In this document: piece by piece, positions 1-60,390 of the stretch | Numbering within the stretch: the stretch's first letter is position 1 | Layout: each line of letters begins with the position of its first letter | Source: an uncultured Bacteroidota bacterium | GTDB taxonomy: Bacteria > Bacteroidota > Bacteroidia > Chitinophagales > LD1 | Direction: 5' to 3' | Assembly (NCBI GenBank): GCA_903919075.1 | Contig: CAIXGR010000090.1 | Span: 1-60,390 of the forward strand | Length of the DNA: 60,390 nucleotides | Notes under the pieces: model-generated | Told to the model about the DNA's origin: nothing | What the model saw: only the letters and a program-made list of their open reading frames with translations | Database searches by the model: none | Made by a program: the position numbers and the translations under genes

Positions 1-610
<610 letters not shown>

Positions 611-663
611 TTAGTTTAAATGAGATTTAATAAATAAAAAAATCAGCCTTTTTGCCTATCGTT

Positions 664-966
664 TCAAAGAATTGCAAAAATGTCTGATTCACGCATAATC
701 AGGTATTCCTGTCCTTCAACCATTAATTCGGTACCTGAGTATTTTCCGTACAGAATGTTATCGCCTACTTTAACAGTAGTTGGTTCATCTTTTTTGCCCG
801 GGCCTGCAGCTATTACAATACCGCGTTGAGGTTTTTCTTTAGCTGTATCGGGGATAATGATTCCGCCTGCAGTTTTAGTTTCTGCTTCTGCGGGTTTTAC
901 TAAAACTCTGTCTGCTAAAGGCTTAATTTTAATGTCGCCTGTAGCTTTGCTTTTTGCTTCTGCCAT
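664..966 (-). CDS. groES: Co-chaperonin GroES
   Basis: This 100-residue protein matches the GroES family (usually about 95 residues): [24 protein letters not shown] at the N-terminal strand, the mobile loop around [18 protein letters not shown], and the closing [13 protein letters not shown]. GroES is the heptameric lid of GroEL. I take the ATG at 966 rather than an upstream in-frame start at 1005 because [17 protein letters not shown] gives the expected length. There are roughly ten extra residues before the conserved core, which is common in Bacteroidota. It is first in the operon with groEL. I see no CIRCE operator upstream, so HrcA control is not supported. Confidence 0.98.
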
Positions 967-1036
967 AATTTCTATGCTTTTAATTTTGTTAAACAATGAT
1001 TCCACTTAAACGTGGAGAGTGTGCGTTTTTGCGCTG

Positions 1037-1044
1037 CGAATATA
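1037..1044 (-). promoter_or_regulatory. Possible -7 box of the groES-groEL operon
   Basis: The minus strand reads TATATTCG here, one base from the Bacteroidota -7 consensus TAnnTTTG. A TTTA element lies about 20 bases further upstream at the -33 position. The leader would be about 65 nt. The assignment rests on consensus only. Confidence 0.35.
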
Positions 1045-1310
1045 GCACATAATATGCCAATATTTAAAGAAAGATTTTTTGTCAGGAATGACTGAAAAAA
1101 TTGCATGAGGACTAAGAAAGGTGGAATAGCTAGACTGAATAAAAAACTTTAAGTAAATACTTTTAATAAATTGATTTACAATATTTTATTAATTACAAAT
1201 AAACCAGTACATTAAAGATAATTGTTGAAGAAATGAAATCAGCTTTTATGTCAGAATTGTAGAGCAAGTAGCCATATGTGCCGCTAAAATTCAGACTGCA
1301 AAATCTGCCT

Positions 1311-1380
1311 TTTGTCCTCCGCTGGCGGAGGGGTGAGTTGGCCTGTGGGCGAGCAGGAGGTGGAGGCTGTTTGTAGCTTA
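1311..1380. repeat. GC-rich intergenic hairpin repeat, copy 1 (family I)
   Basis: A GC-rich block in AT-rich surroundings starts with a perfect 7-bp hairpin, CCTCCGC-TG-GCGGAGG at 1316-1331. It continues with gcctgtgggcgagcaggagg and ends in ggaggctgtt followed by gcttaac. A block with the same order of words lies at 60171-60245, so the two look like diverged members of one dispersed element. There is no coding potential. Confidence 0.65.
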
Positions 1381-1457
1381 ACTACATACCAACCCAAAAA
1401 ACAGTTCTAATATTCCGTAATTATAAATTCCCTATTTCGGTGCGAAATGCAAGCTTT

Positions 1458-2087
1458 CTAATGCCGTAAAATCTCTAAAATAATATGTTCATGCAGTTCT
1501 TGTGCATCCTTCGCATTTGGGTTCAATTCTAAAACTTTAAGAATACTTTTATTCGCATTTTTATAGTCTTTAATATTAGCGTAAGCTGCTGCTAAATTAT
1601 AATATCCATTTTCAAAGTTTGGATCCCTTGAAATGGATTGTTCATAATAAGAAATTGCAGCTTTGAAGTTTCCCTTTTTTTCTTCAATAACTCCTAAACT
1701 GTAAGGGGCATATGGACCTTGGGAATCAAGAGAGTCTGCTTTCTTATAACATAGTTCTGCATTTTTAACGTCGCCATTGCCAAAATAGCCATTGCCAAGA
1801 TTAATGTAGCCCATAGAATATTTCGGGTTAATCTTTATTGCCTTCTGCGCCCAAGGTATTTCGTCTGAAAATTTCCCGATTTGTCCATATAGTCCTGCAA
1901 TTGTGTTAGCGGATTGATAGCTCCCATGATCAATGCCGAGAACTTTCTTGTGTAATTTAATCGCACCTTCAATATTTCCTTTTTGTTCAAATTCTAGTGC
2001 TCGCCCCAGTAGTTTTTTAACCTTCGAACTACCTTGTCCATAGCTGAATTGAGGAATAACAAAAAGTAAGATTAGTAGGAACTTCAT
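1458..2087 (-). CDS. Exported TPR-repeat protein
   Basis: A 209-residue protein. Residues 1-17 form a signal peptide (MKFLLILLFVIPQFSYG, cleaved before QGSS). The rest is a run of tetratricopeptide repeats from about residue 20 to 195, with repeated Y-x-x-A-A-Y/ G-N-x-x-x-A-x-x-x-Y spacing, such as NLGNGYFGNGDVKNAELCY and YYNLAAAYANIKDYKNA. TPR arrays are protein-binding scaffolds, and the signal peptide places this one in the periplasm or cell envelope. It stands alone, with the GC-rich repeat downstream and glmM upstream. The partner and process cannot be told from sequence. Confidence 0.8.
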   Translation of the reverse strand: MKFLLILLFVIPQFSYGQGSSKVKKLLGRALEFEQKGNIEGAIKLHKKVLGIDHGSYQSANTIAGLYGQIGKFSDEIPWAQKAIKINPKYSMGYINLGNGYFGNGDVKNAELCYKKADSLDSQGPYAPYSLGVIEEKKGNFKAAISYYEQSISRDPNFENGYYNLAAAYANIKDYKNANKSILKVLELNPNAKDAQELHEHIILEILRH

Positions 2088-2150
2088 TCGTGTTTAGAAT
2101 TGCACATAAATCAAAGATCATGCAATATATCCATTAATAAATATTTATCC

Positions 2151-2174
2151 GTGGTTGGCGTCCCCGCCAATCAC
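2151..2174 (-). terminator. GC-rich hairpin downstream of the GlmM-type gene
   Basis: TTGGCG-TCCC-CGCCAA (2155-2170) forms a perfect 6-bp stem flanked by further partial pairing, just beyond the glmM stop. There is no clean U-tract, so it may be a transcript-end stabilising hairpin or a small repeat rather than a strict intrinsic terminator. Confidence 0.4.
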
Positions 2175-2180
2175 CACCCT

Positions 2181-3569
2181 TTACGCCTTCTTACTAAACC
2201 CCTTCAAATCATTCATAATTTGATTGGCTATGTGGTTGGCAGTAGTTTCCGAATTGCTTTCGGCGTATATGCGGATAATAGGCTCGGTGTTTGAACGGCG
2301 CAGATGAACCCACTCCCTGTCGAAATCAATCTTCAACCCATCAATAGTATTAATAGGCTGTTTCTTGTATTTCTTCTCAATTTCCTTAAACAGGTGGTCA
2401 ATATTTACCGAACTATCCAGGTCAATCTTTTTCTTCGATATATAGTAATGCGGGTAAGTAGCCTTTAAAATAGAAGCATTTTTGCCCGACTTTGCCAGGT
2501 GCGATAGGAAAAGGGCAATACCCACCAGCGCATCGCGGCCATAATGCAGTTCAGGATAAATTACCCCGCCATTGCCTTCGCCACCAATAATGGCTTTTAC
2601 TTCCTTCATCTTCTCCACCACATTCACCTCTCCCACCGCCGAAGCAAAATATTCGCCGCCCGCCTTCTCAGTAATATCACGCAAAGCACGTGTTGATGAT
2701 AGGTTCGAAACAGTGTTAGCCTTCTTTTTGCCCAATACATAATCGGCAACTGCCACTAAGGTATATTCCTCGCCAAACATGTCACCATCTTCGCATACTA
2801 ATGCCAAACGGTCAACATCAGGGTCAACACTTATACCTAGGTTGGCTTTATATTTCTTTACCGTGTTAGAAAGTTCACTCAGGTTTTCAGGTAACGGTTC
2901 AGGGTTATGGGTAAAGTGGCCGGTTGGTTCGGTGTATAGCTCCATAATGTCTTCAACACCTAATGCCCGTAATAATTTTGGCACTGCAATGCCACCTGTA
3001 GAGTTCACGCAGTCAATAACTATTTTGTAGTTCTTGGCCTTAATGGCTTCTTTATCTACCAACTTTAGCTTCAATATCTTTTCAATATGGCGGTCGATAT
3101 ACCCATCTTTCTGAGTATACGAGCCCAACGCATTCACTTCCTCAAACTGCACATTTTTATCTTCCGCCAGTTTCAAAACCTCCTCACCTGCTTTGGCCGA
3201 AATAAATTCGCCATGCTGGTTCAGCAATTTAAGTGCATTCCATTGTTTAGGGTTATGCGAAGCGGTAATAATAATACCGCCTCCTGCTTTTTCATCCACC
3301 ACAGCCAACTCAACCGTTGGGGTGGTTGAAAGCCCAAGGTCAACCACATCAATCCCAATAGCCTGTAATGAGCCTACAATGATGTTATTCACCATTTGTC
3401 CGCTAATACGCGCATCGCGGCCAATAACTATTTTTTTGTTTCCACTATTTTGTTTTACCCAATTGCCAAAGGCAATGGTAAACTTCATAATGTCCGTAGG
3501 AGTAAGATTCTCTCCGGGCAATCCGCCGATAGTTCCGCGAATTCCGGATATTGATTTTATAAGTGACAA
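2181..3569 (-). CDS. glmM: Phosphoglucosamine mutase / phosphohexomutase family enzyme
   Basis: A 462-residue alpha-D-phosphohexomutase with all four family landmarks: the phosphoserine loop TASHNP (Ser104), the metal loop DPDVDR, the sugar-specificity loop GEGNGG, and the phosphate-binding RRSNTEPIIRIYAES near the C-terminus. The family interconverts 6-phospho and 1-phospho sugars. The Bacteroidota branch with GEGNGG is normally annotated GlmM, which makes glucosamine-1-phosphate for UDP-GlcNAc and peptidoglycan. A phosphomannomutase role cannot be excluded. The start is TTG at 3569: the preceding in-frame codon is a stop and the conserved SISGIRGTIGG motif begins at once, so no ATG start fits. 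Confidence 0.87.
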   Translation of the reverse strand: MSLIKSISGIRGTIGGLPGENLTPTDIMKFTIAFGNWVKQNSGNKKIVIGRDARISGQMVNNIIVGSLQAIGIDVVDLGLSTTPTVELAVVDEKAGGGIIITASHNPKQWNALKLLNQHGEFISAKAGEEVLKLAEDKNVQFEEVNALGSYTQKDGYIDRHIEKILKLKLVDKEAIKAKNYKIVIDCVNSTGGIAVPKLLRALGVEDIMELYTEPTGHFTHNPEPLPENLSELSNTVKKYKANLGISVDPDVDRLALVCEDGDMFGEEYTLVAVADYVLGKKKANTVSNLSSTRALRDITEKAGGEYFASAVGEVNVVEKMKEVKAIIGGEGNGGVIYPELHYGRDALVGIALFLSHLAKSGKNASILKATYPHYYISKKKIDLDSSVNIDHLFKEIEKKYKKQPINTIDGLKIDFDREWVHLRRSNTEPIIRIYAESNSETTANHIANQIMNDLKGFSKKA

Positions 3570-3595
3570 TTAGTTAAGATTTTATTTTGGGGCTG

Positions 3596-3603
3596 CAAAT
3601 GTA
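3596..3603 (-). promoter_or_regulatory. -7 promoter box for the GlmM-type gene
   Basis: The minus strand reads TACATTTG, a perfect match to the Bacteroidota TAnnTTTG box, with a T-rich -33 candidate about 18 bases upstream. The implied leader is about 20 nt before the TTG start. Confidence 0.45.
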
Positions 3604-3677
3604 TAAATTTCGCACTTTTATAAAACAGTAATTCAGTTTTTATATAAAAAGAGAAGCAGATAAATGAAATTTACCCT

Positions 3678-4409
3678 ATGAAACAGAAAGAATGGTTTGA
3701 AGAATGGTTCGATTCACCATACTATCATATTCTTTACGCCAACCGCAGCGAGGAAGAGGCATCGAAATTTATTTCGAACCTTGTTCAAAAACTACAAATA
3801 CCCGCAGGCGCAAAAATTTTGGATATAGCCTGCGGCAAAGGCCGACACTCGCTTAAACTGGCACAACTGGGCTTTAACGTTACCGGTATCGACCTTTCAC
3901 AAAACAACATTGCCTACGCCAAACAATTTGAATGCGAAACCCTGCATTTCGAAGTTTGGGATATGCGCCAGGTTTACAAGCCCAACGAATTTGATTTTGT
4001 GTTGAACCTCTTCAGCAGCTTCGGATATTTTAAAGAAGAGAATTGTAACGACCGCGCCACAGTAGCTTTTGCCGAAAACATAAAACCCGGCGGAACTTTA
4101 GTAATAGACTATATTAATACCGAATACGCAGTAAAGCATATTAAGGACAAGGAAATTATCCCTCGCGGAGATATTCAGTTCCACATACAAAAGAAATTAG
4201 AGAACGGCTTTATAAAAAAGAAAATCCAGTTTTTAGCCGACGGAACGCATTATGAATATGAAGAACAACTGGCCATGATTAACCACTTTCAATTCAAAAA
4301 CCTGCTTAACCATGCAAGCGTGCAATTACAACAAACCTTTGGCGATTATGATTTGAACGATTTTGTAGCCGCTTCATCGCCCCGCTTAATTTTAATAGCT
4401 AAAAAATGA
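3678..4409 (+). CDS. Class I SAM-dependent methyltransferase
   Basis: A 243-residue protein with a class I Rossmann methyltransferase core. Motif I is ILDIACGKGRHSLKLA (about residues 44-59), followed by GFNVTGIDLS with the acidic residue that binds the SAM ribose and then DFVLNLFSSFGYF as motif IV. The N-terminal WFDSPYYHILYANRSEEEA matches the small soluble Bacteroidota methyltransferases. The substrate is unknown. Its stop overlaps the start of the PAP2 gene (ATGA), so the two are translationally coupled, which hints at a lipid or small-molecule substrate but does not prove it. Confidence 0.85.
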   Translation: MKQKEWFEEWFDSPYYHILYANRSEEEASKFISNLVQKLQIPAGAKILDIACGKGRHSLKLAQLGFNVTGIDLSQNNIAYAKQFECETLHFEVWDMRQVYKPNEFDFVLNLFSSFGYFKEENCNDRATVAFAENIKPGGTLVIDYINTEYAVKHIKDKEIIPRGDIQFHIQKKLENGFIKKKIQFLADGTHYEYEEQLAMINHFQFKNLLNHASVQLQQTFGDYDLNDFVAASSPRLILIAKK

Positions 4410-4981
4410 TGGAAACCATCAGGCATATTGATTATGCACTTTTCTATTTCATCAATCACAATTTAGCCAATAGCTTTTTCGATTTTCTGTGCCCCATACT
4501 GCGCCAAAAATTAGTTTGGCTTCCCTTCTATGCTTTAATAGCATGGTACTTTTATAAAAGCTATGGAACAAAAGTTTTATGGCTGGCACTCCTAGCCATT
4601 GTTACCATTGTACTTAGCGACCAAATTAGCAGCACTATTATCAAACCTATTTTCCACCGGTTGCGCCCTTGTCATAATCCCGCATTAACGGCCACCATAC
4701 GATTAGTAATACATGATTGTGGTTCAGGCTTTAGTTTTGTGTCATCTCACGCAGCTAACCATTTTGCGCTGGCTACTTTTTTCTCTTTCCTTATAAATCA
4801 GAAAAAGAAATGGGTGCCCGTGCTGTATTTGTGGGCTGCCGCCATAGGGTTTTCGCAGGTATATGTAGCATTGCATTACCCGGTTGATGTGGTGGCAGGG
4901 GCTTTGTTAGGTGTTATTATTGGCTGTATTACAGGTTTAATAGCGCAACGAAAAGTGGTGATGCGTTCAAACGACCGCTAA
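4406..4981 (+). CDS. PAP2-family membrane phosphatase
   Basis: A 191-residue integral membrane protein with about five hydrophobic segments and the three phosphatase motifs: KPIFHRLRP (motif 1, K-x6-RP), SSHAANHFALAT (motif 2, with the catalytic-site histidine; the canonical PSGH is SSHAANH here), and SQVYVALHYPVDV (motif 3, with the nucleophilic His and Asp, Q replacing the usual Arg after Ser). Family members dephosphorylate undecaprenyl pyrophosphate, phosphatidic acid or related lipids at the membrane. The Arg-to-Gln change in motif 3 may tune the substrate. Its start overlaps the methyltransferase stop by four bases. Confidence 0.85.
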   Translation: MMETIRHIDYALFYFINHNLANSFFDFLCPILRQKLVWLPFYALIAWYFYKSYGTKVLWLALLAIVTIVLSDQISSTIIKPIFHRLRPCHNPALTATIRLVIHDCGSGFSFVSSHAANHFALATFFSFLINQKKKWVPVLYLWAAAIGFSQVYVALHYPVDVVAGALLGVIIGCITGLIAQRKVVMRSNDR

Positions 4982-5029
4982 AGACAAATCACATCAAGTG
5001 CAAATAGAATTTTTTTTTGCAGGGCAGCC

Positions 5030-5065
5030 GGTTCTCCCTTTAGGGAGTTAGAGGGTGCGGGGAGC
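5030..5065 (+). repeat. 36-bp intergenic repeat, copy 1 of an exact inverted pair
   Basis: A GC-rich 36-bp unit with an internal hairpin CTCCCT-TT-AGGGAG (5034-5047) followed by gttagagggtgcggggagc. Its reverse complement occurs without a mismatch at 42715-42750, between parB and parA. It lies in the 183-base gap before the enoyl-CoA hydratase gene. Confidence 0.85.
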
Positions 5066-5125
5066 GGCAAAAAAGAATAGCTTAACGGATAAAGTGAGAA
5101 TTATCGAACAGGTCATACTAAAAAT

Positions 5126-5133
5126 TAAATTTG
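5126..5133 (+). promoter_or_regulatory. -7 promoter box for the enoyl-CoA hydratase gene
   Basis: TAAATTTG is a perfect TAnnTTTG match 31 bases before the ATG. Between the box and the start lie three ATCTAAT copies and a four-codon open frame (ATG at 5144, stop at 5156-5158) in frame with the main start. Confidence 0.45.
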
Positions 5134-5164
5134 CATTCATCTAATGTCTAAAATCTAATATCTA

Positions 5165-5947
5165 ATGTCTACTCCCGAATTCATCAAAGTAAACCCGCAG
5201 GTCGAAAAATTTATTGCGCTTATTGAGTTAAACCGCCCTAAAGAATTGAACGCACTTAACCGCCAGTTAATGGCCGAAGTGCGCGATGCATTAAAAGTGT
5301 TGGATGAAGATGATAACGTACGCGCCATAATATTAACCGGTGGCGAAAAAGTGTTTGCAGCCGGTGCCGATATTAAGCAAATGGCAAACGCTACTGCTAT
5401 TGATATGTTCAATATCGACCAGTTTAGCACATGGGACCAGATTAAAAAAACCAAAAAACCCATTATAGCCGCAGTGTCAGGTTTTGCACTCGGTGGTGGC
5501 TGCGAGCTGGCCATGATATGCGATATGATAATAGCTTCTGAGACCGCAAAATTCGGGCAACCCGAAATTAAAATAGGTACCATGCCCGGTGCCGGTGGCA
5601 CACAAAGGCTTACCCGCGCCATTGGCAAAGTACGCGCTATGGAAATGGTACTCACCGGTAAATTCATTTCGGCAGAAGAAGCCTTAAACGCCGGCCTTAT
5701 CAATAAAATTGTTCCGGTTGAATTACTGTATACAGAAACTGTTAAGCTGGCTAAAGAAATTGCAAAACAATCGCCGGTAGCTATTAAACTGGCTAAAGAA
5801 TCAGTAAACAATGCCTTCAACTCAACCCTTGAGGAAGGCTTGCTGTTCGAACGCAAAAACTTCTACCTCACCTTCGCTTCCGAAGACCAGAAAGAAGGCA
5901 TGGCCGCCTTTGTTGAAAAAAGAGAGCCCGATTTTAAGGGTAAATAG
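5165..5947 (+). CDS. Enoyl-CoA hydratase (crotonase family)
   Basis: A 260-residue crotonase-fold protein of normal length. The oxyanion-hole segments are FAAGADI (residues 64-70) and SGFALGGGCELA (105-116). The two catalytic glutamates of true hydratases are both present, Glu114 in GGCEL and Glu134 in FGQPEI, followed by PGAGGTQRL. It should add water to trans-2-enoyl-CoA in fatty-acid or amino-acid-derived acyl-CoA breakdown, in the cytosol. It is monocistronic, with intergenic hairpin repeats on both sides. The exact acyl-chain preference is not visible. Confidence 0.93.
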   Translation: MSTPEFIKVNPQVEKFIALIELNRPKELNALNRQLMAEVRDALKVLDEDDNVRAIILTGGEKVFAAGADIKQMANATAIDMFNIDQFSTWDQIKKTKKPIIAAVSGFALGGGCELAMICDMIIASETAKFGQPEIKIGTMPGAGGTQRLTRAIGKVRAMEMVLTGKFISAEEALNAGLINKIVPVELLYTETVKLAKEIAKQSPVAIKLAKESVNNAFNSTLEEGLLFERKNFYLTFASEDQKEGMAAFVEKREPDFKGK

Positions 5948-5967
5948 TCAAATATTTTTTTGCATTT

Positions 5968-6024
5968 CCACTCTCTACGCGCAGCGTGGAGAGTGGTGGC
6001 GAGCGAAGCAAGCCGGGGTGAGGC
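5968..6024 (+). repeat. GC-rich intergenic hairpin repeat (family II)
   Basis: A long hairpin, CCACTCTCTACGC-GCA-GCGTGGAGAGTGG (5968-5996), with a 13-bp stem that includes one G-T wobble. It is followed by the GC-rich tail tggcgagcgaagcaagccgg and ggtgaggcg. The style matches the other intergenic repeats but the sequence differs. It also lies just past the enoyl-CoA hydratase stop and could end its transcript, though no T-tract follows. Confidence 0.6.
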
Positions 6025-6061
6025 GATGAGAAATTGGCCGCCCGAGGATTACCCAAAAAAA

Positions 6062-6469
6062 TTAATTAGCCGTAATAACAATACTATTACTTCCGGTTAC
6101 ACCCTTTTCGTTACCGAAGGTGAAGGTGTATTTTGTTACATCGCCCGAATCGCCGGCTTTGTATGAGTAGATGTAAGAAAACTGCGACATTACAAAGTTC
6201 ATAGTTTGCAAGGTGCTATCGGGGCCGCCATTAATGCTGCGCGTTATAGTGCCTGTTTCCACCAAATCGCCAACCCCGTCTTTTGATGCAACAACCCAAA
6301 TAGGGAAAATGGTATGGCGGTATAAAGTAGTATCGGCCGATACATAACCGGCTACCTGATAAAATGCAACCGTTGGCGGACTGCTTTCCTTTACCTTGCA
6401 CGAAAACAAGTTGAAAATAACTGCAACCGCAAAAATGCAACCTGATATTATTGAAAGTGTTTTCTTCAT
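6062..6469 (-). CDS. Small lipoprotein of unknown function
   Basis: A 135-residue protein with a lipoprotein signal: charged MKK, a hydrophobic stretch, then the lipobox LFSC (Cys24), followed by KVKESSPP. The mature part is about 110 residues, probably all-beta, with VSADTTLYRHTIFPIWVVASKDG and a C-terminal YTFTFGNEKGVTGSNSIVITA resembling Ig-like or PKD-like strands. I do not recognise the family. It follows the TonB-receptor gene on the same strand, but a strong terminator separates them, so it should have its own promoter. It is likely anchored at the inner or outer membrane. Confidence 0.65.
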   Translation of the reverse strand: MKKTLSIISGCIFAVAVIFNLFSCKVKESSPPTVAFYQVAGYVSADTTLYRHTIFPIWVVASKDGVGDLVETGTITRSINGGPDSTLQTMNFVMSQFSYIYSYKAGDSGDVTKYTFTFGNEKGVTGSNSIVITAN

Positions 6470-6516
6470 AAATTTTTAATGCCTTACTGTGCAAACATAA
6501 ACTATAGCAGGGGTAT

Positions 6517-6548
6517 AAAAAAATTCCGCCCGCATAAAGCGGGCGGAA
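6517..6548 (-). terminator. Intrinsic terminator of the TonB-receptor transcript
   Basis: On the minus strand a perfect 10-bp stem (TTCCGCCCGC / GCGGGCGGAA, 5-nt loop, 6524-6548) is followed directly by a run of seven T. It lies about 45 bases past the receptor stop. Confidence 0.92.
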
Positions 6549-6594
6549 CGGTACTAAAAAAGTGTAATTCCGAATTAGTTTTGCTGAAATACGG

Positions 6595-9108
6595 TTACCC
6601 TTTTTTGAAATTTATAGGCACATCAAGCTTTAGGCTAAAGTTTCGGCCCATATTAAATACCCCTACCCTGCCCGTTGCCGGGTTAACCGGGCCGTATTTA
6701 AACCTGCTCATATAATCCATATAAGTAGTATTAAACAGGTTGTTTATTATAAAAGATACTTTGGCAACAGTGCGTCCGTTGCGGTTAACAATATGGGTAC
6801 CTGCGCCTACATTAAATAAAATATAGCCTGGGGTTGCAGCCTTGCTTGCAGCATATTGCTCAGGTGTACCAACAGGGTCGAAACCGTTGTAAACGGCAGA
6901 TTGCTGGTAAACTTTGCCTTGCTGAAAAGCATAAAGAAATCCGAATTTAATATAAGTGTTCTGCATTACTTTGCCCATAGGGTTCGATTTGCCAAACTGA
7001 TTCAGATATAGTTTTACATCGGCAGTAAGCTTCATTGGAGGAACGAAAGGCAATACTTTTACCGAATCTGCCACACCATTTAAACCACCCATTACCATGC
7101 TAAAAGTAGCGTTAAAATCAAACCAGCTTGCTGCTGTTGGGTGAATATCTAACATGGCTTCGCCACCATAAAGCTGCGCATTGCCCTGGGTATATTTATA
7201 CACCGGTGCATCAGCACCAAAAATGGTGTTGAATGTCATTTGAACAGAATCATCGCCGGCTGCTGTTTTAAGCCCCTGCGCATAAATAAAGTTGTGAATA
7301 TTATTGTTGAACAAATCCAGTTCAAAATTTATATCTTTTGAATTCATTCCTATCGTAATATCTTCTTCTAAGCTCGTTTCTGGTTTTAAATTGGGGTTGC
7401 CTATTTCCCATACTACCGTACCATCATGCACGCCGTTTGCAGCACACTCAACCACGCTTGGCGCTCTGAATCCACGCGCAATATTTGCCTTTACATAAAA
7501 GTTATGTTTAAAATTGTAAGTAGCGCCTAAGCTGGCAGATATGCCGCTAAAGTTTGTTGAAAAGCCGGTAAATTCATGGTATGCGTTAGCATCAGTAGGG
7601 CCAACCGGTGCCTGTGTGGTACTATCCACCCAATGATCAACACCGGTAAACATACGTATATCGTATCTTAAACCACCGCTAAGCGTAAGGTCCTTATACT
7701 TGTAATTAGCAATGGCAAAAGCCCCAAGCTGAAATAATCTATAATCAGGAATAAGCATTAGCGTGCCTCTGCTTTCCGAAGACTGGTAGGCACCGTTTAC
7801 ACCCGCCGAAAAATCGAACCCGCTCCAATTTTGCGAAACGTAACGCAAATCATAGGTAGCTGCGTTCGAGTGGTAATAAATATCCGGTGTGTTAGGTATA
7901 GTTGGGTCGTTGGTTTCCTGGCGCTGATTTCTTTGGAAAGAAAAAATTCCGGTAATGCGTCCTTTACCTACTGCAATACTATTATCCCAAACCACCTTAG
8001 TATGTTGTATACGCTGATTGATACAAAAAGGAGTATACGACATTTTTTCAGGATTGGTTGGAAGTACATAGGTAGGGTCACCACCGTTCAAATCAGGATA
8101 TGAAACCTGACGCATCATTTGGCCCGATGTATCTCTGGTTCCATCAACAATACCGGTAGCCATATTAAAATAACTTGCATGCAATTGCGAATAGCCCCAT
8201 TTGCGATGAATACCAAGCGTAGCATCAACATTAAAATTATTGAATTGCGAATTCAATACATATCCATCGTAACTGTTTTGGTAAGCATGTGCCAAGGTAT
8301 AATCAACCCGTGCACCCCACGAAATACCGCCGTTTGTACCACCAATATGAACCATATTATTAACCAGTCCGTTATTGCTTTGGTAGTTGCTTCTAATGTC
8401 GCCTTTAATCTGTCCTTCGGGTAGCGGGCCTTCGGGTATTAAATTTATTACACCCGCAATAGCATCAGAGCCATAGGCAAGTGATGCCGGTCCTTTTAAT
8501 ATTTCTACTCTGTCAACGGCATCGGGGTCGGCCTCAATACCAAACTCATCAAACCAAACCTGGTCCATTTGTATCACCCCATCATTAACGGTTAATACCC
8601 GGTTGTAACCCAATCCGCGAATAACCGGTTTCGAAATACTTTGCCCAACAGTCATTGCAGATACACCGGGGGTTTTAGCAATTGCATCAATAACATTGGT
8701 TGATGAATTCTCCCACAGGTACTCATTTCCAACTTCTGCTGTTTGTTGCGGGGTTTGTGCTATAGTCCGGGCCAATGAATTACCGGTTATTACTACTTCC
8801 TGCTCTTCAATTACCGATGCTTCGGGTTTAAAATCCTGTATGATAGCACCGTCTATGTTAACCGAAACTACTTCATCGGCATATCCTACGAGGTGTGTTT
8901 CAACAAGAAAAGTGCCCTTTGGAAGATTTTTGATGGTATACATACCATCCTCGTGTACCACAGCACCGGTTTTTAAATCGGGTATATAAACTACTGCGCC
9001 TTCCAGCAAGGCATTATCCTTACCGGTAACTTTTCCGCTTAATGTATTTTGCGAAAAAGCAACTTTTGATATAAGTATATATATAAATATAATAGCTAAC
9101 TGTTTCAT
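6595..9108 (-). CDS. TonB-dependent outer-membrane receptor
   Basis: An 837-residue receptor. It has a signal peptide (1-19, ending AFSQ), a carboxypeptidase-regulatory-like beta domain (about 22-100: LSGKVTGKDNALLEGAVVYI), a plug (about 115-230: TPGVSAM, KPVIRGLGYNRVLTVNDGV, VDRVEILKGPASLAYGSDAIAGVIN) and a 22-strand barrel to the C-terminus. The ligand is unknown; such receptors import iron complexes, metals, cobalamin or glycans using TonB energy. The small membrane protein upstream on the same strand is a frequent companion in Bacteroidota. A strong terminator follows. It is not a SusC, because the family length and a SusD partner are both lacking. Confidence 0.93.
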   Translation of the reverse strand: MKQLAIIFIYILISKVAFSQNTLSGKVTGKDNALLEGAVVYIPDLKTGAVVHEDGMYTIKNLPKGTFLVETHLVGYADEVVSVNIDGAIIQDFKPEASVIEEQEVVITGNSLARTIAQTPQQTAEVGNEYLWENSSTNVIDAIAKTPGVSAMTVGQSISKPVIRGLGYNRVLTVNDGVIQMDQVWFDEFGIEADPDAVDRVEILKGPASLAYGSDAIAGVINLIPEGPLPEGQIKGDIRSNYQSNNGLVNNMVHIGGTNGGISWGARVDYTLAHAYQNSYDGYVLNSQFNNFNVDATLGIHRKWGYSQLHASYFNMATGIVDGTRDTSGQMMRQVSYPDLNGGDPTYVLPTNPEKMSYTPFCINQRIQHTKVVWDNSIAVGKGRITGIFSFQRNQRQETNDPTIPNTPDIYYHSNAATYDLRYVSQNWSGFDFSAGVNGAYQSSESRGTLMLIPDYRLFQLGAFAIANYKYKDLTLSGGLRYDIRMFTGVDHWVDSTTQAPVGPTDANAYHEFTGFSTNFSGISASLGATYNFKHNFYVKANIARGFRAPSVVECAANGVHDGTVVWEIGNPNLKPETSLEEDITIGMNSKDINFELDLFNNNIHNFIYAQGLKTAAGDDSVQMTFNTIFGADAPVYKYTQGNAQLYGGEAMLDIHPTAASWFDFNATFSMVMGGLNGVADSVKVLPFVPPMKLTADVKLYLNQFGKSNPMGKVMQNTYIKFGFLYAFQQGKVYQQSAVYNGFDPVGTPEQYAASKAATPGYILFNVGAGTHIVNRNGRTVAKVSFIINNLFNTTYMDYMSRFKYGPVNPATGRVGVFNMGRNFSLKLDVPINFKKG

Positions 9109-9208
9109 TTTTGGGTTATTTTATTGTCATTTAATAAACCTGCATCGCTACATTAATAACATAGTGGTACAAGGCTAAGCCTGGAATCAGGATAAGTAAA
9201 TTAAAGTT

Positions 9209-9733
9209 TCAGGCGGCCTTTGGCGGTGGAGATTGCAATTCGGCAGTATAACTGGCAAGGTGTGCATCGTTTTGAGAAACCGCAATTTGCCTTAGCGGAT
9301 TATTAAATAAGCAGAAGCCAGACGATGCCGTTGTAAATTCCTGTAAAAAATGCTGTAACAAATTTTTAACCGGCGAATTAGTGCCGTCATTATCTGAATG
9401 CTGACGGATAACAGTTACAAAGCCTGAAACTAAAAATGTTTCTTCATCATCATCCAGCACATATATTTTTACATTATTGCCTAATATTTCTATATAAGCA
9501 ACATCATACATTTTACCATTAAAAAGCAATTCCTTTCCGGTTTGTTTCCAAACTATTTGCTGAAAATCAGCTTTGCTGAAAGAAAGGTATTTGCAGTCGA
9601 CCTTGGGCATTTCCTTAATTTGCCCCAACATTTCCTGCCTTATATCGGCTTGCTTTACAACAAAGGCAAAATAGAACCCGAAAAGGTTAATAAATAGAAT
9701 TAAAACCAAAAGAAGTGAAACCGGCTTGCGCAT
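9209..9733 (-). CDS. Small membrane-anchored protein preceding the TonB receptor
   Basis: A 174-residue protein starting MRKPVSLLLVLILFINLFGFYFAF, an N-terminal membrane anchor or uncleaved signal. The soluble part contains ELLFNGKMYDVAYIEILGNNVKIYVLDDDEE and the tail ends SPPPKAA. A GKMYDV block and a proline-rich tail are typical of a conserved but uncharacterised Bacteroidota protein encoded next to TonB-dependent receptors. I chose the ATG at 9733 because it places the charged residues directly before the hydrophobic helix; an ATG at 9769 would add 12 residues. It may act with the receptor in metal uptake or sensing, which is inferred from context only. Confidence 0.65.
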   Translation of the reverse strand: MRKPVSLLLVLILFINLFGFYFAFVVKQADIRQEMLGQIKEMPKVDCKYLSFSKADFQQIVWKQTGKELLFNGKMYDVAYIEILGNNVKIYVLDDDEETFLVSGFVTVIRQHSDNDGTNSPVKNLLQHFLQEFTTASSGFCLFNNPLRQIAVSQNDAHLASYTAELQSPPPKAA

Positions 9734-9836
9734 CAAGAGCAGCAAATTAAAGCATAATACCGGTGCCATGCAATAGATAAATAGTCTACATTAAGTTTAG
9801 AGCAATAAGATATGACTATCAGTAAGTTAAATGGTT

Positions 9837-12800
9837 TTATGCCACTTGGTGCTTCCTTAACTGTACATAAAAGCTACTTCCCACATTTTGTTTCGATTCG
9901 AACCATATCTCTCCTCCTGCCCCTTCACTAATTTGTTTAGATATAGCTAGGCCCAAACCAGTGCCCGATGACTTAGTAGTAAAATTAGGCACAAATACCT
10001 TTTCATAATTATCTATCGGTATGCCTGCCCCGTTATCGTGTACGGCTATTTTTATCCATTCACCTTCATTTGTAAGTTCTATATCTATTAAACCCTCCCT
10101 ATTTTCGGGAATACTTTGAATGGCATTTTTTACTAAATTATTGAATACACTAACCAACTGGTTTTTATCGGCAAATACCAAAGGCGCATTCATTTCAGAA
10201 TTAAAAGAAATAGCTGCAGTGCCCTCGCTATTAAAAAGATCAACAATTGATTTCAGCAGGTCGTTTAAATTAATAACCTCGTTTTGAGCCTTAGGCATTT
10301 TGGCAAATGAAGAGAAGGCAGTAGCTATTGAAGCCAAATTTTCAATCTGCTCTTCAAGCGTATGTGTTACTTTTTTAGCTAGCTCGTTAATGTTTGAATC
10401 TTTATTATTTATAGCCCGCTGCAAATGCTGTATGCTCAACTTCATAGGTGTTAGCGGGTTTTTTATTTCGTGGGCAATTTGTTTAGCCATTTCGCGCCAG
10501 GCGCTTTCGCGTTCGCTGCGGGCCAGCTTTTGTGCGCTTTGTTCCAACTCCTTTATCATTTTATTGTACTCTCCTACCAATATTCCAATTTCATCATTAC
10601 TCTTCCATTCAATGGGCTCGTTTCTTTTATTCAAATTAAATAAGCGCAATTTTTCGCTGATAATAGTCAGTGGGTTGGTAATAGAGTTGGATATGAAGTA
10701 CGCCAATATTGCAGCACATATAAAAATAAACACATATACATTCATCAAAGCCACTAAGAAAGACGAAACTTCGTCTGTTACATTTTTCGACCGCTCGAAA
10801 TATGGAATACCCAAGTAGGCAATGGCTACACCACTTGCATTACGAATAGGCGAATAAGTAGCCAGATATTTTAACTCACCAATATTTTCCTGCTCGGTAA
10901 TTTGCGCGCTTTTTGATGTAGACAGTTCGAAATAAGCATTAGGGTTCATCTTTTTCGAAACCAGTCCCTTATCATAAATAGCCGGTTGCGATTCTACCGT
11001 CAGGTTTCCATCGGGGTCGTATAAATTAATATCAATATCATTTATTTCAGCAAGGCGGGCTACTTCAAAACTTAAAATATTGTTTAATCTTTCGTTAAAT
11101 ATAGTATCGCTGCCCTGTATGTTTTGCTGTATAAAATATTCAAGGCTGGCCTGTAATACCTTTTCTTTTCGCACCAGTCTGTCGGTATAAAAATTATTGT
11201 ATTGCTTGCTAAAAAAACTAATGGTAATAAACCCGATAATAATAAACGAGGTTACAATCATCATTAGCATAGAATAATTAATGCGTGTGCGGAAAGAAAA
11301 TGCCTGCCCAATAAGCGCATTTGAATAGCTCGGCCAGTTGGTAGAAGACCTAAACAAAATAAGCCCGGTAACTACCAAAATAAAATAGAAGGTAAATAAA
11401 TACGAAAAAGTCGCCACCGGTTCAAACAACCTTTCATGCTTTATCGAAACTATCACCTTCATATCATTCGAAAATTTATAAATGATATGCTCCCATTCGC
11501 CCACGTCAATAAACCGGTAGGGCTGTTTATCTTCAAATTCAAAACCTTTACTCCAATAATAACTGTAAGGAAAATCGCCATGTTCGTTTATCAGCTTATC
11601 GTTGCGATAAATAGCATAATTATACCTGCTATCATCCAACATGGTTGAAACATTTTCGCCCAACAACAGCTCGGGGTAAACGTTTTGACCATAATATACT
11701 TTCGGAAAAAGCTGCAACACCAATTCACCGGAATGAGAGGAATCTTCACGGAATTTGAAAAACGACAGGTATGAATAGTTTTCTGAAGTATCGTTAATAT
11801 AATAAAGCTGCCCAAGCCGTACAGAATCAGTATCGGCCTGAGCATAAAAATATTTTAGCGAAAGCGTGTCCTTATTTTTTTGCGGGTTGCCGTGCTTATC
11901 GTAAGTATTTACTTTAAGGTCGTATTTATTAAGGTAGCCCGATAAATACAGCGAGCTGAGCCTTGCCGTAATTTCCTTTTTCGAAATCAGCTGGGTTTTG
12001 AAATAGTTTTTAATAACAGGGTCATCACTTATCCGGCTGGCCACATCATCAAACATATATTCAGCAACAAAATCGCGCTCGGTAACCAAACGGCTGGCAA
12101 AAAACTGGCGCTGATTACGTTCTTTTCGCTCGTAAAGATTTTCGATGAGGAAAGTGGAAAGCACACCATACAAAGAAATATAGATAATAAGATTGCGTAC
12201 CGAAAGAGTAACATCTTTTCGTAACACAGCATATATAACTAATATATACCCTATATTCCATACTACCGAAAAAGCAATAACACCCGAAAGTTTTGAACTG
12301 GCCGAATAAAGCAGAAAACAAATAGCAATAACCGAAACGAATAAAACAATATAGGCGGGCTTGATTTTTTTATCTATAAAAAAAAGTATGGCCGTACGTG
12401 CAATAAGAAAATGCGAAATAAGCAACAAGGCAATACAAACTAAACCCAGCAAACTGTATAAATTAAGGTTAAATACATTGTAAACCTCAAAGGATATTAC
12501 TGAATCAAGCACCAGTGTTTTAAATAACCAGGTAATAAAAACTGTATATACCGAAACAGCCAGCAACAAAAACCAGCATATCCAAACCGATTTTCTTACA
12601 GCGCTGCTCCACTTTTTTTTATGATAAATGGCAAACAGAATAACCCACACAAATAGAAAAGTATTGATAATTAAATCGCCAAGAGATTTTGTGATGATGG
12701 ATGAGGCATAATATTTAGGGCTAAACAATTCAAGTTTCGAAAGTTCGCTGTAGGGATCGTACCAAAGCATAAACGCGCGGATGGCAAAAACAGAAACTAC

Positions 12801-13520
12801 CAGAACCGATAAACCAATAGCAAAGCCCTTAATTTGTATAAGATGCGCCGAAAAAAATTGTATGTAATAAAGCATAATAAGTAACGCTGTAAGATGCGCC
12901 AGCAGCAAAGCCCAATTTATATTATCATCCTTTTCATCGGCCGAGATATAAAGATTGAATAACGTATTGCCACTAATACTTTTTATTGGTACCGAGCCGG
13001 GTGATTTTTTATCTGAAATCTCGATATTATTCGCAACCTCGAAATTGAAAGCAAAGTCATTTTTTAAAAATTTATTCTCGAAGGGATACTCGTATTTTAC
13101 CGGTAGCAGCCCAACTAAAGCTTCTTTCGTTAAAGTATCATACACTTTCATGGCCTGATACCAGCCGTTTTTAAGTTTAAGGAAAGATGTTCCGGAATGC
13201 AATGCCGATGGCAACGTAAGCGGCAACACGCTGTTACTGGTCCAATGGGTTAGCGAATCGTTGCTATAGTAGTAAAGAAGTATGCCGTTATCTTCAACAT
13301 TTTCTACTTGCGGGAAGACTTCGCTATTATCAGTTGTAAGGCCCGGCAGTACCGAATCGGCTGACTGAATGCTAAAAATTCTTTCGGCATTATTCAACTG
13401 GCCCTGAATTTTACCGGCCACATTTTCAAGATTATCGCCCGGTGGTTTTATAAATGAAATAGCCACCGAAACGATTAGCAGTAGCGGAAGAAAATATTTT
13501 TTAAGATTATTACTTAGCAT
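9837..13520 (-). CDS. Very large multi-sensor NtrY-like histidine kinase
   Basis: A 1227-residue membrane kinase. The order is: TM helix (about 10-25); periplasmic domain (about 26-205); a block of about seven TM helices (about 205-450); an extracytoplasmic domain (about 465-690); two TM helices (about 700-780); a second extracytoplasmic, Cache-like domain (about 785-905); TM; HAMP (about 940-990); HisKA with phospho-acceptor His in AHEIKNPLTPMKLS (about 1005); HATPase with NLVKNAIQS, HDNGAGIP and GTGLGLAISKQ. The H-box is of NtrY type. No response regulator is adjacent. The gene starts 16 bases after mazG, so the two are co-transcribed. A kinase with two sensing modules plus a multi-TM region is unusual. 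The signal is unknown. Confidence 0.92.
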   Translation of the reverse strand: MLSNNLKKYFLPLLLIVSVAISFIKPPGDNLENVAGKIQGQLNNAERIFSIQSADSVLPGLTTDNSEVFPQVENVEDNGILLYYYSNDSLTHWTSNSVLPLTLPSALHSGTSFLKLKNGWYQAMKVYDTLTKEALVGLLPVKYEYPFENKFLKNDFAFNFEVANNIEISDKKSPGSVPIKSISGNTLFNLYISADEKDDNINWALLLAHLTALLIMLYYIQFFSAHLIQIKGFAIGLSVLVVSVFAIRAFMLWYDPYSELSKLELFSPKYYASSIITKSLGDLIINTFLFVWVILFAIYHKKKWSSAVRKSVWICWFLLLAVSVYTVFITWLFKTLVLDSVISFEVYNVFNLNLYSLLGLVCIALLLISHFLIARTAILFFIDKKIKPAYIVLFVSVIAICFLLYSASSKLSGVIAFSVVWNIGYILVIYAVLRKDVTLSVRNLIIYISLYGVLSTFLIENLYERKERNQRQFFASRLVTERDFVAEYMFDDVASRISDDPVIKNYFKTQLISKKEITARLSSLYLSGYLNKYDLKVNTYDKHGNPQKNKDTLSLKYFYAQADTDSVRLGQLYYINDTSENYSYLSFFKFREDSSHSGELVLQLFPKVYYGQNVYPELLLGENVSTMLDDSRYNYAIYRNDKLINEHGDFPYSYYWSKGFEFEDKQPYRFIDVGEWEHIIYKFSNDMKVIVSIKHERLFEPVATFSYLFTFYFILVVTGLILFRSSTNWPSYSNALIGQAFSFRTRINYSMLMMIVTSFIIIGFITISFFSKQYNNFYTDRLVRKEKVLQASLEYFIQQNIQGSDTIFNERLNNILSFEVARLAEINDIDINLYDPDGNLTVESQPAIYDKGLVSKKMNPNAYFELSTSKSAQITEQENIGELKYLATYSPIRNASGVAIAYLGIPYFERSKNVTDEVSSFLVALMNVYVFIFICAAILAYFISNSITNPLTIISEKLRLFNLNKRNEPIEWKSNDEIGILVGEYNKMIKELEQSAQKLARSERESAWREMAKQIAHEIKNPLTPMKLSIQHLQRAINNKDSNINELAKKVTHTLEEQIENLASIATAFSSFAKMPKAQNEVINLNDLLKSIVDLFNSEGTAAISFNSEMNAPLVFADKNQLVSVFNNLVKNAIQSIPENREGLIDIELTNEGEWIKIAVHDNGAGIPIDNYEKVFVPNFTTKSSGTGLGLAISKQISEGAGGEIWFESKQNVGSSFYVQLRKHQVA

Positions 13521-13536
13521 TTAGTATAAAGTATTA

Positions 13537-14307
13537 CTACAGGCCATTTCTTTTAGCTTCATTCCAAATATTGTCCATTTCTTCAAGCGTCATACTATCC
13601 AGTTTTTTATTTTCCTTTTCGGCCCGCTCTTCAATAAATTTAAAACGTCGCATAAATTTAAGGTTGGTCCGTTCCAACGCTGCCTCAGGGTCAACTTTTA
13701 AAAACCTTGAATAGTTTACCAAGGCAAAAAGCAGGTCGCCAAATTCTTCTTCGGTTTTTCTTTTATCTCCTACCGGTAAAGTTTCTTTTAGTTCGCCAAT
13801 TTCTTCTTCTACTTTTTTCCATACATCTTCAATATTCTCCCACTCAAATTTTACCTGTGCAGCTTTATCCTGTATACGGTAAGCTTTTATAAGTGCCGGA
13901 AGCGAAACCGGCACACCTTGCAAAACAGATTTTTTTCCCTCCTTTAGTTTAATTTTTTCCCAGTTCTGTTTTACGTCTTCTTCGTTATTTACTTTCACAT
14001 CGCCGTAAATATGCGGATGGCGGGTTATTAGCTTTTCGCACAAATTATTAATAACACCGGCAATATCAAACTCGCCTTTCTCCTCGCCTATTTTAGCGTA
14101 AAAAACTATGTGCAGAAGTAGGTCGCCCAGTTCCTCTTTAACTTCCTTCATGTCGTTTTTTAGTATAGCGTCGCCCAGTTCATAGGTTTCTTCAATAGTC
14201 ATCGGACGCAGCGATTCAATCGTTTGCTTCCTGTCCCAGGGGCATTTCTCGCGCAGCTCGTCCATTATTTTCAGTATTCGGCCAAAGGCTTCCAGTTTTT
14301 CTTTCAT
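13537..14307 (-). CDS. mazG: Nucleoside triphosphate pyrophosphohydrolase MazG
   Basis: A 256-residue tandem-domain MazG. The first domain has LREKCPWDRKQTIESLRP and the metal-binding EETYELGDAI ... EELGDLLLHIVFYAKI. The second repeats the pattern with EEIGELKETL ... EEFGDLLFALVNYSRF, and the C-terminal EEMDNIWNEAKR is also typical. It hydrolyses NTPs or dNTPs to the monophosphate and pyrophosphate, clearing aberrant nucleotides in the cytosol. The ATG at 14307 gives the standard N-terminus; an upstream TTG at 14325 is less likely. It is first in an operon with the large histidine kinase. Confidence 0.95.
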   Translation of the reverse strand: MKEKLEAFGRILKIMDELREKCPWDRKQTIESLRPMTIEETYELGDAILKNDMKEVKEELGDLLLHIVFYAKIGEEKGEFDIAGVINNLCEKLITRHPHIYGDVKVNNEEDVKQNWEKIKLKEGKKSVLQGVPVSLPALIKAYRIQDKAAQVKFEWENIEDVWKKVEEEIGELKETLPVGDKRKTEEEFGDLLFALVNYSRFLKVDPEAALERTNLKFMRRFKFIEERAEKENKKLDSMTLEEMDNIWNEAKRNGL

Positions 14308-14354
14308 TGAGTATAAAATTGACAAATAAAAATAAGCTAAGCCGGCACATTAAA

Positions 14355-14385
14355 TAAAAAAGCCATCGAATATTATTCAATGGCT
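14355..14385 (-). terminator. Intrinsic terminator of the PUR-domain gene
   Basis: On the minus strand the stem AGCCAT / ATGGCT (14361-14385), extended by an inner GAAT/ATTC pairing, is followed by six T. It lies about 25 bases beyond the stop at 14411 and upstream of mazG. Confidence 0.85.
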
Positions 14386-14410
14386 CTTCTTGTATGGAAA
14401 TATTCTAATA

Positions 14411-14851
14411 TCAGTTCCAATCCATTTGCTCATCATCGCCTATTTGTGGTGGTGCTGAGTTGGTTGTTGAAGGCGTAGAATCCAACTTAGCAGGTTTCAC
14501 ATCATCTTCAGATGTATGGTCAGATGCATGGTTTTCGCCTCCCTGATTTTCGTTATTAGTTCTCAAAGGCCTTTCAGCATTATAATCATACTCTGGCATT
14601 AAATCAGTTTTAATGTAGTCAACTGTTTCATTTAATGCCTCTAGAAATTTTTTAAAGTCTTCTTTGTATAGGAAAATTTTATGACTGTCGTAGCCATCGC
14701 CTTCAAATTTTTTCTTGCTCTCGGTAATAGTTAAAAAAAAGTCGCCTTGCTTAGTACTTCTTACATCAAAGAAATAAGTTCTTCGCTTTCCCGCTCTTAA
14801 CTTTTTGCTAAAAAAACCACTGTATTTACCCCCGTTGCTATCTTTCTCCAC
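14411..14851 (-). CDS. PUR-family (DUF3276) DNA/RNA-binding protein
   Basis: A 146-residue protein. The first 85 residues form a PUR (PurA-like) domain: FFSKKLRAGKRRTYFFDVRST, then GDFFLTITESKKKFEGDGYDSHKIFLYKEDFKKFLEAL. The C-terminal 60 residues are acidic, Asn/Ser-rich and probably disordered. Bacteroidota PUR proteins of this size are thought to bind single-stranded nucleic acid, as homodimers like Borrelia BpuR; the target here is unknown. The start codon is GTG at 14851, chosen because MEKDSNGGKYSGFFSKK precedes the domain directly. A strong terminator follows, and a 15-bp palindrome lies about 125 bases upstream. Confidence 0.87.
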   Translation of the reverse strand: MEKDSNGGKYSGFFSKKLRAGKRRTYFFDVRSTKQGDFFLTITESKKKFEGDGYDSHKIFLYKEDFKKFLEALNETVDYIKTDLMPEYDYNAERPLRTNNENQGGENHASDHTSEDDVKPAKLDSTPSTTNSAPPQIGDDEQMDWN

Positions 14852-14975
14852 GTTTTTAGTTTTTAGTTTTTTGCAATTATTCGCACTATAAAATTAAATC
14901 AATATAATTTTACCATGCTAATATAGCACATTCTTTAACAAAATAGCGCATGTGTATATATGACTTGTTAAATTA

Positions 14976-14990
14976 ATGGTTCAGAACCAT
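14976..14990. promoter_or_regulatory. Perfect palindrome, possible operator
   Basis: ATGGTTC-A-GAACCAT has 7-bp arms with a single central base. It lies between the ABC exporter stop and the PUR-domain gene start. The one-base centre suits a dimeric DNA-binding protein better than an RNA hairpin, and no T-tract adjoins it. The binding protein is unknown. Confidence 0.4.
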
Positions 14991-15013
14991 GGTTAGTTAT
15001 AGCGTATAAGCAT

Positions 15014-16807
15014 TTAGCTACCGGTATTAACCTCTGCCCTTTGTTCGTACAACTGTTTTTCGTAAATACCGGCATAAACACCGCCTTTTTGAAGCAATTC
15101 ATGGTGTTTACCCTGTTCTACTATCTTGCCGTCTTCCAATACAATAATATTATCGAAACGAATAAGCGAGAATATACGATGAGTAATAATGATGGCGCTT
15201 TTACCCGCCAAAACCTGGTCAAAATTCTGTTGTATTTCCTTTTCAGTAGCAGTATCCACTGCGCTAAGGCAATCATCCAGCAAAAGAATATTGGGTTTTT
15301 TAATCAGTGCACGTGCAATTGAAATACGCTGTTTTTGTCCGCCCGAAAGGGTTACACCTCTTTCACCTACTATGGTATCATAACCTTCCGGAAAACGCTC
15401 AATTTCTGAGCCAATTGAAGCATAGCCGGCATAAACTGCCGCCGTCTGTTTATCAGATTGGTCGAGGCCGAAAGAAATATTATCAGTAATGGTTTCAGAA
15501 AAAAGAAATACATCCTGAGGAACAAACCCTATTTGCCGACGCAGCGAGTAAAGACTAAAATCTTTAATATCAGTTCCATCCATATAAATTTTGCCACTGC
15601 TTGCATCGTACATCCGCATCACCAAATCAGCAATAGTAGTTTTACCCGAACCGGTTCGGCCAATAATAGCAAGGCGTTCGCCCGGCTTTACTTTGAATGA
15701 AATATCTTTTAGCGCCTGTATACCGGTATCGGGATAAGTAAATGAAACATGTTCGAAAGCAATTTCGCCCTGCAAAGGTTTATCAATACCCTTGCCATCG
15801 GCTATATCAGGCTTGTAATTCAAAAATTCATTAATACGTTTTTGCGAAGCAATGGCCCTTTGAATCATAGATGCCGTAAAGCCCAGCGAACTTACCGGCC
15901 ACATCAACATATTGGTAAACATTAAAAAAGCAGCCAGCGCACCGGGCGTCATTTTGCCTAAGCCCACCTGTATACCACCTATAAAAACCACCAAACTTAC
16001 ACTGCAACCAATAAGAAAACTCATGGCAGGAAAATATACCGAATCAATTTTAGCCAGGTTCAGTTGCTTTTCTTTGTAGGCCTCGCTTTCCTCGTCAAAA
16101 TGTGCTACCATCTCTTTCTCTCGTGCATAAGCCTGCACTACTCTTATACCTGAATAGGTTTCCTGCGCATCGGTAGTAAGGTCCGAAAGTTTTGCCTGTA
16201 TTTGGCTGCTGGCTTTTTCAACTAATTCATTTATATAATAAATAAGAAAAGAAAGAACCGGCAGCGGAATTAAAACAAAAAGCGCTACGTGTGGGTTTTT
16301 CATAAACATACGCGTAGTAACAAAAACAATGGTAAAAAACAGGTTTACCGAATACATAATAGCAGGCCCTACATACATGCGCACGCGGCTCACATCTTCA
16401 GTAATCCTGTTCATTAAATCGCCGGTATTATGGCGGCGGTAAAAAGCAACATCTAATTTTTGATAGTGGTTATAAATATCATTTTTCAAATCGGCTTCAA
16501 TCATGCGCGATGAAACGTTTATAGTTTGACGCATTAAAAAAGTAAAGCCACCAGCTAAAAGAGCCACCCCCAGGTATTCTAAAAAGAAAAACAATATATC
16601 CTTCGTCAGCTTCCCCTTAAAAGCCTCCGACACCTGGCCGGCATTATTTACATTTTTAAAGTTTGCAGCTATTTCATCTACTGCTTTTTGCACAAACTCC
16701 GGGTTATATGTGCTTAACAGGTTAGAGCAGATGATGCAGAACACTCCTGCCAGTATTCGCCATTTATACTTCGCAAAATATTTATTCAGGTAAGCCAAAT
16801 TTTTCAT
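15014..16807 (-). CDS. ABC exporter, fused membrane and ATPase domains
   Basis: A 597-residue half-transporter of the MsbA/MdlB type. The N-terminal exporter domain (about 1-330) has six TM helices. The nucleotide-binding domain follows with Walker A GRTGSGKTT, a Q-loop in GFVPQDVFLF, signature LSGGQKQRIS, Walker B ILLLDDCLSAVD and an H-loop in IITHR. The residue after the Walker B aspartate is Asp rather than the usual catalytic Glu, as in MdlA-type subunits, so it may have weak ATPase activity or pair with another subunit. No second half-transporter is nearby. The substrate is unknown; lipid or drug export is possible. The ATG at 16807 starts MKNLAYLNKYFAKYKWRI, typical of the family. Confidence 0.92.
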   Translation of the reverse strand: MKNLAYLNKYFAKYKWRILAGVFCIICSNLLSTYNPEFVQKAVDEIAANFKNVNNAGQVSEAFKGKLTKDILFFFLEYLGVALLAGGFTFLMRQTINVSSRMIEADLKNDIYNHYQKLDVAFYRRHNTGDLMNRITEDVSRVRMYVGPAIMYSVNLFFTIVFVTTRMFMKNPHVALFVLIPLPVLSFLIYYINELVEKASSQIQAKLSDLTTDAQETYSGIRVVQAYAREKEMVAHFDEESEAYKEKQLNLAKIDSVYFPAMSFLIGCSVSLVVFIGGIQVGLGKMTPGALAAFLMFTNMLMWPVSSLGFTASMIQRAIASQKRINEFLNYKPDIADGKGIDKPLQGEIAFEHVSFTYPDTGIQALKDISFKVKPGERLAIIGRTGSGKTTIADLVMRMYDASSGKIYMDGTDIKDFSLYSLRRQIGFVPQDVFLFSETITDNISFGLDQSDKQTAAVYAGYASIGSEIERFPEGYDTIVGERGVTLSGGQKQRISIARALIKKPNILLLDDCLSAVDTATEKEIQQNFDQVLAGKSAIIITHRIFSLIRFDNIIVLEDGKIVEQGKHHELLQKGGVYAGIYEKQLYEQRAEVNTGS

Positions 16808-16830
16808 AGCCAAATTCAAGGTTTTCGCAC

Positions 16831-16847
16831 ATTGGCTTATAGCCAAT
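16831..16847. promoter_or_regulatory. Inverted repeat in the divergent ABC exporter/dehydrogenase spacer
   Basis: ATTGGCT-TAT-AGCCAAT has perfect 7-bp arms. It lies 24 bases upstream of the ABC exporter ATG, within its probable leader or promoter. It could be an operator or a leader hairpin. Confidence 0.35.
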
Positions 16848-16942
16848 ACATTAAATAATTAACAAATTAAGCAACTTAAACGGGTAAGTGTCAAACACTT
16901 TAGCCTTTATTATGTTTAAATTCCAAAAGAGCAAAATCCTTA

Positions 16943-16950
16943 TAACTTTG
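16943..16950 (+). promoter_or_regulatory. -7 promoter box of the leucine-type dehydrogenase gene
   Basis: TAACTTTG fits TAnnTTTG exactly and lies 41 bases upstream of the ATG. No convincing TTTG is seen at -33. Confidence 0.4.
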
Positions 16951-16991
16951 CCGCGCCGCTGCGGTGGCTAAACTAATCAAAAAATCATTTT

Positions 16992-18095
16992 ATGTCAGGT
17001 GAAAAGAATGTAGTAGGACAAACTGAAAAACAAGAAACCAACGTATTGGGAATGATGGAAGCCATGGGGCATGAGCAGGTAATGCATTTTAACGATAAGG
17101 AAACAGGCTTAAAAGGTATAATAGCAGTGCATAACACAGTATTAGGCCCGTCATTGGGTGGCTGCCGTATATGGAATTATGCCACTGAAAGCGATGCACT
17201 TTGGGATGTATTACGCCTTTCAAGAGGTATGACTTTTAAATCCTCAATCAGCGGCATTAACCTGGGTGGTGGTAAAGCCGTAATTATAGGCAACCACAGG
17301 GCAAAACACGATGAAGCCTTTTGGCGTCGATTCGGAAAATTTGTTGACAGCTTAAACGGTAAGTACATTACCGCCGAAGATGTTGGCACTTCGCCCGATA
17401 TTATGAGCATTGTAATGCAGGAAACCAAGCACGTAACCGGCAAACCAATGTCGGCAGGCGGCACAGGTGACCCGTCGCCACATACTGCCTACGGAGTTTT
17501 TCTGGGTATTAAAGCCAGCGTTAAAGAAAGCACCGGCAGCGATTCGTTGGAAGGCAAAAAAGTAGCCATACAGGGTTTGGGGCATGTAGGCCATTCTCTT
17601 GCAGGCTTGCTGGTAAAAGCAGGTGCAAAAGTTTATGGAACCGATCTTAACGCCGCCAACCTTGAAGCCGCTATTAAAGATTTTAATATTACAGCCGTTG
17701 ACCCTAATGAAATTTACGACCTTGATGTAGATATTTATTCACCTTGTGCTTTAGGCGCAACACTAAATAGCGAAACCATACCGAAATTAAAATGCTCAGT
17801 AATTGCAGGCGCAGCCAATAACCAATTGGCCGATGAAAACCTGCATGGCAATATGCTTAAGGACAAAGGTATTTTATACGCCCCCGATTTTTTAATTAAT
17901 GCAGCCGGCGTTATTAATTGCTACCGCGAAGTACATTCACTTTCTGAGCAGGCAACGCAGTTAATTATTGAAAACATTTACCAACGCACGCTTGATATAT
18001 TTAAGAAAGCGAAGCTTGAAAAAATACCTACACAGGAAGCAGCCATAAAATTGGCTGTTGAAAGAATTGAAAAAGAAAAATCGAAAACTAAGTAA
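16992..18095 (+). CDS. Leucine/phenylalanine/valine-type amino acid dehydrogenase
   Basis: A 367-residue Glu/Leu/Phe/Val dehydrogenase. The catalytic domain has LGPSLGGCRIW, LSRGMTFKSSISGINLGGGKAVI (substrate and catalytic lysines) and ITAEDVGTSPDIM. The NAD-binding Rossmann motif is VAIQGLGHVGHSLAGLL. Length and the GGGKAVI/AEDVGT motifs favour leucine dehydrogenase, which reversibly deaminates branched-chain amino acids to 2-oxo acids with NAD. It would feed branched-chain fatty-acid and acyl-CoA metabolism. It leads a plus-strand run into nusB, only 40 bases away, a gene order also common in other Bacteroidota. Phe or Val preference cannot be excluded. Confidence 0.92.
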   Translation: MSGEKNVVGQTEKQETNVLGMMEAMGHEQVMHFNDKETGLKGIIAVHNTVLGPSLGGCRIWNYATESDALWDVLRLSRGMTFKSSISGINLGGGKAVIIGNHRAKHDEAFWRRFGKFVDSLNGKYITAEDVGTSPDIMSIVMQETKHVTGKPMSAGGTGDPSPHTAYGVFLGIKASVKESTGSDSLEGKKVAIQGLGHVGHSLAGLLVKAGAKVYGTDLNAANLEAAIKDFNITAVDPNEIYDLDVDIYSPCALGATLNSETIPKLKCSVIAGAANNQLADENLHGNMLKDKGILYAPDFLINAAGVINCYREVHSLSEQATQLIIENIYQRTLDIFKKAKLEKIPTQEAAIKLAVERIEKEKSKTK

Positions 18096-18135
18096 AAGAT
18101 AAATCACCCGTTACCGTTCTTTAAAATTTGAGCTG

Positions 18136-19077
18136 ATGTTAGGAAGAAGAAATTTGCGAATTAAAGTAATGCAAACTTTGTATTCGTGGGAAATAGACCA
18201 GGAAACACCATTGGTAAAGTTGGAAGGCTATTTAAAAGGCCAGATTGAAAAATCTATTTCGTTATACCTAACCAACCTGGTATATTTAATTGAAGTATGC
18301 GAATATGCCAACGCAGATAGTGCGCAACGTAAAACTAAGTTTATAAAAACTGAGGAAGATGAAAACGCTAGCACAACCATAGCCAGCAATGCTATTGTTA
18401 AGTTTCTTCAAACCGATGAATATTTTAATGATTCAGTAAAAAAAGCCGGCATCAGGAATTACGTTACGGGCGAAATAGTAAAAGAACTTTTTACTGATTT
18501 AAGCTCGAAACCTAAATACAAGGAATATACAGCCATAGCAAACCCCAGCTTAAAGGATGACAAAGAGATTATCAATTTCATATTGAAAAAAATTCTTTCA
18601 GCCAACAAAAGCCTCGAATCTCATCTGGAAGAGGTTTTTACCAATTACGATGACGACAATTCGTTACTGCTACACATTTTAAGCAAATACGTTGATGCGT
18701 TTGACCCTGAAAAGAAAAACAACTTCTTTCAGAACATGGATGTGTGGGAAGACGAGAAAAAATTTGCATTTACATTGCTTGCCAAAACCATACAGCAAAA
18801 CGAAGAGTTGATTCAATACATTGAGCCCAAATTGAAAAACTGGGAGATGGACCGGATAGCCGTGCTTGACCTTGTTTTGTTAAAACTTGCCATTTGCGAA
18901 TTAAAATATTTCCCCACTATACCCGTCAAAGTTTCTATCAACGAATACATTGACATTTCAAAACTATACAGCACACCCAAAAGCAAAGATTTTGTAAACG
19001 GAGTGCTGGACAAGGTAAAAAATGAAATGATAGAAAAAGGCGAGATTAAAAAATTTGGACGAGGGCTGGTGGAATAA
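18136..19077 (+). CDS. nusB: Transcription antitermination factor NusB (long form)
   Basis: A 313-residue NusB. The N-terminal MLGRRNLRIKVMQTLYSWE and the C-terminal WEMDRIAVLDLVLLKLAICEL, VSINEYIDISKLYSTPKSKDFVNGVLD are the NusB core. The roughly 150-residue insertion between them is typical of the Bacteroidota form; E. coli NusB is about 140 residues. NusB with NusE (S10) binds boxA RNA and prevents premature termination in rRNA operons. It lies between the dehydrogenase and DUF1573 genes in a same-strand cluster. Confidence 0.95.
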   Translation: MLGRRNLRIKVMQTLYSWEIDQETPLVKLEGYLKGQIEKSISLYLTNLVYLIEVCEYANADSAQRKTKFIKTEEDENASTTIASNAIVKFLQTDEYFNDSVKKAGIRNYVTGEIVKELFTDLSSKPKYKEYTAIANPSLKDDKEIINFILKKILSANKSLESHLEEVFTNYDDDNSLLLHILSKYVDAFDPEKKNNFFQNMDVWEDEKKFAFTLLAKTIQQNEELIQYIEPKLKNWEMDRIAVLDLVLLKLAICELKYFPTIPVKVSINEYIDISKLYSTPKSKDFVNGVLDKVKNEMIEKGEIKKFGRGLVE

Positions 19078-19131
19078 ATAATCGGGCTGTTCCCCACGAA
19101 AAGGAATTTTAAAAGACAAAACCAAAAAATA

Positions 19132-19139
19132 TATATTTG
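19132..19139 (+). promoter_or_regulatory. -7 promoter box for the DUF1573 and yajC genes
   Basis: TATATTTG is a perfect -7 match only 8 bases before the ATG at 19148, with a TTTT run about 21 bases upstream. The resulting mRNA would be almost leaderless. Confidence 0.5.
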
Positions 19140-19147
19140 CAACCGTT

Positions 19148-19585
19148 ATGAAAAACATTTTTGCATTGGCTTTATCCTTTCTTTTAATACTTGGGGCTTT
19201 TTCGTGCAGAAAAAAAGGCGAGGTGCCCCCTGAAATGAAACTGGATACTGAGATACTAAAAGATACCACACAAATCCAATTTCTGGATCCGGTAACTTTT
19301 GCATTTGATTCCATTACTGAAGGCGATAAAGTAGAACACACGTTCAGAATGAAAAACGTTGGGAACAAAAATTTAATAATAGCCCACGCTTTCGGCTCAT
19401 GTGGCTGCACCGTTCCCGATTACCCTAAAGACCCTGTTAAACCAGGCGAGATAGCTTCAATTCATGTTACTTTCAATTCTGCCGGTAAATCAAACGAGCA
19501 GAAAAAGAATGTTACCGTTGTTTGCAATACCACTGCCCGCAACGAAATGTTATACCTTACAGGCTTTGTAAAACCAAAAAATTAA
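19148..19585 (+). CDS. DUF1573 lipoprotein
   Basis: A 145-residue protein with a lipoprotein signal (lipobox GAFSC, Cys20) and a DUF1573 domain of Ig-like fold: FRMKNVGNKNLIIAHAFGSCGCTVPDYPKDPVKPGEIASIHVTF, with the diagnostic SCGCT motif. The C-terminal strand NEMLYLTGFV is also typical. DUF1573 proteins are abundant exported Bacteroidota proteins without an assigned reaction. This one sits between nusB and yajC, a conserved neighbourhood in the phylum, which suggests a link to envelope biogenesis. It has its own near-leaderless promoter box and is 15 bases from yajC. Confidence 0.9.
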   Translation: MKNIFALALSFLLILGAFSCRKKGEVPPEMKLDTEILKDTTQIQFLDPVTFAFDSITEGDKVEHTFRMKNVGNKNLIIAHAFGSCGCTVPDYPKDPVKPGEIASIHVTFNSAGKSNEQKKNVTVVCNTTARNEMLYLTGFVKPKN

Positions 19586-19600
19586 ACACCCACACTTTTT

Positions 19601-19906
19601 ATGGATCAAATAGGATTATTATTTATAGGCGGTATGTTTCTGGTAATGTACTTTTTCTTTATCCGCCCGCAGCAAAAACAACAAAAACTTGCTAAAGAAT
19701 TTCAGGACAGCATTGATAAGGGTGCCAAAATTGTAACCACAGGCGGTATACACGGCAAAATTATCAAGACTGACGATACGAGTGTAATGCTCGAAATTGA
19801 CAATAACGTAAAAATGCGTATAGAAAAATCAGCTATTTCAATGGAATTGACCCAGGCAGCCTATGGCGCAGGCGATAAAAAACCTGAGGTAGCCGAAACC
19901 AAATAA
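19601..19906 (+). CDS. yajC: Preprotein translocase subunit YajC
   Basis: A 101-residue protein with one N-terminal TM helix (about residues 4-22, ending in MYFFFIRPQQKQQK, the YajC hallmark), then a small beta domain with GAKIVTTGGIHGKIIKTDD and VMLEIDNNVKMRIEKSAI. YajC associates with SecDF at the inner membrane and assists Sec-dependent secretion. The length is normal. A strong terminator follows the gene, so the DUF1573-yajC transcript ends there. Confidence 0.95.
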   Translation: MDQIGLLFIGGMFLVMYFFFIRPQQKQQKLAKEFQDSIDKGAKIVTTGGIHGKIIKTDDTSVMLEIDNNVKMRIEKSAISMELTQAAYGAGDKKPEVAETK

Positions 19907-19929
19907 TACATAAAATAAATTTACAGTTA

Positions 19930-19970
19930 AACAGCGCTAAGAATAATATAACTTAGCGCTGTTTCGTTTT
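19930..19970 (+). terminator. Intrinsic terminator after yajC
   Basis: A perfect 12-bp stem (AACAGCGCTAAG / CTTAGCGCTGTT, 19930-19963) is followed by tcgtttt. It lies 24 bases after the yajC stop and separates that unit from coaE. Confidence 0.88.
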
Positions 19971-20061
19971 ATAAAGGATTGCATTTACCCAAAAACTGTT
20001 AATAGCACCCTTTATGAAACAAGCCCAGCTCGAAAAACCCAGTATTCGACAAACCCAACTT

Positions 20062-20667
20062 ATGCTTAAAATAGGCATTACAGGCGGCATTGGCAGCGGA
20101 AAAACCACCGTATGCAAACTATTTGAAACTTTAGGAATACCGGTATACTATGCCGATGAACGTGCTAAATATTTAATGCAGCACGAACATTTTTTAATTG
20201 ACCAGCTTAAAAAGAATTTTGGCGATGAGGTGTACGAAAATGGTCGCCTCAATCGCGCCCTACTCGCCGAAAAAGTGTTTAACAACAAGCCAAAGCTGGA
20301 ACTGCTTAACTCAATAGTTCATCCGGCAGTATACCGCGACACCGAGCGATGGGTTGAAGAACAAAAAATAAAAAAACCACCTTACCTTATAAAAGAAGCA
20401 GCCCTATTAATAGAAACCGGCTCGTACAAAAGCCTTGATAAATTAATTATGGTAACAGCACCATTAGAGCAAAGAATAAACCGTGTAAGTGCGCGCGATA
20501 AAATTAGTGTTGAAGATGTAATGGCAAGGGTAAGAAATCAACTACCGGAAGATGAAAAAATTAAACTAGCCGATTTTATAATTACCAACGATGGAGACAT
20601 AGCTAATCTTGAAAAGCAAGTGGCAGAAGTTCATCAACAAATTTTAAATTCGCTTAATCAAACCTGA
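20062..20667 (+). CDS. coaE: Dephospho-CoA kinase
   Basis: A 201-residue P-loop kinase. Its N-terminus is MLKIGITGGIGSGKTTVCKLFE (Walker A at residues 8-16), with YYADERAKYLM as the substrate-binding segment, HPAVYRDTERWV, IKEAALLIETGSY and a C-terminal ADFIITNDGD. CoaE phosphorylates the ribose 3'-OH of dephospho-CoA, the last step of CoA synthesis. I use the ATG at 20062, which gives the standard family start; an ATG at 20014 would add 16 residues without family support. It is followed after 23 bases by purK. Confidence 0.93.
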   Translation: MLKIGITGGIGSGKTTVCKLFETLGIPVYYADERAKYLMQHEHFLIDQLKKNFGDEVYENGRLNRALLAEKVFNNKPKLELLNSIVHPAVYRDTERWVEEQKIKKPPYLIKEAALLIETGSYKSLDKLIMVTAPLEQRINRVSARDKISVEDVMARVRNQLPEDEKIKLADFIITNDGDIANLEKQVAEVHQQILNSLNQT

Positions 20668-20690
20668 TAATAGTTTTGTAAGCCTATGTT

Positions 20691-21821
20691 ATGAATAAAC
20701 CTTTACGCATTGGCATACTGGGCGGCGGACAATTGGGGCGAATGCTATTGCAAAGTGCCGCTAACTATAATGTTGAAACCTTCGTACTCGAATCAGGCAA
20801 AAACCCACCGGCATCATCGCTATGCCACCATTTTATTGAAGGCGATATAAATAATTACGAGTCAGTTTACAATTTTGGCAAAAAGGTTGATGTACTTACC
20901 ATAGATATAGAGCATGTAAATCTAGATGCACTTTTTAAATTAGAAGAAGAGGGAATAAAAATATTCCCCCGCCCTCGCACATTAAAAATAATTAAGGACA
21001 AAGGCCTGCAAAAAGAGTTTTACAAAAAACACCACATACCCACACCCCACTTTCATTTAATTAATCAAAGAAAAGAATTACAAAAACATTTATCTTTTTT
21101 TCCGGTAGCCCAAAAATTGCGCAGTGGTGGCTACGATGGCAAGGGAGTTGAAATTCTAAGAGCCGAAAAAGATATTCAAAACGCATTTGACGCTCCAAGT
21201 ATTATTGAATCTTTGGTAGATATTCAAAAAGAAATTTCGGTAATAGTTGCTAAAAACGAAACCGGTAAAGAGACCGTATACCCACCGGTTGAAATGGTTT
21301 TTGATAACCGGTATCATTTAGTTGATTACCTTGTTTCACCGGCAGATATTGACGAAAGCCTAGCGTTAAAAGCACAGGAAATAGCTTTAGATGTAATGAA
21401 TGCCTTTGATAGCCCGGGCATCTTTGCAGTCGAAATGTTTATTGATTCAAACAATAATATTTTGGTAAACGAAACAGCTCCTCGCACGCATAACAGCGGC
21501 CACCAAAGCATTGAAGGCAATTATTGCTCGCAATACGATATGCAGATGCGGGTACTACAGGGCTTACCCTTGGGCGATACTTCCATTACAAAGCCTTCAC
21601 TAATGCTTAACCTGATAGGCGAGCCCAATTACGCCGGCCCTGTAAAATACGAAGGGCTGGAAGAAGCAATGCTGCTTAAAGATGTTTATATACACATATA
21701 TGGCAAACACGAAACCCGGCCGGGCAAAAAAATGGGGCACGTAACCATTGTAGGCAAAAAGAAAACAGAACTGCTTGAAAAAGCTAAAACCATTAAACAA
21801 CTGATAAGAGTAATTTCATAA
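20691..21821 (+). CDS. purK: N5-carboxyaminoimidazole ribonucleotide synthase
   Basis: A 376-residue ATP-grasp enzyme. The N-terminal Rossmann motif is IGILGGGQLGRMLLQSA, followed by SSLCHHFIEGD and KDKGLQKEFYKKHHIPTP. The ATP-binding segment is QKLRSGGYDGKGVEIL, with VEMFIDSNNNILVNETAPRTHNSGHQSIEG as the metal-binding and closing motif. PurK converts AIR, ATP and bicarbonate to N5-CAIR in purine synthesis. It is followed by purE, which acts next in the pathway, and the two must be co-transcribed. Confidence 0.96.
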   Translation: MNKPLRIGILGGGQLGRMLLQSAANYNVETFVLESGKNPPASSLCHHFIEGDINNYESVYNFGKKVDVLTIDIEHVNLDALFKLEEEGIKIFPRPRTLKIIKDKGLQKEFYKKHHIPTPHFHLINQRKELQKHLSFFPVAQKLRSGGYDGKGVEILRAEKDIQNAFDAPSIIESLVDIQKEISVIVAKNETGKETVYPPVEMVFDNRYHLVDYLVSPADIDESLALKAQEIALDVMNAFDSPGIFAVEMFIDSNNNILVNETAPRTHNSGHQSIEGNYCSQYDMQMRVLQGLPLGDTSITKPSLMLNLIGEPNYAGPVKYEGLEEAMLLKDVYIHIYGKHETRPGKKMGHVTIVGKKKTELLEKAKTIKQLIRVIS

Positions 21822-21857
21822 TTCAAAACATTAATTTTGAATAAAACTACAAGCAAT

Positions 21858-22385
21858 ATGGGCAAGCCTTTGGTTGGAATAATAATGGGCAGCGAAAGCG
21901 ATTTAAAAATTATGCAGGAAACTGCCGAGGTGCTTAAAGATTTAGGTATTGAATTTGAATTAACCGTAGTCTCCGCCCATCGCACACCCGAGCGTATGAT
22001 AGAATACGCCTCAACAGCGCGTGAAAGAGGGTTACGTGTAATAATTGCAGCAGCAGGTGGTGCTGCGCATTTACCTGGCATGGTTGCCTCATTAACTACC
22101 TTACCGGTTATAGGCGTACCGGTTAAATCTGCTAATTCAATTGATGGCTGGGATTCGGTTCTTTCTATTCTTCAAATGCCTGCGGGTGTACCGGTAGCTA
22201 CTGTGGCTTTAAACGGCGCTAAAAATGCAGGCATACTTGCTGCGCAAATTATCGGCTCATCCGATAAAAGCGTTGCCGAAAAACTTACCACACATAAAAA
22301 CCAGCTGAAAGAAAAAGTAACAACGTCAATCAGAGAGTTGATGATTGCCGGATATAAAAACGATTTTGATAAAGGAACAGAATAA
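21858..22385 (+). CDS. purE: N5-CAIR mutase
   Basis: A 175-residue class I Pur[58 protein letters not shown] and [20 protein letters not shown]. The catalytic His and Ser are in SAHRTP and GSESD. It isomerises N5-CAIR to CAIR, completing the two-step carboxylation begun by PurK, encoded 36 bases upstream. The ATG at 21858 gives the usual N-terminus; a TTG at 21837 is possible but adds residues without family support. It runs head-on into the DsrE-like gene with only 10 bases between the stops. Confidence 0.96.
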
Positions 22386-22395
22386 CTCTATTCTA

Positions 22396-23079
22396 TCAGC
22401 CCGCAAAACAGTAAGCACAGCCATGTTCCTGCGCGCGGCCAACAGCCCAAACACCCGATGGAACAACCTGAATAGATGGCAACAATCCCGAAAGCCAGTC
22501 CTTTTTTATTTCAGCAGCATCCATGCCCATTTCCTTTGCTACAATTGAGCTATAAACAGTAATAGCAGCTTCGCAAACACAAAACATTACACCCCGTTTT
22601 TGCAATTGGTCAATCGACATATCCGGAAAATGCAGTTCACCGGGCTGCGGCTTCCAATACATATTCCGAAGTGAAGCAGTTTTGGCTACAGTGTCATTAA
22701 TTTTAAAAAGCTTACCAAATTGGTATTTACCCCACAGCCTGTCCTCCATAGCCAACGCAATAGCATCGTGCCGCAATATTACCACTACATTTATATCATT
22801 ATCCAGCGCACCGGTATCATTATTGGTATTCATAAAAATTCTCGACCATGCCAGCGGAAACCCTTCATGGTGGCTGGTAGCATCAAACACAATGCGGTGC
22901 TTACCTTGTATTTTCAAAAACCATTTATCCGCCTCACTTACCCCTTCAACTAAAGAGTTAGCAGCTTTCAATTTAGAAACCGGTACTAACGAACCGAGCC
23001 CAACAGCTGCAAGCCCTGTTGCAACTTTAGCTAAAAAAGTTCTGCGGCCCGTTACCGGTACTTGATTATTATTTTCCAT
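22396..23079 (-). CDS. Tat-exported DsrE-like protein
   Basis: A 227-residue protein with a twin-arginine signal: GRRTFLAKVATGLAAVGLGSLVPVS (residues about 11-34). The mature part resembles the DsrE/DsrF fold: DINVVVILRHDAIALAMED, a middle KTASLRNMYWKP, then LQKRGVMFCVCEAAITVYSSIVAKEMGMDA and the tail SGVWAVGRAQEHGCAYC. Two Cys pairs are visible: FCVC around residues 166-168 and a CxxC at 221-224, three residues from the end. Tat export suggests folding, or a cofactor or disulfide chemistry, before transport. DsrE-like proteins handle sulfur or thiols; the role here is unproven. Confidence 0.75.
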   Translation of the reverse strand: MENNNQVPVTGRRTFLAKVATGLAAVGLGSLVPVSKLKAANSLVEGVSEADKWFLKIQGKHRIVFDATSHHEGFPLAWSRIFMNTNNDTGALDNDINVVVILRHDAIALAMEDRLWGKYQFGKLFKINDTVAKTASLRNMYWKPQPGELHFPDMSIDQLQKRGVMFCVCEAAITVYSSIVAKEMGMDAAEIKKDWLSGLLPSIQVVPSGVWAVGRAQEHGCAYCFAG

Positions 23080-23129
23080 GATTAAATTTTTTTGAGAGTT
23101 AAAATAATTATCAGCTCAAAATAAATTTT

Positions 23130-23846
23130 TTAACCTAAATCCATCAAATCATTCACCATCGGTACGCGGTTTACGGTAAACGCTTCAGCATACTTCACTC
23201 CTGCCGGTACGCCGTAATGCACGGCGCGTGCTTTTACAAATTCAATAAACTCAGGTGTCGAAATAAATGTTTGCGGCTCGCTTGAATCGGGATTAAAAAA
23301 TTGCGATTTGAATGCCTGAATAGCTTTTAATTTCTGTTCAAAATACTCAGTTATATCAACTACAAAATCGGGCTCGGCATGTATAGCCTGTATGTAATGA
23401 TATAATGCCCGTGGCCGGTATGCGTCCTGAAGTTTGCCGCCTTCCTTAGTTTCTATTTTCCGTAAGCCAGATAAGAAACAAGCATCATAAACTAATTGTG
23501 CAGCGCGCCCATGATCGGGATGCCGGTCAAACTTTGCGTTGCCAACAACTATCGTGGGCTGGTATTTCCGTATAAGTTTCACCAACTCCAATTGGTGTTC
23601 TTTATCATTTTTAAAAAAACCGTCTTCAAAACCAAGGTTCTCGCGCACCTGCACGCCCACTATTTTTGTTGCGCTTTCTACTTCCTTCATTCTTGTATCA
23701 GCATCACCGCGGGTTCCTAACTCTCCTTTAGTAAGATCTGCTATCCCCACTTTATATCCTTTACCAACTTGTTTCATTAAAGTGCCGGAGCAACCAATTT
23801 CAACATCATCGGGGTGGGCGCCAATTGCCAGTATATCTAATTTCAT
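23130..23846 (-). CDS. bshB1: Bacillithiol biosynthesis deacetylase BshB1
   Basis: A 238-residue LmbE/PIG-L zinc deacetylase. The metal site is in AIGAHPDDVEIGCSGTL (His11, Asp14) and DRHPDHGRAAQLVYDACF; LTKGELGTRGDADTRMKEV is specific to the BshB1 group. It removes the acetyl group from N-acetylglucosaminyl-malate in bacillithiol synthesis, the low-molecular-weight thiol of many Bacteroidota. bshA and bshC are not in the window. It is 21 bases from the DUF1569 gene upstream, probably in one unit. Confidence 0.94.
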   Translation of the reverse strand: MKLDILAIGAHPDDVEIGCSGTLMKQVGKGYKVGIADLTKGELGTRGDADTRMKEVESATKIVGVQVRENLGFEDGFFKNDKEHQLELVKLIRKYQPTIVVGNAKFDRHPDHGRAAQLVYDACFLSGLRKIETKEGGKLQDAYRPRALYHYIQAIHAEPDFVVDITEYFEQKLKAIQAFKSQFFNPDSSEPQTFISTPEFIEFVKARAVHYGVPAGVKYAEAFTVNRVPMVNDLMDLG

Positions 23847-23867
23847 AGTAATTTCTTTAATGATGTG

Positions 23868-24323
23868 TTAAACGCCAAACTGGTTAAGATGGTGATCAAA
23901 ATGCTTAATAAATAAATCACTCCACTCTCTTTTACTAAGCCTGCCAAACATAGGGTGTGGCTTCAATTTCGCCCCCTCGCGCTCATTGAATATATCAATC
24001 ATCTTTTTCAAAAATTCCAGTTCGGTATAAAAATCGCGCGGTGTGCTACCCAATTTTTCCTGATTCAGTTCCTTGGCTGTTGGTGTTCCCTTGGGCCATG
24101 TTCGAAGTACGTATATCGCAACCGGAAACATAATATAACGACGAAAAAAATTCGACCTGTTATCGGCCTCCTTCATGCCCAAGGTAATTCTGAAAGCATC
24201 ATTCATATGGGTAAGCATTTGGGTGGCATTCATCTTACCCCATAGTTGCTTTGTTTCAGGATTTAGCTTATCTAATCTTGAAATAATTTTCTCTTTTACA
24301 GGCCCTTCAATAGTATTGCTCAT
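23868..24323 (-). CDS. DUF1569 / DinB-like protein
   Basis: A 151-residue four-helix-bundle protein. The N-terminal ATQMLTHMNDAFRITLG and the C-terminal DLFIKHFDHHLNQFGV carry the spaced histidines of the DinB-like metal-binding triad used by DUF1569 proteins. Related proteins bind zinc or nickel and some are bacillithiol- or mycothiol-dependent transferases, which makes the location next to bshB1 suggestive. That functional link is inference. There is no signal peptide, so it should be cytosolic. Confidence 0.8.
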   Translation of the reverse strand: MSNTIEGPVKEKIISRLDKLNPETKQLWGKMNATQMLTHMNDAFRITLGMKEADNRSNFFRRYIMFPVAIYVLRTWPKGTPTAKELNQEKLGSTPRDFYTELEFLKKMIDIFNEREGAKLKPHPMFGRLSKREWSDLFIKHFDHHLNQFGV

Positions 24324-24370
24324 AAATCTATATGCAAATAAACTAATTTTTCTAAAGCAGGGTTTATATA

Positions 24371-24405
24371 TAAAAAAAGCCTCTGTTAAATCTAACAGAG
24401 GCTTT
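24371..24405 (-). terminator. Intrinsic terminator of the DUF4412 gene
   Basis: On the minus strand a perfect 13-bp stem (24376-24405, AAAGCCTCTGTTA and its complement, 4-nt loop) leads into a T-run. It lies about 18 bases past the stop at 24423. Confidence 0.92.
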
Positions 24406-24422
24406 CGTTTAAGTTTAAAATA

Positions 24423-25193
24423 TTAATGGGAACCGCCCATTTGCTGTTTCATCTGCTCAATAAATTTCTGTCTCTCCTCTGGCGACATGTTTTGCATTTG
24501 CTGCATCATTTGCTGCATATTTCCTCCGCCCAACATATCATTTCCGGCCGATTTAGTATACCCACTAAGACTAAAAAGCGACGCAGGATTATTTCTCTTT
24601 TCAGCTTTTACAAGATTAAGGCTGGCCAAAACGCCCTTTTCATCTATTGTAATTTTTACAGGAAATCCTTCAGCACCTTTTGCTGATAAAGCTTTACTCA
24701 TGTTTTCTGTGCCGGTATATTTAGTTTTTATTTTTTCCAACTCAGCATATGCGGCAATTTCGGTAGTGGTCCACATTTCTTCCACTACATTTGTTTTCTT
24801 GTTCTTTAGCTTAACATGATTGGAATTATAACCATTTACTTTTTCTTTCCCCAGTACAGTCACTTCGTAATCTTCTAGTTTATCGTCCTTCGGGCCATAA
24901 GTTTTCGACATATCCATCTCGCTATAAGTTTTCCTTGTGTCATCTAACAGATAGCCTTTATCAGCATTCTCTTTAAGTGTTAGTATAACCGTGTTTTGGC
25001 TGAAAGGAGAGGCACTGCTTCCTGCCATAGAAAAAGAAATTTCAGAACGGCTGTTACCATCCTGAGCATAGGTTTTCATATTGCCGGCAGCTCCTTTATC
25101 TGCGATTATATTATACTCCATATAAAAACCCTGAGAAAATCCGTTGATGCTAAAAGATGCAGCAAGCAAAAATGATAATAACTTAGTTTTCAT
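24423..25193 (-). CDS. Exported DUF4412 protein with Met/Gln-rich tail
   Basis: A 256-residue protein with a signal peptide (1-20, ending NGFSQ). The DUF4412-like part includes FYMEYNIIADKGAAGNM, DDTRKTYSEMDMSK and YEVTVLGKEKVNGYNSNHVKL. The last 40 residues are very rich in Met, Gln and Gly (NMQQMMQQMQNMSPEERQ), a chaperone-like or metal-binding-like tail. No reaction is known. It is 17 bases downstream of the CBS-domain gene on the same strand and ends at a strong terminator, so the two are probably co-transcribed. Confidence 0.75.
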   Translation of the reverse strand: MKTKLLSFLLAASFSINGFSQGFYMEYNIIADKGAAGNMKTYAQDGNSRSEISFSMAGSSASPFSQNTVILTLKENADKGYLLDDTRKTYSEMDMSKTYGPKDDKLEDYEVTVLGKEKVNGYNSNHVKLKNKKTNVVEEMWTTTEIAAYAELEKIKTKYTGTENMSKALSAKGAEGFPVKITIDEKGVLASLNLVKAEKRNNPASLFSLSGYTKSAGNDMLGGGNMQQMMQQMQNMSPEERQKFIEQMKQQMGGSH

Positions 25194-25210
25194 TGTTTTA
25201 TTTTTAGTGT

Positions 25211-25636
25211 TTATGAATTACCCGCCATGTGGCCAATAATATCTTTAGCAGAAAGAATGCCAATTAACTGGCCATTATCTACAACAGGAAGCGAAAGGAA
25301 TTTCTTCTCAGCAAAAATTCGAGTGGCTTGTGCTATTGAATCAGTTGAAGCAATAGATACCGGGTTATGGGTCATAATATCCTTCATTTGTATTACTCCA
25401 TCAATGGCATCAAAACTCATGGTCAATTTATCCTCACGGTTACATAATGTATTAAAAACTTTATACAAGTCGTTGCTACTAATCATACCAATAAGTTTGC
25501 TATCAGCATCAACAACTGGTAAATGATGTATAGGAAATTCGCTAAACAACCTTACCACTTGCGAGAACTTATTAGATTCATTAGCCACTACAGGCTTTGT
25601 TGACATAATTGATGAAACGGGTTTGCTTAATGACAT
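25211..25636 (-). CDS. CBS-domain pair protein
   Basis: A 141-residue protein consisting of two CBS motifs: PVSSIMSTKPVVANESNKFSQVVRLF with HHLPVVDADSKLIGMISSNDLYK, and MKDIMTHNPVSIASTDSIAQATRIF with LSLPVVDNGQLIGILSAKDII. CBS pairs bind adenine nucleotides and regulate partner proteins. As a stand-alone cytosolic pair its partner is unknown. It heads a short unit with the DUF4412 gene. A perfect inverted repeat (25677-25690) lies about 40 bases upstream. Confidence 0.9.
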   Translation of the reverse strand: MSLSKPVSSIMSTKPVVANESNKFSQVVRLFSEFPIHHLPVVDADSKLIGMISSNDLYKVFNTLCNREDKLTMSFDAIDGVIQMKDIMTHNPVSIASTDSIAQATRIFAEKKFLSLPVVDNGQLIGILSAKDIIGHMAGNS

Positions 25637-25676
25637 AAAAATTAAATTTTATTTATAATAATATAAAAGGGTAATA

Positions 25677-25690
25677 CGTTAAAGTTAACG
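25677..25690. promoter_or_regulatory. Inverted repeat upstream of the CBS-domain gene
   Basis: CGTTAA-AG-TTAACG, perfect 6-bp arms, about 40 bases before the CBS gene start and 96 bases beyond the stop of the type B adhesin. It could be an operator. Confidence 0.35.
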
Positions 25691-25786
25691 AAACAATCTT
25701 GATAGGGGGAATGATTCAAAACTATTTATTTTTTTAGCAACAACAACTAAATGAACCCTATCATTACTGATATGGAAACAAACAAT

Positions 25787-28555
25787 TTACCTTATTAAAG
25801 TTACGCTGCCTTTTCTTAAAACAGTACCTTCCTGGCCAAACAAACCAAGTCGGCAAATGTAAACATACACATCGGCCGGAGCGGGTTTGCCTTTGAAAGT
25901 ACCATCCCACCCGGTTCCGCTTGGCAAATTATTTCCTTCGTATACTTTTTCTCCCCACCGGTCAAATACCTGGAACAGTTTTACAGTAACGCCACTTTGA
26001 TAGTAAACATAAAAAGTGGTGTTATACCCCGTAGGGTTGTTGGGGTTAAACACATTGGGTATGTAAAAAGCATTAGGTAAAATAACCCTTATTAAGGCCG
26101 AATCGCCAATAATGCAACCTCCTGTTGTATAAACCCGAACACCGTAGAACTGATCCGTTGGAGGAGATACTACCGGATTAGGGCAGTTAATACAAGATAT
26201 ATCGAAGAACGGATACCAGAAAAACGAATCAACTATAGGCGAACTTAAATCCAAATCTGAATACATAGTAACGCTATCACCAAAATGAATAGTTGTATCG
26301 GGATATACATGAATGGCCGGAACGGCAATAGTTGAAATGGTAACTGTATTACTGCTACCGGTACAATTATGCGCATCAGTTACAGTAACCTGGTAATCGG
26401 CAGGTTGGCTTACAACTATAGTTGAACTTGTGCTTCCGGTACTCCAAGCATACTTCGAGTAACTTTGCGTTACGTTCAAAGTATCGGTTTGATTAGCACA
26501 AACAGTTGTAGCCCCGCTGGTGCCAATAACCGGTTGGGGGTTTTGCAAAGAAAAAACCCAAACAGTATCTGTTCTAAAACAACTGGTATTAGATACAGTA
26601 ACTACATAGTAAAAACTATCAATCGTTCCTGCTGGAACTGTTACACTCGGATTGGGGTCTGTTGTGCTACTCAACCAACTCTCAACTACCGGGTTTTTTC
26701 CTGTCCATTGTATGGTGGTATTAGCCGGGCTATTGGTGGGCGTTCCACCAATTTTTACTGTGCCACCTTCGCAAAGGTATTGATAGGGGCCGGCATCTGC
26801 ATTTGGAGTTGAAAGGATTGTTATATTTCCAGTATTAGCTAGCCAAAACTTATCGCAACTATCATATATAACACAACTTACTACCATATTCTGCTCGGGA
26901 TAAACAACAAAAATGGGTGAGTTATGAATAACAGTATATGTGTTTCCACCATCAGTAGACCATGCAAAGTGGTAAGGCGGCACACCACAATCAGGATGCG
27001 CTACAAAAGTATCTGGCTGCCCGGCACATACTGTGGTATTTACCGGTGTAATGTATCCTTCAACCTGGCAGGCATAAACAGTAGTTCGCCAAATATTACC
27101 CCTGGCACATAAATAGCCACATACATCCCCGCATATTGAATCCTGATCTTTTAAAGTAAATGGCAAATGAAAATCAGGGCATTGCGGTAAGCTACACGCC
27201 AAATAATCAGGAATAATAGCATTAACATGTATGCTCCTTGCAAGAGGTACCAAATTCGAATCTGTTGTGCAAGTTCCCGTATAAGGTGGAAACGCAGGAT
27301 TGCACGAAAGTGGACCTAAAACAGTATTGCATGTATTATTTACAATGGTCATACTTGCCTGGCTAAATGTACAATACGGAGCCGGTTCGGGGGGATTGCC
27401 ACAGGTATTATCGTAAGTAAGGCTGTATTCTATATCTGTATAAATATCTGTAAGTTGGCTATTTCCGGGTACCACCACCTCCATATAATTATCACAGCTA
27501 CCGGGCCTTGTAGTAAACTTAAGATTAGCCATAGGGTCACCGGAAGATAAAAAATTTCCGATTTTGGTTTCGCCAAATATTACCGGATCAATAGTTATAG
27601 GGTAGGTGTTGTTTTTATTAGTTAACCAACTAATTGGCACTAATACTTGAAGTGTGTAATCGTTACCGGTATTCAACAACTTGTACATACCATGCATAGA
27701 AAAAGCTATCGCATCCGTATAAGCAGGTTTCTCATAAGTAATCAATGTTTTACCGGTTATATCTTTAATCAAATAATCGCCTTGATAAAATCCATTTTCA
27801 AGATGTTTGCCTGATGGAGATTCTTCAATAATTATTCCCATCGGTAAGCTAAAATGGTCTTCAATTACCATCCAGCCTTTGCTGATAGGCAGTTGGAGCG
27901 GGGCATTAATAACAAAGTTTGATTCTACTTCCCCAATTGAAAAGATTTCCTGCATATCAATTCCCTTCCACATGTTTTTAACTTCAAGCCCCTCCTCGCC
28001 TATGGTGTATTGGCTGTAATTGCCTTTCTCGGGTGCCGTGTATGCAAAATTCTCATCGTAAAAATACATGGTTAAATCCTTGTTGCATTCAAACACAAAA
28101 CCGTTTTCGTTTAACGAGGTAAGTTTACGATTCAAATCGCAAATGGTAGGCACCGGTTGGTTATTGGCAGCATATACACCGGGGGTATTGGCATCAGGGC
28201 GTAGGCGATAATCAATTGTTCTCCAAATATCATTTTCTGTTTTTTTGTAATGCAGCGGAAGAAACGATTGCTGCGAATACGTACGATGGGGGTTATCTAC
28301 CCTAATAAACTGACGCGATTTTAGATCGCGCTTATCTAATAATTCAACGCATTCAACACATTGGGCGTTATATGGCCTAATACCATATTCAGGATGTCTT
28401 TTGGCTTCATCCGAAGATTCTTTATCCAGCACAGAAATGTCCATCCTTTTGTCTTCTCCAAAAGAAGTAAAATTGAATCTCTTTACATGCATGGGCTGTG
28501 CAAAGACATCAATGAATAAAAAGAAGGCAATAAAAACGAATATTGTCTTTTTCAT
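25787..28555 (-). CDS. Secreted type B T9SS protein (gliding-motility-associated CTD), 922 aa
   Basis: A large cell-surface protein. It has a signal peptide (1-20, IDVFAQ); a beta-rich N-terminal region to about 340 that closes with NNTYPITIDPVIFG; a Cys-rich segment (about 350-510); PKD/Ig-like repeats such as YAWSTGSTSSTIVVSQPADYQVTVTD; and a gliding-motility-associated C-terminal domain (about 835-922) with NAFYIPNVFNPNN, FDRWGEKVYEGNN, GWDGTFKGKPAPADVYVY and the terminal VTLIR. The type B CTD directs export by T9SS and needs a PorP/SprF-type helper, which is encoded upstream in the same cluster. The ATG at 28555 is chosen because MKKTIFVFIAFFLF makes a proper signal peptide. Confidence 0.9.
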   Translation of the reverse strand: MKKTIFVFIAFFLFIDVFAQPMHVKRFNFTSFGEDKRMDISVLDKESSDEAKRHPEYGIRPYNAQCVECVELLDKRDLKSRQFIRVDNPHRTYSQQSFLPLHYKKTENDIWRTIDYRLRPDANTPGVYAANNQPVPTICDLNRKLTSLNENGFVFECNKDLTMYFYDENFAYTAPEKGNYSQYTIGEEGLEVKNMWKGIDMQEIFSIGEVESNFVINAPLQLPISKGWMVIEDHFSLPMGIIIEESPSGKHLENGFYQGDYLIKDITGKTLITYEKPAYTDAIAFSMHGMYKLLNTGNDYTLQVLVPISWLTNKNNTYPITIDPVIFGETKIGNFLSSGDPMANLKFTTRPGSCDNYMEVVVPGNSQLTDIYTDIEYSLTYDNTCGNPPEPAPYCTFSQASMTIVNNTCNTVLGPLSCNPAFPPYTGTCTTDSNLVPLARSIHVNAIIPDYLACSLPQCPDFHLPFTLKDQDSICGDVCGYLCARGNIWRTTVYACQVEGYITPVNTTVCAGQPDTFVAHPDCGVPPYHFAWSTDGGNTYTVIHNSPIFVVYPEQNMVVSCVIYDSCDKFWLANTGNITILSTPNADAGPYQYLCEGGTVKIGGTPTNSPANTTIQWTGKNPVVESWLSSTTDPNPSVTVPAGTIDSFYYVVTVSNTSCFRTDTVWVFSLQNPQPVIGTSGATTVCANQTDTLNVTQSYSKYAWSTGSTSSTIVVSQPADYQVTVTDAHNCTGSSNTVTISTIAVPAIHVYPDTTIHFGDSVTMYSDLDLSSPIVDSFFWYPFFDISCINCPNPVVSPPTDQFYGVRVYTTGGCIIGDSALIRVILPNAFYIPNVFNPNNPTGYNTTFYVYYQSGVTVKLFQVFDRWGEKVYEGNNLPSGTGWDGTFKGKPAPADVYVYICRLGLFGQEGTVLRKGSVTLIR

Positions 28556-28655
28556 GAAGTGACAAATATAATATAATACACAAGACACAAAATTATGCAT
28601 AAATGGTTGCTTGCCAATTAATACCATTTTTTTAGTTTGTCAAGAAAAATGCTTT

Positions 28656-29240
28656 TTACCTCAATAACAGCCGCGAAAATACCCTCAAAGCATATTGCTT
28701 CAAATTTAAGCTGCTTTCAATACCATAGGTAGTGTCTTTAAACGTGTATGTTACAGTAAGCATATAAGCTGCCTTTCGTTTTTTCGAGTACACTACCATG
28801 TCATACCTGGCATAATTTAACATCTTACGGTTTCGGTAAAAGTGTGTAAAAAATAAAGTACCCTTTTCACCGCTCAAGATATTCGTGCTATCCCTTTCAT
28901 AGCTAAAACCCTTTGGCGTTACACGGTCAGGATACGAACTAAACTCTGTTAAAATGTAATCTTCGGCGTCAGTAATGCCCTTACAATCAAACTTACGCAA
29001 GGTAAAAAAGGCAGTTAACTGGCTATTATTAAACTCTTTAGGTAATCCTACCCCAGTAAATTCATATTTTAAATCTTTAACCGAAATATCGGAGTGTTCA
29101 ACTTTTTTCCAACCATCAGGCAGGCTTAAAACATAATCAGCCAGCTCAACTTTTTTAAACACTTTAAAAACAGAAGTATCGGTTTGAGCAAATACAAACA
29201 ACTCAAGAAATATAAATAGTAAAACCAACGTGCTACGCAT
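28656..29240 (-). CDS. Exported protein of unknown function within the T9SS cassette
   Basis: A 194-residue protein with a signal peptide (1-18, ELFVFAQ). The mature part has LADYVLSLPDGWKKVEHSDI, followed by mixed alpha/beta sequence and AAYMLTVTYTFKD, resembling PsbP-like or DUF1795-type small exported proteins, though I cannot assign the family firmly. It sits between the two type B T9SS cargo genes on the same strand, about 100 bases from each. It may be a periplasmic accessory factor or simply a neighbour. Confidence 0.65.
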   Translation of the reverse strand: MRSTLVLLFIFLELFVFAQTDTSVFKVFKKVELADYVLSLPDGWKKVEHSDISVKDLKYEFTGVGLPKEFNNSQLTAFFTLRKFDCKGITDAEDYILTEFSSYPDRVTPKGFSYERDSTNILSGEKGTLFFTHFYRNRKMLNYARYDMVVYSKKRKAAYMLTVTYTFKDTTYGIESSLNLKQYALRVFSRLLLR

Positions 29241-29330
29241 AGCTGCAAAAATGTGCTTTTTCCGATAAAAAGGAAAAGTATATTGAATTTACCCGGAAAA
29301 GAAGACCGAAAGAACTGATAACGATATGCA

Positions 29331-32300
29331 TTATCTTATTAAGGTAACGTTCCCCTTCTTTTCAATAGTTTTACCATTAAGGTCTTTCGCTGAAATGAAG
29401 TATACGAATGTTCCAATATCCTGCTTCTTGCCTTTGTAAGTGCCATCCCACCCGCGGCTTAAATTGTTCAGCTCACTTAAGTCATTCGAAGCATAAACTT
29501 CTTCGCCCCAACGGTTAAAGATTCTTATCTGGTAGCTTTCTATGTAATCTCCAAAAACGGTAAAATGGTCGTTAACCCCGTCTCCATTGGGTGTAAATGC
29601 TTCAGGAATACGAATATTACTTGCACAATACTCCACCCCTATTTTTACCGAGTCAGTTGCTGTGCAGCCATTGCTATCAATAGCAACTAATGTGTATTGA
29701 ATTGCCTGATCGTAACTAAATGTAGGGTTAACAATATCTGTTGCACTTAATCCGGTAGCCGGGCTCCAGGTTACATTAGGGGTTGACGAAGTAGCTGTCA
29801 TTATATAACTTTCCCCATTGCATAAAGTAGTGTCACTACCGGCATCAAGATTTATAGCACTCACTCGAATGGAAACCGTGTCAGTAGTATTACACCCGTC
29901 TGAATCGGATGCCGTTAAAACAAATTGCACACTCTGGTTATAATCAAACACCGGGTTTAAAATAGCCGGATTATTTAAACCTGTTACCGGCGACCATGCG
30001 ACAATATTGGCATTAGATGTAGCGGGCATTATGTAATTTGTACCTGAACACAATGTAGTATCCGGGCCAGCATAAGCAATAGGTATGGCACCAACCTTTA
30101 CCAATAAAGTATCGCGATTACTACAACTGGTATCATGCACAATAACAGTATACATAGTATCGTGAAGTGGGGTGACATGAATAAATGAAGTGGTGTCACC
30201 AGTGTTCCATTGGTAATGTAATCCTGCATTAGTTGAATAATAGATAATCATATCTAATACGTAAGGGCCAGTAAAAGCGCCGAAAGGATAATTATTTTTG
30301 CTTCCCTGAATAAAATCTATTACACCATCTGTTTTATACACAATCCCCTGCTGTATACCTATACCAGGGCCTGATGCTTCATTAATATTATTGGCAGTTG
30401 TTACATAAAAGGCAAAAGTATCACCCGCGGGTATATGCCAATCCACATCAATCGGAATTACGGTCATTTGCCCCAAAGGCGCTACCGGAAAGTTGTAAAA
30501 TGAACTTAACTCAGTCCATGCAGCTTGATTTTGCTCAAAAGTTCTGTACGAACCGGGTTTGCCCCAAATCTCTGCTTGCACCGGTTGGTTTGAAAGATAT
30601 TTAAGAGCGAAAGAATCAATAGTTACACCATAGTGTGCTTTGATATTAAACATAGCGCCCGGATAACCGCTATGCGCAGTATCCGAAGTTAAAAACTGCC
30701 TGGTAATATCTGGTATTTGAGCTTGCAACGTTAGCGACTGGCCAGCGCAGATAGCAGCATCATTACCAAGATTTACGTTAAACGGTGGCACTACAGTTAC
30801 CTGGTAGCTACCGCTATCGCTTCCGCATTTATTAATCGAAAAATTAGATATAGTAAAAGTGCCCAATGAATCGAATATCATACCAGACTGCACATTCGAA
30901 CCACTAAAAGTTTGCACACCCGGCGGGGCAGTCCAGTTATAGTACGTTTCCGGAAGGAAGTTAACAAAGTAATTAACTGTATCATTAATACATACTTTTT
31001 TAGGTCCCGATATTTGAACTACAGGTTTTTTTATGATTGCAAAATCAAAAGGTGCCGAACTGGGCCCTTCGCAACCATAGTTAGTTTCGCGTGCATATGT
31101 AACGTAAGTACCAATTTGAGTGGATGAATTAGTAATAATTCCCAGAACCTGATTATCCCATTCAAAATCATTGCCACCAAAAAGAATGTTAGTGTTCCAA
31201 ATATAATTAGATGGTGGATGGTTAAACGGAGTTAACAGTATTCCCACAACATCACCGGCACAAAAAACTGAATCGCCCGACGGATATAAGCTTAATACAG
31301 GAGGTGTAATATTGGGGGCACCAATAGTTATACGTATCACCGTACCCGTTTGATTCCAAGACTCATTCGAACAATTGCTAATAATACGCATATAATAAGA
31401 CCCCGGAGGTACAGGAAGAGAATCAACCGTAGAAGGAACGCAAAGTTCAAATCCACCACCAACTTTATCATGATATACTGCTAACCCGCCAACATTAACC
31501 ACGCCAAAACCCATCATATCATGTAACTCTACCGACCAATCGTTACAATCACTATAAACCGCCGCACTATCCCATTGGTGCGGATGAATCTGGATAGTAT
31601 CACATTGTGCATACGGGCCAGAGGCTATACAAAAATGCATATCTGTATGGTTATTCGTCAATACGTCGCAGGCGGTAATACAAAATGGCCCTATGCTATC
31701 GCTTACAGTATATGGGTTGGTTGAATATACTCTTATATAGTATCCACAACCCGGTTGAACTGTTGCCGGTATTAAACTCGAAATATCGCCTTGAGGGTCG
31801 TAAACAGGAAATGAATCAGATACAGCTAAATGCCCCAATATGGTAGTTGAATCAGCAAAATTGCCCGAGGTATTTGAAAGCTGCGCGTAGTAAACATTGT
31901 TGGCGCCAAAAACACCGCCATTGCCGTTTGAAATACCCGAACTAAACTTTACATCCAGCTCGCTTAATATACAAGTGGTATCAGCATCATTCATTACCGG
32001 TGCCGATAAATTATAAATAATATTACTGCAATGCATTACACTAAAACATGCACTGGCGTCCCCAACTACAACCGGCAAGGGGCTTGTACGCACAAAACGC
32101 ACCTTGAAACAGTCACCATGCATATTTGCTGCAGGTACAATTTGAGCAAATACAAATGAAGTACCACCTGAAAGAGGATAATAGTACGGGCCGTTGTATG
32201 GATTAGCAAAGCTTCCGTTACCATCGCTCATTTGCAATAGATAACTTCCATCGCACAACGGTGGATTTATTTCAATTAGCGCGTACCCCACATCACCTTG

Positions 32301-33020
32301 GCATATTGGGGTGTCAAGCAATTCAAATACTGAAATATGTGAAGGATAATTAATAGGGTCATAAGTACCTACGGCAATAATATCATCAATACCAAACGAA
32401 ATATCCGAAGAATCATTGCTGGCCGCGTTTACCCATCTAAACCCAAATTGCAGGTTAGTTACGTTGTTGAAAGCCGTGTCATGAATAGCTTCGTATGCCC
32501 ATTCGCCCTGATTATAATATTTAGGTCTACCGGTTTGTATCCAGGGGCCGCCATCAGCGCTATAATAAACTTGGCCGTAAGCATTAGTATCGCCCTGACA
32601 TATCCATGAAAAAGAAAAAACAACATCAACTAATGCCAACGAGCAAAACGATGTTCCCAATGTGCAAAATCTGTCGGATGCTGAATGTGTATTCCAATTG
32701 GCATTAGCTACGCCTGACGGGTTGATAGTATCATGAATATGCAGGTAGTGTGAGTGCGGGGCCATAAAAATGGTGTCGCCCGCTGCGGTACTGTCTTGAG
32801 GCGTGGTATTAGGATAAACAGGCTGCCCGGTATAAAGATTATTTATTATCCAATCATTGGCACCATAACTTCTGGGAGCGGCTATGGTATCTGGGCCCGG
32901 TATATCGAAATTAATACCGCCCTGCCCATTCTCAAAGCTTTGAGTATATAGCAATACCTGTTGCGCCGAAATAAACGAGCCTGTTAAAACTGAAAAGATT
33001 AAAATAAATATTTTTTTCAC
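29331..33020 (-). CDS. Secreted type B T9SS protein (gliding-motility-associated CTD), 1229 aa
   Basis: The largest cargo of the cassette. It has a signal peptide (1-19, SFISAQ), an N-terminal MAM/lectin-like beta-sandwich domain (about 20-230, YTQSFENGQGGINFDIPG ... FGFRWVNAASNDSSDISFGIDDI), Ig/PKD-like domains, and two near-identical modules near the C-terminus, each with a GxDTTLC turn followed by W-S-P-(A/V)-T-G-L. The gliding-motility-associated CTD (about 1145-1229) has EAFTPNGDGVNDHF, FNRWGEEVYAS, GWDGTYKGKKQD and the terminal VTLIR. The start codon is GTG at 33020, required to keep the signal peptide. It is probably a surface adhesin exported by T9SS with the adjacent PorP/SprF protein. 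Confidence 0.9.
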   Translation of the reverse strand: MKKIFILIFSVLTGSFISAQQVLLYTQSFENGQGGINFDIPGPDTIAAPRSYGANDWIINNLYTGQPVYPNTTPQDSTAAGDTIFMAPHSHYLHIHDTINPSGVANANWNTHSASDRFCTLGTSFCSLALVDVVFSFSWICQGDTNAYGQVYYSADGGPWIQTGRPKYYNQGEWAYEAIHDTAFNNVTNLQFGFRWVNAASNDSSDISFGIDDIIAVGTYDPINYPSHISVFELLDTPICQGDVGYALIEINPPLCDGSYLLQMSDGNGSFANPYNGPYYYPLSGGTSFVFAQIVPAANMHGDCFKVRFVRTSPLPVVVGDASACFSVMHCSNIIYNLSAPVMNDADTTCILSELDVKFSSGISNGNGGVFGANNVYYAQLSNTSGNFADSTTILGHLAVSDSFPVYDPQGDISSLIPATVQPGCGYYIRVYSTNPYTVSDSIGPFCITACDVLTNNHTDMHFCIASGPYAQCDTIQIHPHQWDSAAVYSDCNDWSVELHDMMGFGVVNVGGLAVYHDKVGGGFELCVPSTVDSLPVPPGSYYMRIISNCSNESWNQTGTVIRITIGAPNITPPVLSLYPSGDSVFCAGDVVGILLTPFNHPPSNYIWNTNILFGGNDFEWDNQVLGIITNSSTQIGTYVTYARETNYGCEGPSSAPFDFAIIKKPVVQISGPKKVCINDTVNYFVNFLPETYYNWTAPPGVQTFSGSNVQSGMIFDSLGTFTISNFSINKCGSDSGSYQVTVVPPFNVNLGNDAAICAGQSLTLQAQIPDITRQFLTSDTAHSGYPGAMFNIKAHYGVTIDSFALKYLSNQPVQAEIWGKPGSYRTFEQNQAAWTELSSFYNFPVAPLGQMTVIPIDVDWHIPAGDTFAFYVTTANNINEASGPGIGIQQGIVYKTDGVIDFIQGSKNNYPFGAFTGPYVLDMIIYYSTNAGLHYQWNTGDTTSFIHVTPLHDTMYTVIVHDTSCSNRDTLLVKVGAIPIAYAGPDTTLCSGTNYIMPATSNANIVAWSPVTGLNNPAILNPVFDYNQSVQFVLTASDSDGCNTTDTVSIRVSAINLDAGSDTTLCNGESYIMTATSSTPNVTWSPATGLSATDIVNPTFSYDQAIQYTLVAIDSNGCTATDSVKIGVEYCASNIRIPEAFTPNGDGVNDHFTVFGDYIESYQIRIFNRWGEEVYASNDLSELNNLSRGWDGTYKGKKQDIGTFVYFISAKDLNGKTIEKKGNVTLIR

Positions 33021-33069
33021 CGGTCTGTTTTATTAATTGGCGTTACCATTATATTATAAAGATACTATT

Positions 33070-35121
33070 CTATTCGTTTTCGTAAATAAGCTTGCCATCC
33101 AGCTCACCAATAATCTTAAATTCCGTTCTGCGGTTCAGTTGATGGCAAGGGCAGTCTCCACTTTGGTCATTAGGACAATCTGGATATTTTGAGCAATCCT
33201 CAATAGGCTTAGTTTTGCCATAGCCCTTTGCAGTAATTCTGTCTTTTCGAATACCCCTGTCGTTAATCAAATAATTAGCACAGCTCTCAGCCCGTTTTTG
33301 CGATAACACAAGATTATATTGATCGGAGCCTCTTGCATCGGTATGCGAACTCAATTCAATAATTATGGTCGGGTTTTCTTTTAAGAGATTGTAAAGTGTA
33401 TCCAAGGTTGCTTTTGATTCTGTACGCAAGTCCGATTTATCAAAATCATAGTAGATATTACTAAGACGGTAGGCTTTATTCTTCTCCAGTTTTTTAAGAT
33501 ATATATCAACTGTAAGCGTATCACTTTTTGAGGCAGACTGAGTGCTGAAATTTTGAGAAGCTGTAAAGTAGCCATCTTTTGAACCGGTAAGCTTGTACAG
33601 TTTTTGTGCCTTTAAACTAAAAAAGTAAGGCATTTCTTTATTTGATGTGTCGCTGTTTATTACCAAGTCGGCTTCACTTACGTTATCACTACGCAACGAA
33701 AGGTTAACTGCAGCACCTTCAATAGTTTCTTTAGTAGCATCGTCAATTACATGTCCCTTTACCGCCAGGTATATTTTTTGTTGGTATTGATATTCGAAAA
33801 TATCATCGCAGCAGGTTTTCCCTCTTACCGAAAAAATTCCTGGCCGGTTTGAAACCAAATATCCGTCTTCGCTGTTTTTACCATACCGGTAGTAATAATC
33901 ATTACAAGGCGAGTTAAACGGCGCTCCTAGATTTTCAGGCGTATTATTAAACTTACCCGATGCATCGCTTTGCGACTTGAAAACATCAAACCCTCCCATA
34001 CTTATCCAGCCATCGCTACTAAAAAACAAAGTATTGGTTTTCGAATCATAAAAAGGAGTTACCTCATCCCTATCGGTATTAATTTTATTGCCCGCGTTTT
34101 TAGGTGCCGCAAATTCTCCATTTTTATTCATGGTGGAATACCATATATCCCTGCCGCCTTTTCCCCCTTCACGGTCCGAAACAAAATATAACACTTCGTG
34201 TCCGTTACCGGCTTTAGCCAGACTAGGTTGTGTATTGGTAACGCCCTTCATGTTTATTTCACTACTTAAAGGTTTGCCTTCGCTCCATTCTACGCCGTTT
34301 AACTGGCTCATATATATGTCGCAATCGGGCCTTAGCAAACCCCCATCGCATATAGTGTATAAAAATTTAGTGCCATCACTGTTAAACGAGCCATTCGAAA
34401 TATGCTTACCGGGTTTACTGAAAGTTTTTATTTGCTCGGCTGGTGCATAAGTATCGCCGCTTACTTTGCTGGTGTACATTTTCATTAGCGCTCCATCTTT
34501 CTTAGCATCGCTTCTATCAGGCTGCATCCATAAAACAGTATCGGAATGTATAGAAGCAAAATATAATATATCGTCTCTAAATGCAGGTGCCTGGTCGGCA
34601 TAATTCGAATTTACCTCTCTGCCCAAATGGTTTAATTTTATGGAAGGATCAGCCTTTGCTTCTCTTATCGCAAAGTTGCAACCATCGCCTTCTACGCGCG
34701 CCCATTTTTTCTTTTGCACAGCATCAGGAGCTTGGTATACTTTGGCGAAGCGCTTAAAAATAGGTATAGCCTCAGTATACTTGCCTTGCATTTTCGTACA
34801 TACACCTGCGTAGTATAACGCCATGGCATTATTAGTTGAATCTGCTTTATATTCGCGCTGAAAATAGGTTGCAGCTTTTTCATAATCCCGCGCTTCAAAA
34901 AACGACTGCGCAAGATTGTATAATACAGATTTATCAGTCGAATCGTTCTCCAGTATTTTCAGGTAAAGGTCGGCGGCCGAAAAAATGCTTCCTGCTTTAA
35001 ACGCCTCATCGGCTTCCTTTTTATAAAGCTTCTTATTGAATTTCCCATCGCCCATTGCAAAGCCAGAGACTGTAACCAGTGTGAATGAAAAAAGTAAAAA
35101 CAGGGGTGTAAGTAATCTCAT
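33070..35121 (-). CDS. PorE-like OmpA family protein (TPR, propeller, OmpA)
   Basis: A 683-residue envelope protein in four parts: signal peptide (1-22); TPR-like helices (about 30-150, including YNLAQSFFEARDYEKAATYF); PD40/beta-propeller blades (about 185-430, with FSSDGW, YFVSDREGGKGGRDIWYST and similar); a carboxypeptidase-regulatory-like domain (about 445-535, KGHVIDDATKETIEGAAVNL); and a C-terminal OmpA peptidoglycan-binding domain (about 560-680, YYDFDKSDLR ... SHTDARGSDQYNLVLSQKRAE). The order equals that of PorE of the type IX secretion system, although no lipobox is visible. It probably ties the secretion machinery or its cargo to peptidoglycan. It is 38 bases from the PorP/SprF gene upstream. 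Confidence 0.87.
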   Translation of the reverse strand: MRLLTPLFLLFSFTLVTVSGFAMGDGKFNKKLYKKEADEAFKAGSIFSAADLYLKILENDSTDKSVLYNLAQSFFEARDYEKAATYFQREYKADSTNNAMALYYAGVCTKMQGKYTEAIPIFKRFAKVYQAPDAVQKKKWARVEGDGCNFAIREAKADPSIKLNHLGREVNSNYADQAPAFRDDILYFASIHSDTVLWMQPDRSDAKKDGALMKMYTSKVSGDTYAPAEQIKTFSKPGKHISNGSFNSDGTKFLYTICDGGLLRPDCDIYMSQLNGVEWSEGKPLSSEINMKGVTNTQPSLAKAGNGHEVLYFVSDREGGKGGRDIWYSTMNKNGEFAAPKNAGNKINTDRDEVTPFYDSKTNTLFFSSDGWISMGGFDVFKSQSDASGKFNNTPENLGAPFNSPCNDYYYRYGKNSEDGYLVSNRPGIFSVRGKTCCDDIFEYQYQQKIYLAVKGHVIDDATKETIEGAAVNLSLRSDNVSEADLVINSDTSNKEMPYFFSLKAQKLYKLTGSKDGYFTASQNFSTQSASKSDTLTVDIYLKKLEKNKAYRLSNIYYDFDKSDLRTESKATLDTLYNLLKENPTIIIELSSHTDARGSDQYNLVLSQKRAESCANYLINDRGIRKDRITAKGYGKTKPIEDCSKYPDCPNDQSGDCPCHQLNRRTEFKIIGELDGKLIYENE

Positions 35122-35159
35122 TTTCTATTTAATCATTATCAAATCATCTATATAAAAAA

Positions 35160-36188
35160 CTACATCATTGGGCATGGCACCAGCACCGGATAATTAAGTG
35201 TTTTGGTTTTAATAATACCGGTGTATATAATTGCTATTTCAAATCCACCCCTGCCGCTGGTGGCGGCATTAAGCTTAGATGTATTTATATCGTACGCAAA
35301 CATGGCCCTAAATTTATAATACTCTAACCCGGCCGAAATAATTGCAGCATCCTTGGCAGTGGCCCTATACCAGCCACCCAGGCTTGCCACAAACTCCGAC
35401 TGTGCAGTTTGCACATGGTACTCAAACGCTGCACCAAAATTAGCTTCCTGCGCCTTATTCTGATATTGATAAATGAAATTAGGCGATATATAAAACTGCT
35501 TAGTTACTTTAATATGTATGCCTTCGCTAACTACAAATCGGCTTGCCAGTTTAGCATTCTGGCCCAAAAAAGATTGTTTGGGCGATACTATATGAAATAC
35601 CGAAAAACCGGTCATAAAGCCAACAACATCTTTAATGGTTGATTGCTCAAGAATACCGGCGTGGAGATCGAAATAACCGAAACTTGATTTTGAAATATTT
35701 TCGCTACTTGTTGAAGGGTCAAAATTAGTAACACCCTGTGCCAGTTGTGTTGGGAAACTTAGCCCCTGCCAGTTTAAACTCATTTGAGTATATGCACCTT
35801 GTATGCCTAAGCCAATAAAATGCTTATGGTTTTTATCAAGTCCTTTGTGAAACGCTGCCGATAAAATGGCGTTAGTAGTAGATAACTTACCATCGCCCGA
35901 TTTATCAGTTACTAGCTGCGCCCCAACTCCGAAAATATCGTTTTTAAGCAGGTTTTGAAGAATCTTTATATCGAACGAAGCGCCAAAGGTTTGATAGGGT
36001 GTTGAAATGCTTGACCATTGATTCCGGTAAATAGCTGCAGCCCTGTATGTACCCTCATTAACGCCAGTTAAAGCAGGATTAAGTGTAAGTGGGCAGGCGT
36101 AGAACATACTAAAGTGTATGTCTTGCGCAGGCAAACTCAACGCGCTTAAAATCAATGCCAAAATATAAATGCGGGTAAAGTTTTTCAA
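35160..36188 (-). CDS. PorP/SprF family T9SS outer-membrane protein
   Basis: A 342-residue protein with signal peptide (1-21, LSLPAQ), then the family opening DIHFSMFYACPLTLNPALTGVNEGTYRAAAIYRNQWSSI. The rest is a beta-barrel, ending in FRAMFAYDINTSKL and GGFEIAIIYTG. PorP/SprF proteins are needed to export type B T9SS cargo such as SprB, so the two large cargo genes downstream are its probable clients. The start codon is TTG at 36188: no in-frame ATG lies upstream, and the next ATG falls beyond the signal peptide. It is the first gene of the cassette, about 80 bases downstream of a good promoter box. Confidence 0.92.
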   Translation of the reverse strand: MKNFTRIYILALILSALSLPAQDIHFSMFYACPLTLNPALTGVNEGTYRAAAIYRNQWSSISTPYQTFGASFDIKILQNLLKNDIFGVGAQLVTDKSGDGKLSTTNAILSAAFHKGLDKNHKHFIGLGIQGAYTQMSLNWQGLSFPTQLAQGVTNFDPSTSSENISKSSFGYFDLHAGILEQSTIKDVVGFMTGFSVFHIVSPKQSFLGQNAKLASRFVVSEGIHIKVTKQFYISPNFIYQYQNKAQEANFGAAFEYHVQTAQSEFVASLGGWYRATAKDAAIISAGLEYYKFRAMFAYDINTSKLNAATSGRGGFEIAIIYTGIIKTKTLNYPVLVPCPMM

Positions 36189-36265
36189 TATGCTTTTATT
36201 GATTACAATAAAATTAAGAAAAAGTCGCGGTTAGCAAAAAATAGGGTACTTTTTTATTCACACCC

Positions 36266-36273
36266 CAAATATA
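36266..36273 (-). promoter_or_regulatory. -7 promoter box of the T9SS cassette
   Basis: The minus strand reads TATATTTG, a perfect -7 match, in the 104-base space between the RNA methyltransferase stop and the PorP/SprF start. The leader would be about 70 nt. No clear -33 TTTG is seen. Confidence 0.45.
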
Positions 36274-36292
36274 GGCATCTATGACTTTGCCT

Positions 36293-37528
36293 TTACGCTT
36301 TTATCAGTTTGGCTATATAGAAGCCATCAAAACCCGTTTTTGATGCTGAAACTTTCTTTTCCTCCAATAACTTAAATATGCCATTATTTTTTTTGATAAA
36401 ATTTCTCACCTGTAACTCATTTTCAGCAGCCAGAATGCTACAAGTAGAGTAAACCAGTATACCACCAGGCTTTAACAATGGTGCATACCTTTCAAGTATT
36501 TGAGATTGTGTTTTAATAAGCACCTCTATAAACTGTAAAGACATACTCCATTTAGCATCGGGCTTTCTTCTTAACACACCCAAGCCGGAACATGGTACAT
36601 CCAACAAAATTCTATCGGCCAGTATAAACGAACGGCGTTGAAAGTAAGCCTCTAACTGTTCTATCATTAGAGTCTCGATAATTGAGGTGCCGGAACGTGC
36701 GGCACGTATACTTAGCTGTTTTAGCTTATTTTCATTTACATCAACTGCCAGTATTTTTCCCTCATTCTTCATAGCGGCTGCAATATGAATTGTTTTGCCA
36801 CCGGCACCGGCACAGCCATCTATTACATACATGCCCGGCTCAACGGTTAGCATCGGCGCTACTAATTGCGATGACACATCTTGCACTTCGAACAAACCAT
36901 TTAAATACGCTGCATTGCGCTTTAAATTTTTCTTGGTGTCAATTATCAAAGCATCGGGTGCAAGCTCAGTATCATAACTTGTAATTCCTTCGGCTGTTAA
37001 AATATTTTGCAAAGCGTTTTTATCAGTTTTAAGTGTATTAACCCGTATGCTAAGTTTTGCCTGTGTATTAAGCGCTGCAATTTCAGTTTCCCAATTTTCG
37101 CCCAACACCTTTTCGCCAAGTTCATCCAGCCAGTCTGGTATTGATTCGCGAATTTTTCTAATGCTCTGCGCTTCCTTATACCGGCTCAAACATTCTTCTC
37201 TATTCAAACCCGAAAATTCATCCCATGCAGGTAATTCAAAATTTTCGAGCAATAATTTCATCCCCAACATTTTCCAAATCCATGGCTCCTCTCCTGTTTC
37301 TTCATTACAGCAAAACGCGTACAATCTTTTATAGCGTATAATGTTGTAAATATTTTCTGCAATAAAATTTCTATCGCGCGCACCCCAGCTTTTATTGCTT
37401 TGCAATAAATGGCTAACGGTTAAATCGGCTTGGTTACGTTCAATTAATATTCTTTTTAAACCGGCAATAATTGCCAGTGCCAGATTACGATGAATTTTCA
37501 TTTTTGGTTTGGGTTCGGTTTCGAGCAT
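36293..37528 (-). CDS. RsmB-like rRNA (cytosine-C5) methyltransferase
   Basis: A 411-residue NOL1/NOP2/Sun family enzyme. After an N-terminal helical domain (about 1-150, NusB-like region typical of RsmB), the methyltransferase core has VSSQLVAPML, the SAM loop VIDGCAGAGGKTIHIAAAM, DRILLDVPCSGLGVLRRKPDAKW (motif IV with one catalytic Cys) and LVYSTCSILAAENE (motif VI with the other Cys). It should methylate a 16S rRNA cytosine, RsmB-like by length. Other Bacteroidota annotate it RsmB or RsmF, and the site is not fixed by sequence. The ATG at 37528 is taken; 37501 is an alternative. Only 3 bases separate it from the next gene. Confidence 0.87.
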   Translation of the reverse strand: MLETEPKPKMKIHRNLALAIIAGLKRILIERNQADLTVSHLLQSNKSWGARDRNFIAENIYNIIRYKRLYAFCCNEETGEEPWIWKMLGMKLLLENFELPAWDEFSGLNREECLSRYKEAQSIRKIRESIPDWLDELGEKVLGENWETEIAALNTQAKLSIRVNTLKTDKNALQNILTAEGITSYDTELAPDALIIDTKKNLKRNAAYLNGLFEVQDVSSQLVAPMLTVEPGMYVIDGCAGAGGKTIHIAAAMKNEGKILAVDVNENKLKQLSIRAARSGTSIIETLMIEQLEAYFQRRSFILADRILLDVPCSGLGVLRRKPDAKWSMSLQFIEVLIKTQSQILERYAPLLKPGGILVYSTCSILAAENELQVRNFIKKNNGIFKLLEEKKVSASKTGFDGFYIAKLIKA

Positions 37529-37531
37529 ATT

Positions 37532-39796
37532 TTATTTTATAACCAAAACTTTGCCCTTATAAGTTTTGCCTGCGTTTACAATTCTAATAACATAAAAACC
37601 ATTGCTAAGACCTGAAACATTGATTACAATTTTGTTGTTTTGTAAGGTAACATCTGCCCTGGCTTTTTGGCCTAATATATCTATTACCTCAGTATATGGA
37701 TTAACCAATTCAGTATTATCAATAGAACATGTAAAATATTCTGAAGATGGGTTAGGATAAATTCGAAACGTCTTATCAGGCGTTTGTATTTGAGTTGTAT
37801 ATATATCCCACGCCGAATCGGAATACATCATCAAACCACCTGCTGAATTACCCACCAAATATTCCAGATTACCATCGTTATTTATATCGGCAATACTAAT
37901 TGTAGCATTGGCGCCTGAGTAATGGCCCAAAAAATCACTATCAATGAGTGTAAAAGAGCCGGTGTCTAATTTTGCTGGATCAATGTCGTATTCAAAAATT
38001 ATTCCGCGTATCGAGCCTACAAATAGTTTCATTTTACCCGATGCATCTTTCATAATAAAAGGTTGGCTAAAACAACCGTACAGAAATTGTTCTTCACAAA
38101 CATCTATTCCCCCAAAATTGTGGTTAGCATTATTATTGCTGAAATGCGGATTGTTTTTCGTACCGGTGTTTCGGTAATATACAAGGTGTCCATCATCCCC
38201 TCCTACTATAAGGTCATTCAAAGAATCCCCGTTAACATCATAAATAAAAGGAGCAGCATAACCGGTTACATGCAAACTATCAAAATGCGGCATTGTCATG
38301 GCCGGGTACGAAGATGATGTTGTTCCCGTGTTTTTAAAATAATATAAAAAACCATCAGCCGCACCTATTATAAGGTCGGCCTTTCCATCGCCATCCAAAT
38401 CGCCAAAGGTGGGGCTCATGCCCAACAGTCCGTAATTACTAAAGTTATTATAATCTAATGTTACCTCTGTAAATTTGGGTTCGGTTGAATTACCGGTATT
38501 TTGATAATAAGCCAATGAAGATTGATATTGATTAGGCCCAGATGATTGATAGTAACCATAATTGCCAACAATAATATCCATCAATCCATCGCCATTAAAA
38601 TCGTAAAACACACCGCGCGAATTAGTCCCAAAATCAAGCATGTGATGGACAAGGAATGAATCATTTTGATACTCGAACCAACAAGTGGTATCACCGGTAC
38701 TTTTAAAATACATTACATTTTTTGTGTTCCGTGAATTTCCGCTGGCATAGTCATACGGCGCATAAACATTAGGCGCCATTAATATATCATCCAACCCGTC
38801 GCCATTTATATCCACACCGTAAGCAGCAGGATATGAAGGCATAAGCATAGGAACGCCACATGGTGGAAAAATAGAATCCCATTCACAGATATATCCCAAT
38901 GAATCTTCCCTACCACCGCAATTTCGTAATAAAAATAAATCGTTGTATCCTACATTTCCATTTAGCAAATCAATATCATGGTACACCGGGTCAACAAAAG
39001 CATAAATACTGTTCCCGGAATGCCTTGGGCTGCCGTTATTTTGATTATGTGGCAGAACACCGGTTACACAATTACTGGTTATAGGATTTATATTTAAAGT
39101 AATAGAGTTACTGCTTATATTTTGCGCAGCAGCACCCCAACAACTGGTAATTAATCTATATTTAAGTGAATCTACATTATATGCCGGGTTACCGATGTTT
39201 TCAATCGTCTGATTTTCGTAATAACTAATTGTACCTCCAAAAATATCATAGGTCAGTACGTCAAGGTCGCCATCGCCATTTACATCAGTAAAAACCGGAA
39301 TGTCTGTTATTGTTGTGTAAATATTTGTAGTAAACGGTGGATATATATATTTTAAAAACGGAGCAACCGTATCGAAATGCAGCAACCCGTTAATTATATC
39401 TCCTTTCATTACAAGCGTACCCAAACCCGTAGACGTAAATAAATCCGGAATACCATCGTGATTGTAATCTCGTATTAACGCCCAATTGCGCATACTTGAA
39501 GGAAATAAATCTTCGTATTGCGGAGCATAGGTATACATATTGTCCGCATAGCCGCCATTGCCCAAATAGGTTAATACCTTCCCGCTAACTCTATCAAAAA
39601 CAAACAAATCAGGTATACTATCACCGTTTAGGTTGCATACCGAAAACTGTGGCGAATCCATGCCCCCTGTCCAAGGGTCGCGCATTTGCAGTCCGTTTCT
39701 ATCGACCGGTATGCTGATAACGCGATGTTTGGCGGATTGGGCATTCAGTCCATTTACCATTGCAATAAGACTAACAAAAAGAAACAAACGATTCAC
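37532..39796 (-). CDS. FG-GAP/VCBS-repeat protein with type A T9SS sorting domain
   Basis: A 754-residue exported protein. It has a signal peptide (1-19, VNGLNAQ), then FG-GAP/VCBS repeats with Ca-binding DxNxDGxxD loops: DVNGDGDLDVL, DINGDGLDDIL, DFNGDGLMDII, DLDGDGKADLI, DVNGDSLNDLI and DINNDGNLEYL, forming an integrin-like propeller. The C-terminal type A sorting domain (about 675-754) has FRIYPNPSSEYFTCSI and GLSNGFYVIRI with a final KGKVLVIK. The protein is secreted by T9SS and anchored at the surface or released. Ca-dependent binding of glycans or other surfaces is likely, but the ligand is unknown. Confidence 0.9.
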   Translation of the reverse strand: MNRLFLFVSLIAMVNGLNAQSAKHRVISIPVDRNGLQMRDPWTGGMDSPQFSVCNLNGDSIPDLFVFDRVSGKVLTYLGNGGYADNMYTYAPQYEDLFPSSMRNWALIRDYNHDGIPDLFTSTGLGTLVMKGDIINGLLHFDTVAPFLKYIYPPFTTNIYTTITDIPVFTDVNGDGDLDVLTYDIFGGTISYYENQTIENIGNPAYNVDSLKYRLITSCWGAAAQNISSNSITLNINPITSNCVTGVLPHNQNNGSPRHSGNSIYAFVDPVYHDIDLLNGNVGYNDLFLLRNCGGREDSLGYICEWDSIFPPCGVPMLMPSYPAAYGVDINGDGLDDILMAPNVYAPYDYASGNSRNTKNVMYFKSTGDTTCWFEYQNDSFLVHHMLDFGTNSRGVFYDFNGDGLMDIIVGNYGYYQSSGPNQYQSSLAYYQNTGNSTEPKFTEVTLDYNNFSNYGLLGMSPTFGDLDGDGKADLIIGAADGFLYYFKNTGTTSSSYPAMTMPHFDSLHVTGYAAPFIYDVNGDSLNDLIVGGDDGHLVYYRNTGTKNNPHFSNNNANHNFGGIDVCEEQFLYGCFSQPFIMKDASGKMKLFVGSIRGIIFEYDIDPAKLDTGSFTLIDSDFLGHYSGANATISIADINNDGNLEYLVGNSAGGLMMYSDSAWDIYTTQIQTPDKTFRIYPNPSSEYFTCSIDNTELVNPYTEVIDILGQKARADVTLQNNKIVINVSGLSNGFYVIRIVNAGKTYKGKVLVIK

Positions 39797-39936
39797 CTTT
39801 CAAAAGTGGTGAATTAATCGATATTAAAGAATAAATTATTGTGAAAGGATTTAAATGTTAGACGTGGCTGCGCTTTGTCGACAACCTATCAAATACAATA
39901 CACAACAATTTTAGAAATAATAATATACCATGCTTT

Positions 39937-39954
39937 CAAATTTATTTAAATTTG
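39937..39954. promoter_or_regulatory. Palindromic back-to-back -7 boxes between divergent T9SS genes
   Basis: CAAATTTA-TT-TAAATTTG is a perfect 8-bp inverted repeat. The right arm is TAAATTTG, a -7 box for the plus-strand gene starting 8 bases later (39962). The left arm reads the same on the minus strand, pointing at the VCBS gene that starts at 39796. The spacing to -33 is poorly matched on both sides. Confidence 0.45.
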
Positions 39955-39961
39955 AAATGAA

Positions 39962-41020
39962 ATGTTCAAGAAAATAATCCCCCTGTTTTTTGTTTTGTTG
40001 TGTTATGCATATAAAATGTCCATAGCAGGAGGGCTCTGTAATCTATCTTTTACCGATTCAGTAACACAATTATGCACTGCACCGGGCCTCGTTAGTTTCT
40101 CTACAACAGTTTTATCATCTAATGGTCCGGTTTCTTTTGTATGGAACTTTGGCGATACATCTTTAATATCGCAAGAGCCTAATCCGGAGCACAGCTATTC
40201 TTCCTTTACAACTTATCATTGTCAGGTTATTGGAACAGATACTGCTGATTGCAGTGATACAATTAATAACACTATTGTAATTTATGGAATGCCGGTAGCC
40301 AACTTTGATGGGGACACTACTTTTCAACCATGCCCACCTTTTACGGTGCCGTTTATTAATAACAGTACAAATGCTACAAGATATTTATGGCGATTCGAGG
40401 ATTACGGTTATACAGACACTAGTATCCATGCAAACCCGATTCATTTTTATTTTTTCCCTGGAACATATGCCGTTACATTAATTGCTTATAACCATATAGG
40501 ATGTGCAGATACGCTTTCCATCCCTGATGCTATTCGTCTTCGAGGCCCCAAAGGCCAATTTACCGTAGATAAAGATTCAGGAGCTGCGCCGATTACCATT
40601 CATATTTCAGCTACGTTCCAAGATGTTATGCATTTTGATTGTGGAGATAGTATTACATATTACAACCCGGGTACTTATTACCCAATATGCACGCTTACAG
40701 ATTCTTTAGGCTGTATGGTACAATATCCCGTTGATACTATTGTGGTTACTGGCATTGAGAGCGTATTAACTGTTCAAGATTCTCCCATAAAGACATATCC
40801 AAACCCAGTAAACGATAAGTTTATAATAGAAACCAATGATGTAACATTGAACAACGCAAGTGTGCAGTTGATTGACAATATTGGTAAAGGGATAAATGTA
40901 TCTTCTTCAATTACTGATAACAAAATATCATTTGATATCCGTGCTTTACTACCAGGCATGTATACAATTGCTATAAATACCAAGGGGAAAATCTACCGGC
41001 AAAAAATAATTAAGGAATAA
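39962..41020 (+). CDS. PKD-domain protein with type A T9SS sorting domain
   Basis: A 352-residue exported protein. It has a signal peptide (1-22, YKMSIAG); a PKD domain (about 35-110: GPVSFVWNFGDTSLISQEPNPEHSYSSFTTYHCQV); a second PKD-like unit (about 115-190, with YLWRFEDYG and HFYFFPGTYAVTLIAYNHIGCAD); and a type A sorting domain (about 265-352, IKTYPNPVNDKFIIET and LLPGMYTIAINTKGKIYRQKIIKE). It is the only T9SS cargo gene here on the plus strand, divergent from the VCBS gene and convergent with the DUF5683 gene, whose stop is 14 bases away. Its partner or target is unknown. Confidence 0.9.
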   Translation: MFKKIIPLFFVLLCYAYKMSIAGGLCNLSFTDSVTQLCTAPGLVSFSTTVLSSNGPVSFVWNFGDTSLISQEPNPEHSYSSFTTYHCQVIGTDTADCSDTINNTIVIYGMPVANFDGDTTFQPCPPFTVPFINNSTNATRYLWRFEDYGYTDTSIHANPIHFYFFPGTYAVTLIAYNHIGCADTLSIPDAIRLRGPKGQFTVDKDSGAAPITIHISATFQDVMHFDCGDSITYYNPGTYYPICTLTDSLGCMVQYPVDTIVVTGIESVLTVQDSPIKTYPNPVNDKFIIETNDVTLNNASVQLIDNIGKGINVSSSITDNKISFDIRALLPGMYTIAINTKGKIYRQKIIKE

Positions 41021-41034
41021 TTTTTTAGGTAACA

Positions 41035-41748
41035 TCAAAAATGCAAAGCGAAGGCCGCGCCTATACCTGGTGTGCCGTAGGGAGAACCGGAATTTATCAT
41101 TACAGGGTGCCAGCTTACGCTTAAATCATCTCGCATATTCCATTCGTACAAATGCGCATCTACTGCTGCATCAACAATGGTTAGCACATACCACACACCA
41201 ATACCAATTGCTGATATATCTACATACTTTTTGTAATAGTCGCGGTACTCTTTAAGCGAGGCAGGATCGGTAATACCTCCGTAGGAGGCATAAATATTAG
41301 GCACAATGGCTTCTTGCTGCCGGTAAGCGTCTCTATAGCCGTTAAAATTTTGCAGGCTAATATATAAGGCATACCCTAAGCCGCCGAAACCGGCATATAC
41401 TATAGGAATTTTCCAATAATGCTTATTATATGCCTGCCCCAAGCCCGGTAACACGGCTGAAAAAAGAGCGGCCTTTAATGGGCTGTGCCGCCCCTGTTTT
41501 TTTATTACCGATGCAGTTGAATCAGTATGTAAAGTATCTGTTGCAAAAACAGTATTATCATTTTTTTGAATATCTGTATTGCCAGTGTCGGTTGGTATAA
41601 TTGTATTTACCTGAGGGGTATCAGGCATAACACCCTGCGCAAAAGACTTAGATAAAGACAATAAAAAAAATGTAATTACAAAGAAAGAAAACCTTGAATT
41701 GCATATTGTTTGCAAACTGCATTGTATGTATTTCGGACTTTGGTCCAT
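41035..41748 (-). CDS. DUF5683 membrane protein next to parAB
   Basis: A 237-residue protein: signal peptide (about 1-38, ending LSLSKSFAQG), a Thr/Asp-rich linker, then a DUF5683 domain (about 85-237) with SPLKAALFSAVLPGLGQAYNKHYWKIPIVYAGFGGLGYAL, a second hydrophobic segment (IGIGVWYVLTIVDAAVDAHLYEWN) and GTPGIGAAFALHF. The ATG at 41748 is used because longer frames overlap the end of parB. ParA-ParB-DUF5683 is a common Bacteroidota gene order. The function is unknown; an envelope role linked to growth or division is possible. Confidence 0.82.
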   Translation of the reverse strand: MDQSPKYIQCSLQTICNSRFSFFVITFFLLSLSKSFAQGVMPDTPQVNTIIPTDTGNTDIQKNDNTVFATDTLHTDSTASVIKKQGRHSPLKAALFSAVLPGLGQAYNKHYWKIPIVYAGFGGLGYALYISLQNFNGYRDAYRQQEAIVPNIYASYGGITDPASLKEYRDYYKKYVDISAIGIGVWYVLTIVDAAVDAHLYEWNMRDDLSVSWHPVMINSGSPYGTPGIGAAFALHF

Positions 41749-41770
41749 GTATAGCGTAATATGGCTATTA

Positions 41771-42685
41771 CTATGCTTCAGTAATTGTTTCCACCAATCT
41801 TTCAAGGTCACTGTCATTGTAAAACTTAATAACAATCTCGCCTTTACCATCTTTAGCTCTTGCAATTTGCACTTTGGTGCCAAGTGTTGATGTAAGCTGA
41901 TCTTGCATTTTTTTTACGGTAAACGGCAAATCGGCTTGGTTATTGGATGCTGAAGCCTGATTTTTCTTAGGCTTAACTTCGTAGCTGCGCACTAACTCTT
42001 CAACCTGCCTTACGCTTAGGCCTTTGCTTACTGTTTCTTTGTAGGCGCTTAATAATGCTACTATATTATCAAGCGAAAGGAGTGCCTTTGCGTGGCCCAT
42101 AGTTATTTTATCATCACGCAAACCCGCCTGAATATCGGGCGGCAATTTAAGTAGCCTAATAAAGTTGGTTACTGTGCTCCGGTTTTTGCCCAAGCGTTCA
42201 GCCAATTCTTCCTGCGTTAAATCGCATTCATCCTGCAAACGCTTATAGTTAATGGCAATCTCCAAGGGGTTAAGGTCTTCGCGCTGTATATTTTCTATCA
42301 GGGCAATTTCAATACTTTCCTGGTCGCTGGCTAAGCGTATAAAAGCAGGTATTTCTTTTTTGCCAGCAAGTTTAGATGCACGTAATCTTCTTTCGCCGGC
42401 GATAAGCTGATATTTGTTGTTCTCAATTTTACGTGCTGTAATAGGTTGTATTACTCCGTGTATTCTGATAGAATCAGCCAACTCATTCAAACTTTCTTCT
42501 TCAAAAGTAGTACGAGGTTGAAAAGGATTTACCTCAATTTGTTCTAACGGCACATTAATAATTACCGAACCCTGATTCATTACATTGCCTGTTAATTGCT
42601 TTTCACGTATTTCAGTGGTGGTATCATTTGCCTCTAATAAAGCACTTAACCCGCGGCCTAAAACCGACTTTTTCTTGTCGCTCAT
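41771..42685 (-). CDS. parB: Chromosome partition protein ParB
   Basis: A 304-residue ParB/Spo0J. The N-terminal KKSVLGRGLSALLEAND is followed by the ParB/Srx domain with PLEQIEVNPFQPRTTFEEE, LADSIRIHGVIQPITAR, and the CTP-binding GERRLRASKLAG and IEIALIENIQREDLNPLEIA. A helix-turn-helix region follows: DLTQEELAERLGKNRSTVTNFIRLLKLP. The C-terminal dimerisation domain is at about 250-304. ParB binds parS and slides as a CTP-gated clamp to organise the replication origin with ParA. parA lies upstream across a 102-base gap that holds the inverted 36-bp repeat. No parS site was recognised nearby. Confidence 0.95.
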   Translation of the reverse strand: MSDKKKSVLGRGLSALLEANDTTTEIREKQLTGNVMNQGSVIINVPLEQIEVNPFQPRTTFEEESLNELADSIRIHGVIQPITARKIENNKYQLIAGERRLRASKLAGKKEIPAFIRLASDQESIEIALIENIQREDLNPLEIAINYKRLQDECDLTQEELAERLGKNRSTVTNFIRLLKLPPDIQAGLRDDKITMGHAKALLSLDNIVALLSAYKETVSKGLSVRQVEELVRSYEVKPKKNQASASNNQADLPFTVKKMQDQLTSTLGTKVQIARAKDGKGEIVIKFYNDSDLERLVETITEA

Positions 42686-42714
42686 ATAGTATCAATAATT
42701 AAAATAAAAAAAAT

Positions 42715-42750
42715 GCTCCCCGCACCCTCTAACTCCCTAAAGGGAGAACC
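42715..42750 (-). repeat. 36-bp intergenic repeat, copy 2 of an exact inverted pair
   Basis: The exact reverse complement of the unit at 5030-5065, including the CTCCCT/AGGGAG hairpin. It lies in the spacer between parA and parB. Flanking bases outside the 36-bp core differ, apart from a short gctcc extension. Confidence 0.85.
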
Positions 42751-42787
42751 GCTCCTCGTGAAGCTATATAGTAATGTGTCTTGTCGC

Positions 42788-43648
42788 CTAATTTTTAGAT
42801 GCTGTATCTTCCACTAAGTTAAATTCTTTATCGCTATTAGCGATCATTGTGGCATTATTTCTTTGCAGCATTTCGCGTACTAAGTTCATATAGTTAAGGC
42901 TGCCCTTGCTTTCGGCATCGTACATAATTGCCGGTTTGCCAAAACTTGGCGCCTCGCCCAAACGTGTATTGCGATGAACAATAGTTTCGAATACTATATT
43001 TTGAAAATGCCTTTTAATTTCATCAACTACTTGGTTGGCTAAACGCAAACGAGGGTCGAACATGGTTAATACAATGCCTTCTATTTCCAATTTAGGATTT
43101 AATCTGCTTTGAACAATTTTAATTGTATTTAATAACTTACCCAAACCTTCTAATGCAAAGTATTCGCACTGTACCGGTATTAGTACTGAGTCAGCAGCAG
43201 TAAGCGCATTAACGGTTATTAAACCTAATGATGGTGAACAATCAATGATAATAAAATCATAGCTGTTCCGTAATTCATCCAGTATGCCTTTAAATATTTT
43301 TTCGCGGTTAGGTTGATTAATCAATTCTATTTCGGCGCCCACCAAGTCAAGGTGCGATGGAAGGAGGAAAAGATTAGGTGTTTCAGTTTCAAGAATAATG
43401 TCCTTAGCCTTTACTTCATTTACCAAACACTCATAAATACTGGTCTTTATGGCTTTAGGGTCAAAACCCACGCCTGATGTGGCATTGGCCTGTGGGTCAG
43501 CATCAACCAATAGGGTTTTATATTCAAGGATGGCAAGGCTGGCAGCTATGTTAATAGCCGATGTTGTTTTACCTACACCACCTTTTTGGTTGGCTAGTGT
43601 AATAATTTTCCCCGGCTTTTTGCGTGCTTCATTTTTCTTTTTGGTCAT
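42788..43648 (-). CDS. parA: Chromosome partition ATPase ParA (Soj)
   Basis: A 286-residue ParA ATPase with deviant Walker A QKGGVGKTTSAINIAASL (residues 21-38), the DADPQANATSGVG motif (Walker A'), Walker B FIIIDCSPSLGLITVNAL and PVQCEYFALEGL. The Soj type has a short N-terminus and no HTH, so it is chromosomal. It works with ParB on origin segregation. It starts 20 bases past the UPF0173 gene stop and is probably transcribed with parB, although the 102-base spacer and repeat could affect the ratio. Confidence 0.96.
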   Translation of the reverse strand: MTKKKNEARKKPGKIITLANQKGGVGKTTSAINIAASLAILEYKTLLVDADPQANATSGVGFDPKAIKTSIYECLVNEVKAKDIILETETPNLFLLPSHLDLVGAEIELINQPNREKIFKGILDELRNSYDFIIIDCSPSLGLITVNALTAADSVLIPVQCEYFALEGLGKLLNTIKIVQSRLNPKLEIEGIVLTMFDPRLRLANQVVDEIKRHFQNIVFETIVHRNTRLGEAPSFGKPAIMYDAESKGSLNYMNLVREMLQRNNATMIANSDKEFNLVEDTASKN

Positions 43649-43668
43649 CGCTTAAATATTTTCAAAGG

Positions 43669-44355
43669 TTACTTTAAATCGATTGTCTCGCCTATTTTTA
43701 AAAGCAAAAGTTCCTTGCCTTTTTCATTAAATTTTTTAACCGCTGCTTCATGGTCAATTTTTATAAAGCCAAAGGTATCGTAATGCAAGCCTATAACGCG
43801 GTTACATTGCACAAAATTGCTAGCCTGTATCGCATCATCAATACCCATAGTAAAGTTATCTCCTATTGGCAATAATGCAACGTTTAATTTAACACCCATC
43901 AGCGGAATAAGTTGCATATCCATCATCAATGCTGTATCGCCTGAATAATAAAAATTGCCTTCCTTACTTTCAATAACAAACCCGCCGGGGTTCCCCCCAT
44001 AGGCTCCATCAGGCATAACGCTTGAGTGAGCAGCGGCAGTATACTTAACCGTTCCAAAATCAAACTTCCATTTTCCCCCATGATTCATTGGGTGACAGTT
44101 TTTTGCGCCCTTTGATTGAAACCATAACACCACTTCGTAGTTAGAAACTATAGTAGCCCCGGTTCTTTGTGCTATGCTCTCGGCATCGGCAATATGATCT
44201 TCATGGCCATGCGAAAGAAAAATATAATCAGCTTTAATATCGCTTATATTTATGTTCCTCGCCAATTCGTTAGGGCTAATAAAGGGATCAAATAACAGAT
44301 TCTTACCACCCGTATATACACTAAAACAAGAATGGCCGTAATAAGTAATTTTCAT
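43669..44355 (-). CDS. UPF0173 family metal-dependent hydrolase
   Basis: A 228-residue metallo-beta-lactamase-fold protein of the UPF0173 family. It has MKITYYGHSCFSVYTGGKNLLFDPFI, the metal motif SHGHEDHIADAESIA, HPMNHGGKWKFDFGTVKYTAAAHSS, and FYYSGDTALMMDM and GLHYDTFGFI further on. The substrate is unknown. The ATG at 44355 gives the typical MKITYYGHS start, and the region upstream to 44415 is intergenic. It lies upstream of parA on the same strand. Confidence 0.92.
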   Translation of the reverse strand: MKITYYGHSCFSVYTGGKNLLFDPFISPNELARNINISDIKADYIFLSHGHEDHIADAESIAQRTGATIVSNYEVVLWFQSKGAKNCHPMNHGGKWKFDFGTVKYTAAAHSSVMPDGAYGGNPGGFVIESKEGNFYYSGDTALMMDMQLIPLMGVKLNVALLPIGDNFTMGIDDAIQASNFVQCNRVIGLHYDTFGFIKIDHEAAVKKFNEKGKELLLLKIGETIDLK

Positions 44356-44369
44356 ATTGCAATTAGCTT

Positions 44370-44377
44370 CAAAAGTA
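44370..44377 (-). promoter_or_regulatory. -7 promoter box of the UPF0173 gene
   Basis: The minus strand reads TACTTTTG, a TAnnTTTG match 15 bases before the ATG, giving a very short leader. No clear -33 element. Confidence 0.35.
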
Positions 44378-44481
44378 GAACATGTGTGGAACATTAGCCG
44401 GTCGTAATTCTCCACTTACAAACAGATGTCTTGTTTATACGTATGTTGATAACCGCTTTTTTTTGTTGAAACCGTGTGGAT

Positions 44482-44529
44482 ATAAAGCAAAAATGCCCTT
44501 CCAAAACTGGAAGGGCATTTTTGCTTTAT
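44482..44529. terminator. Exceptionally long intrinsic terminator
   Basis: Perfect 22-bp arms (44482-44503 and 44508-44529) with a 4-base loop form a strong hairpin, and T-runs lie on both strands. It follows the stop of the T9SS cargo gene at 44546 and should end that minus-strand transcript. It could also stop plus-strand transcription. Confidence 0.92.
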
Positions 44530-44545
44530 TATTAGCAATTAATGA

Positions 44546-46552
44546 TTATTTATTAATCACCAGCTTTTTAATAGCTGTTTTATCGCCAGTTTTAATTTTA
44601 ACAATGTACGTACCACTTGCTAAGTCACCAAAATCAAACGTTTTGCTGAATGAAGATGGAACATCGGTATTTACGAAGTTTCTTACCAAAGATCCAATTA
44701 CGTTGTATACATTGATAGATAGATTCTTCTCAACACCGTTAACAATAAAGTTTACACTTCCGTTGCTAGGGTTAGGCACAAGGCTTATCGCTTCGCTAAA
44801 AGCAAGGTCTTCAATACCACTATTTGTGCACTGGCTATTTGAAGCCGATAGAACTGTAATGCTATGAACCGGAGAAGTAAAGCTGCAGCTGCCGCTATCC
44901 ATTGTAAGCGTTACTGAATATATACCTTGATTAGTATAAGTGTAATTGGCATCTTGAGAATTAACTGTTCCTTGGTCACCCATTACCCATGAGCTGGTCC
45001 ATCCATTAGTATTGCTTGATGTATTGGTAAAAGTAACTTGCTTAGTAGCACATATTGGGCTAGGTGGGTTACTAAAGTTAACGTTATTGCTTACGCCACC
45101 TGCATATTGCACAACTATACTAGCAGTTGCCTGGCAGGTTGAACTATTGGTTACAGTTACCGAATAAGTTCCTGGAGCATTTACAACAATATGATCATAC
45201 ACCGAAGTAGTACCGCTTGCACCTGTACTCCATAGGTAGCTCTTTCCTGTAGTATTTCCCCATATAATTTCATGAATGGTTGCTTGACCACCGCAGTTAA
45301 TACTTATAGGGCTAACTTCTTTAATACTATCAAAAATTCCGTTATTGGTAATTACTACCGTATCGTATACGTTTCCGTTGGTACCATCATTTGCAGTTAA
45401 AATAACTGTAACGTTACCTGTATTAGGCATTATAAGGCTTGTAGATGCTGAAGAAGGATCAGATATACTACCTGATGAAGCTGACCAAGAATAAGTAGGA
45501 GCAGCAGCACTGTTGCTTCCAAATATGTTTCCGGTTAGGCCTACAGTTCCTCCAGGGCAAGAAGTAGTTGTTGTTGCTTGAATTTGTGCTTTGTAATCTA
45601 CACACACGTTAATAATTGCGCGTATTTCCCAATTTTGAGTGTATACAAAGCTGCAATTATAAGGCACGCCTGAGTAGCCGTATCCACTGTTTTCATCAAC
45701 ATTATGAACTGCTGTGTAAGTATTATCTGTATAAGCTATTTCACCAAATAATGCATTACCAACAAAAGGAGATGGTGCAGCTGGCGAAGCATAATTATTT
45801 CCACCAATAACTACCGTTCCACAAGAGTCGGCATACGTATAAGATAAATAGAAGTGAGATGACGTATCTTTTCCTAAATAGTCCACTCTAACAGCAAATG
45901 ATTCTCCTTGGTTAAATTGATGATTAACACCAACACGAACTGAAGAGAAAGTATCGCCACCAAGGCAGAATGGTGCAAGACCAGAAATACCTGAGTAAAT
46001 AGCAGTTTTTACTAGCGCAGAAGTATTACCTGCAATTGAATAAATACTAAATACCAAACTATCGTTAGCCATATGTGCTGTAGGCCCCTTTAATCCTGCA
46101 TATACATCAATTGAATCTAAATAAATCGTTGAGTATGCAAGAGGGTAATAAGCAACCTGGTTAGTTGAAGTATTGGCAAATGCAATAGTATCAAAGAACT
46201 GAATAGCATAAGTATAATTACTTACATGGAATGTATCTACGAATGGAGTTATTTCCCAAACATCAATACCATTGCCATTGTTGTTGTACCAACTGCCATT
46301 AAAATTAAAAAACTCCAAGCCGGCTATTACTTCATTATAAGCATTGTAGTCAATCAAATCAGAGGTATCGCAAATACCCGAACCGCTACGAAAAACACCA
46401 ACAGCATTTTTATATTTATGGTCTACAGATGGCCGTTGCTGCGGCTTAATATAGTTTTTTTCGGGTTTAGAAATTACTGGAATCTTTAAAGAATTCTGCG
46501 CAAATAATGATATTGCGAGAAAACTTATGAATAGCGTAAGTAAATTTTTCAT
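44546..46552 (-). CDS. Secreted PKD-domain protein with type A T9SS sorting domain
   Basis: A 668-residue exported protein: signal peptide (1-19, AISLFAQ); an N-terminal jelly-roll-like domain (about 40-320) with alternating beta strands; PKD-like repeats (TYSWSASSGSISDPSS, KSYLWSTGASGTTSV, TSSWVMGDQGTVNSQDANYTYTNQGIYSVTLTM); and a type A sorting domain (about 595-668, AISLVPNPSNGSVNFIVNG and LASGTYIVKIKTGDKTAIKKLVINK). Its transcript ends in a 22-bp hairpin terminator. A tandem 11-bp repeat lies about 110-130 bases upstream. It is probably a surface or extracellular protein; the ligand is unknown. Confidence 0.9.
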   Translation of the reverse strand: MKNLLTLFISFLAISLFAQNSLKIPVISKPEKNYIKPQQRPSVDHKYKNAVGVFRSGSGICDTSDLIDYNAYNEVIAGLEFFNFNGSWYNNNGNGIDVWEITPFVDTFHVSNYTYAIQFFDTIAFANTSTNQVAYYPLAYSTIYLDSIDVYAGLKGPTAHMANDSLVFSIYSIAGNTSALVKTAIYSGISGLAPFCLGGDTFSSVRVGVNHQFNQGESFAVRVDYLGKDTSSHFYLSYTYADSCGTVVIGGNNYASPAAPSPFVGNALFGEIAYTDNTYTAVHNVDENSGYGYSGVPYNCSFVYTQNWEIRAIINVCVDYKAQIQATTTTSCPGGTVGLTGNIFGSNSAAAPTYSWSASSGSISDPSSASTSLIMPNTGNVTVILTANDGTNGNVYDTVVITNNGIFDSIKEVSPISINCGGQATIHEIIWGNTTGKSYLWSTGASGTTSVYDHIVVNAPGTYSVTVTNSSTCQATASIVVQYAGGVSNNVNFSNPPSPICATKQVTFTNTSSNTNGWTSSWVMGDQGTVNSQDANYTYTNQGIYSVTLTMDSGSCSFTSPVHSITVLSASNSQCTNSGIEDLAFSEAISLVPNPSNGSVNFIVNGVEKNLSINVYNVIGSLVRNFVNTDVPSSFSKTFDFGDLASGTYIVKIKTGDKTAIKKLVINK

Positions 46553-46661
46553 GGCTATTTGTTTTTTTCTGGTTTTAAGGTTATATAATTAAAGTGTAAA
46601 GTTAGTCCTTTCTGAATTTAGAAGCGCAAATGAATACAAAAAATGAGAGAGTTTCAAAAAA

Positions 46662-46683
46662 AAATGACAATTAAATGACAATT
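46662..46683. repeat. Tandem 11-bp direct repeat upstream of a T9SS cargo gene
   Basis: AAATGACAATT occurs twice head to tail, about one helical turn apart, 110-130 bases upstream of the secreted PKD protein start. It could be a regulator binding site. Confidence 0.5.
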
Positions 46684-46784
46684 AAAATACCGGCATCTTA
46701 TTGGGGGGAAGCAATGCCACAAAAAAATTTTAGAGAATATCTTTTTTATTAAACATTGTTGCGTATCAATAAATACTTACCCAC

Positions 46785-47360
46785 TTAGGCTTCAGGCCCT
46801 TTATAATAACAACTTCTGCACCTAGGCTCGTAGGCATTTTTTTCGCCCAGTAAAATTCGGCTTTTTTCATCGGAAGTACGGTACGAAAAATGGGCTATAT
46901 CTCCACATTTAACACAAATTGCATGTACCTTAGTTATATAATCGGCAATTGATAGTAAATGTGGAATGGGGCCAAACGGTCTGCCTTCAAAATCCATATC
47001 CAAACCCGCAGCAATTACCCTTATGCCACGCTTAGCAAGCTTTTCGCAAACCACAGGTAATTCCGAATCCATAAACTGTGCTTCATCAATCCCAACTACT
47101 TCAATCCCATCGGCTAACAACATAATATTTTCTGAGTGCTCAATGGGTGTGGATCGGATAGAATTGGAATCATGCGATACTACATTTACCTCGCTATATC
47201 TTATATCAACAGTGGGCTTAAATATTTCTACTTTTTTATTAGCTATATGGGCTCGCTTAAGCCTGCGTATAAGTTCTTCCGTTTTACCAGAAAACATAGA
47301 CCCACAGACTACTTCAATCCATCCTTTTCTTTCCTTACCGGTTAGCGGTTCTATAAACAT
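46785..47360 (-). CDS. tdk: Thymidine kinase
   Basis: A 191-residue type II thymidine kinase: P-loop [13 protein letters not shown] (residues 19-31), Walker B-like VVGIDEAQF (88-95), the lasso [21 protein letters not shown] and the C-terminal zinc-ribbon cysteines in CVKC and CRSC. It phosphorylates thymidine to dTMP in pyrimidine salvage. The length and four zinc-binding cysteines are normal for the family. It is the last gene of the minus-strand block before a divergent 254-base gap. Confidence 0.96.
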
Positions 47361-47614
47361 ATTGCAAACAGTGTATGCAGGTTATTATTTAACTTTCTAT
47401 TCCCTCAATTATACAACAAAAATTATTTTCTTCAAACAATTAAAATCTACCTGTTGTTGCAATTTTAATAATTAACTCCAACCCTATTATATCTGCCTAC
47501 TGTATAACTTACAATTAAACAACCCTTTCCGCCGTTAAACATCATATTGGGCTGTTTAAAACTTGTTTAAAAGCCAGTACAATTTTGCACTACGTTTGTT
47601 TTAAAATTAACTGT

Positions 47615-48328
47615 ATGACATCTTCAAGAATATTGGATTTGCTTGATAAAATCAATAGCGGTATTAAAAGTGCCGATTTGCAAAATCTGTCGCAAATCGA
47701 ATACGACTCTTTAATGCAGCATTTGCGCAGCCTTTACGAGGAATTATACCAACAGAGAAAAGAAAATGCCTTCACAATGGCGCCAAATGATTTAGATAAA
47801 ATTACCAGCGCCGTTGAAAATCTAGAAACTGAAAAATTGCCTGCAAAAAAAACTTTTCTTTCCAATCAACATCTTTTACTTACTGATAGCCAACACGCTA
47901 AAAAAGAACCGGTGGAGGCACAGAATAAAGAAAGTATAAGCCACCCAACTGAAACAAGCATAAAGCCTACGGAAAAACCCGAAAAAAAACAACTCCACTC
48001 TTCTATTAATGAGAATGTAACAAATACGGAGTCGTTGAATGAAAAGTTGAAACATAATTCAGGCAATGAAATGCATAAAAAACTATCGACAAAGCCTTTA
48101 AAAGACCTTATTGACCTGAATAAGCGCTTTGTGCTTTTAACCGAATTATTTAAGAGTAACGCCGAAGCCTTTTCGGCAGCTATTCATCATATTGACAGCC
48201 TGGATAACTACCCAGCAGCCGAAACATTTATCCAATCGCAACTTGTTTCAAATTATTATTGGGATCAATCCTCACAATCCGCCAGGTTATTTATGAAATT
48301 AGTGAAGCAAAAATTTGGAGTGTTATAA
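47615..48328 (+). CDS. Conserved protein with coiled-coil N-terminus and helical C-terminal domain
   Basis: A 237-residue protein of unknown function. The N-terminal 70 residues are helical (SRILDLLDKINSGIKSA, LMQHLRSLYEELYQQRKEN). A disordered Lys/Glu/Ser/Thr-rich linker runs from about 75 to 160. The C-terminal 75 residues form a conserved helical block (LKDLIDLNKRFVLLTELFKSNAEAFSAAIHHID and YYWDQSSQSARLFMKLV) seen in uncharacterised Bacteroidota proteins. The ATG at 47615 is used because an upstream frame start adds residues without similarity. There is no signal peptide, so it is cytosolic. Confidence 0.75.
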   Translation: MTSSRILDLLDKINSGIKSADLQNLSQIEYDSLMQHLRSLYEELYQQRKENAFTMAPNDLDKITSAVENLETEKLPAKKTFLSNQHLLLTDSQHAKKEPVEAQNKESISHPTETSIKPTEKPEKKQLHSSINENVTNTESLNEKLKHNSGNEMHKKLSTKPLKDLIDLNKRFVLLTELFKSNAEAFSAAIHHIDSLDNYPAAETFIQSQLVSNYYWDQSSQSARLFMKLVKQKFGVL

Positions 48329-48456
48329 CAATGGGGTATGCCTGCCCAACAAGTTTTAAGTTTATGGTTTGGAAAATAAATTTTGCAGTTAGAATATATT
48401 TTCTATTCTTGCATTGATACAGTTTTTCTAAACAAGTTATTTACGCCTGAGCACTA

Positions 48457-48837
48457 ATGGCACGCAAAAAATTTTCCAACGAATATATCATACGCTCGTC
48501 TCCGACGATATTATATGAATTTTTAACCCAACCCAGCAATCTGGCCCAATGGTTTTCTGATTACTGCGATTCGCAGCTCGATATTTATATTTTCGGCTGG
48601 AACGGTTCTTTTCAACGTGCACGCCAGGTTGACAGAATTGAAGATGACTCGGTAAAATACCACTGGGAAGGGGGTAATAAAGACGAATATTTTGCTTTCA
48701 GAGTGTATAAATCCGAAATATCGAATGACACAGTTTTGGAAATTACCGACTTTGCCGAAGCTAAAGAAATAAAAGAGCAAACCTTTCTTTGGGACAAACA
48801 GGTAGAAGACCTTAAACATGCTTTAGGCGCGTTTTAA
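48457..48837 (+). CDS. START-like domain protein
   Basis: A 126-residue protein matching the Bacteroidota START-like/SRPBCC fold: FSNEYIIRSSPTILYEFLTQPSNLAQWFSDYCD at the N-terminus, KYHWEGGNKDEYFAFRVY in the middle and FLWDKQVEDLKHALGAF at the C-terminal helix. The fold binds hydrophobic ligands in a pocket, but no ligand or partner is known for this group. It is cytosolic and monocistronic as far as can be seen. Confidence 0.82.
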   Translation: MARKKFSNEYIIRSSPTILYEFLTQPSNLAQWFSDYCDSQLDIYIFGWNGSFQRARQVDRIEDDSVKYHWEGGNKDEYFAFRVYKSEISNDTVLEITDFAEAKEIKEQTFLWDKQVEDLKHALGAF

Positions 48838-48941
48838 AAAACAGAATTCTTTTTCGGAATAATATCTATTTTGCATTCAACCCCCGCTTTAAAAATTATT
48901 TATTGCATTAATTTAGAGGCATCCTATTTTCAATATTGTTT

Positions 48942-49598
48942 ATGAAAAGGATAAAAATTGCTATTGCTGACGACCACAAGCTTTTTCGGAAGGGTATTAT
49001 ATCAATGCTTTCGGGCCATAACGAAATACAAACAATTATTGAAGCTGAAAACGGGAAAGATTTACTGGACCAATTAGCCAGTAACCCACCCGATGTAATT
49101 CTTTTAGACCTGAATATGCCGGTAGTAACCGGATGGAATGTTTTAAGCGAACTAAAAAGTAAAAACTCGCCGGTTAAAACCATTATACTTTCAATGTATG
49201 AAGAAGAAAGTATAATTCTGAATGCTATAAAAAATGGTGCCCGAGGATTTTTATCGAAAAACGCCAACCCCGAAGAAATTATTCTGGCCATACAAAGCGT
49301 TATGCAAACAGGATATTATTTCAACGACCAGACGAATAAGGCCATGCTTAAAAAAATGTTGATACAGGAAACCATCAACCCCGTTTTTCCACTTACACCT
49401 ATTGAACTTAACGAGCGTGAAGAGGAAGTGCTTCGCCTTATTTGCGATGAAAAAAGCACAGCTGAAATTGCCGAGAAGCTTAAATTAGGTTCGCGCACAG
49501 TAGAACTTACCCGCCAGAGATTGATGGAAAAATTTGGCGCTAAAAATTCGGTTGGCTTGATACTTCATGCCACCAAGCAGGGTTTTATACAATTATAA
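48942..49598 (+). CDS. NarL/LuxR-type response regulator
   Basis: A 218-residue response regulator. The receiver domain (1-125) has acidic residues DD at 10-11, phospho-acceptor Asp56 in VILLDLNMP, the conserved Ser in ILSMYEE and Lys in FLSKNA. The output domain (about 155-218) is a LuxR HTH: LNEREEEVLRLICDEKSTAEIAEKLKLGSRTVELTRQRLMEKFG. I use the ATG at 48942, because it gives the family start MKRIKIAIADDHKLFRKG; a TTG two codons upstream is less likely. No histidine kinase gene adjoins, so the partner kinase is unknown. Confidence 0.94.
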   Translation: MKRIKIAIADDHKLFRKGIISMLSGHNEIQTIIEAENGKDLLDQLASNPPDVILLDLNMPVVTGWNVLSELKSKNSPVKTIILSMYEEESIILNAIKNGARGFLSKNANPEEIILAIQSVMQTGYYFNDQTNKAMLKKMLIQETINPVFPLTPIELNEREEEVLRLICDEKSTAEIAEKLKLGSRTVELTRQRLMEKFGAKNSVGLILHATKQGFIQL

Positions 49599-49615
49599 TT
49601 ACCGGTGTTATAGTT

Positions 49616-50419
49616 TTAAAAAACTTCTTTCACGATAATAAAAATTGCGACAGCCAAAATAAACCAGCCGAAGTAGCTTTTCAATTTATCGTTGTGTATA
49701 AACGCTGCAACATAATGGCCAATAAAAACACCGGTAACTGAAAATGCCGAGAAGGTTAGCAAAAACTGCCAGTCGAAAGCATTGTGCGAACCTATATCGC
49801 CTAAAAAACCAATAAACGAATTTACCGTAACTAATACTAACGAAGTACCTATTGCCTTTTTTGTCGGCACATTAGCAAAATATATAAGTGCAGGTACCAT
49901 TAAAAATCCTCCACCCGCACCCACCAAGCCTAAAAATGCACCTATTAAAACAGCATATAATATAAGTTGTAAATAATGTGACCGCTGTTTAGGCTGAACT
50001 TCGGATGCCTGAGTAGAGTTGGATGTAATCATTTTATATGCAGCAATAAACATTACTGCCGAAAGAATAAAAAGTATTAAATGATTCTTATCAAGCGTGT
50101 AAGTTCCTATTTGCAAAATAGTTTTTGGCAAGTTGGGCATTACGTATCTGCGCACAGTATAAACGGTAATAACCGATGGAATACCGTAATAAAGAGCGGC
50201 ATCATAATCAACCCATTTTTTTCTAACGTTTTGAACAGCGCCGGAAAGAGCTGCTATACCAACCAATAAAAGCGAATATCCGGTTGCTACAGAAGCCTCA
50301 ATTTTAAACATATATACCAGCACCGGAATGGAAAGAAGTGCCCCACCGCCCCCCAGCAAGCCCAGAACAAAGCCTGTTAGCAGAGCACCCAGATAGCCAA
50401 GTATATGCAACCATTCCAT
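49616..50419 (-). CDS. TauE/SafE family sulfite/sulfonate permease
   Basis: A 267-residue membrane protein with about eight TM helices in two halves. The family signature GLLGGGGALLSIPVLVY occurs near the N-terminus and recurs as GLVGAGGGFLMVPALIY in the second half. Members export sulfite or sulfoacetate or import thiosulfate-type anions; the substrate here is unknown. It converges with the response regulator gene (17 bases between the stops) and is divergent from the Cys-rich peptide gene. Confidence 0.9.
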   Translation of the reverse strand: MEWLHILGYLGALLTGFVLGLLGGGGALLSIPVLVYMFKIEASVATGYSLLLVGIAALSGAVQNVRKKWVDYDAALYYGIPSVITVYTVRRYVMPNLPKTILQIGTYTLDKNHLILFILSAVMFIAAYKMITSNSTQASEVQPKQRSHYLQLILYAVLIGAFLGLVGAGGGFLMVPALIYFANVPTKKAIGTSLVLVTVNSFIGFLGDIGSHNAFDWQFLLTFSAFSVTGVFIGHYVAAFIHNDKLKSYFGWFILAVAIFIIVKEVF

Positions 50420-50475
50420 GAGCCCAAAGATTCATAATTTCTGCTAAATACCCACACTTTGGTGCATTTAGAACG

Positions 50476-50483
50476 TATATTTG
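50476..50483 (+). promoter_or_regulatory. -7 promoter box of the probable copper-handling unit
   Basis: TATATTTG is a perfect -7 match only 5 bases before the ATG of the Cys-rich peptide gene. A TTTG lies just 14 bases upstream, shorter than the usual -33 spacing. Confidence 0.4.
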
Positions 50484-50487
50484 TAGT

Positions 50488-50889
50488 ATGCTCTTCAAAA
50501 GATATATGTGTGTGGTGCTATGCTTGTTGCTACTTATAGCAGATAGCGGGCAGGTATTATTTGCACATACCTGTCTTAAAGCAAAGCATACATCATATAG
50601 CCTGTCAATATCAAAAGGTTGCTGCAATAATATAAACGCTACAACCGGTGCGCTTTCCTTCCGCAAAGCATCATGTTGCGAGGTTAGCTCCAAGTATGTT
50701 AAGCAATCACCAAGTACACAAAGTGGAACCGCACACGTTATAAAATTAATTCCTCACGTTTTTGCTGCTACTCAACTTTTTGAAACTATATTACCGGTTA
50801 CTTCTATTATCAACCGGTTATCTTTATCATCGTCTTCACCTACTATTAGCAAGGATGATATTCCTTTTCTGCAAGTATTTCGCTGTTAG
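50488..50889 (+). CDS. Small exported Cys-rich protein (HYC_CC_PP-like)
   Basis: A 133-residue protein with a signal peptide (about 1-27, ending LFAHTC) and, in the mature part, the order His-x-Cys (HTC), GCCNN, then SCCEV, and a C-terminal DDIPFLQVFRC. This H-C/CC/CC arrangement is that of the short Bacteroidota proteins named HYC_CC_PP, which accompany TonB receptors and HMA proteins in metal loci; the PP part is poorly conserved here. It is 61 bases upstream of the TonB receptor. It probably binds copper or a related metal in the periplasm, which is inferred from composition and context. Confidence 0.7.
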   Translation: MLFKRYMCVVLCLLLLIADSGQVLFAHTCLKAKHTSYSLSISKGCCNNINATTGALSFRKASCCEVSSKYVKQSPSTQSGTAHVIKLIPHVFAATQLFETILPVTSIINRLSLSSSSPTISKDDIPFLQVFRC

Positions 50890-50950
50890 CATTTCTCTCT
50901 TTGTATCCCCCTGTTTCAATTTTTAGCTAACAGTTTTAATTTTTTTAGAG

Positions 50951-53149
50951 ATGAGAAAGCTATTAGCCATTCTATGGCTGTCAACAATATATATTTCGTT
51001 ACAAGCGCAAATGATACATGGCTATGTAATGGAAGAAACTACTGGTAAAAAACAGCCAATTGAGAATGCCATTGTAGGTGTTATACATACCACCAAAGCG
51101 GCAACTACCGATGAAAGCGGGATGTTTATGCTGATGGATGCAAACGCCGGTACAGACACTTTAGTAGCAATGGCTTTGGGTTATAAAACAGATACTGTTT
51201 TGCCAAAAGGCGGGCCTGTGGTTACCATTTTATTAAACTCGGCAGAATTAAAACAAGTAGAGATTAATGCTAAACAAGCCACCCGTTTGGAATCAACACC
51301 CATGAATGTTGAAATAATTAATTCAGCCGATTTAGTGAAAGATGCCTGTTGCAATTTGAGTGAGAGCTTTGAAAACACTGCATCAGTTGATGTAAACTTT
51401 ACAGATGCTGTATCGGGTGCCAAAGAAATCAGGATGTTGGGGCTGGATGGAATTTATACGCAAATAATGACAGAGAACATTCCCGCCATACGTGCATTGG
51501 GTAATACCTTTGGGTTAAGCTATATACCCAGCGCCTGGATAAATTCAATACAGGTAAGCAAGGGCGCAGGCAGTGTGGTTAATGGTTATGAATCTATAAC
51601 CGGACAAATTAATGTTGAATATAAAAAGCCGCAAAGTGCCGATAAGCTATTTGTAAACCTCTACCTAAATCAGGATTTGCGCACTGAATTGAATATTGTA
51701 TCGGCAAAAAAAATAAACAGCAAGTGGAGTACGCTTACCGGTTTACACGGGCAGTACAACTGGCCTAAAATGGATTTGAATCGTGATGGATATATTGATA
51801 ATCCTTTGGTGAAAAACACTGATTTATTTAACCGCTTTACCTATATGAGCGGCAAAGTTTTCAGTTTTTGGAGCGGCATTAGCGGAAGCTTTGAGGACCG
51901 GTTGGGTGGCTCCATTAATTTCAATCCTACATTTGACAGAACAACGCAGAGCAATTGGGGCTTACGGTTAACCACCGAACGGGTAAATGCCTTTGCAAAA
52001 ACAGCATTCAATCTTCCTCATGAAAATTTTATAGGCCTTCAATATGAATATACATTCCATCACCAGGAAGGCTATGTAGGAAGGCGTAATTACGAAGGAC
52101 TTGAAAATTTTGGCTACCTAAATTTTATTTATCAGAAAACCATAGATGAGAAACATGAAGACTTGTTTAAAGCGGGCGCTTCGTTTCTTGCAGATGTCGT
52201 AAACGAGCAATTCGATACATTTTCAAGAAAGCGGACCGAACTGGTGCCTGGTATTTTTACCGAAGGTACTTTCAATTTCGGAAAGGATAAAAAAGCGACA
52301 TTGATTACCGGCTTACGTTTAGATTACCATAATTTATATGGGCCGCTTTTTTCGCCCCGCATGAATTTGAAATGGAACATTGTGCGCGATTTAAGCTTAA
52401 GAGTAAGCGGTGGTAGAGGTTACCGGGTGCCAACTATTTTTGCTGAAAACTTTGGCTTGCTAGCGAATAATAGAGCTATAACTGTTGCACCTGATTTGAA
52501 ATATGAAGTAGCATGGAATTATGGCGCTAGCCTTACTTATAAATTCTTTTTAGGTTATAGAGAAGGAACTATCAGCGTAGATTACTACCGGACAGATTTT
52601 ATACATCAGGTAGTGGTTGATATTGAGAATACCCGGCAACTTCAATTTTATAATCTTAACGGCAAATCGTTCGCCAATGCTTTGCAGGCCGAATTTAATT
52701 ACGAAGTAGTAAAAGGTTTTGATGTGAAACTGGCTTATAAATACGAACCGGTAAAGATTGATTACATAGAAGGAAGAAATACAATGCCCCTTCGCCCTAA
52801 AAATAGGGGATTAGTATCGTTGCAATACACCACTAAAAATAAACACTGGCGTTTTAATACTAGCCTAAACTGGTTCGGGCAAACAAGAATACCTGACACT
52901 TCGCCTAATGATGTGGTTAACCAACGGCCAACCACATCGCCTGATTGGCTACAGTTAAACGCCCAAATAACTTTCAAATTAAAGAAATGGGAGATATATG
53001 CAGGCGGTGAAAACCTTACAAATTTCACTCAAAAGAATGCCATTATAGCAGGCGAACAGCCATTCAGCAATCAGTTTGATGCGTCGCTAATTTGGGGGCC
53101 TTTAAGAGGGGCAATGGCCTTTATTGGAGCGCGCTTTACTTTGAAATAA
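50951..53149 (+). CDS. TonB-dependent receptor, probable copper/metal type
   Basis: A 732-residue receptor: signal peptide (1-19), carboxypeptidase-like domain (about 22-98, IHGYVMEETTGKKQPIENAIVGV), plug (about 100-225) and beta-barrel ending in GARFTLK. The plug holds the unusual pair Cys133-Cys134 in KDACCNLSESFENTASVDV, and the plug carries VSKGAGSVVNGYESITGQINVEY. Receptors with this ACCNLSESFE motif flanked by HYC_CC_PP and HMA genes are typical of a Bacteroidota copper-related locus. The Cys pair may touch the metal. The direction (uptake or export) is not certain. Confidence 0.9.
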   Translation: MRKLLAILWLSTIYISLQAQMIHGYVMEETTGKKQPIENAIVGVIHTTKAATTDESGMFMLMDANAGTDTLVAMALGYKTDTVLPKGGPVVTILLNSAELKQVEINAKQATRLESTPMNVEIINSADLVKDACCNLSESFENTASVDVNFTDAVSGAKEIRMLGLDGIYTQIMTENIPAIRALGNTFGLSYIPSAWINSIQVSKGAGSVVNGYESITGQINVEYKKPQSADKLFVNLYLNQDLRTELNIVSAKKINSKWSTLTGLHGQYNWPKMDLNRDGYIDNPLVKNTDLFNRFTYMSGKVFSFWSGISGSFEDRLGGSINFNPTFDRTTQSNWGLRLTTERVNAFAKTAFNLPHENFIGLQYEYTFHHQEGYVGRRNYEGLENFGYLNFIYQKTIDEKHEDLFKAGASFLADVVNEQFDTFSRKRTELVPGIFTEGTFNFGKDKKATLITGLRLDYHNLYGPLFSPRMNLKWNIVRDLSLRVSGGRGYRVPTIFAENFGLLANNRAITVAPDLKYEVAWNYGASLTYKFFLGYREGTISVDYYRTDFIHQVVVDIENTRQLQFYNLNGKSFANALQAEFNYEVVKGFDVKLAYKYEPVKIDYIEGRNTMPLRPKNRGLVSLQYTTKNKHWRFNTSLNWFGQTRIPDTSPNDVVNQRPTTSPDWLQLNAQITFKLKKWEIYAGGENLTNFTQKNAIIAGEQPFSNQFDASLIWGPLRGAMAFIGARFTLK

Positions 53150-53178
53150 ATACAATATCTTTGAAACCAATTCGTAAT

Positions 53179-53186
53179 TATATTTG
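53179..53186 (+). promoter_or_regulatory. -7 promoter box of the HMA protein gene
   Basis: TATATTTG, a perfect -7 match 29 bases before the ATG at 53215. A second TAnnTTTG (TATCTTTG, 53156-53163) lies just upstream. They suggest the HMA gene can be transcribed independently of the receptor. Confidence 0.4.
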
Positions 53187-53214
53187 TTGTATCACCATAA
53201 AAAACTAAAGTAAC

Positions 53215-53580
53215 ATGAGAACTCAATTAAAATCTTTTGTATGTGCAGCGGTGCTCATTTCATTTTTATCTATCGGCGTAAAAGCTGCAGTAAAAACTAA
53301 AAGCGAAACTGTTGTAATTCAAACTTCAGCCATTTGCGAATCATGCAAGGCGAGAATTGAAAAAGCATTAAAATCGACCGATGGCGTTCAAACTGCTTCG
53401 CTAAATTTAAGCGACAAGAAAGTTAAAGTAAAGTTTGACCCAGAGAAAACCTCTGCAGATAAAATCAGAACCGTTATCTCTGATATAGGCTACGATGCTG
53501 ATAACGTGAAGAAAAGTGAAGGCGGATATGGTAAACTACCACATTGCTGCCAAAAGCCAGACAAGGCGGATATGCATTGA
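53215..53580 (+). CDS. Exported heavy-metal-associated (HMA) protein
   Basis: A 121-residue protein with a signal peptide or N-terminal anchor (1-25, GVKAA), an HMA fold (about 31-100) with the metal-binding CESC at residues 41-44 and VQTASLNLSDKKVKVKFDPEKTSADKIRTVISDIGYDA, and a His/Cys-rich tail PHCCQKPDKADMH. HMA proteins bind Cu(I) and pass it on. The export signal places it in the periplasm, unlike CopZ. It is the last gene of the copper-like unit and converges with the retropepsin-like gene; a hairpin formed by an inverted duplication lies between the two. Confidence 0.9.
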   Translation: MRTQLKSFVCAAVLISFLSIGVKAAVKTKSETVVIQTSAICESCKARIEKALKSTDGVQTASLNLSDKKVKVKFDPEKTSADKIRTVISDIGYDADNVKKSEGGYGKLPHCCQKPDKADMH

Positions 53581-53601
53581 TTTAAATAAGAATTGACTAG
53601 T

Positions 53602-53658
53602 AAATGGTCATTGATTACGGCAAAACAATTTTACTATCGCCGTAGTCAATGACCATTT
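53602..53658. repeat. 20-nt inverted duplication forming a hairpin between convergent genes
   Basis: Arms at 53602-53621 and 53639-53658 are complementary over 20 positions with one mismatch, separated by a 17-base loop. The right arm is coding sequence near the 3' end of the retropepsin-like gene (peptide MVIDYG). The left arm, which includes that gene's stop, reads the same six residues in the opposite direction with one synonymous change. A T-rich run follows on the plus strand, so the hairpin can act as a terminator for the HMA gene. Confidence 0.75.
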
Positions 53659-54046
53659 TATATTTTACCATTAAGTCGGAACCAAGTATGCCGCTAATTT
53701 TGGGTCTCTTTAAATTAGCATAAAGTTGGTTTACATGGCTAAGGTCAATAGCTGCAACCTTATAATTATTGATTTTCCGTTTGCCAATTTGCAGTTCCTT
53801 TATTTTTCCGAAATGAGATTCGGCAGTTGAACTATGCAGGCCGTGGGTACCTTCTTTAATAGTTGTCAGATTTTTCTTGCCAAAATTCTTTTCGAAATAC
53901 CCTTTATCAATAACCGACGACGAAGCGCCGGTATCAATTAAAAAACGACAACTTTTTCCGTTCACTTTAAGGTTAAAGAAAATATGATACCCGCCTTTAC
54001 CTAATTCGAGAAGCAATATTTTAACTGCGTTTTCTTTCTTTTTCAT
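53615..54046 (-). CDS. Retropepsin-like aspartic protease domain protein
   Basis: A 143-residue protein with a single aspartic-protease motif CRFLIDTGASSSVIDKGYF (Asp38-Thr39-Gly40), a flap-like segment around HGLHSSTAESHFGK and the second hydrophobic-Gly motif ISGILGSDLMVKYKMVIDYG. One D-T-G per chain means the active form would be a homodimer, as in retroviral proteases and bacterial relatives. There is no signal peptide, so it is cytosolic. The substrate is unknown. Its 3' end is copied inverted just after the stop (53602-53658). Confidence 0.85.
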   Translation of the reverse strand: MKKKENAVKILLLELGKGGYHIFFNLKVNGKSCRFLIDTGASSSVIDKGYFEKNFGKKNLTTIKEGTHGLHSSTAESHFGKIKELQIGKRKINNYKVAAIDLSHVNQLYANLKRPKISGILGSDLMVKYKMVIDYGDSKIVLP

Positions 54047-54057
54047 ACTCCAAAAAT

Positions 54058-54084
54058 AAAAAAGCCTTCGGTTGAATGAAGGCT
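54058..54084 (-). terminator. Intrinsic terminator of the mdh transcript
   Basis: On the minus strand the stem AGCCTTC / GAAGGCT (54063-54084) is followed by five T. It lies 33 bases past the mdh stop at 54117 and before the retropepsin-like gene. Confidence 0.85.
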
Positions 54085-54116
54085 CCTTTGTTTAGCTTAT
54101 CTATTTCATAATATTA

Positions 54117-55052
54117 TTAAATCGACAGCGTAGCAAGAACGTTATTCATGCTTCTAACCGCCTCAGCACTTTTGTTGAACAGGTCTTGTTCTTCAGCATT
54201 TAGCTTGTAGTCAATTATTCTTTCCCATCCGGTTTTGCCAATTACCACAGGCACACCCAGGCATATATCTTTTTGTCCGTATTCGCCATCTAACGAAACA
54301 CAACAAGGGAAAACCTTCTTCTCATCGCGCACAATGCTTTCTACTAAAGCTGCCGCACATGCACCAGGCGCATACCATGCTGAGGTTCCTATTAATTTTG
54401 TAAGGGTTGCACCGCCTATCATAGTATCGGCCGAAACTTTTTTCAACTCCTCCGCTCCCATTAACCCACTTACATAATAGCCATTCAGTGTTGCCAAACG
54501 GGTAAGTGGTATCATGGTAGTATCGCCATGTCCGCCTACAACCACTGCATGAAGATCGGCAGGTGAACATTTTAATGCCTCGCTTAAATAATATTTAAAA
54601 CGTGAGCTATCTAATATGCCGCCCATACCAATAATGCGGTTTTTAGGAAGGCCGCTTGATTTAAGGGTAAGGTAGGTCATAGTATCCATAGGGTTACTAA
54701 TAACCACAATAATGGCATTTGGCGAATGCTTAAGAATATTCTCGGTTACACCTTTTACAATAGATGCATTAGTGCCAATCAACTCCTCGCGGGTCATACC
54801 GGGTTTCCGTGGAATGCCCGAGGTAATAACAACAACATCACTCTGCGCAGTTTTCGAATAGTCGTTAGTCGAGCCGGTTATTTTAGTATCGAAATCAAGC
54901 AAGGCTGCCGTTTGGTTCATATCCATTGCTTTACCTTCAGCCAAGCCTTCCTTTATATCCAGAAGAACTAATTCATGGCAAAGCTGTTTGCGGGCAATGT
55001 TATCGGCTACTGTGGCACCTACTGCACCTGCGCCTACTACTGTTATTTTCAT
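54117..55052 (-). CDS. mdh: Malate dehydrogenase (LDH-like family)
   Basis: A 311-residue enzyme. It has the NAD motif VVGAGAVGATVADNI, specificity loop GIPRKPGMTREEL (Arg in the position that marks MDH), NPMDTMTYL, and the catalytic VVGGHGDTTMIPL. It oxidises malate to oxaloacetate in the citric-acid cycle. The ATG at 55052 is used because MKITVVGAGAVGA is the family start; the frame continues upstream to 55115 but that part is intergenic. It ends in a good terminator, so it is monocistronic. Confidence 0.96.
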   Translation of the reverse strand: MKITVVGAGAVGATVADNIARKQLCHELVLLDIKEGLAEGKAMDMNQTAALLDFDTKITGSTNDYSKTAQSDVVVITSGIPRKPGMTREELIGTNASIVKGVTENILKHSPNAIIVVISNPMDTMTYLTLKSSGLPKNRIIGMGGILDSSRFKYYLSEALKCSPADLHAVVVGGHGDTTMIPLTRLATLNGYYVSGLMGAEELKKVSADTMIGGATLTKLIGTSAWYAPGACAAALVESIVRDEKKVFPCCVSLDGEYGQKDICLGVPVVIGKTGWERIIDYKLNAEEQDLFNKSAEAVRSMNNVLATLSI

Positions 55053-55214
55053 ATTAGTTGATTTACTGTTTTTTAAAATGCGGTGCAAACATAGGCTAAA
55101 AACAAAATTCTGCAAATGATAATTATCAAGAGTTTACAGCCAGTTGTATATGAAATTCGAAAAAAGCCAATTGCTTTTATTTTCTTCGTCATGCACAAGC
55201 AAAAATTCACCAAT

Positions 55215-56519
55215 ATGCTTACACGTAAAAACTTCATTCAACATACCGCTTTTGCAACTGCAGGGCTTTCATTGTTTGAACTTACACAACCAGCCAAAGC
55301 GGCAGAATTAAAGATTCACCTTGAAAGAATAGCTGGCCTGGAAGCCAACAATGCCGCTAAGGATGAGGAGTTTTGGGGCTGGGTGCGCGAACAGTATACC
55401 ACCTCGCCCACCATTACCAACTTTAACAATGGCGGAGTAAGCCCCCAACCCAAGCAGGTGCAGGATGCGCATATTCGTAACTACCAGTATTGCAACGAGG
55501 CACCCTCGTATTTTATGTGGCGGCAGTTAGATTTGGGGCGTGAACCACTACGCGCAAAGTTAGCCGAACTGGCAGGCTGTTCGCCCGAAGAAGTAGCCAT
55601 TAACCGAAATACTACCGAGGGGTTGAACAGCATTATTTTTGGTTTGAATTTGAAAGCCGGTGATGAGGTGGTAATAAGCAATTTCGATTACCCCAACATG
55701 GTAAACGCCTGGCACCAGCGCGAAAAAAGAGAGGGCATTAAACTGAATATTGTAAAGCTTGACTTGCCCATTGAAAACGATGAAGTTTTTGTCGAAAAAT
55801 TTGAAAAGGCGATTACCTCAAAAACAAAGGTGGTTCATATAACCCACGTTATTAACTGGACCGGTCAAATTTTACCGGTGCGCAAAATTGCCGACATGGC
55901 CCATAAAAAAGGCTGCGAAGTAATAGTTGACGGCGCACATAGCTTCGCCCATTTAAACTTTAAAATATCCGATTTAGGTTGCGACTATTTCGCTACATCA
56001 TTACACAAATGGCTGTGCGCCCCGTTTGGCACCGGTATGATGTTTGTAAAGAAAGAAAAGATTAAAAACATATGGCCCCTACTTTCAGCACCGGAACCGG
56101 AGAGCGATGATATCCGGAAATTTGAAGGATTGGGCACAAGGTCCTTCCCTGCCGAGATGGCAATAGCCAACGCCATAGATTTTCATTTACTGATAGGCAG
56201 CGAACGAAAAGAAGCAAGATTAAGATATTTAAAAAACCGGTGGAGCGAAATGGCAAAAACCATTAGCAAAGTGCAATTGTTCACCTCACTAAAACCCGAA
56301 TACAGCTGCGCCATAGCCAACTTTGCCATTGAAGGCTGGAAACCCGAAGACATTGATGCCAAGCTTTTCGAAAAATGGAAAATACACGTAACCACCATTA
56401 ACCACGAAAATGTGCATGGAGTAAGAGTAACCCCGCATGTTTACACCAGCTTAAAAGATGTTGACCTACTGGCCAAAGCCATTATTGAGATAACCGGTAT
56501 GGAGCCTCCGAAAAAATAG
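55215..56519 (+). CDS. Class V aminotransferase-fold PLP enzyme, apparently exported
   Basis: A 434-residue protein of fold type I. The catalytic Lys265 is in YFATSLHKWLCAPFGTG and the PLP-binding Asp239 in VIVDGAHSFAHLN; NRNTTEGLNSIIFGL and THVINWTGQILPV support the isopenicillin-N-epimerase-like/class V subgroup. The N-terminus TRKNFIQHTAFATAGLSLFELTQPAKAAE looks like a Tat-type export signal with a single arginine and an Ala-rich cleavage site. An exported PLP enzyme is uncommon but is known for this subgroup in Bacteroidota. The ATG at 55215 fits the signal; 55191 and 55116 are alternatives. The substrate is unknown. It converges with the NHL gene, 13 bases away. Confidence 0.85.
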   Translation: MLTRKNFIQHTAFATAGLSLFELTQPAKAAELKIHLERIAGLEANNAAKDEEFWGWVREQYTTSPTITNFNNGGVSPQPKQVQDAHIRNYQYCNEAPSYFMWRQLDLGREPLRAKLAELAGCSPEEVAINRNTTEGLNSIIFGLNLKAGDEVVISNFDYPNMVNAWHQREKREGIKLNIVKLDLPIENDEVFVEKFEKAITSKTKVVHITHVINWTGQILPVRKIADMAHKKGCEVIVDGAHSFAHLNFKISDLGCDYFATSLHKWLCAPFGTGMMFVKKEKIKNIWPLLSAPEPESDDIRKFEGLGTRSFPAEMAIANAIDFHLLIGSERKEARLRYLKNRWSEMAKTISKVQLFTSLKPEYSCAIANFAIEGWKPEDIDAKLFEKWKIHVTTINHENVHGVRVTPHVYTSLKDVDLLAKAIIEITGMEPPKK

Positions 56520-56532
56520 TTACGCACTAAAA

Positions 56533-59500
56533 CTATTCTACAACCAACTTACCATAAGCCACCTGCTTACCGGTAACCGAAATGCGGTATAGATAAATAC
56601 CACCCGACAAATCGCTGCGCTGCAATTGAAATTGGTTAGTTTGTATTAAAGGCATTTGCCTTAATAACCTACCGGTTAAATCAAATAACTCGAAATCGAA
56701 TTTTTGGTTGATACCGGAAACTATAATATTAGTTTGGTCATTAAACGGATTCGGGAAGGCTTTAACCGAAATTCCCGGCCCGTTGCTTACTTCAAATACA
56801 AAGGTCGGAGTAGCAATAGTATCGGTTACGGTATTGGTAACCACCGGTGTGTTATAATCGAAATAAATAGAGGCGGTATTGCTGATTGCAGAGCCAAAAG
56901 GCAAGTTTTTTCTTTGCTGTACCGAGAATGTAATAAAGCCTTTACTGCCTGATGGATTAGTAGTGCTATCTACCAAACGATACGGATTAAATACCCACGT
57001 AAGAATCCCCTTCCCCGATACTTTAAAATCGGAATATGTATAGCTTGATGCCAGATTGCGCACCGTAGCCGGGTCGAGATTAGGCGACAGTGTATCGGTT
57101 ACAATAATAAAATGCGTGGAATCGGTACCGGTGTTTTGAAAGTGGATGGAGTAGGTAAGTATGGAATCATCAGCGGTAATATTTCCGGCGGGTTCTACGT
57201 CCTTTTCATTCGGGTCGTGCGAACCGGTAACTATTTCTGAAAAGTATAAATGATTGTTGGAAGTGTCGCAATCACCATCATATGGATAAATCCAAAACTT
57301 ACTCTGCAATTGATAATCAAGAGAAAGTGTTGAGGGCACATTGAAACGAATTTTCTTTATAAGGTTAAAGTTTACATTATTAAAATCGTTTGTCGTCCAC
57401 GTAATAGAATCTGCAGTAGGGCTATAAGTAGTATAAGGCGTTTCTGAGCTTAAAAAAACAAGGTTCGAATCGTATTTAAATGCAACTGTTATAGGACCTG
57501 TTAAAGGGCCCGGCGCCAGATTACGACTATAAATCCAATATTCCTTTTCAAAGCCCGGATTGGCAGAGTAGCAACCTGCACGTAATTCCAAGTCGAAACC
57601 TGTAACGTTGGTATATGCAAAATCGTTGTTCAAAGAACTATCCCCAAGCACGGGTAAATAAATAGCCGAATCCCAATTACCGCATGGTGCTAAATCGCCG
57701 CATGTAATAAACGGACTAATAATACCAAGCGTATCAGTTCCTATATCAGTAATTTCAATAGAATAATGTCCATTATGGTCAGTATATCCGTAATAATAGT
57801 TACCATTTGAAGATTTTATAACAACGAAAATCTCATTCAATCCCTGTTCTCCTGCATCAAAAACACAATTGTTATTAGTATCAATAAAAACCCTTCCCTC
57901 AATAACACTATTACATGCAGCAGATAGAAGTGCGTTGCCTGTTGCAGTACAGCCCGAAGAATCAGTTACAGTAACTACATAATTATTTGCATTAAGCGGG
58001 TGAATTATAGCAGCGCTATCCCCATCACTCCAAGCGTAGTTATAGGGTGGCGTTCCACCGGTTACAGTGCTGCTAATTGTCCCGCCAGTATTACAATTGA
58101 TATTAGTATGTTCTAGATAAACGTAATAATCAGAACTTGTAAGCGTAGGGCTAAGCGTATCCTTAAATGTTGCTGAACAAAAGTAAGCATCGCTTACCAA
58201 AAGCGTATGTGCCCCTGCGGCGGCATTAAAAAGTGTATCTGAGTTTGAACCATCATTCCATAATAAGGTATAGGGTGGCGTACTGCCACTAACCGAAACT
58301 ATAATTTCACCATTACTTAACCCCGGGCAGCCTGGTTGTATAAATCCCACACGGGTTATTAATACCGGGTTAGGGTTTAATACAGTATCAAAAACTATTG
58401 ATTGGCATCCATTGGAATCAATAACTGAAATAGTATGTTGCCCGGCTTGCGTGTAATAATGTTGCTGAGGAGAATATCCCGAAGAAGAATCGCTATTGCC
58501 CCATTTAAAAGCAAATGGTGGCGTACCGCCCACAACTGTTATGGTAGTAGTATCTCGCCCACTCGCACAACTAATTAGGGTATTTGAAATAGCAAACTGC
58601 ATGTTATTTGAAGCGCCTACCTCATAGGCAACCGATGCTGTAGCCGTATGCTGTGCAGCATCGGTTACAGTAACAGAAAACGATGAATTTTGCGAGAGAT
58701 TTACTGAAGGGTTTTGACATGTATAGCAATTCAACGTATCGCTATTTGAATGCCAAACATAATAATACGGAGGTATGCCTCCTATTGTTGCTGGCATTAA
58801 AGCAATATTGCTGCCGGAACATGCTATTTGATTCGCACCAATGTTTATTGATAAAGGAATTGCAGATATCTTGCGGATACAGTCATAATTTTCTACTGCA
58901 ACATAAACATTCCCGTGCGAATCTACCACCGCTCCGTGGGCTACGCCGAGTTTGGCTGAATCAGCCGGTCCACCATCCCCCCCATACCCTTCTTGGCCAT
59001 TTCCTGCAAAAGTGGTGATAATTCCTGTTGTAGCATTTACTTTACGAATGCGGTGATTCAACCCATCTGCAATGTAAACATTACGAGAAACATCTAGTGC
59101 GATGCCAAGAGGCTCGTATAGTTTAGCGGAAATAGCTGGTCCACCATCCCCGGAATAACCTCCATTTGACGTACCCGCACCATAGCCATTACCAGCAATA
59201 GTGGTGATAGTGCCAGAAGATGAACCTACTTTCCGGATAACATTATTATAGCAATCCGAAAAATAAACGTTGCCAGAATCATCTAGGGCCACGACCAAAG
59301 GATGATTGAGTTTGGCTAAATTGGCAGGCCCTCCATCGCCCGAATATCCCCCACTATCGGTACCTGCATGGAAACCATTACCTATGATAGTAGTGATAAT
59401 ACCAGTTGATACAATAATCTTTCTAATTACATTATTTCCAAAGTCAGCTATATAGATATTACCAGCAGTATCTATAGCAACCGAGGTTGGCCTACGGAAT

Positions 59501-59952
59501 TCCGCAGAATCAGCCAGGCCTCCATCTCCTGAATACCCCATTATCCCATTACCAGCAATTGTAGTTACAATGCCCGAAGCGACAGTTATTTTGCGGATAC
59601 AATTATAGGTTGCATCTGCAAAAATAATATTCCCAAAAGCATCTATTGCCATGCCATTAGGATCTATGCCGACACCTGCAATTGTGCTAATAATCCTAGT
59701 TGTCAAATCTACTTTACGAATGCAACTGTTAAGACGATCAGAAATATATAAATTACCAGAAGAATCAATTACCACTGCTACTGGATAATGAAGTTTCGCA
59801 GAATCTGCAGGACCTCCATCTCCTGAATACCCAGATTGACCTATGCCTGCAATTGTAGTAATGATACCAGTTTGCGCTTGTGTATATTGACTTATCAATA
59901 AACCAGCTACAAGAGAAAAAATCAGAACTACTTTTTTAAAGTTAATTTTCAT
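56533..59952 (-). CDS. NHL-repeat propeller protein with type A T9SS sorting domain
   Basis: An 1139-residue secreted protein. It has a signal peptide (1-26, YTQAQ); six NHL blades (about 27-357), each with ITTIAGNG, GYSGDGGPADSAKL, a D-x-x-G-N-x-Y-x-(S/A)-D turn and IRKV; SprB/PKD-like repeats (about 365-680, such as TPPYTLLWNDGSNSDTLFN); an SdrD_B-type domain (about 683-740, IEGRVFIDTNNNCVFDAGEQG); a DUF7619-like domain (about 890-1040); and a type A sorting domain (about 1060-1139). The second blade lacks the roughly 14-residue SGDGG insert. NHL propellers bind other molecules, and the protein is probably cell-surface or extracellular. Confidence 0.92.
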   Translation of the reverse strand: MKINFKKVVLIFSLVAGLLISQYTQAQTGIITTIAGIGQSGYSGDGGPADSAKLHYPVAVVIDSSGNLYISDRLNSCIRKVDLTTRIISTIAGVGIDPNGMAIDAFGNIIFADATYNCIRKITVASGIVTTIAGNGIMGYSGDGGLADSAEFRRPTSVAIDTAGNIYIADFGNNVIRKIIVSTGIITTIIGNGFHAGTDSGGYSGDGGPANLAKLNHPLVVALDDSGNVYFSDCYNNVIRKVGSSSGTITTIAGNGYGAGTSNGGYSGDGGPAISAKLYEPLGIALDVSRNVYIADGLNHRIRKVNATTGIITTFAGNGQEGYGGDGGPADSAKLGVAHGAVVDSHGNVYVAVENYDCIRKISAIPLSINIGANQIACSGSNIALMPATIGGIPPYYYVWHSNSDTLNCYTCQNPSVNLSQNSSFSVTVTDAAQHTATASVAYEVGASNNMQFAISNTLISCASGRDTTTITVVGGTPPFAFKWGNSDSSSGYSPQQHYYTQAGQHTISVIDSNGCQSIVFDTVLNPNPVLITRVGFIQPGCPGLSNGEIIVSVSGSTPPYTLLWNDGSNSDTLFNAAAGAHTLLVSDAYFCSATFKDTLSPTLTSSDYYVYLEHTNINCNTGGTISSTVTGGTPPYNYAWSDGDSAAIIHPLNANNYVVTVTDSSGCTATGNALLSAACNSVIEGRVFIDTNNNCVFDAGEQGLNEIFVVIKSSNGNYYYGYTDHNGHYSIEITDIGTDTLGIISPFITCGDLAPCGNWDSAIYLPVLGDSSLNNDFAYTNVTGFDLELRAGCYSANPGFEKEYWIYSRNLAPGPLTGPITVAFKYDSNLVFLSSETPYTTYSPTADSITWTTNDFNNVNFNLIKKIRFNVPSTLSLDYQLQSKFWIYPYDGDCDTSNNHLYFSEIVTGSHDPNEKDVEPAGNITADDSILTYSIHFQNTGTDSTHFIIVTDTLSPNLDPATVRNLASSYTYSDFKVSGKGILTWVFNPYRLVDSTTNPSGSKGFITFSVQQRKNLPFGSAISNTASIYFDYNTPVVTNTVTDTIATPTFVFEVSNGPGISVKAFPNPFNDQTNIIVSGINQKFDFELFDLTGRLLRQMPLIQTNQFQLQRSDLSGGIYLYRISVTGKQVAYGKLVVE

Positions 59953-60076
59953 ACATGGGTGTTTTCAACATTTAAATATAGAAAGTTTTTGAAATTGTTT
60001 AGCACCGTCACAGTTTACAAGGGGTTAACACTTTAAAAACCACATCATTCATAATCAGCATATTGCACAATAAAAG

Positions 60077-60096
60077 TGTTACCACCTGTTACCACC
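60077..60096. repeat. Tandem 10-bp direct repeat
   Basis: TGTTACCACC occurs twice head to tail, about 125-145 bases upstream of the NHL protein gene. It may be a regulator site. Confidence 0.5.
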
Positions 60097-60170
60097 CTCA
60101 TCCAATTTCATTGTTCCATATTGTAAATATAACAAAAATAGCTAAATTTTATAATTTTGCATTTCAATGC

Positions 60171-60245
60171 TGTTTGTCCTCCTAAGGAGGAGCAGTCCGA
60201 GAGCCTGCGGGTGCGCAGGAGGAGGAGGCTGTTCGGCTTAACTTA
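60171..60245. repeat. GC-rich intergenic hairpin repeat, copy 2 (family I)
   Basis: It opens with a CCTCCTAAGGAGG hairpin (60178-60190), continues with gagcctgcgggtgcgcagga and ggaggaggctgtt, and ends in ggcttaact. The word order matches the block at 1311-1380. Confidence 0.65.
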
Positions 60246-60275
60246 ACCACGTTACTCCACAGCAGATAAAAAAAA

Positions 60276-60390
60276 TCACTTCCACACCATCTTCAAAACA
60301 TCTTTTGTATCAGGCGCTACTTTAAATCGATCATCAATCCGGGGCCCAACCACCCACACAATTTTTTGCGCCGATTCAATAATCCAGATA
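60276..60390 (-). CDS. tilS: tRNA(Ile)-lysidine synthase, C-terminal end (partial)
   Basis: The minus strand is open from the right edge to a TGA at 60276 and gives 37 residues: IWIIESAQKIVWVVGPR followed by IDDRFKVAPDTKDVL and KMVWK. The VG-x-R-IDDRFK-x-x-x-x-TK-x-VL pattern is the end of the TilS C-terminal domain, which helps to bind tRNA-Ile2. TilS adds lysine to C34 so that the tRNA reads AUA codons. Only the tail lies in the window, so the call is less secure than for a whole gene. Confidence 0.75.
   Translation of the reverse strand, partial: IWIIESAQKIVWVVGPRIDDRFKVAPDTKDVLKMVWK

Follow-up and report, generated by a model that had tools for sequence, protein, structure and literature searches.

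Cassette layout and gene identities

Does a string of five genes on one strand form a single dedicated T9SS system, in which one shuttle and one peptidoglycan anchor serve two large cargo proteins and a small exported protein? This question is raised by the window, by which we mean the whole 60,390-nt stretch of Bacteroidota DNA that was analysed. In its ORF list, five open reading frames were found on the minus strand where the preliminary description had placed them:

35160-36188, minus strand: PorP/SprF-family outer-membrane shuttle, 342 aa, TTG start (Pfam and NCBIfam)
33070-35121, minus strand: PorE-like OmpA protein, 683 aa (Pfam, NCBIfam and sequence)
29331-33020, minus strand: cargo1, type B CTD protein, 1229 aa (Pfam and NCBIfam)
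28656-29240, minus strand: 194-aa exported protein between the cargo1 and cargo2 genes, probably a neighbour and not a functional part
25787-28555, minus strand: cargo2, type B CTD protein with a Cys-rich region, 922 aa (Pfam and NCBIfam)

From PorP to cargo2, the genes are separated by 38, 49, 90 and 100 nt. The PorP/SprF protein scored 150.5 bits against PF11751 (cut-off 22.3) and 186.9 bits against TIGR03519 (cut-off 90.55). The PorE-like protein comprises a TPR part, a middle region, a CarboxypepD_reg-like part (weak, below cut-off) and an OmpA domain; its TPR_16 and OmpA matches were over cut-off, and the PorE model aligned across residues 34-639. Its scores lay under the cut-offs of both the curated T9SS PorE family (NF052230; 292.1 of 600 bits) and the curated CHU_0125 OmpA family (NF053607; 344.2 of 620 bits), and Cys is absent from its first 30 residues, so that it has no lipobox. 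Type B CTDs were recognised in cargo1 (PF13585, 64.3 bits; TIGR04131, 50.8) and in cargo2 (41.2 and 37.5, respectively; cut-offs 27 and 35). The proposed combination of PorP/SprF, PorE-like OmpA protein and type B cargo on one strand is borne out by these matches and the ORF positions, and it is an already known kind of operon.

Two promoter-like sites were considered:

36266-36273, minus strand: TATATTTG box, 77 nt before PorP, not above chance
28588-28617, minus strand: promoter-like TTG-N19-TAnnTTTG site, 32 nt upstream of the cargo2 ATG, a possible promoter of cargo2's own, not above chance

The perfect -7 box said to precede the cassette is indeed present, but TAnnTTTG is no commoner in the window than chance predicts (66 occurrences vs 88 expected), and hence the box does not count as evidence of a single transcript. 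TTG-N19-TAnnTTTG is the promoter consensus used for the site scan; the window holds 3 such sites vs 2.06 expected, and the one before cargo2 is the cassette's only TAnnTTTG site preceded by a TTG at a distance of 19 nt.

The 194-aa protein

No Pfam or NCBIfam family matched the 194-aa protein at E 0.01, and its family gave no credible Pfam match. One possible explanation for its position is that all five genes form a dedicated system in which it assists T9SS cargos as a chaperone or linker; the N-terminal export signal, judged by eye, would suit such a role. The distribution of the gene in relatives argues otherwise. In the family sample it was found in 5 of 10 genomes without any of the four other genes, compared with 10 of 18 with PorP and cargo2, and in families f19 and f21 the four cassette genes are contiguous without it. 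Although the gene adjoins cargo2 in seven f1 genomes (G000, G001, G008, G010, G011, G012 and G014), in the sister genus g3 it lies directly after RsmB in 6/6 genomes holding it, with none of the four cassette genes adjoining. A T9SS cargo does follow it on the same strand in all six of these g3 loci, where the cassette is absent (in four loci it comes immediately and bears a type A tail, in a fifth it comes immediately but is truncated where the contig ends, and in the sixth it lies one gene further on), which again favours a link with T9SS cargos. Restriction of the protein to the cassette context fails nonetheless, the gene being present where all four others are absent, and its proposed standing as a dedicated member is mostly unsupported, given its place after RsmB in g3 and the four-gene strings of f19 and f21. 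We consider a five-gene system unlikely; the 194-aa gene probably goes with RsmB and is a mere neighbour of the cassette.

A co-inherited pair of cargos

PorP, PorE and cargo1 are contiguous on the same strand in ten f1 genomes and also in f19 and f21, and constitute the core of the cassette; the run extends to cargo2 in six f19 and f21 genomes. In four others (G007, G015, G016 and G017) PorP-PorE, cargo1 and cargo2 are all separate, and ten fetched genomes have adjacent cargo1 and cargo2 genes without this PorP-PorE pair beside them, so that this PorP is not obligatory for the cargo pair. The suggested tie of the cargo genes to PorP/PorE is refuted in part, since they are separated from it in several relatives. 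One expectation, that cargo pairs lacking a PorP neighbour would have type A CTDs, was ruled out, as such pairs carry type B.

In a sample of 396 genomes, cargo1 was present in 44 of the 50 bearing cargo2; by genus it was found in 14/18 cargo2 genera vs 25/164 overall (Fisher 1.6e-10, uncorrected for phylogeny). The PorP ortholog occurred in 29 of the 396 genomes, 28 of which held cargo1 or cargo2. Among 80 named loci, cargo2 followed cargo1 in 27, and neither cargo2 nor PorP/PorE stood beside cargo1 in 29. In six families the two cargos are inherited together and often adjoin, PorP/PorE being present or absent, and the co-occurrence and adjacency uphold the view that they belong together. Joint assembly would go a step further: the two are likely to be parts of one surface layer.

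Cargo domains

The domains recognised in the two cargos were as follows:

32364-32957, minus strand: cargo1 MAM-like fold, residues 22-219 (structure model and fold comparison)
31320-32348, minus strand: cargo1 tandem Ig-like domains, residues 225-567 (fold evidence weaker than for the MAM part)
29334-29615, minus strand: cargo1 type B CTD (Pfam and NCBIfam)
27548-28216, minus strand: cargo2 galactose-mutarotase-like domain, model residues 115-337, the model beginning one residue before the ATG (structure model and fold comparison)
25802-26062, minus strand: cargo2 type B CTD (Pfam, NCBIfam and alignment with relatives)

The cargo1 head of the window protein had zero matches to family sequence models, including Pfam, and the cargo2 head zero Pfam family matches; sequences of solved structures gave no credible relative of cargo1, cargo2 or the 194-aa protein. 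A Reelin_subrepeat-B match was obtained in 14 of 39 cargo1 relatives (best E 1.5e-4). When the cargo1 model was compared with known folds, the top seven rows were all meprins, followed by MAM-containing phosphatases (meprin alpha: Z 15.3, rmsd 2.3, 154 aligned residues), and the N-terminus is accordingly assigned a MAM fold. Cargo2 is predicted from its model to carry a galactose-mutarotase-like domain. These assignments rest on a second structural alignment and are restricted to the domains that it covers; complement and glycoside-hydrolase chains, ranked by Foldseek alone, had low TM-scores and were discarded. The two heads are unrelated, as had been proposed, one being MAM-like and the other Cys-rich.

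The cargo2 length of 922 aa is counted from the ATG before KKTIF, an earlier ATG, preferred by the ORF listing, giving 946 aa. Its CTD, close to the TIGR04131 cut-off, has an altered signature: FTPN(G/N)DG.ND in 17 relatives reads FNPNNPTGYNTT in the window protein.

Which shuttle serves which cargo

That the two cargos share one helper, as the preliminary description had it, is unsupported. Their CTDs are 39% identical, about the average for type B pairs (139 of the 300 pairs of this genome are closer), and only the cargo1 CTD tracks PorP. Its identity to genus orthologues was 0.56-0.64 where the PorP ortholog is present (8 proteins) and 0.34-0.52 where it is not (27), compared with 0.44-0.49 and 0.33-0.46 for the head; this signal comes from two families (f19 and f21), is confounded with kinship, and places G060 among the genomes without the PorP ortholog, even though a contig end there holds a PorE-cargo1 fragment. 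Conservation of the cargo2 CTD relative to its head showed no tracking of PorP presence. From this sequence comparison, PorP is probably cargo1's shuttle.

PorP may even serve cargo1 alone, with cargo2 using another of the 12 PorP proteins of this genome and perhaps its own promoter. We rate this as a serious possibility, somewhat short of an even chance. The ordinary divergence of the two CTDs and the indifference of cargo2's CTD to PorP agree with it, as do the many relatives in which cargo2 is unlinked and the 25 type B CTD matches set against 12 PorP proteins; yet cargo1 and cargo2 co-occur and adjoin, and a case of three substrates using one shuttle is described in PMC12618676.

Exchange of type A and type B signals

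This genome also holds paralogues of both cargo1 and cargo2 with type A CTDs. Twelve copies with type A tails were at or over the PF18962 cut-off of 27 bits, the type A cargo1 copy of this genome lying exactly at it, and one (L291, 24 bits) was below. The trees need at least six switches between type B and type A for cargo1 and at least four for cargo2, with uneven support: in the cargo1 FastTree tree three of six type A rows (L312, L321 and L405) are on long branches, L321 spanning part of the passenger only, and in the cargo2 tree the L304 pair and the L285/L291 pair are placed with support of 83 or less, L183 being entered as its first piece but given its label on the strength of the second. 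Among other T9SS cargos of the fetched loci, 2 of 15 multi-member passenger clusters likewise contain tails of both types (called with home-made profiles), so that the exchange is not special to cargo1 and cargo2. Searches of the open-licence PMC literature listed no recognisable report of natural type A/B signal exchange. The kind of gene string is known already; the repeated exchange of signals is the interesting part.

A proposed mechanism

Taken together, we think it probable that the locus encodes an adhesive surface pair of which at least cargo1 is held by PorP-PorE, the 194-aa gene being a neighbour and the type A copies being sent elsewhere. Sec would export the cassette products, and the T9SS translocon would carry cargo1, and perhaps cargo2, over the outer membrane. 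PorP would gather cargo1 through its type B CTD and remain bound, and the PorE-like protein would tether PorP to peptidoglycan, yielding a static anchored adhesin, as precedents in P. gingivalis and F. johnsoniae suggest. Cargo1 would present a MAM head on an Ig-like stalk, and cargo2 a mutarotase-like head with the Cys-rich region. The type A duplicates of both cargos should leave via PorV, a family present in the genome, and become LPS-linked or released.

An alternative is that PorP, like SprF, couples the cargos to a moving gliding track and not to the wall. A GldJ homologue is present (378 and 70 bits, two pieces of one ORF, below the 458 cut-off), and the PorP tail, which ends VPCPMM, contains one Cys that is invariant among ortholog tails. 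However, the CXC motif of the SprF-type gliding carrier is absent from all 25 distinct PorP ortholog tails, and the operon includes a PorE-like gene, whereas the mobile substrates of F. johnsoniae are reported to be without one (PMC12618676). We regard coupling to the track as improbable.

Among the closest known systems is the PorE-PorP-PG1035 complex of P. gingivalis (PMC9143113), which likewise unites a PorP-family barrel with a PorE-like protein of the periplasm and a protein bearing a type B CTD. The cassette differs from it in that two large cargos stand in the same gene string, and in a PorE-like protein that scores under the PorE equivalog cut-off and lacks a lipobox Cys. PMC12618676 describes Fjoh_3952-3951-3950 and five PorE/type B/SprF-like operons in F. 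johnsoniae, which have the same three protein kinds in one operon; the Fjoh_3952 CTD gives static foci. There the shuttle gene usually lies immediately after the cargo gene, whereas in the window PorP and PorE come before cargo1, which is followed by another cargo whose head is different. The SprB-SprF gliding pair of F. johnsoniae also joins a type B CTD adhesin to a PorP/SprF shuttle, but the window PorP has no CXC tail and is accompanied by a PorE-like gene (PMC12635249 and PMC12618676). SprB engineered with a type A CTD (PMC12618676) resembles the present case in that one passenger carries a type B or type A signal; here duplicated genes have undergone the exchange naturally, and more than once.

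A bolder, tentative view, to which we give about one chance in three, is that cargo1 and cargo2 are halves of one adhesive surface structure whose heads were redeployed repeatedly in Bacteroidota by duplication and sorting-signal exchange, type B copies going to the wall via PorP-PorE and type A copies via PorV to LPS or the medium.

The locus contributes two large T9SS cargos that are widely conserved as a pair, the heads of the window proteins matching no Pfam family, and the conservation of a CTD relative to shuttle presence offers a cheap guess at the shuttle of an orphan type B cargo. Natural pairs within one genome, in which the same passenger bears either a type A or a type B signal, resemble a natural tag-swap experiment, and would allow the published claim of a destination set by the CTD to be tested on proteins apparently rerouted by evolution. 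If the bolder view is true, sorting-signal exchange would be a general way to shift a surface protein between destinations.

The cassette and the T9SS genes of its genome

The five open reading frames lie where the preliminary description had placed them, and family models upheld its assignments (PorP/SprF, PorE-like OmpA, and type B CTDs on both cargos):

35160-36188, minus strand, PorP/SprF-type protein (PorP)
33070-35121, minus strand, PorE-like OmpA protein (PorE)
29331-33020, minus strand, cargo1, 1229 aa, type B CTD
28656-29240, minus strand, small exported protein, 194 aa
25787-28555, minus strand, cargo2, 922 aa, type B CTD

The OmpA protein matched TPR and OmpA models over cut-off and scored below the curated cut-offs of both PorE and CHU_0125; it is therefore a relative of these families rather than PorE proper. 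An operon of PorP, a PorE-like gene and a type B cargo is of an already known kind, to which the cassette belongs. The assembly (G000; 3.53 Mb, 97 contigs) holds 25 type B CTD matches (23 counted over cut-off) and 12 PorP/SprF matches, and thus more cargos than shuttles; three PorV-family genes over cut-off indicate that the type A route is present. Contig C17 (50930-58696) carries a PorP, the best PorV match and a homologue of GldJ that scored under the curated cut-off, all inside 8 kb; this is likely a T9SS/gliding core locus. The -7 box could not be retained as evidence for one transcript: TAnnTTTG boxes in the window were no more frequent than chance, and the same was true of TTG-N19-TAnnTTTG sites, one of which precedes cargo2.

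The small protein

The 194-aa protein was present in 17 of 30 genomes of the family, including 5 of 10 without orthologues of PorP, PorE, cargo1 and cargo2 and 10 of 18 having PorP and cargo2 (cut-offs: PorP >=53% identity, PorE >=58%, cargo1 E<=1e-100, cargo2 E<=0.001; G013 and G025, with partial gene sets, were excluded from both groups). In families f19 and f21 the other four genes are contiguous and the small gene is absent from the string. It is thus probably not the dedicated cassette member it had been taken for. Gene order in the window is FG-GAP, RsmB, PorP, PorE, cargo1, small, cargo2; in six genomes of the sister genus g3 (G020, G022-G026) the small gene directly follows RsmB, which is itself preceded by the FG-GAP gene, with none of the four cassette genes adjoining. 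The simplest reading is that the PorP-PorE-cargo1 module and cargo2 came to flank a gene of the RsmB neighbourhood. Against this counts that each of the six g3 loci has a T9SS cargo 3' of the small gene and in the same orientation (immediate and type A-tailed in L060-L063, immediate in L059 too, though truncated there at the contig end, and after one intervening gene in L058), so that some loose link with T9SS cargos generally may exist. These cargos differ from those of the cassette and are type A wherever the tail is visible. Searches of solved-structure sequences and of Pfam with the protein's family gave no assignment. The FG-GAP protein upstream of RsmB (37532-39796) itself has a type A CTD, and its gene is duplicated in tandem in G008, G009 and G026.

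Distribution of the cargo1-cargo2 pair

PorP, PorE and cargo1 are contiguous in ten genomes, including the window's own (cargo1 is split in two pieces in G001); in four others (G007, G015-G017) PorP-PorE, cargo1 and cargo2 occupy three separate places. In an order-wide sample of 396 genomes, cargo1 heads (N-terminal passenger parts) occurred in 58 (E<=1e-15), cargo2 heads in 50 (E<=1e-12) and a PorP ortholog in 29 (E<=1e-80), 28 of which also had cargo1 or cargo2. Both cargos were present in 44 genomes, and cargo1 was found in 14 of 18 cargo2 genera as compared to 25 of 164 genera overall (Fisher 1.6e-10, kinship ignored), in agreement with the proposal that the two belong together.

Among fetched loci, all four genes were contiguous in six genomes. 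Ten more had cargo1 and cargo2 adjacent without this PorP-PorE pair adjoining (G077 offering only 1.4 kb of upstream sequence); in three of these ten, G053, G068 and G085, a weak or more distant PorP or PorE relative lay within ~4.5 kb. A search with the cargo1 head yielded 80 named loci from metagenome-assembled genomes, partly overlapping the above, with labels including Chitinophagales, Sphingobacteriales, Flavobacteriales, Crocinitomicaceae and Bacteroidia. Cargo2 was next to cargo1 in 27 and PorP in 9; PorP/PorE lay upstream in 18, of which 7 were among the 27; 29 had neither neighbour, and 8 lacked downstream sequence. This census and the adjacency without PorP-PorE show the pair to be wider in distribution than the cassette. 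Of the single five-gene unit first described, the PorP-PorE-cargo1 part stood, whereas the small gene (in g3) and the adjacent cargo pair (in ten genomes) occur in relatives without this PorP-PorE pair next to them.

PorP and its probable cargo

The CTDs of cargo1 and cargo2 are 39% identical, and 139 of the 300 pairs among type B CTDs of the genome are closer. Outside the genus, cargo1 CTDs shared 56-64% identity with the genus orthologues when the genome also had the PorP ortholog (eight proteins, deriving from two families) vs 34-52% when it did not (27 proteins); heads differed less (44-49% vs 33-46%). The CTD/head identity ratio of cargo2 showed no clear difference (10 and 14 proteins). 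Since conservation of the CTD of cargo1, and not that of cargo2, goes with PorP, these comparisons point to cargo1 being shuttled by PorP and lend no support to the suggested helper common to both cargos.

All 25 distinct PorP ortholog tails end in PCP(M/R)(M/L), with one invariant Cys (window 35160-35180); six have a second Cys ~14 residues upstream, and none has a CXC motif. In contrast, SprF of F. johnsoniae has a CXC tail, described in PMC12635249 as disulfide-bonded to GldK and required for gliding. The lack of CXC and the PorE-like gene favour a static anchor, as proposed for P. gingivalis PorE-PorP-PG1035 (PMC9143113) and in line with the static foci seen for F. johnsoniae Fjoh_3952 (PMC12618676). 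By analogy, at least cargo1 is likely anchored via PorP-PorE. Several other PorP proteins of the genome have CPKF-like ends; where a PorP gene immediately follows cargo1 in the named loci, the listed tails lack Cys.

Cargo heads

In the predicted structure of cargo1 residues 1-607 (pLDDT 79, pTM 0.57), residues 22-219 align with the MAM domains of meprins (Z 15.3, rmsd 2.3 over 154 residues), bearing out the MAM-like N-terminus noted earlier, and residues 225-567 are similar to tandem Ig-like domains, though they superpose less well. The cargo2 head, as had been noted, is different: in its model (residues 1-519; pLDDT 81, pTM 0.80), residues 115-337 resemble domains of the galactose-mutarotase type, with GLMP at Z 13.2 (rmsd 3.8 over 206 residues) and galactose mutarotases themselves at Z about 11. 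This fold, named supersandwich, is seen in many carbohydrate-active proteins of the match list. Both look like binding heads, with no claim of enzyme activity. In longer cargo2 orthologues (~1100 aa; L196, L201, L206, L209, L057, L218) the region around residues 585-690 is matched twice, which suggests an internal domain duplication.

Exchange of sorting signals

Both cargos have type A-tailed paralogues in the same genome.

Type A paralogues in the window's genome (PF18962 cut-off for type A CTD, 27 bits)
Cargo1 paralogue, contig C21: 68% over residues 1-980; 27.0 bits
Cargo2 paralogue, contig C82: 81% over residues 2-671, one in-frame TAA; 31.7 bits
Cargo2 paralogue, contig C17: 60% over residues 2-498; 36.0 bits

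The type A-tailed cargo2 copy with one in-frame TAA (L183:8611-10908) is possibly a decaying gene. The two closest type B/type A pairs had lost tails of 249 and 252 aa, with 90 and 95 aa in exchange; other pairs had lost 83 to 425 aa (according to PMC12618676, a type B signal can span up to 235 aa). Type A copies that reach the cut-off also occur in G008, G016, G038, G080, G090 (two) and named records L382, L397 and L405; a type A-like copy in G068 scored below it. A type B copy coexists in G000, G008, G038, G068, G080 and the genomes behind L382/L399 and L387/L397.

In the window's cargo2 CTD (25844-26062), FNPNNPTGYNTT stands in place of FTPN(G/N)DG.ND, the reading in 17 relatives whose type B tail is complete; PN(G/N)D is kept at that site in 21 of 25 type B tails of the genome. 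With type A paralogues at hand, this type B copy may be drifting.

Parsimony required at least four type A/B changes in the cargo2 tree (56 rows) and at least six in that of cargo1 (106 rows; 6 labelled A, 88 B). Best supported were the sister pairs window/L185 and window/L183 (100 each), L087+L184 (99), and L382 and L397 inside a clade of seven (100). As background, 2 of 15 other passenger clusters had mixed tails. At L309:3-3380, adjacent genes whose passengers are 50% identical carry one type A and one type B tail, another exchange outside both families.

Our search of open-licence PMC papers showed no earlier report of natural type A/B exchange. A designed swap altered the destination of SprB (Paillat et al., PMC12618676); that swap was engineered, whereas the genomes described here appear to have made the exchange naturally. 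What is added to the known operon type is thus a conserved cargo1-cargo2 pair and an apparently repeated exchange of sorting signals.
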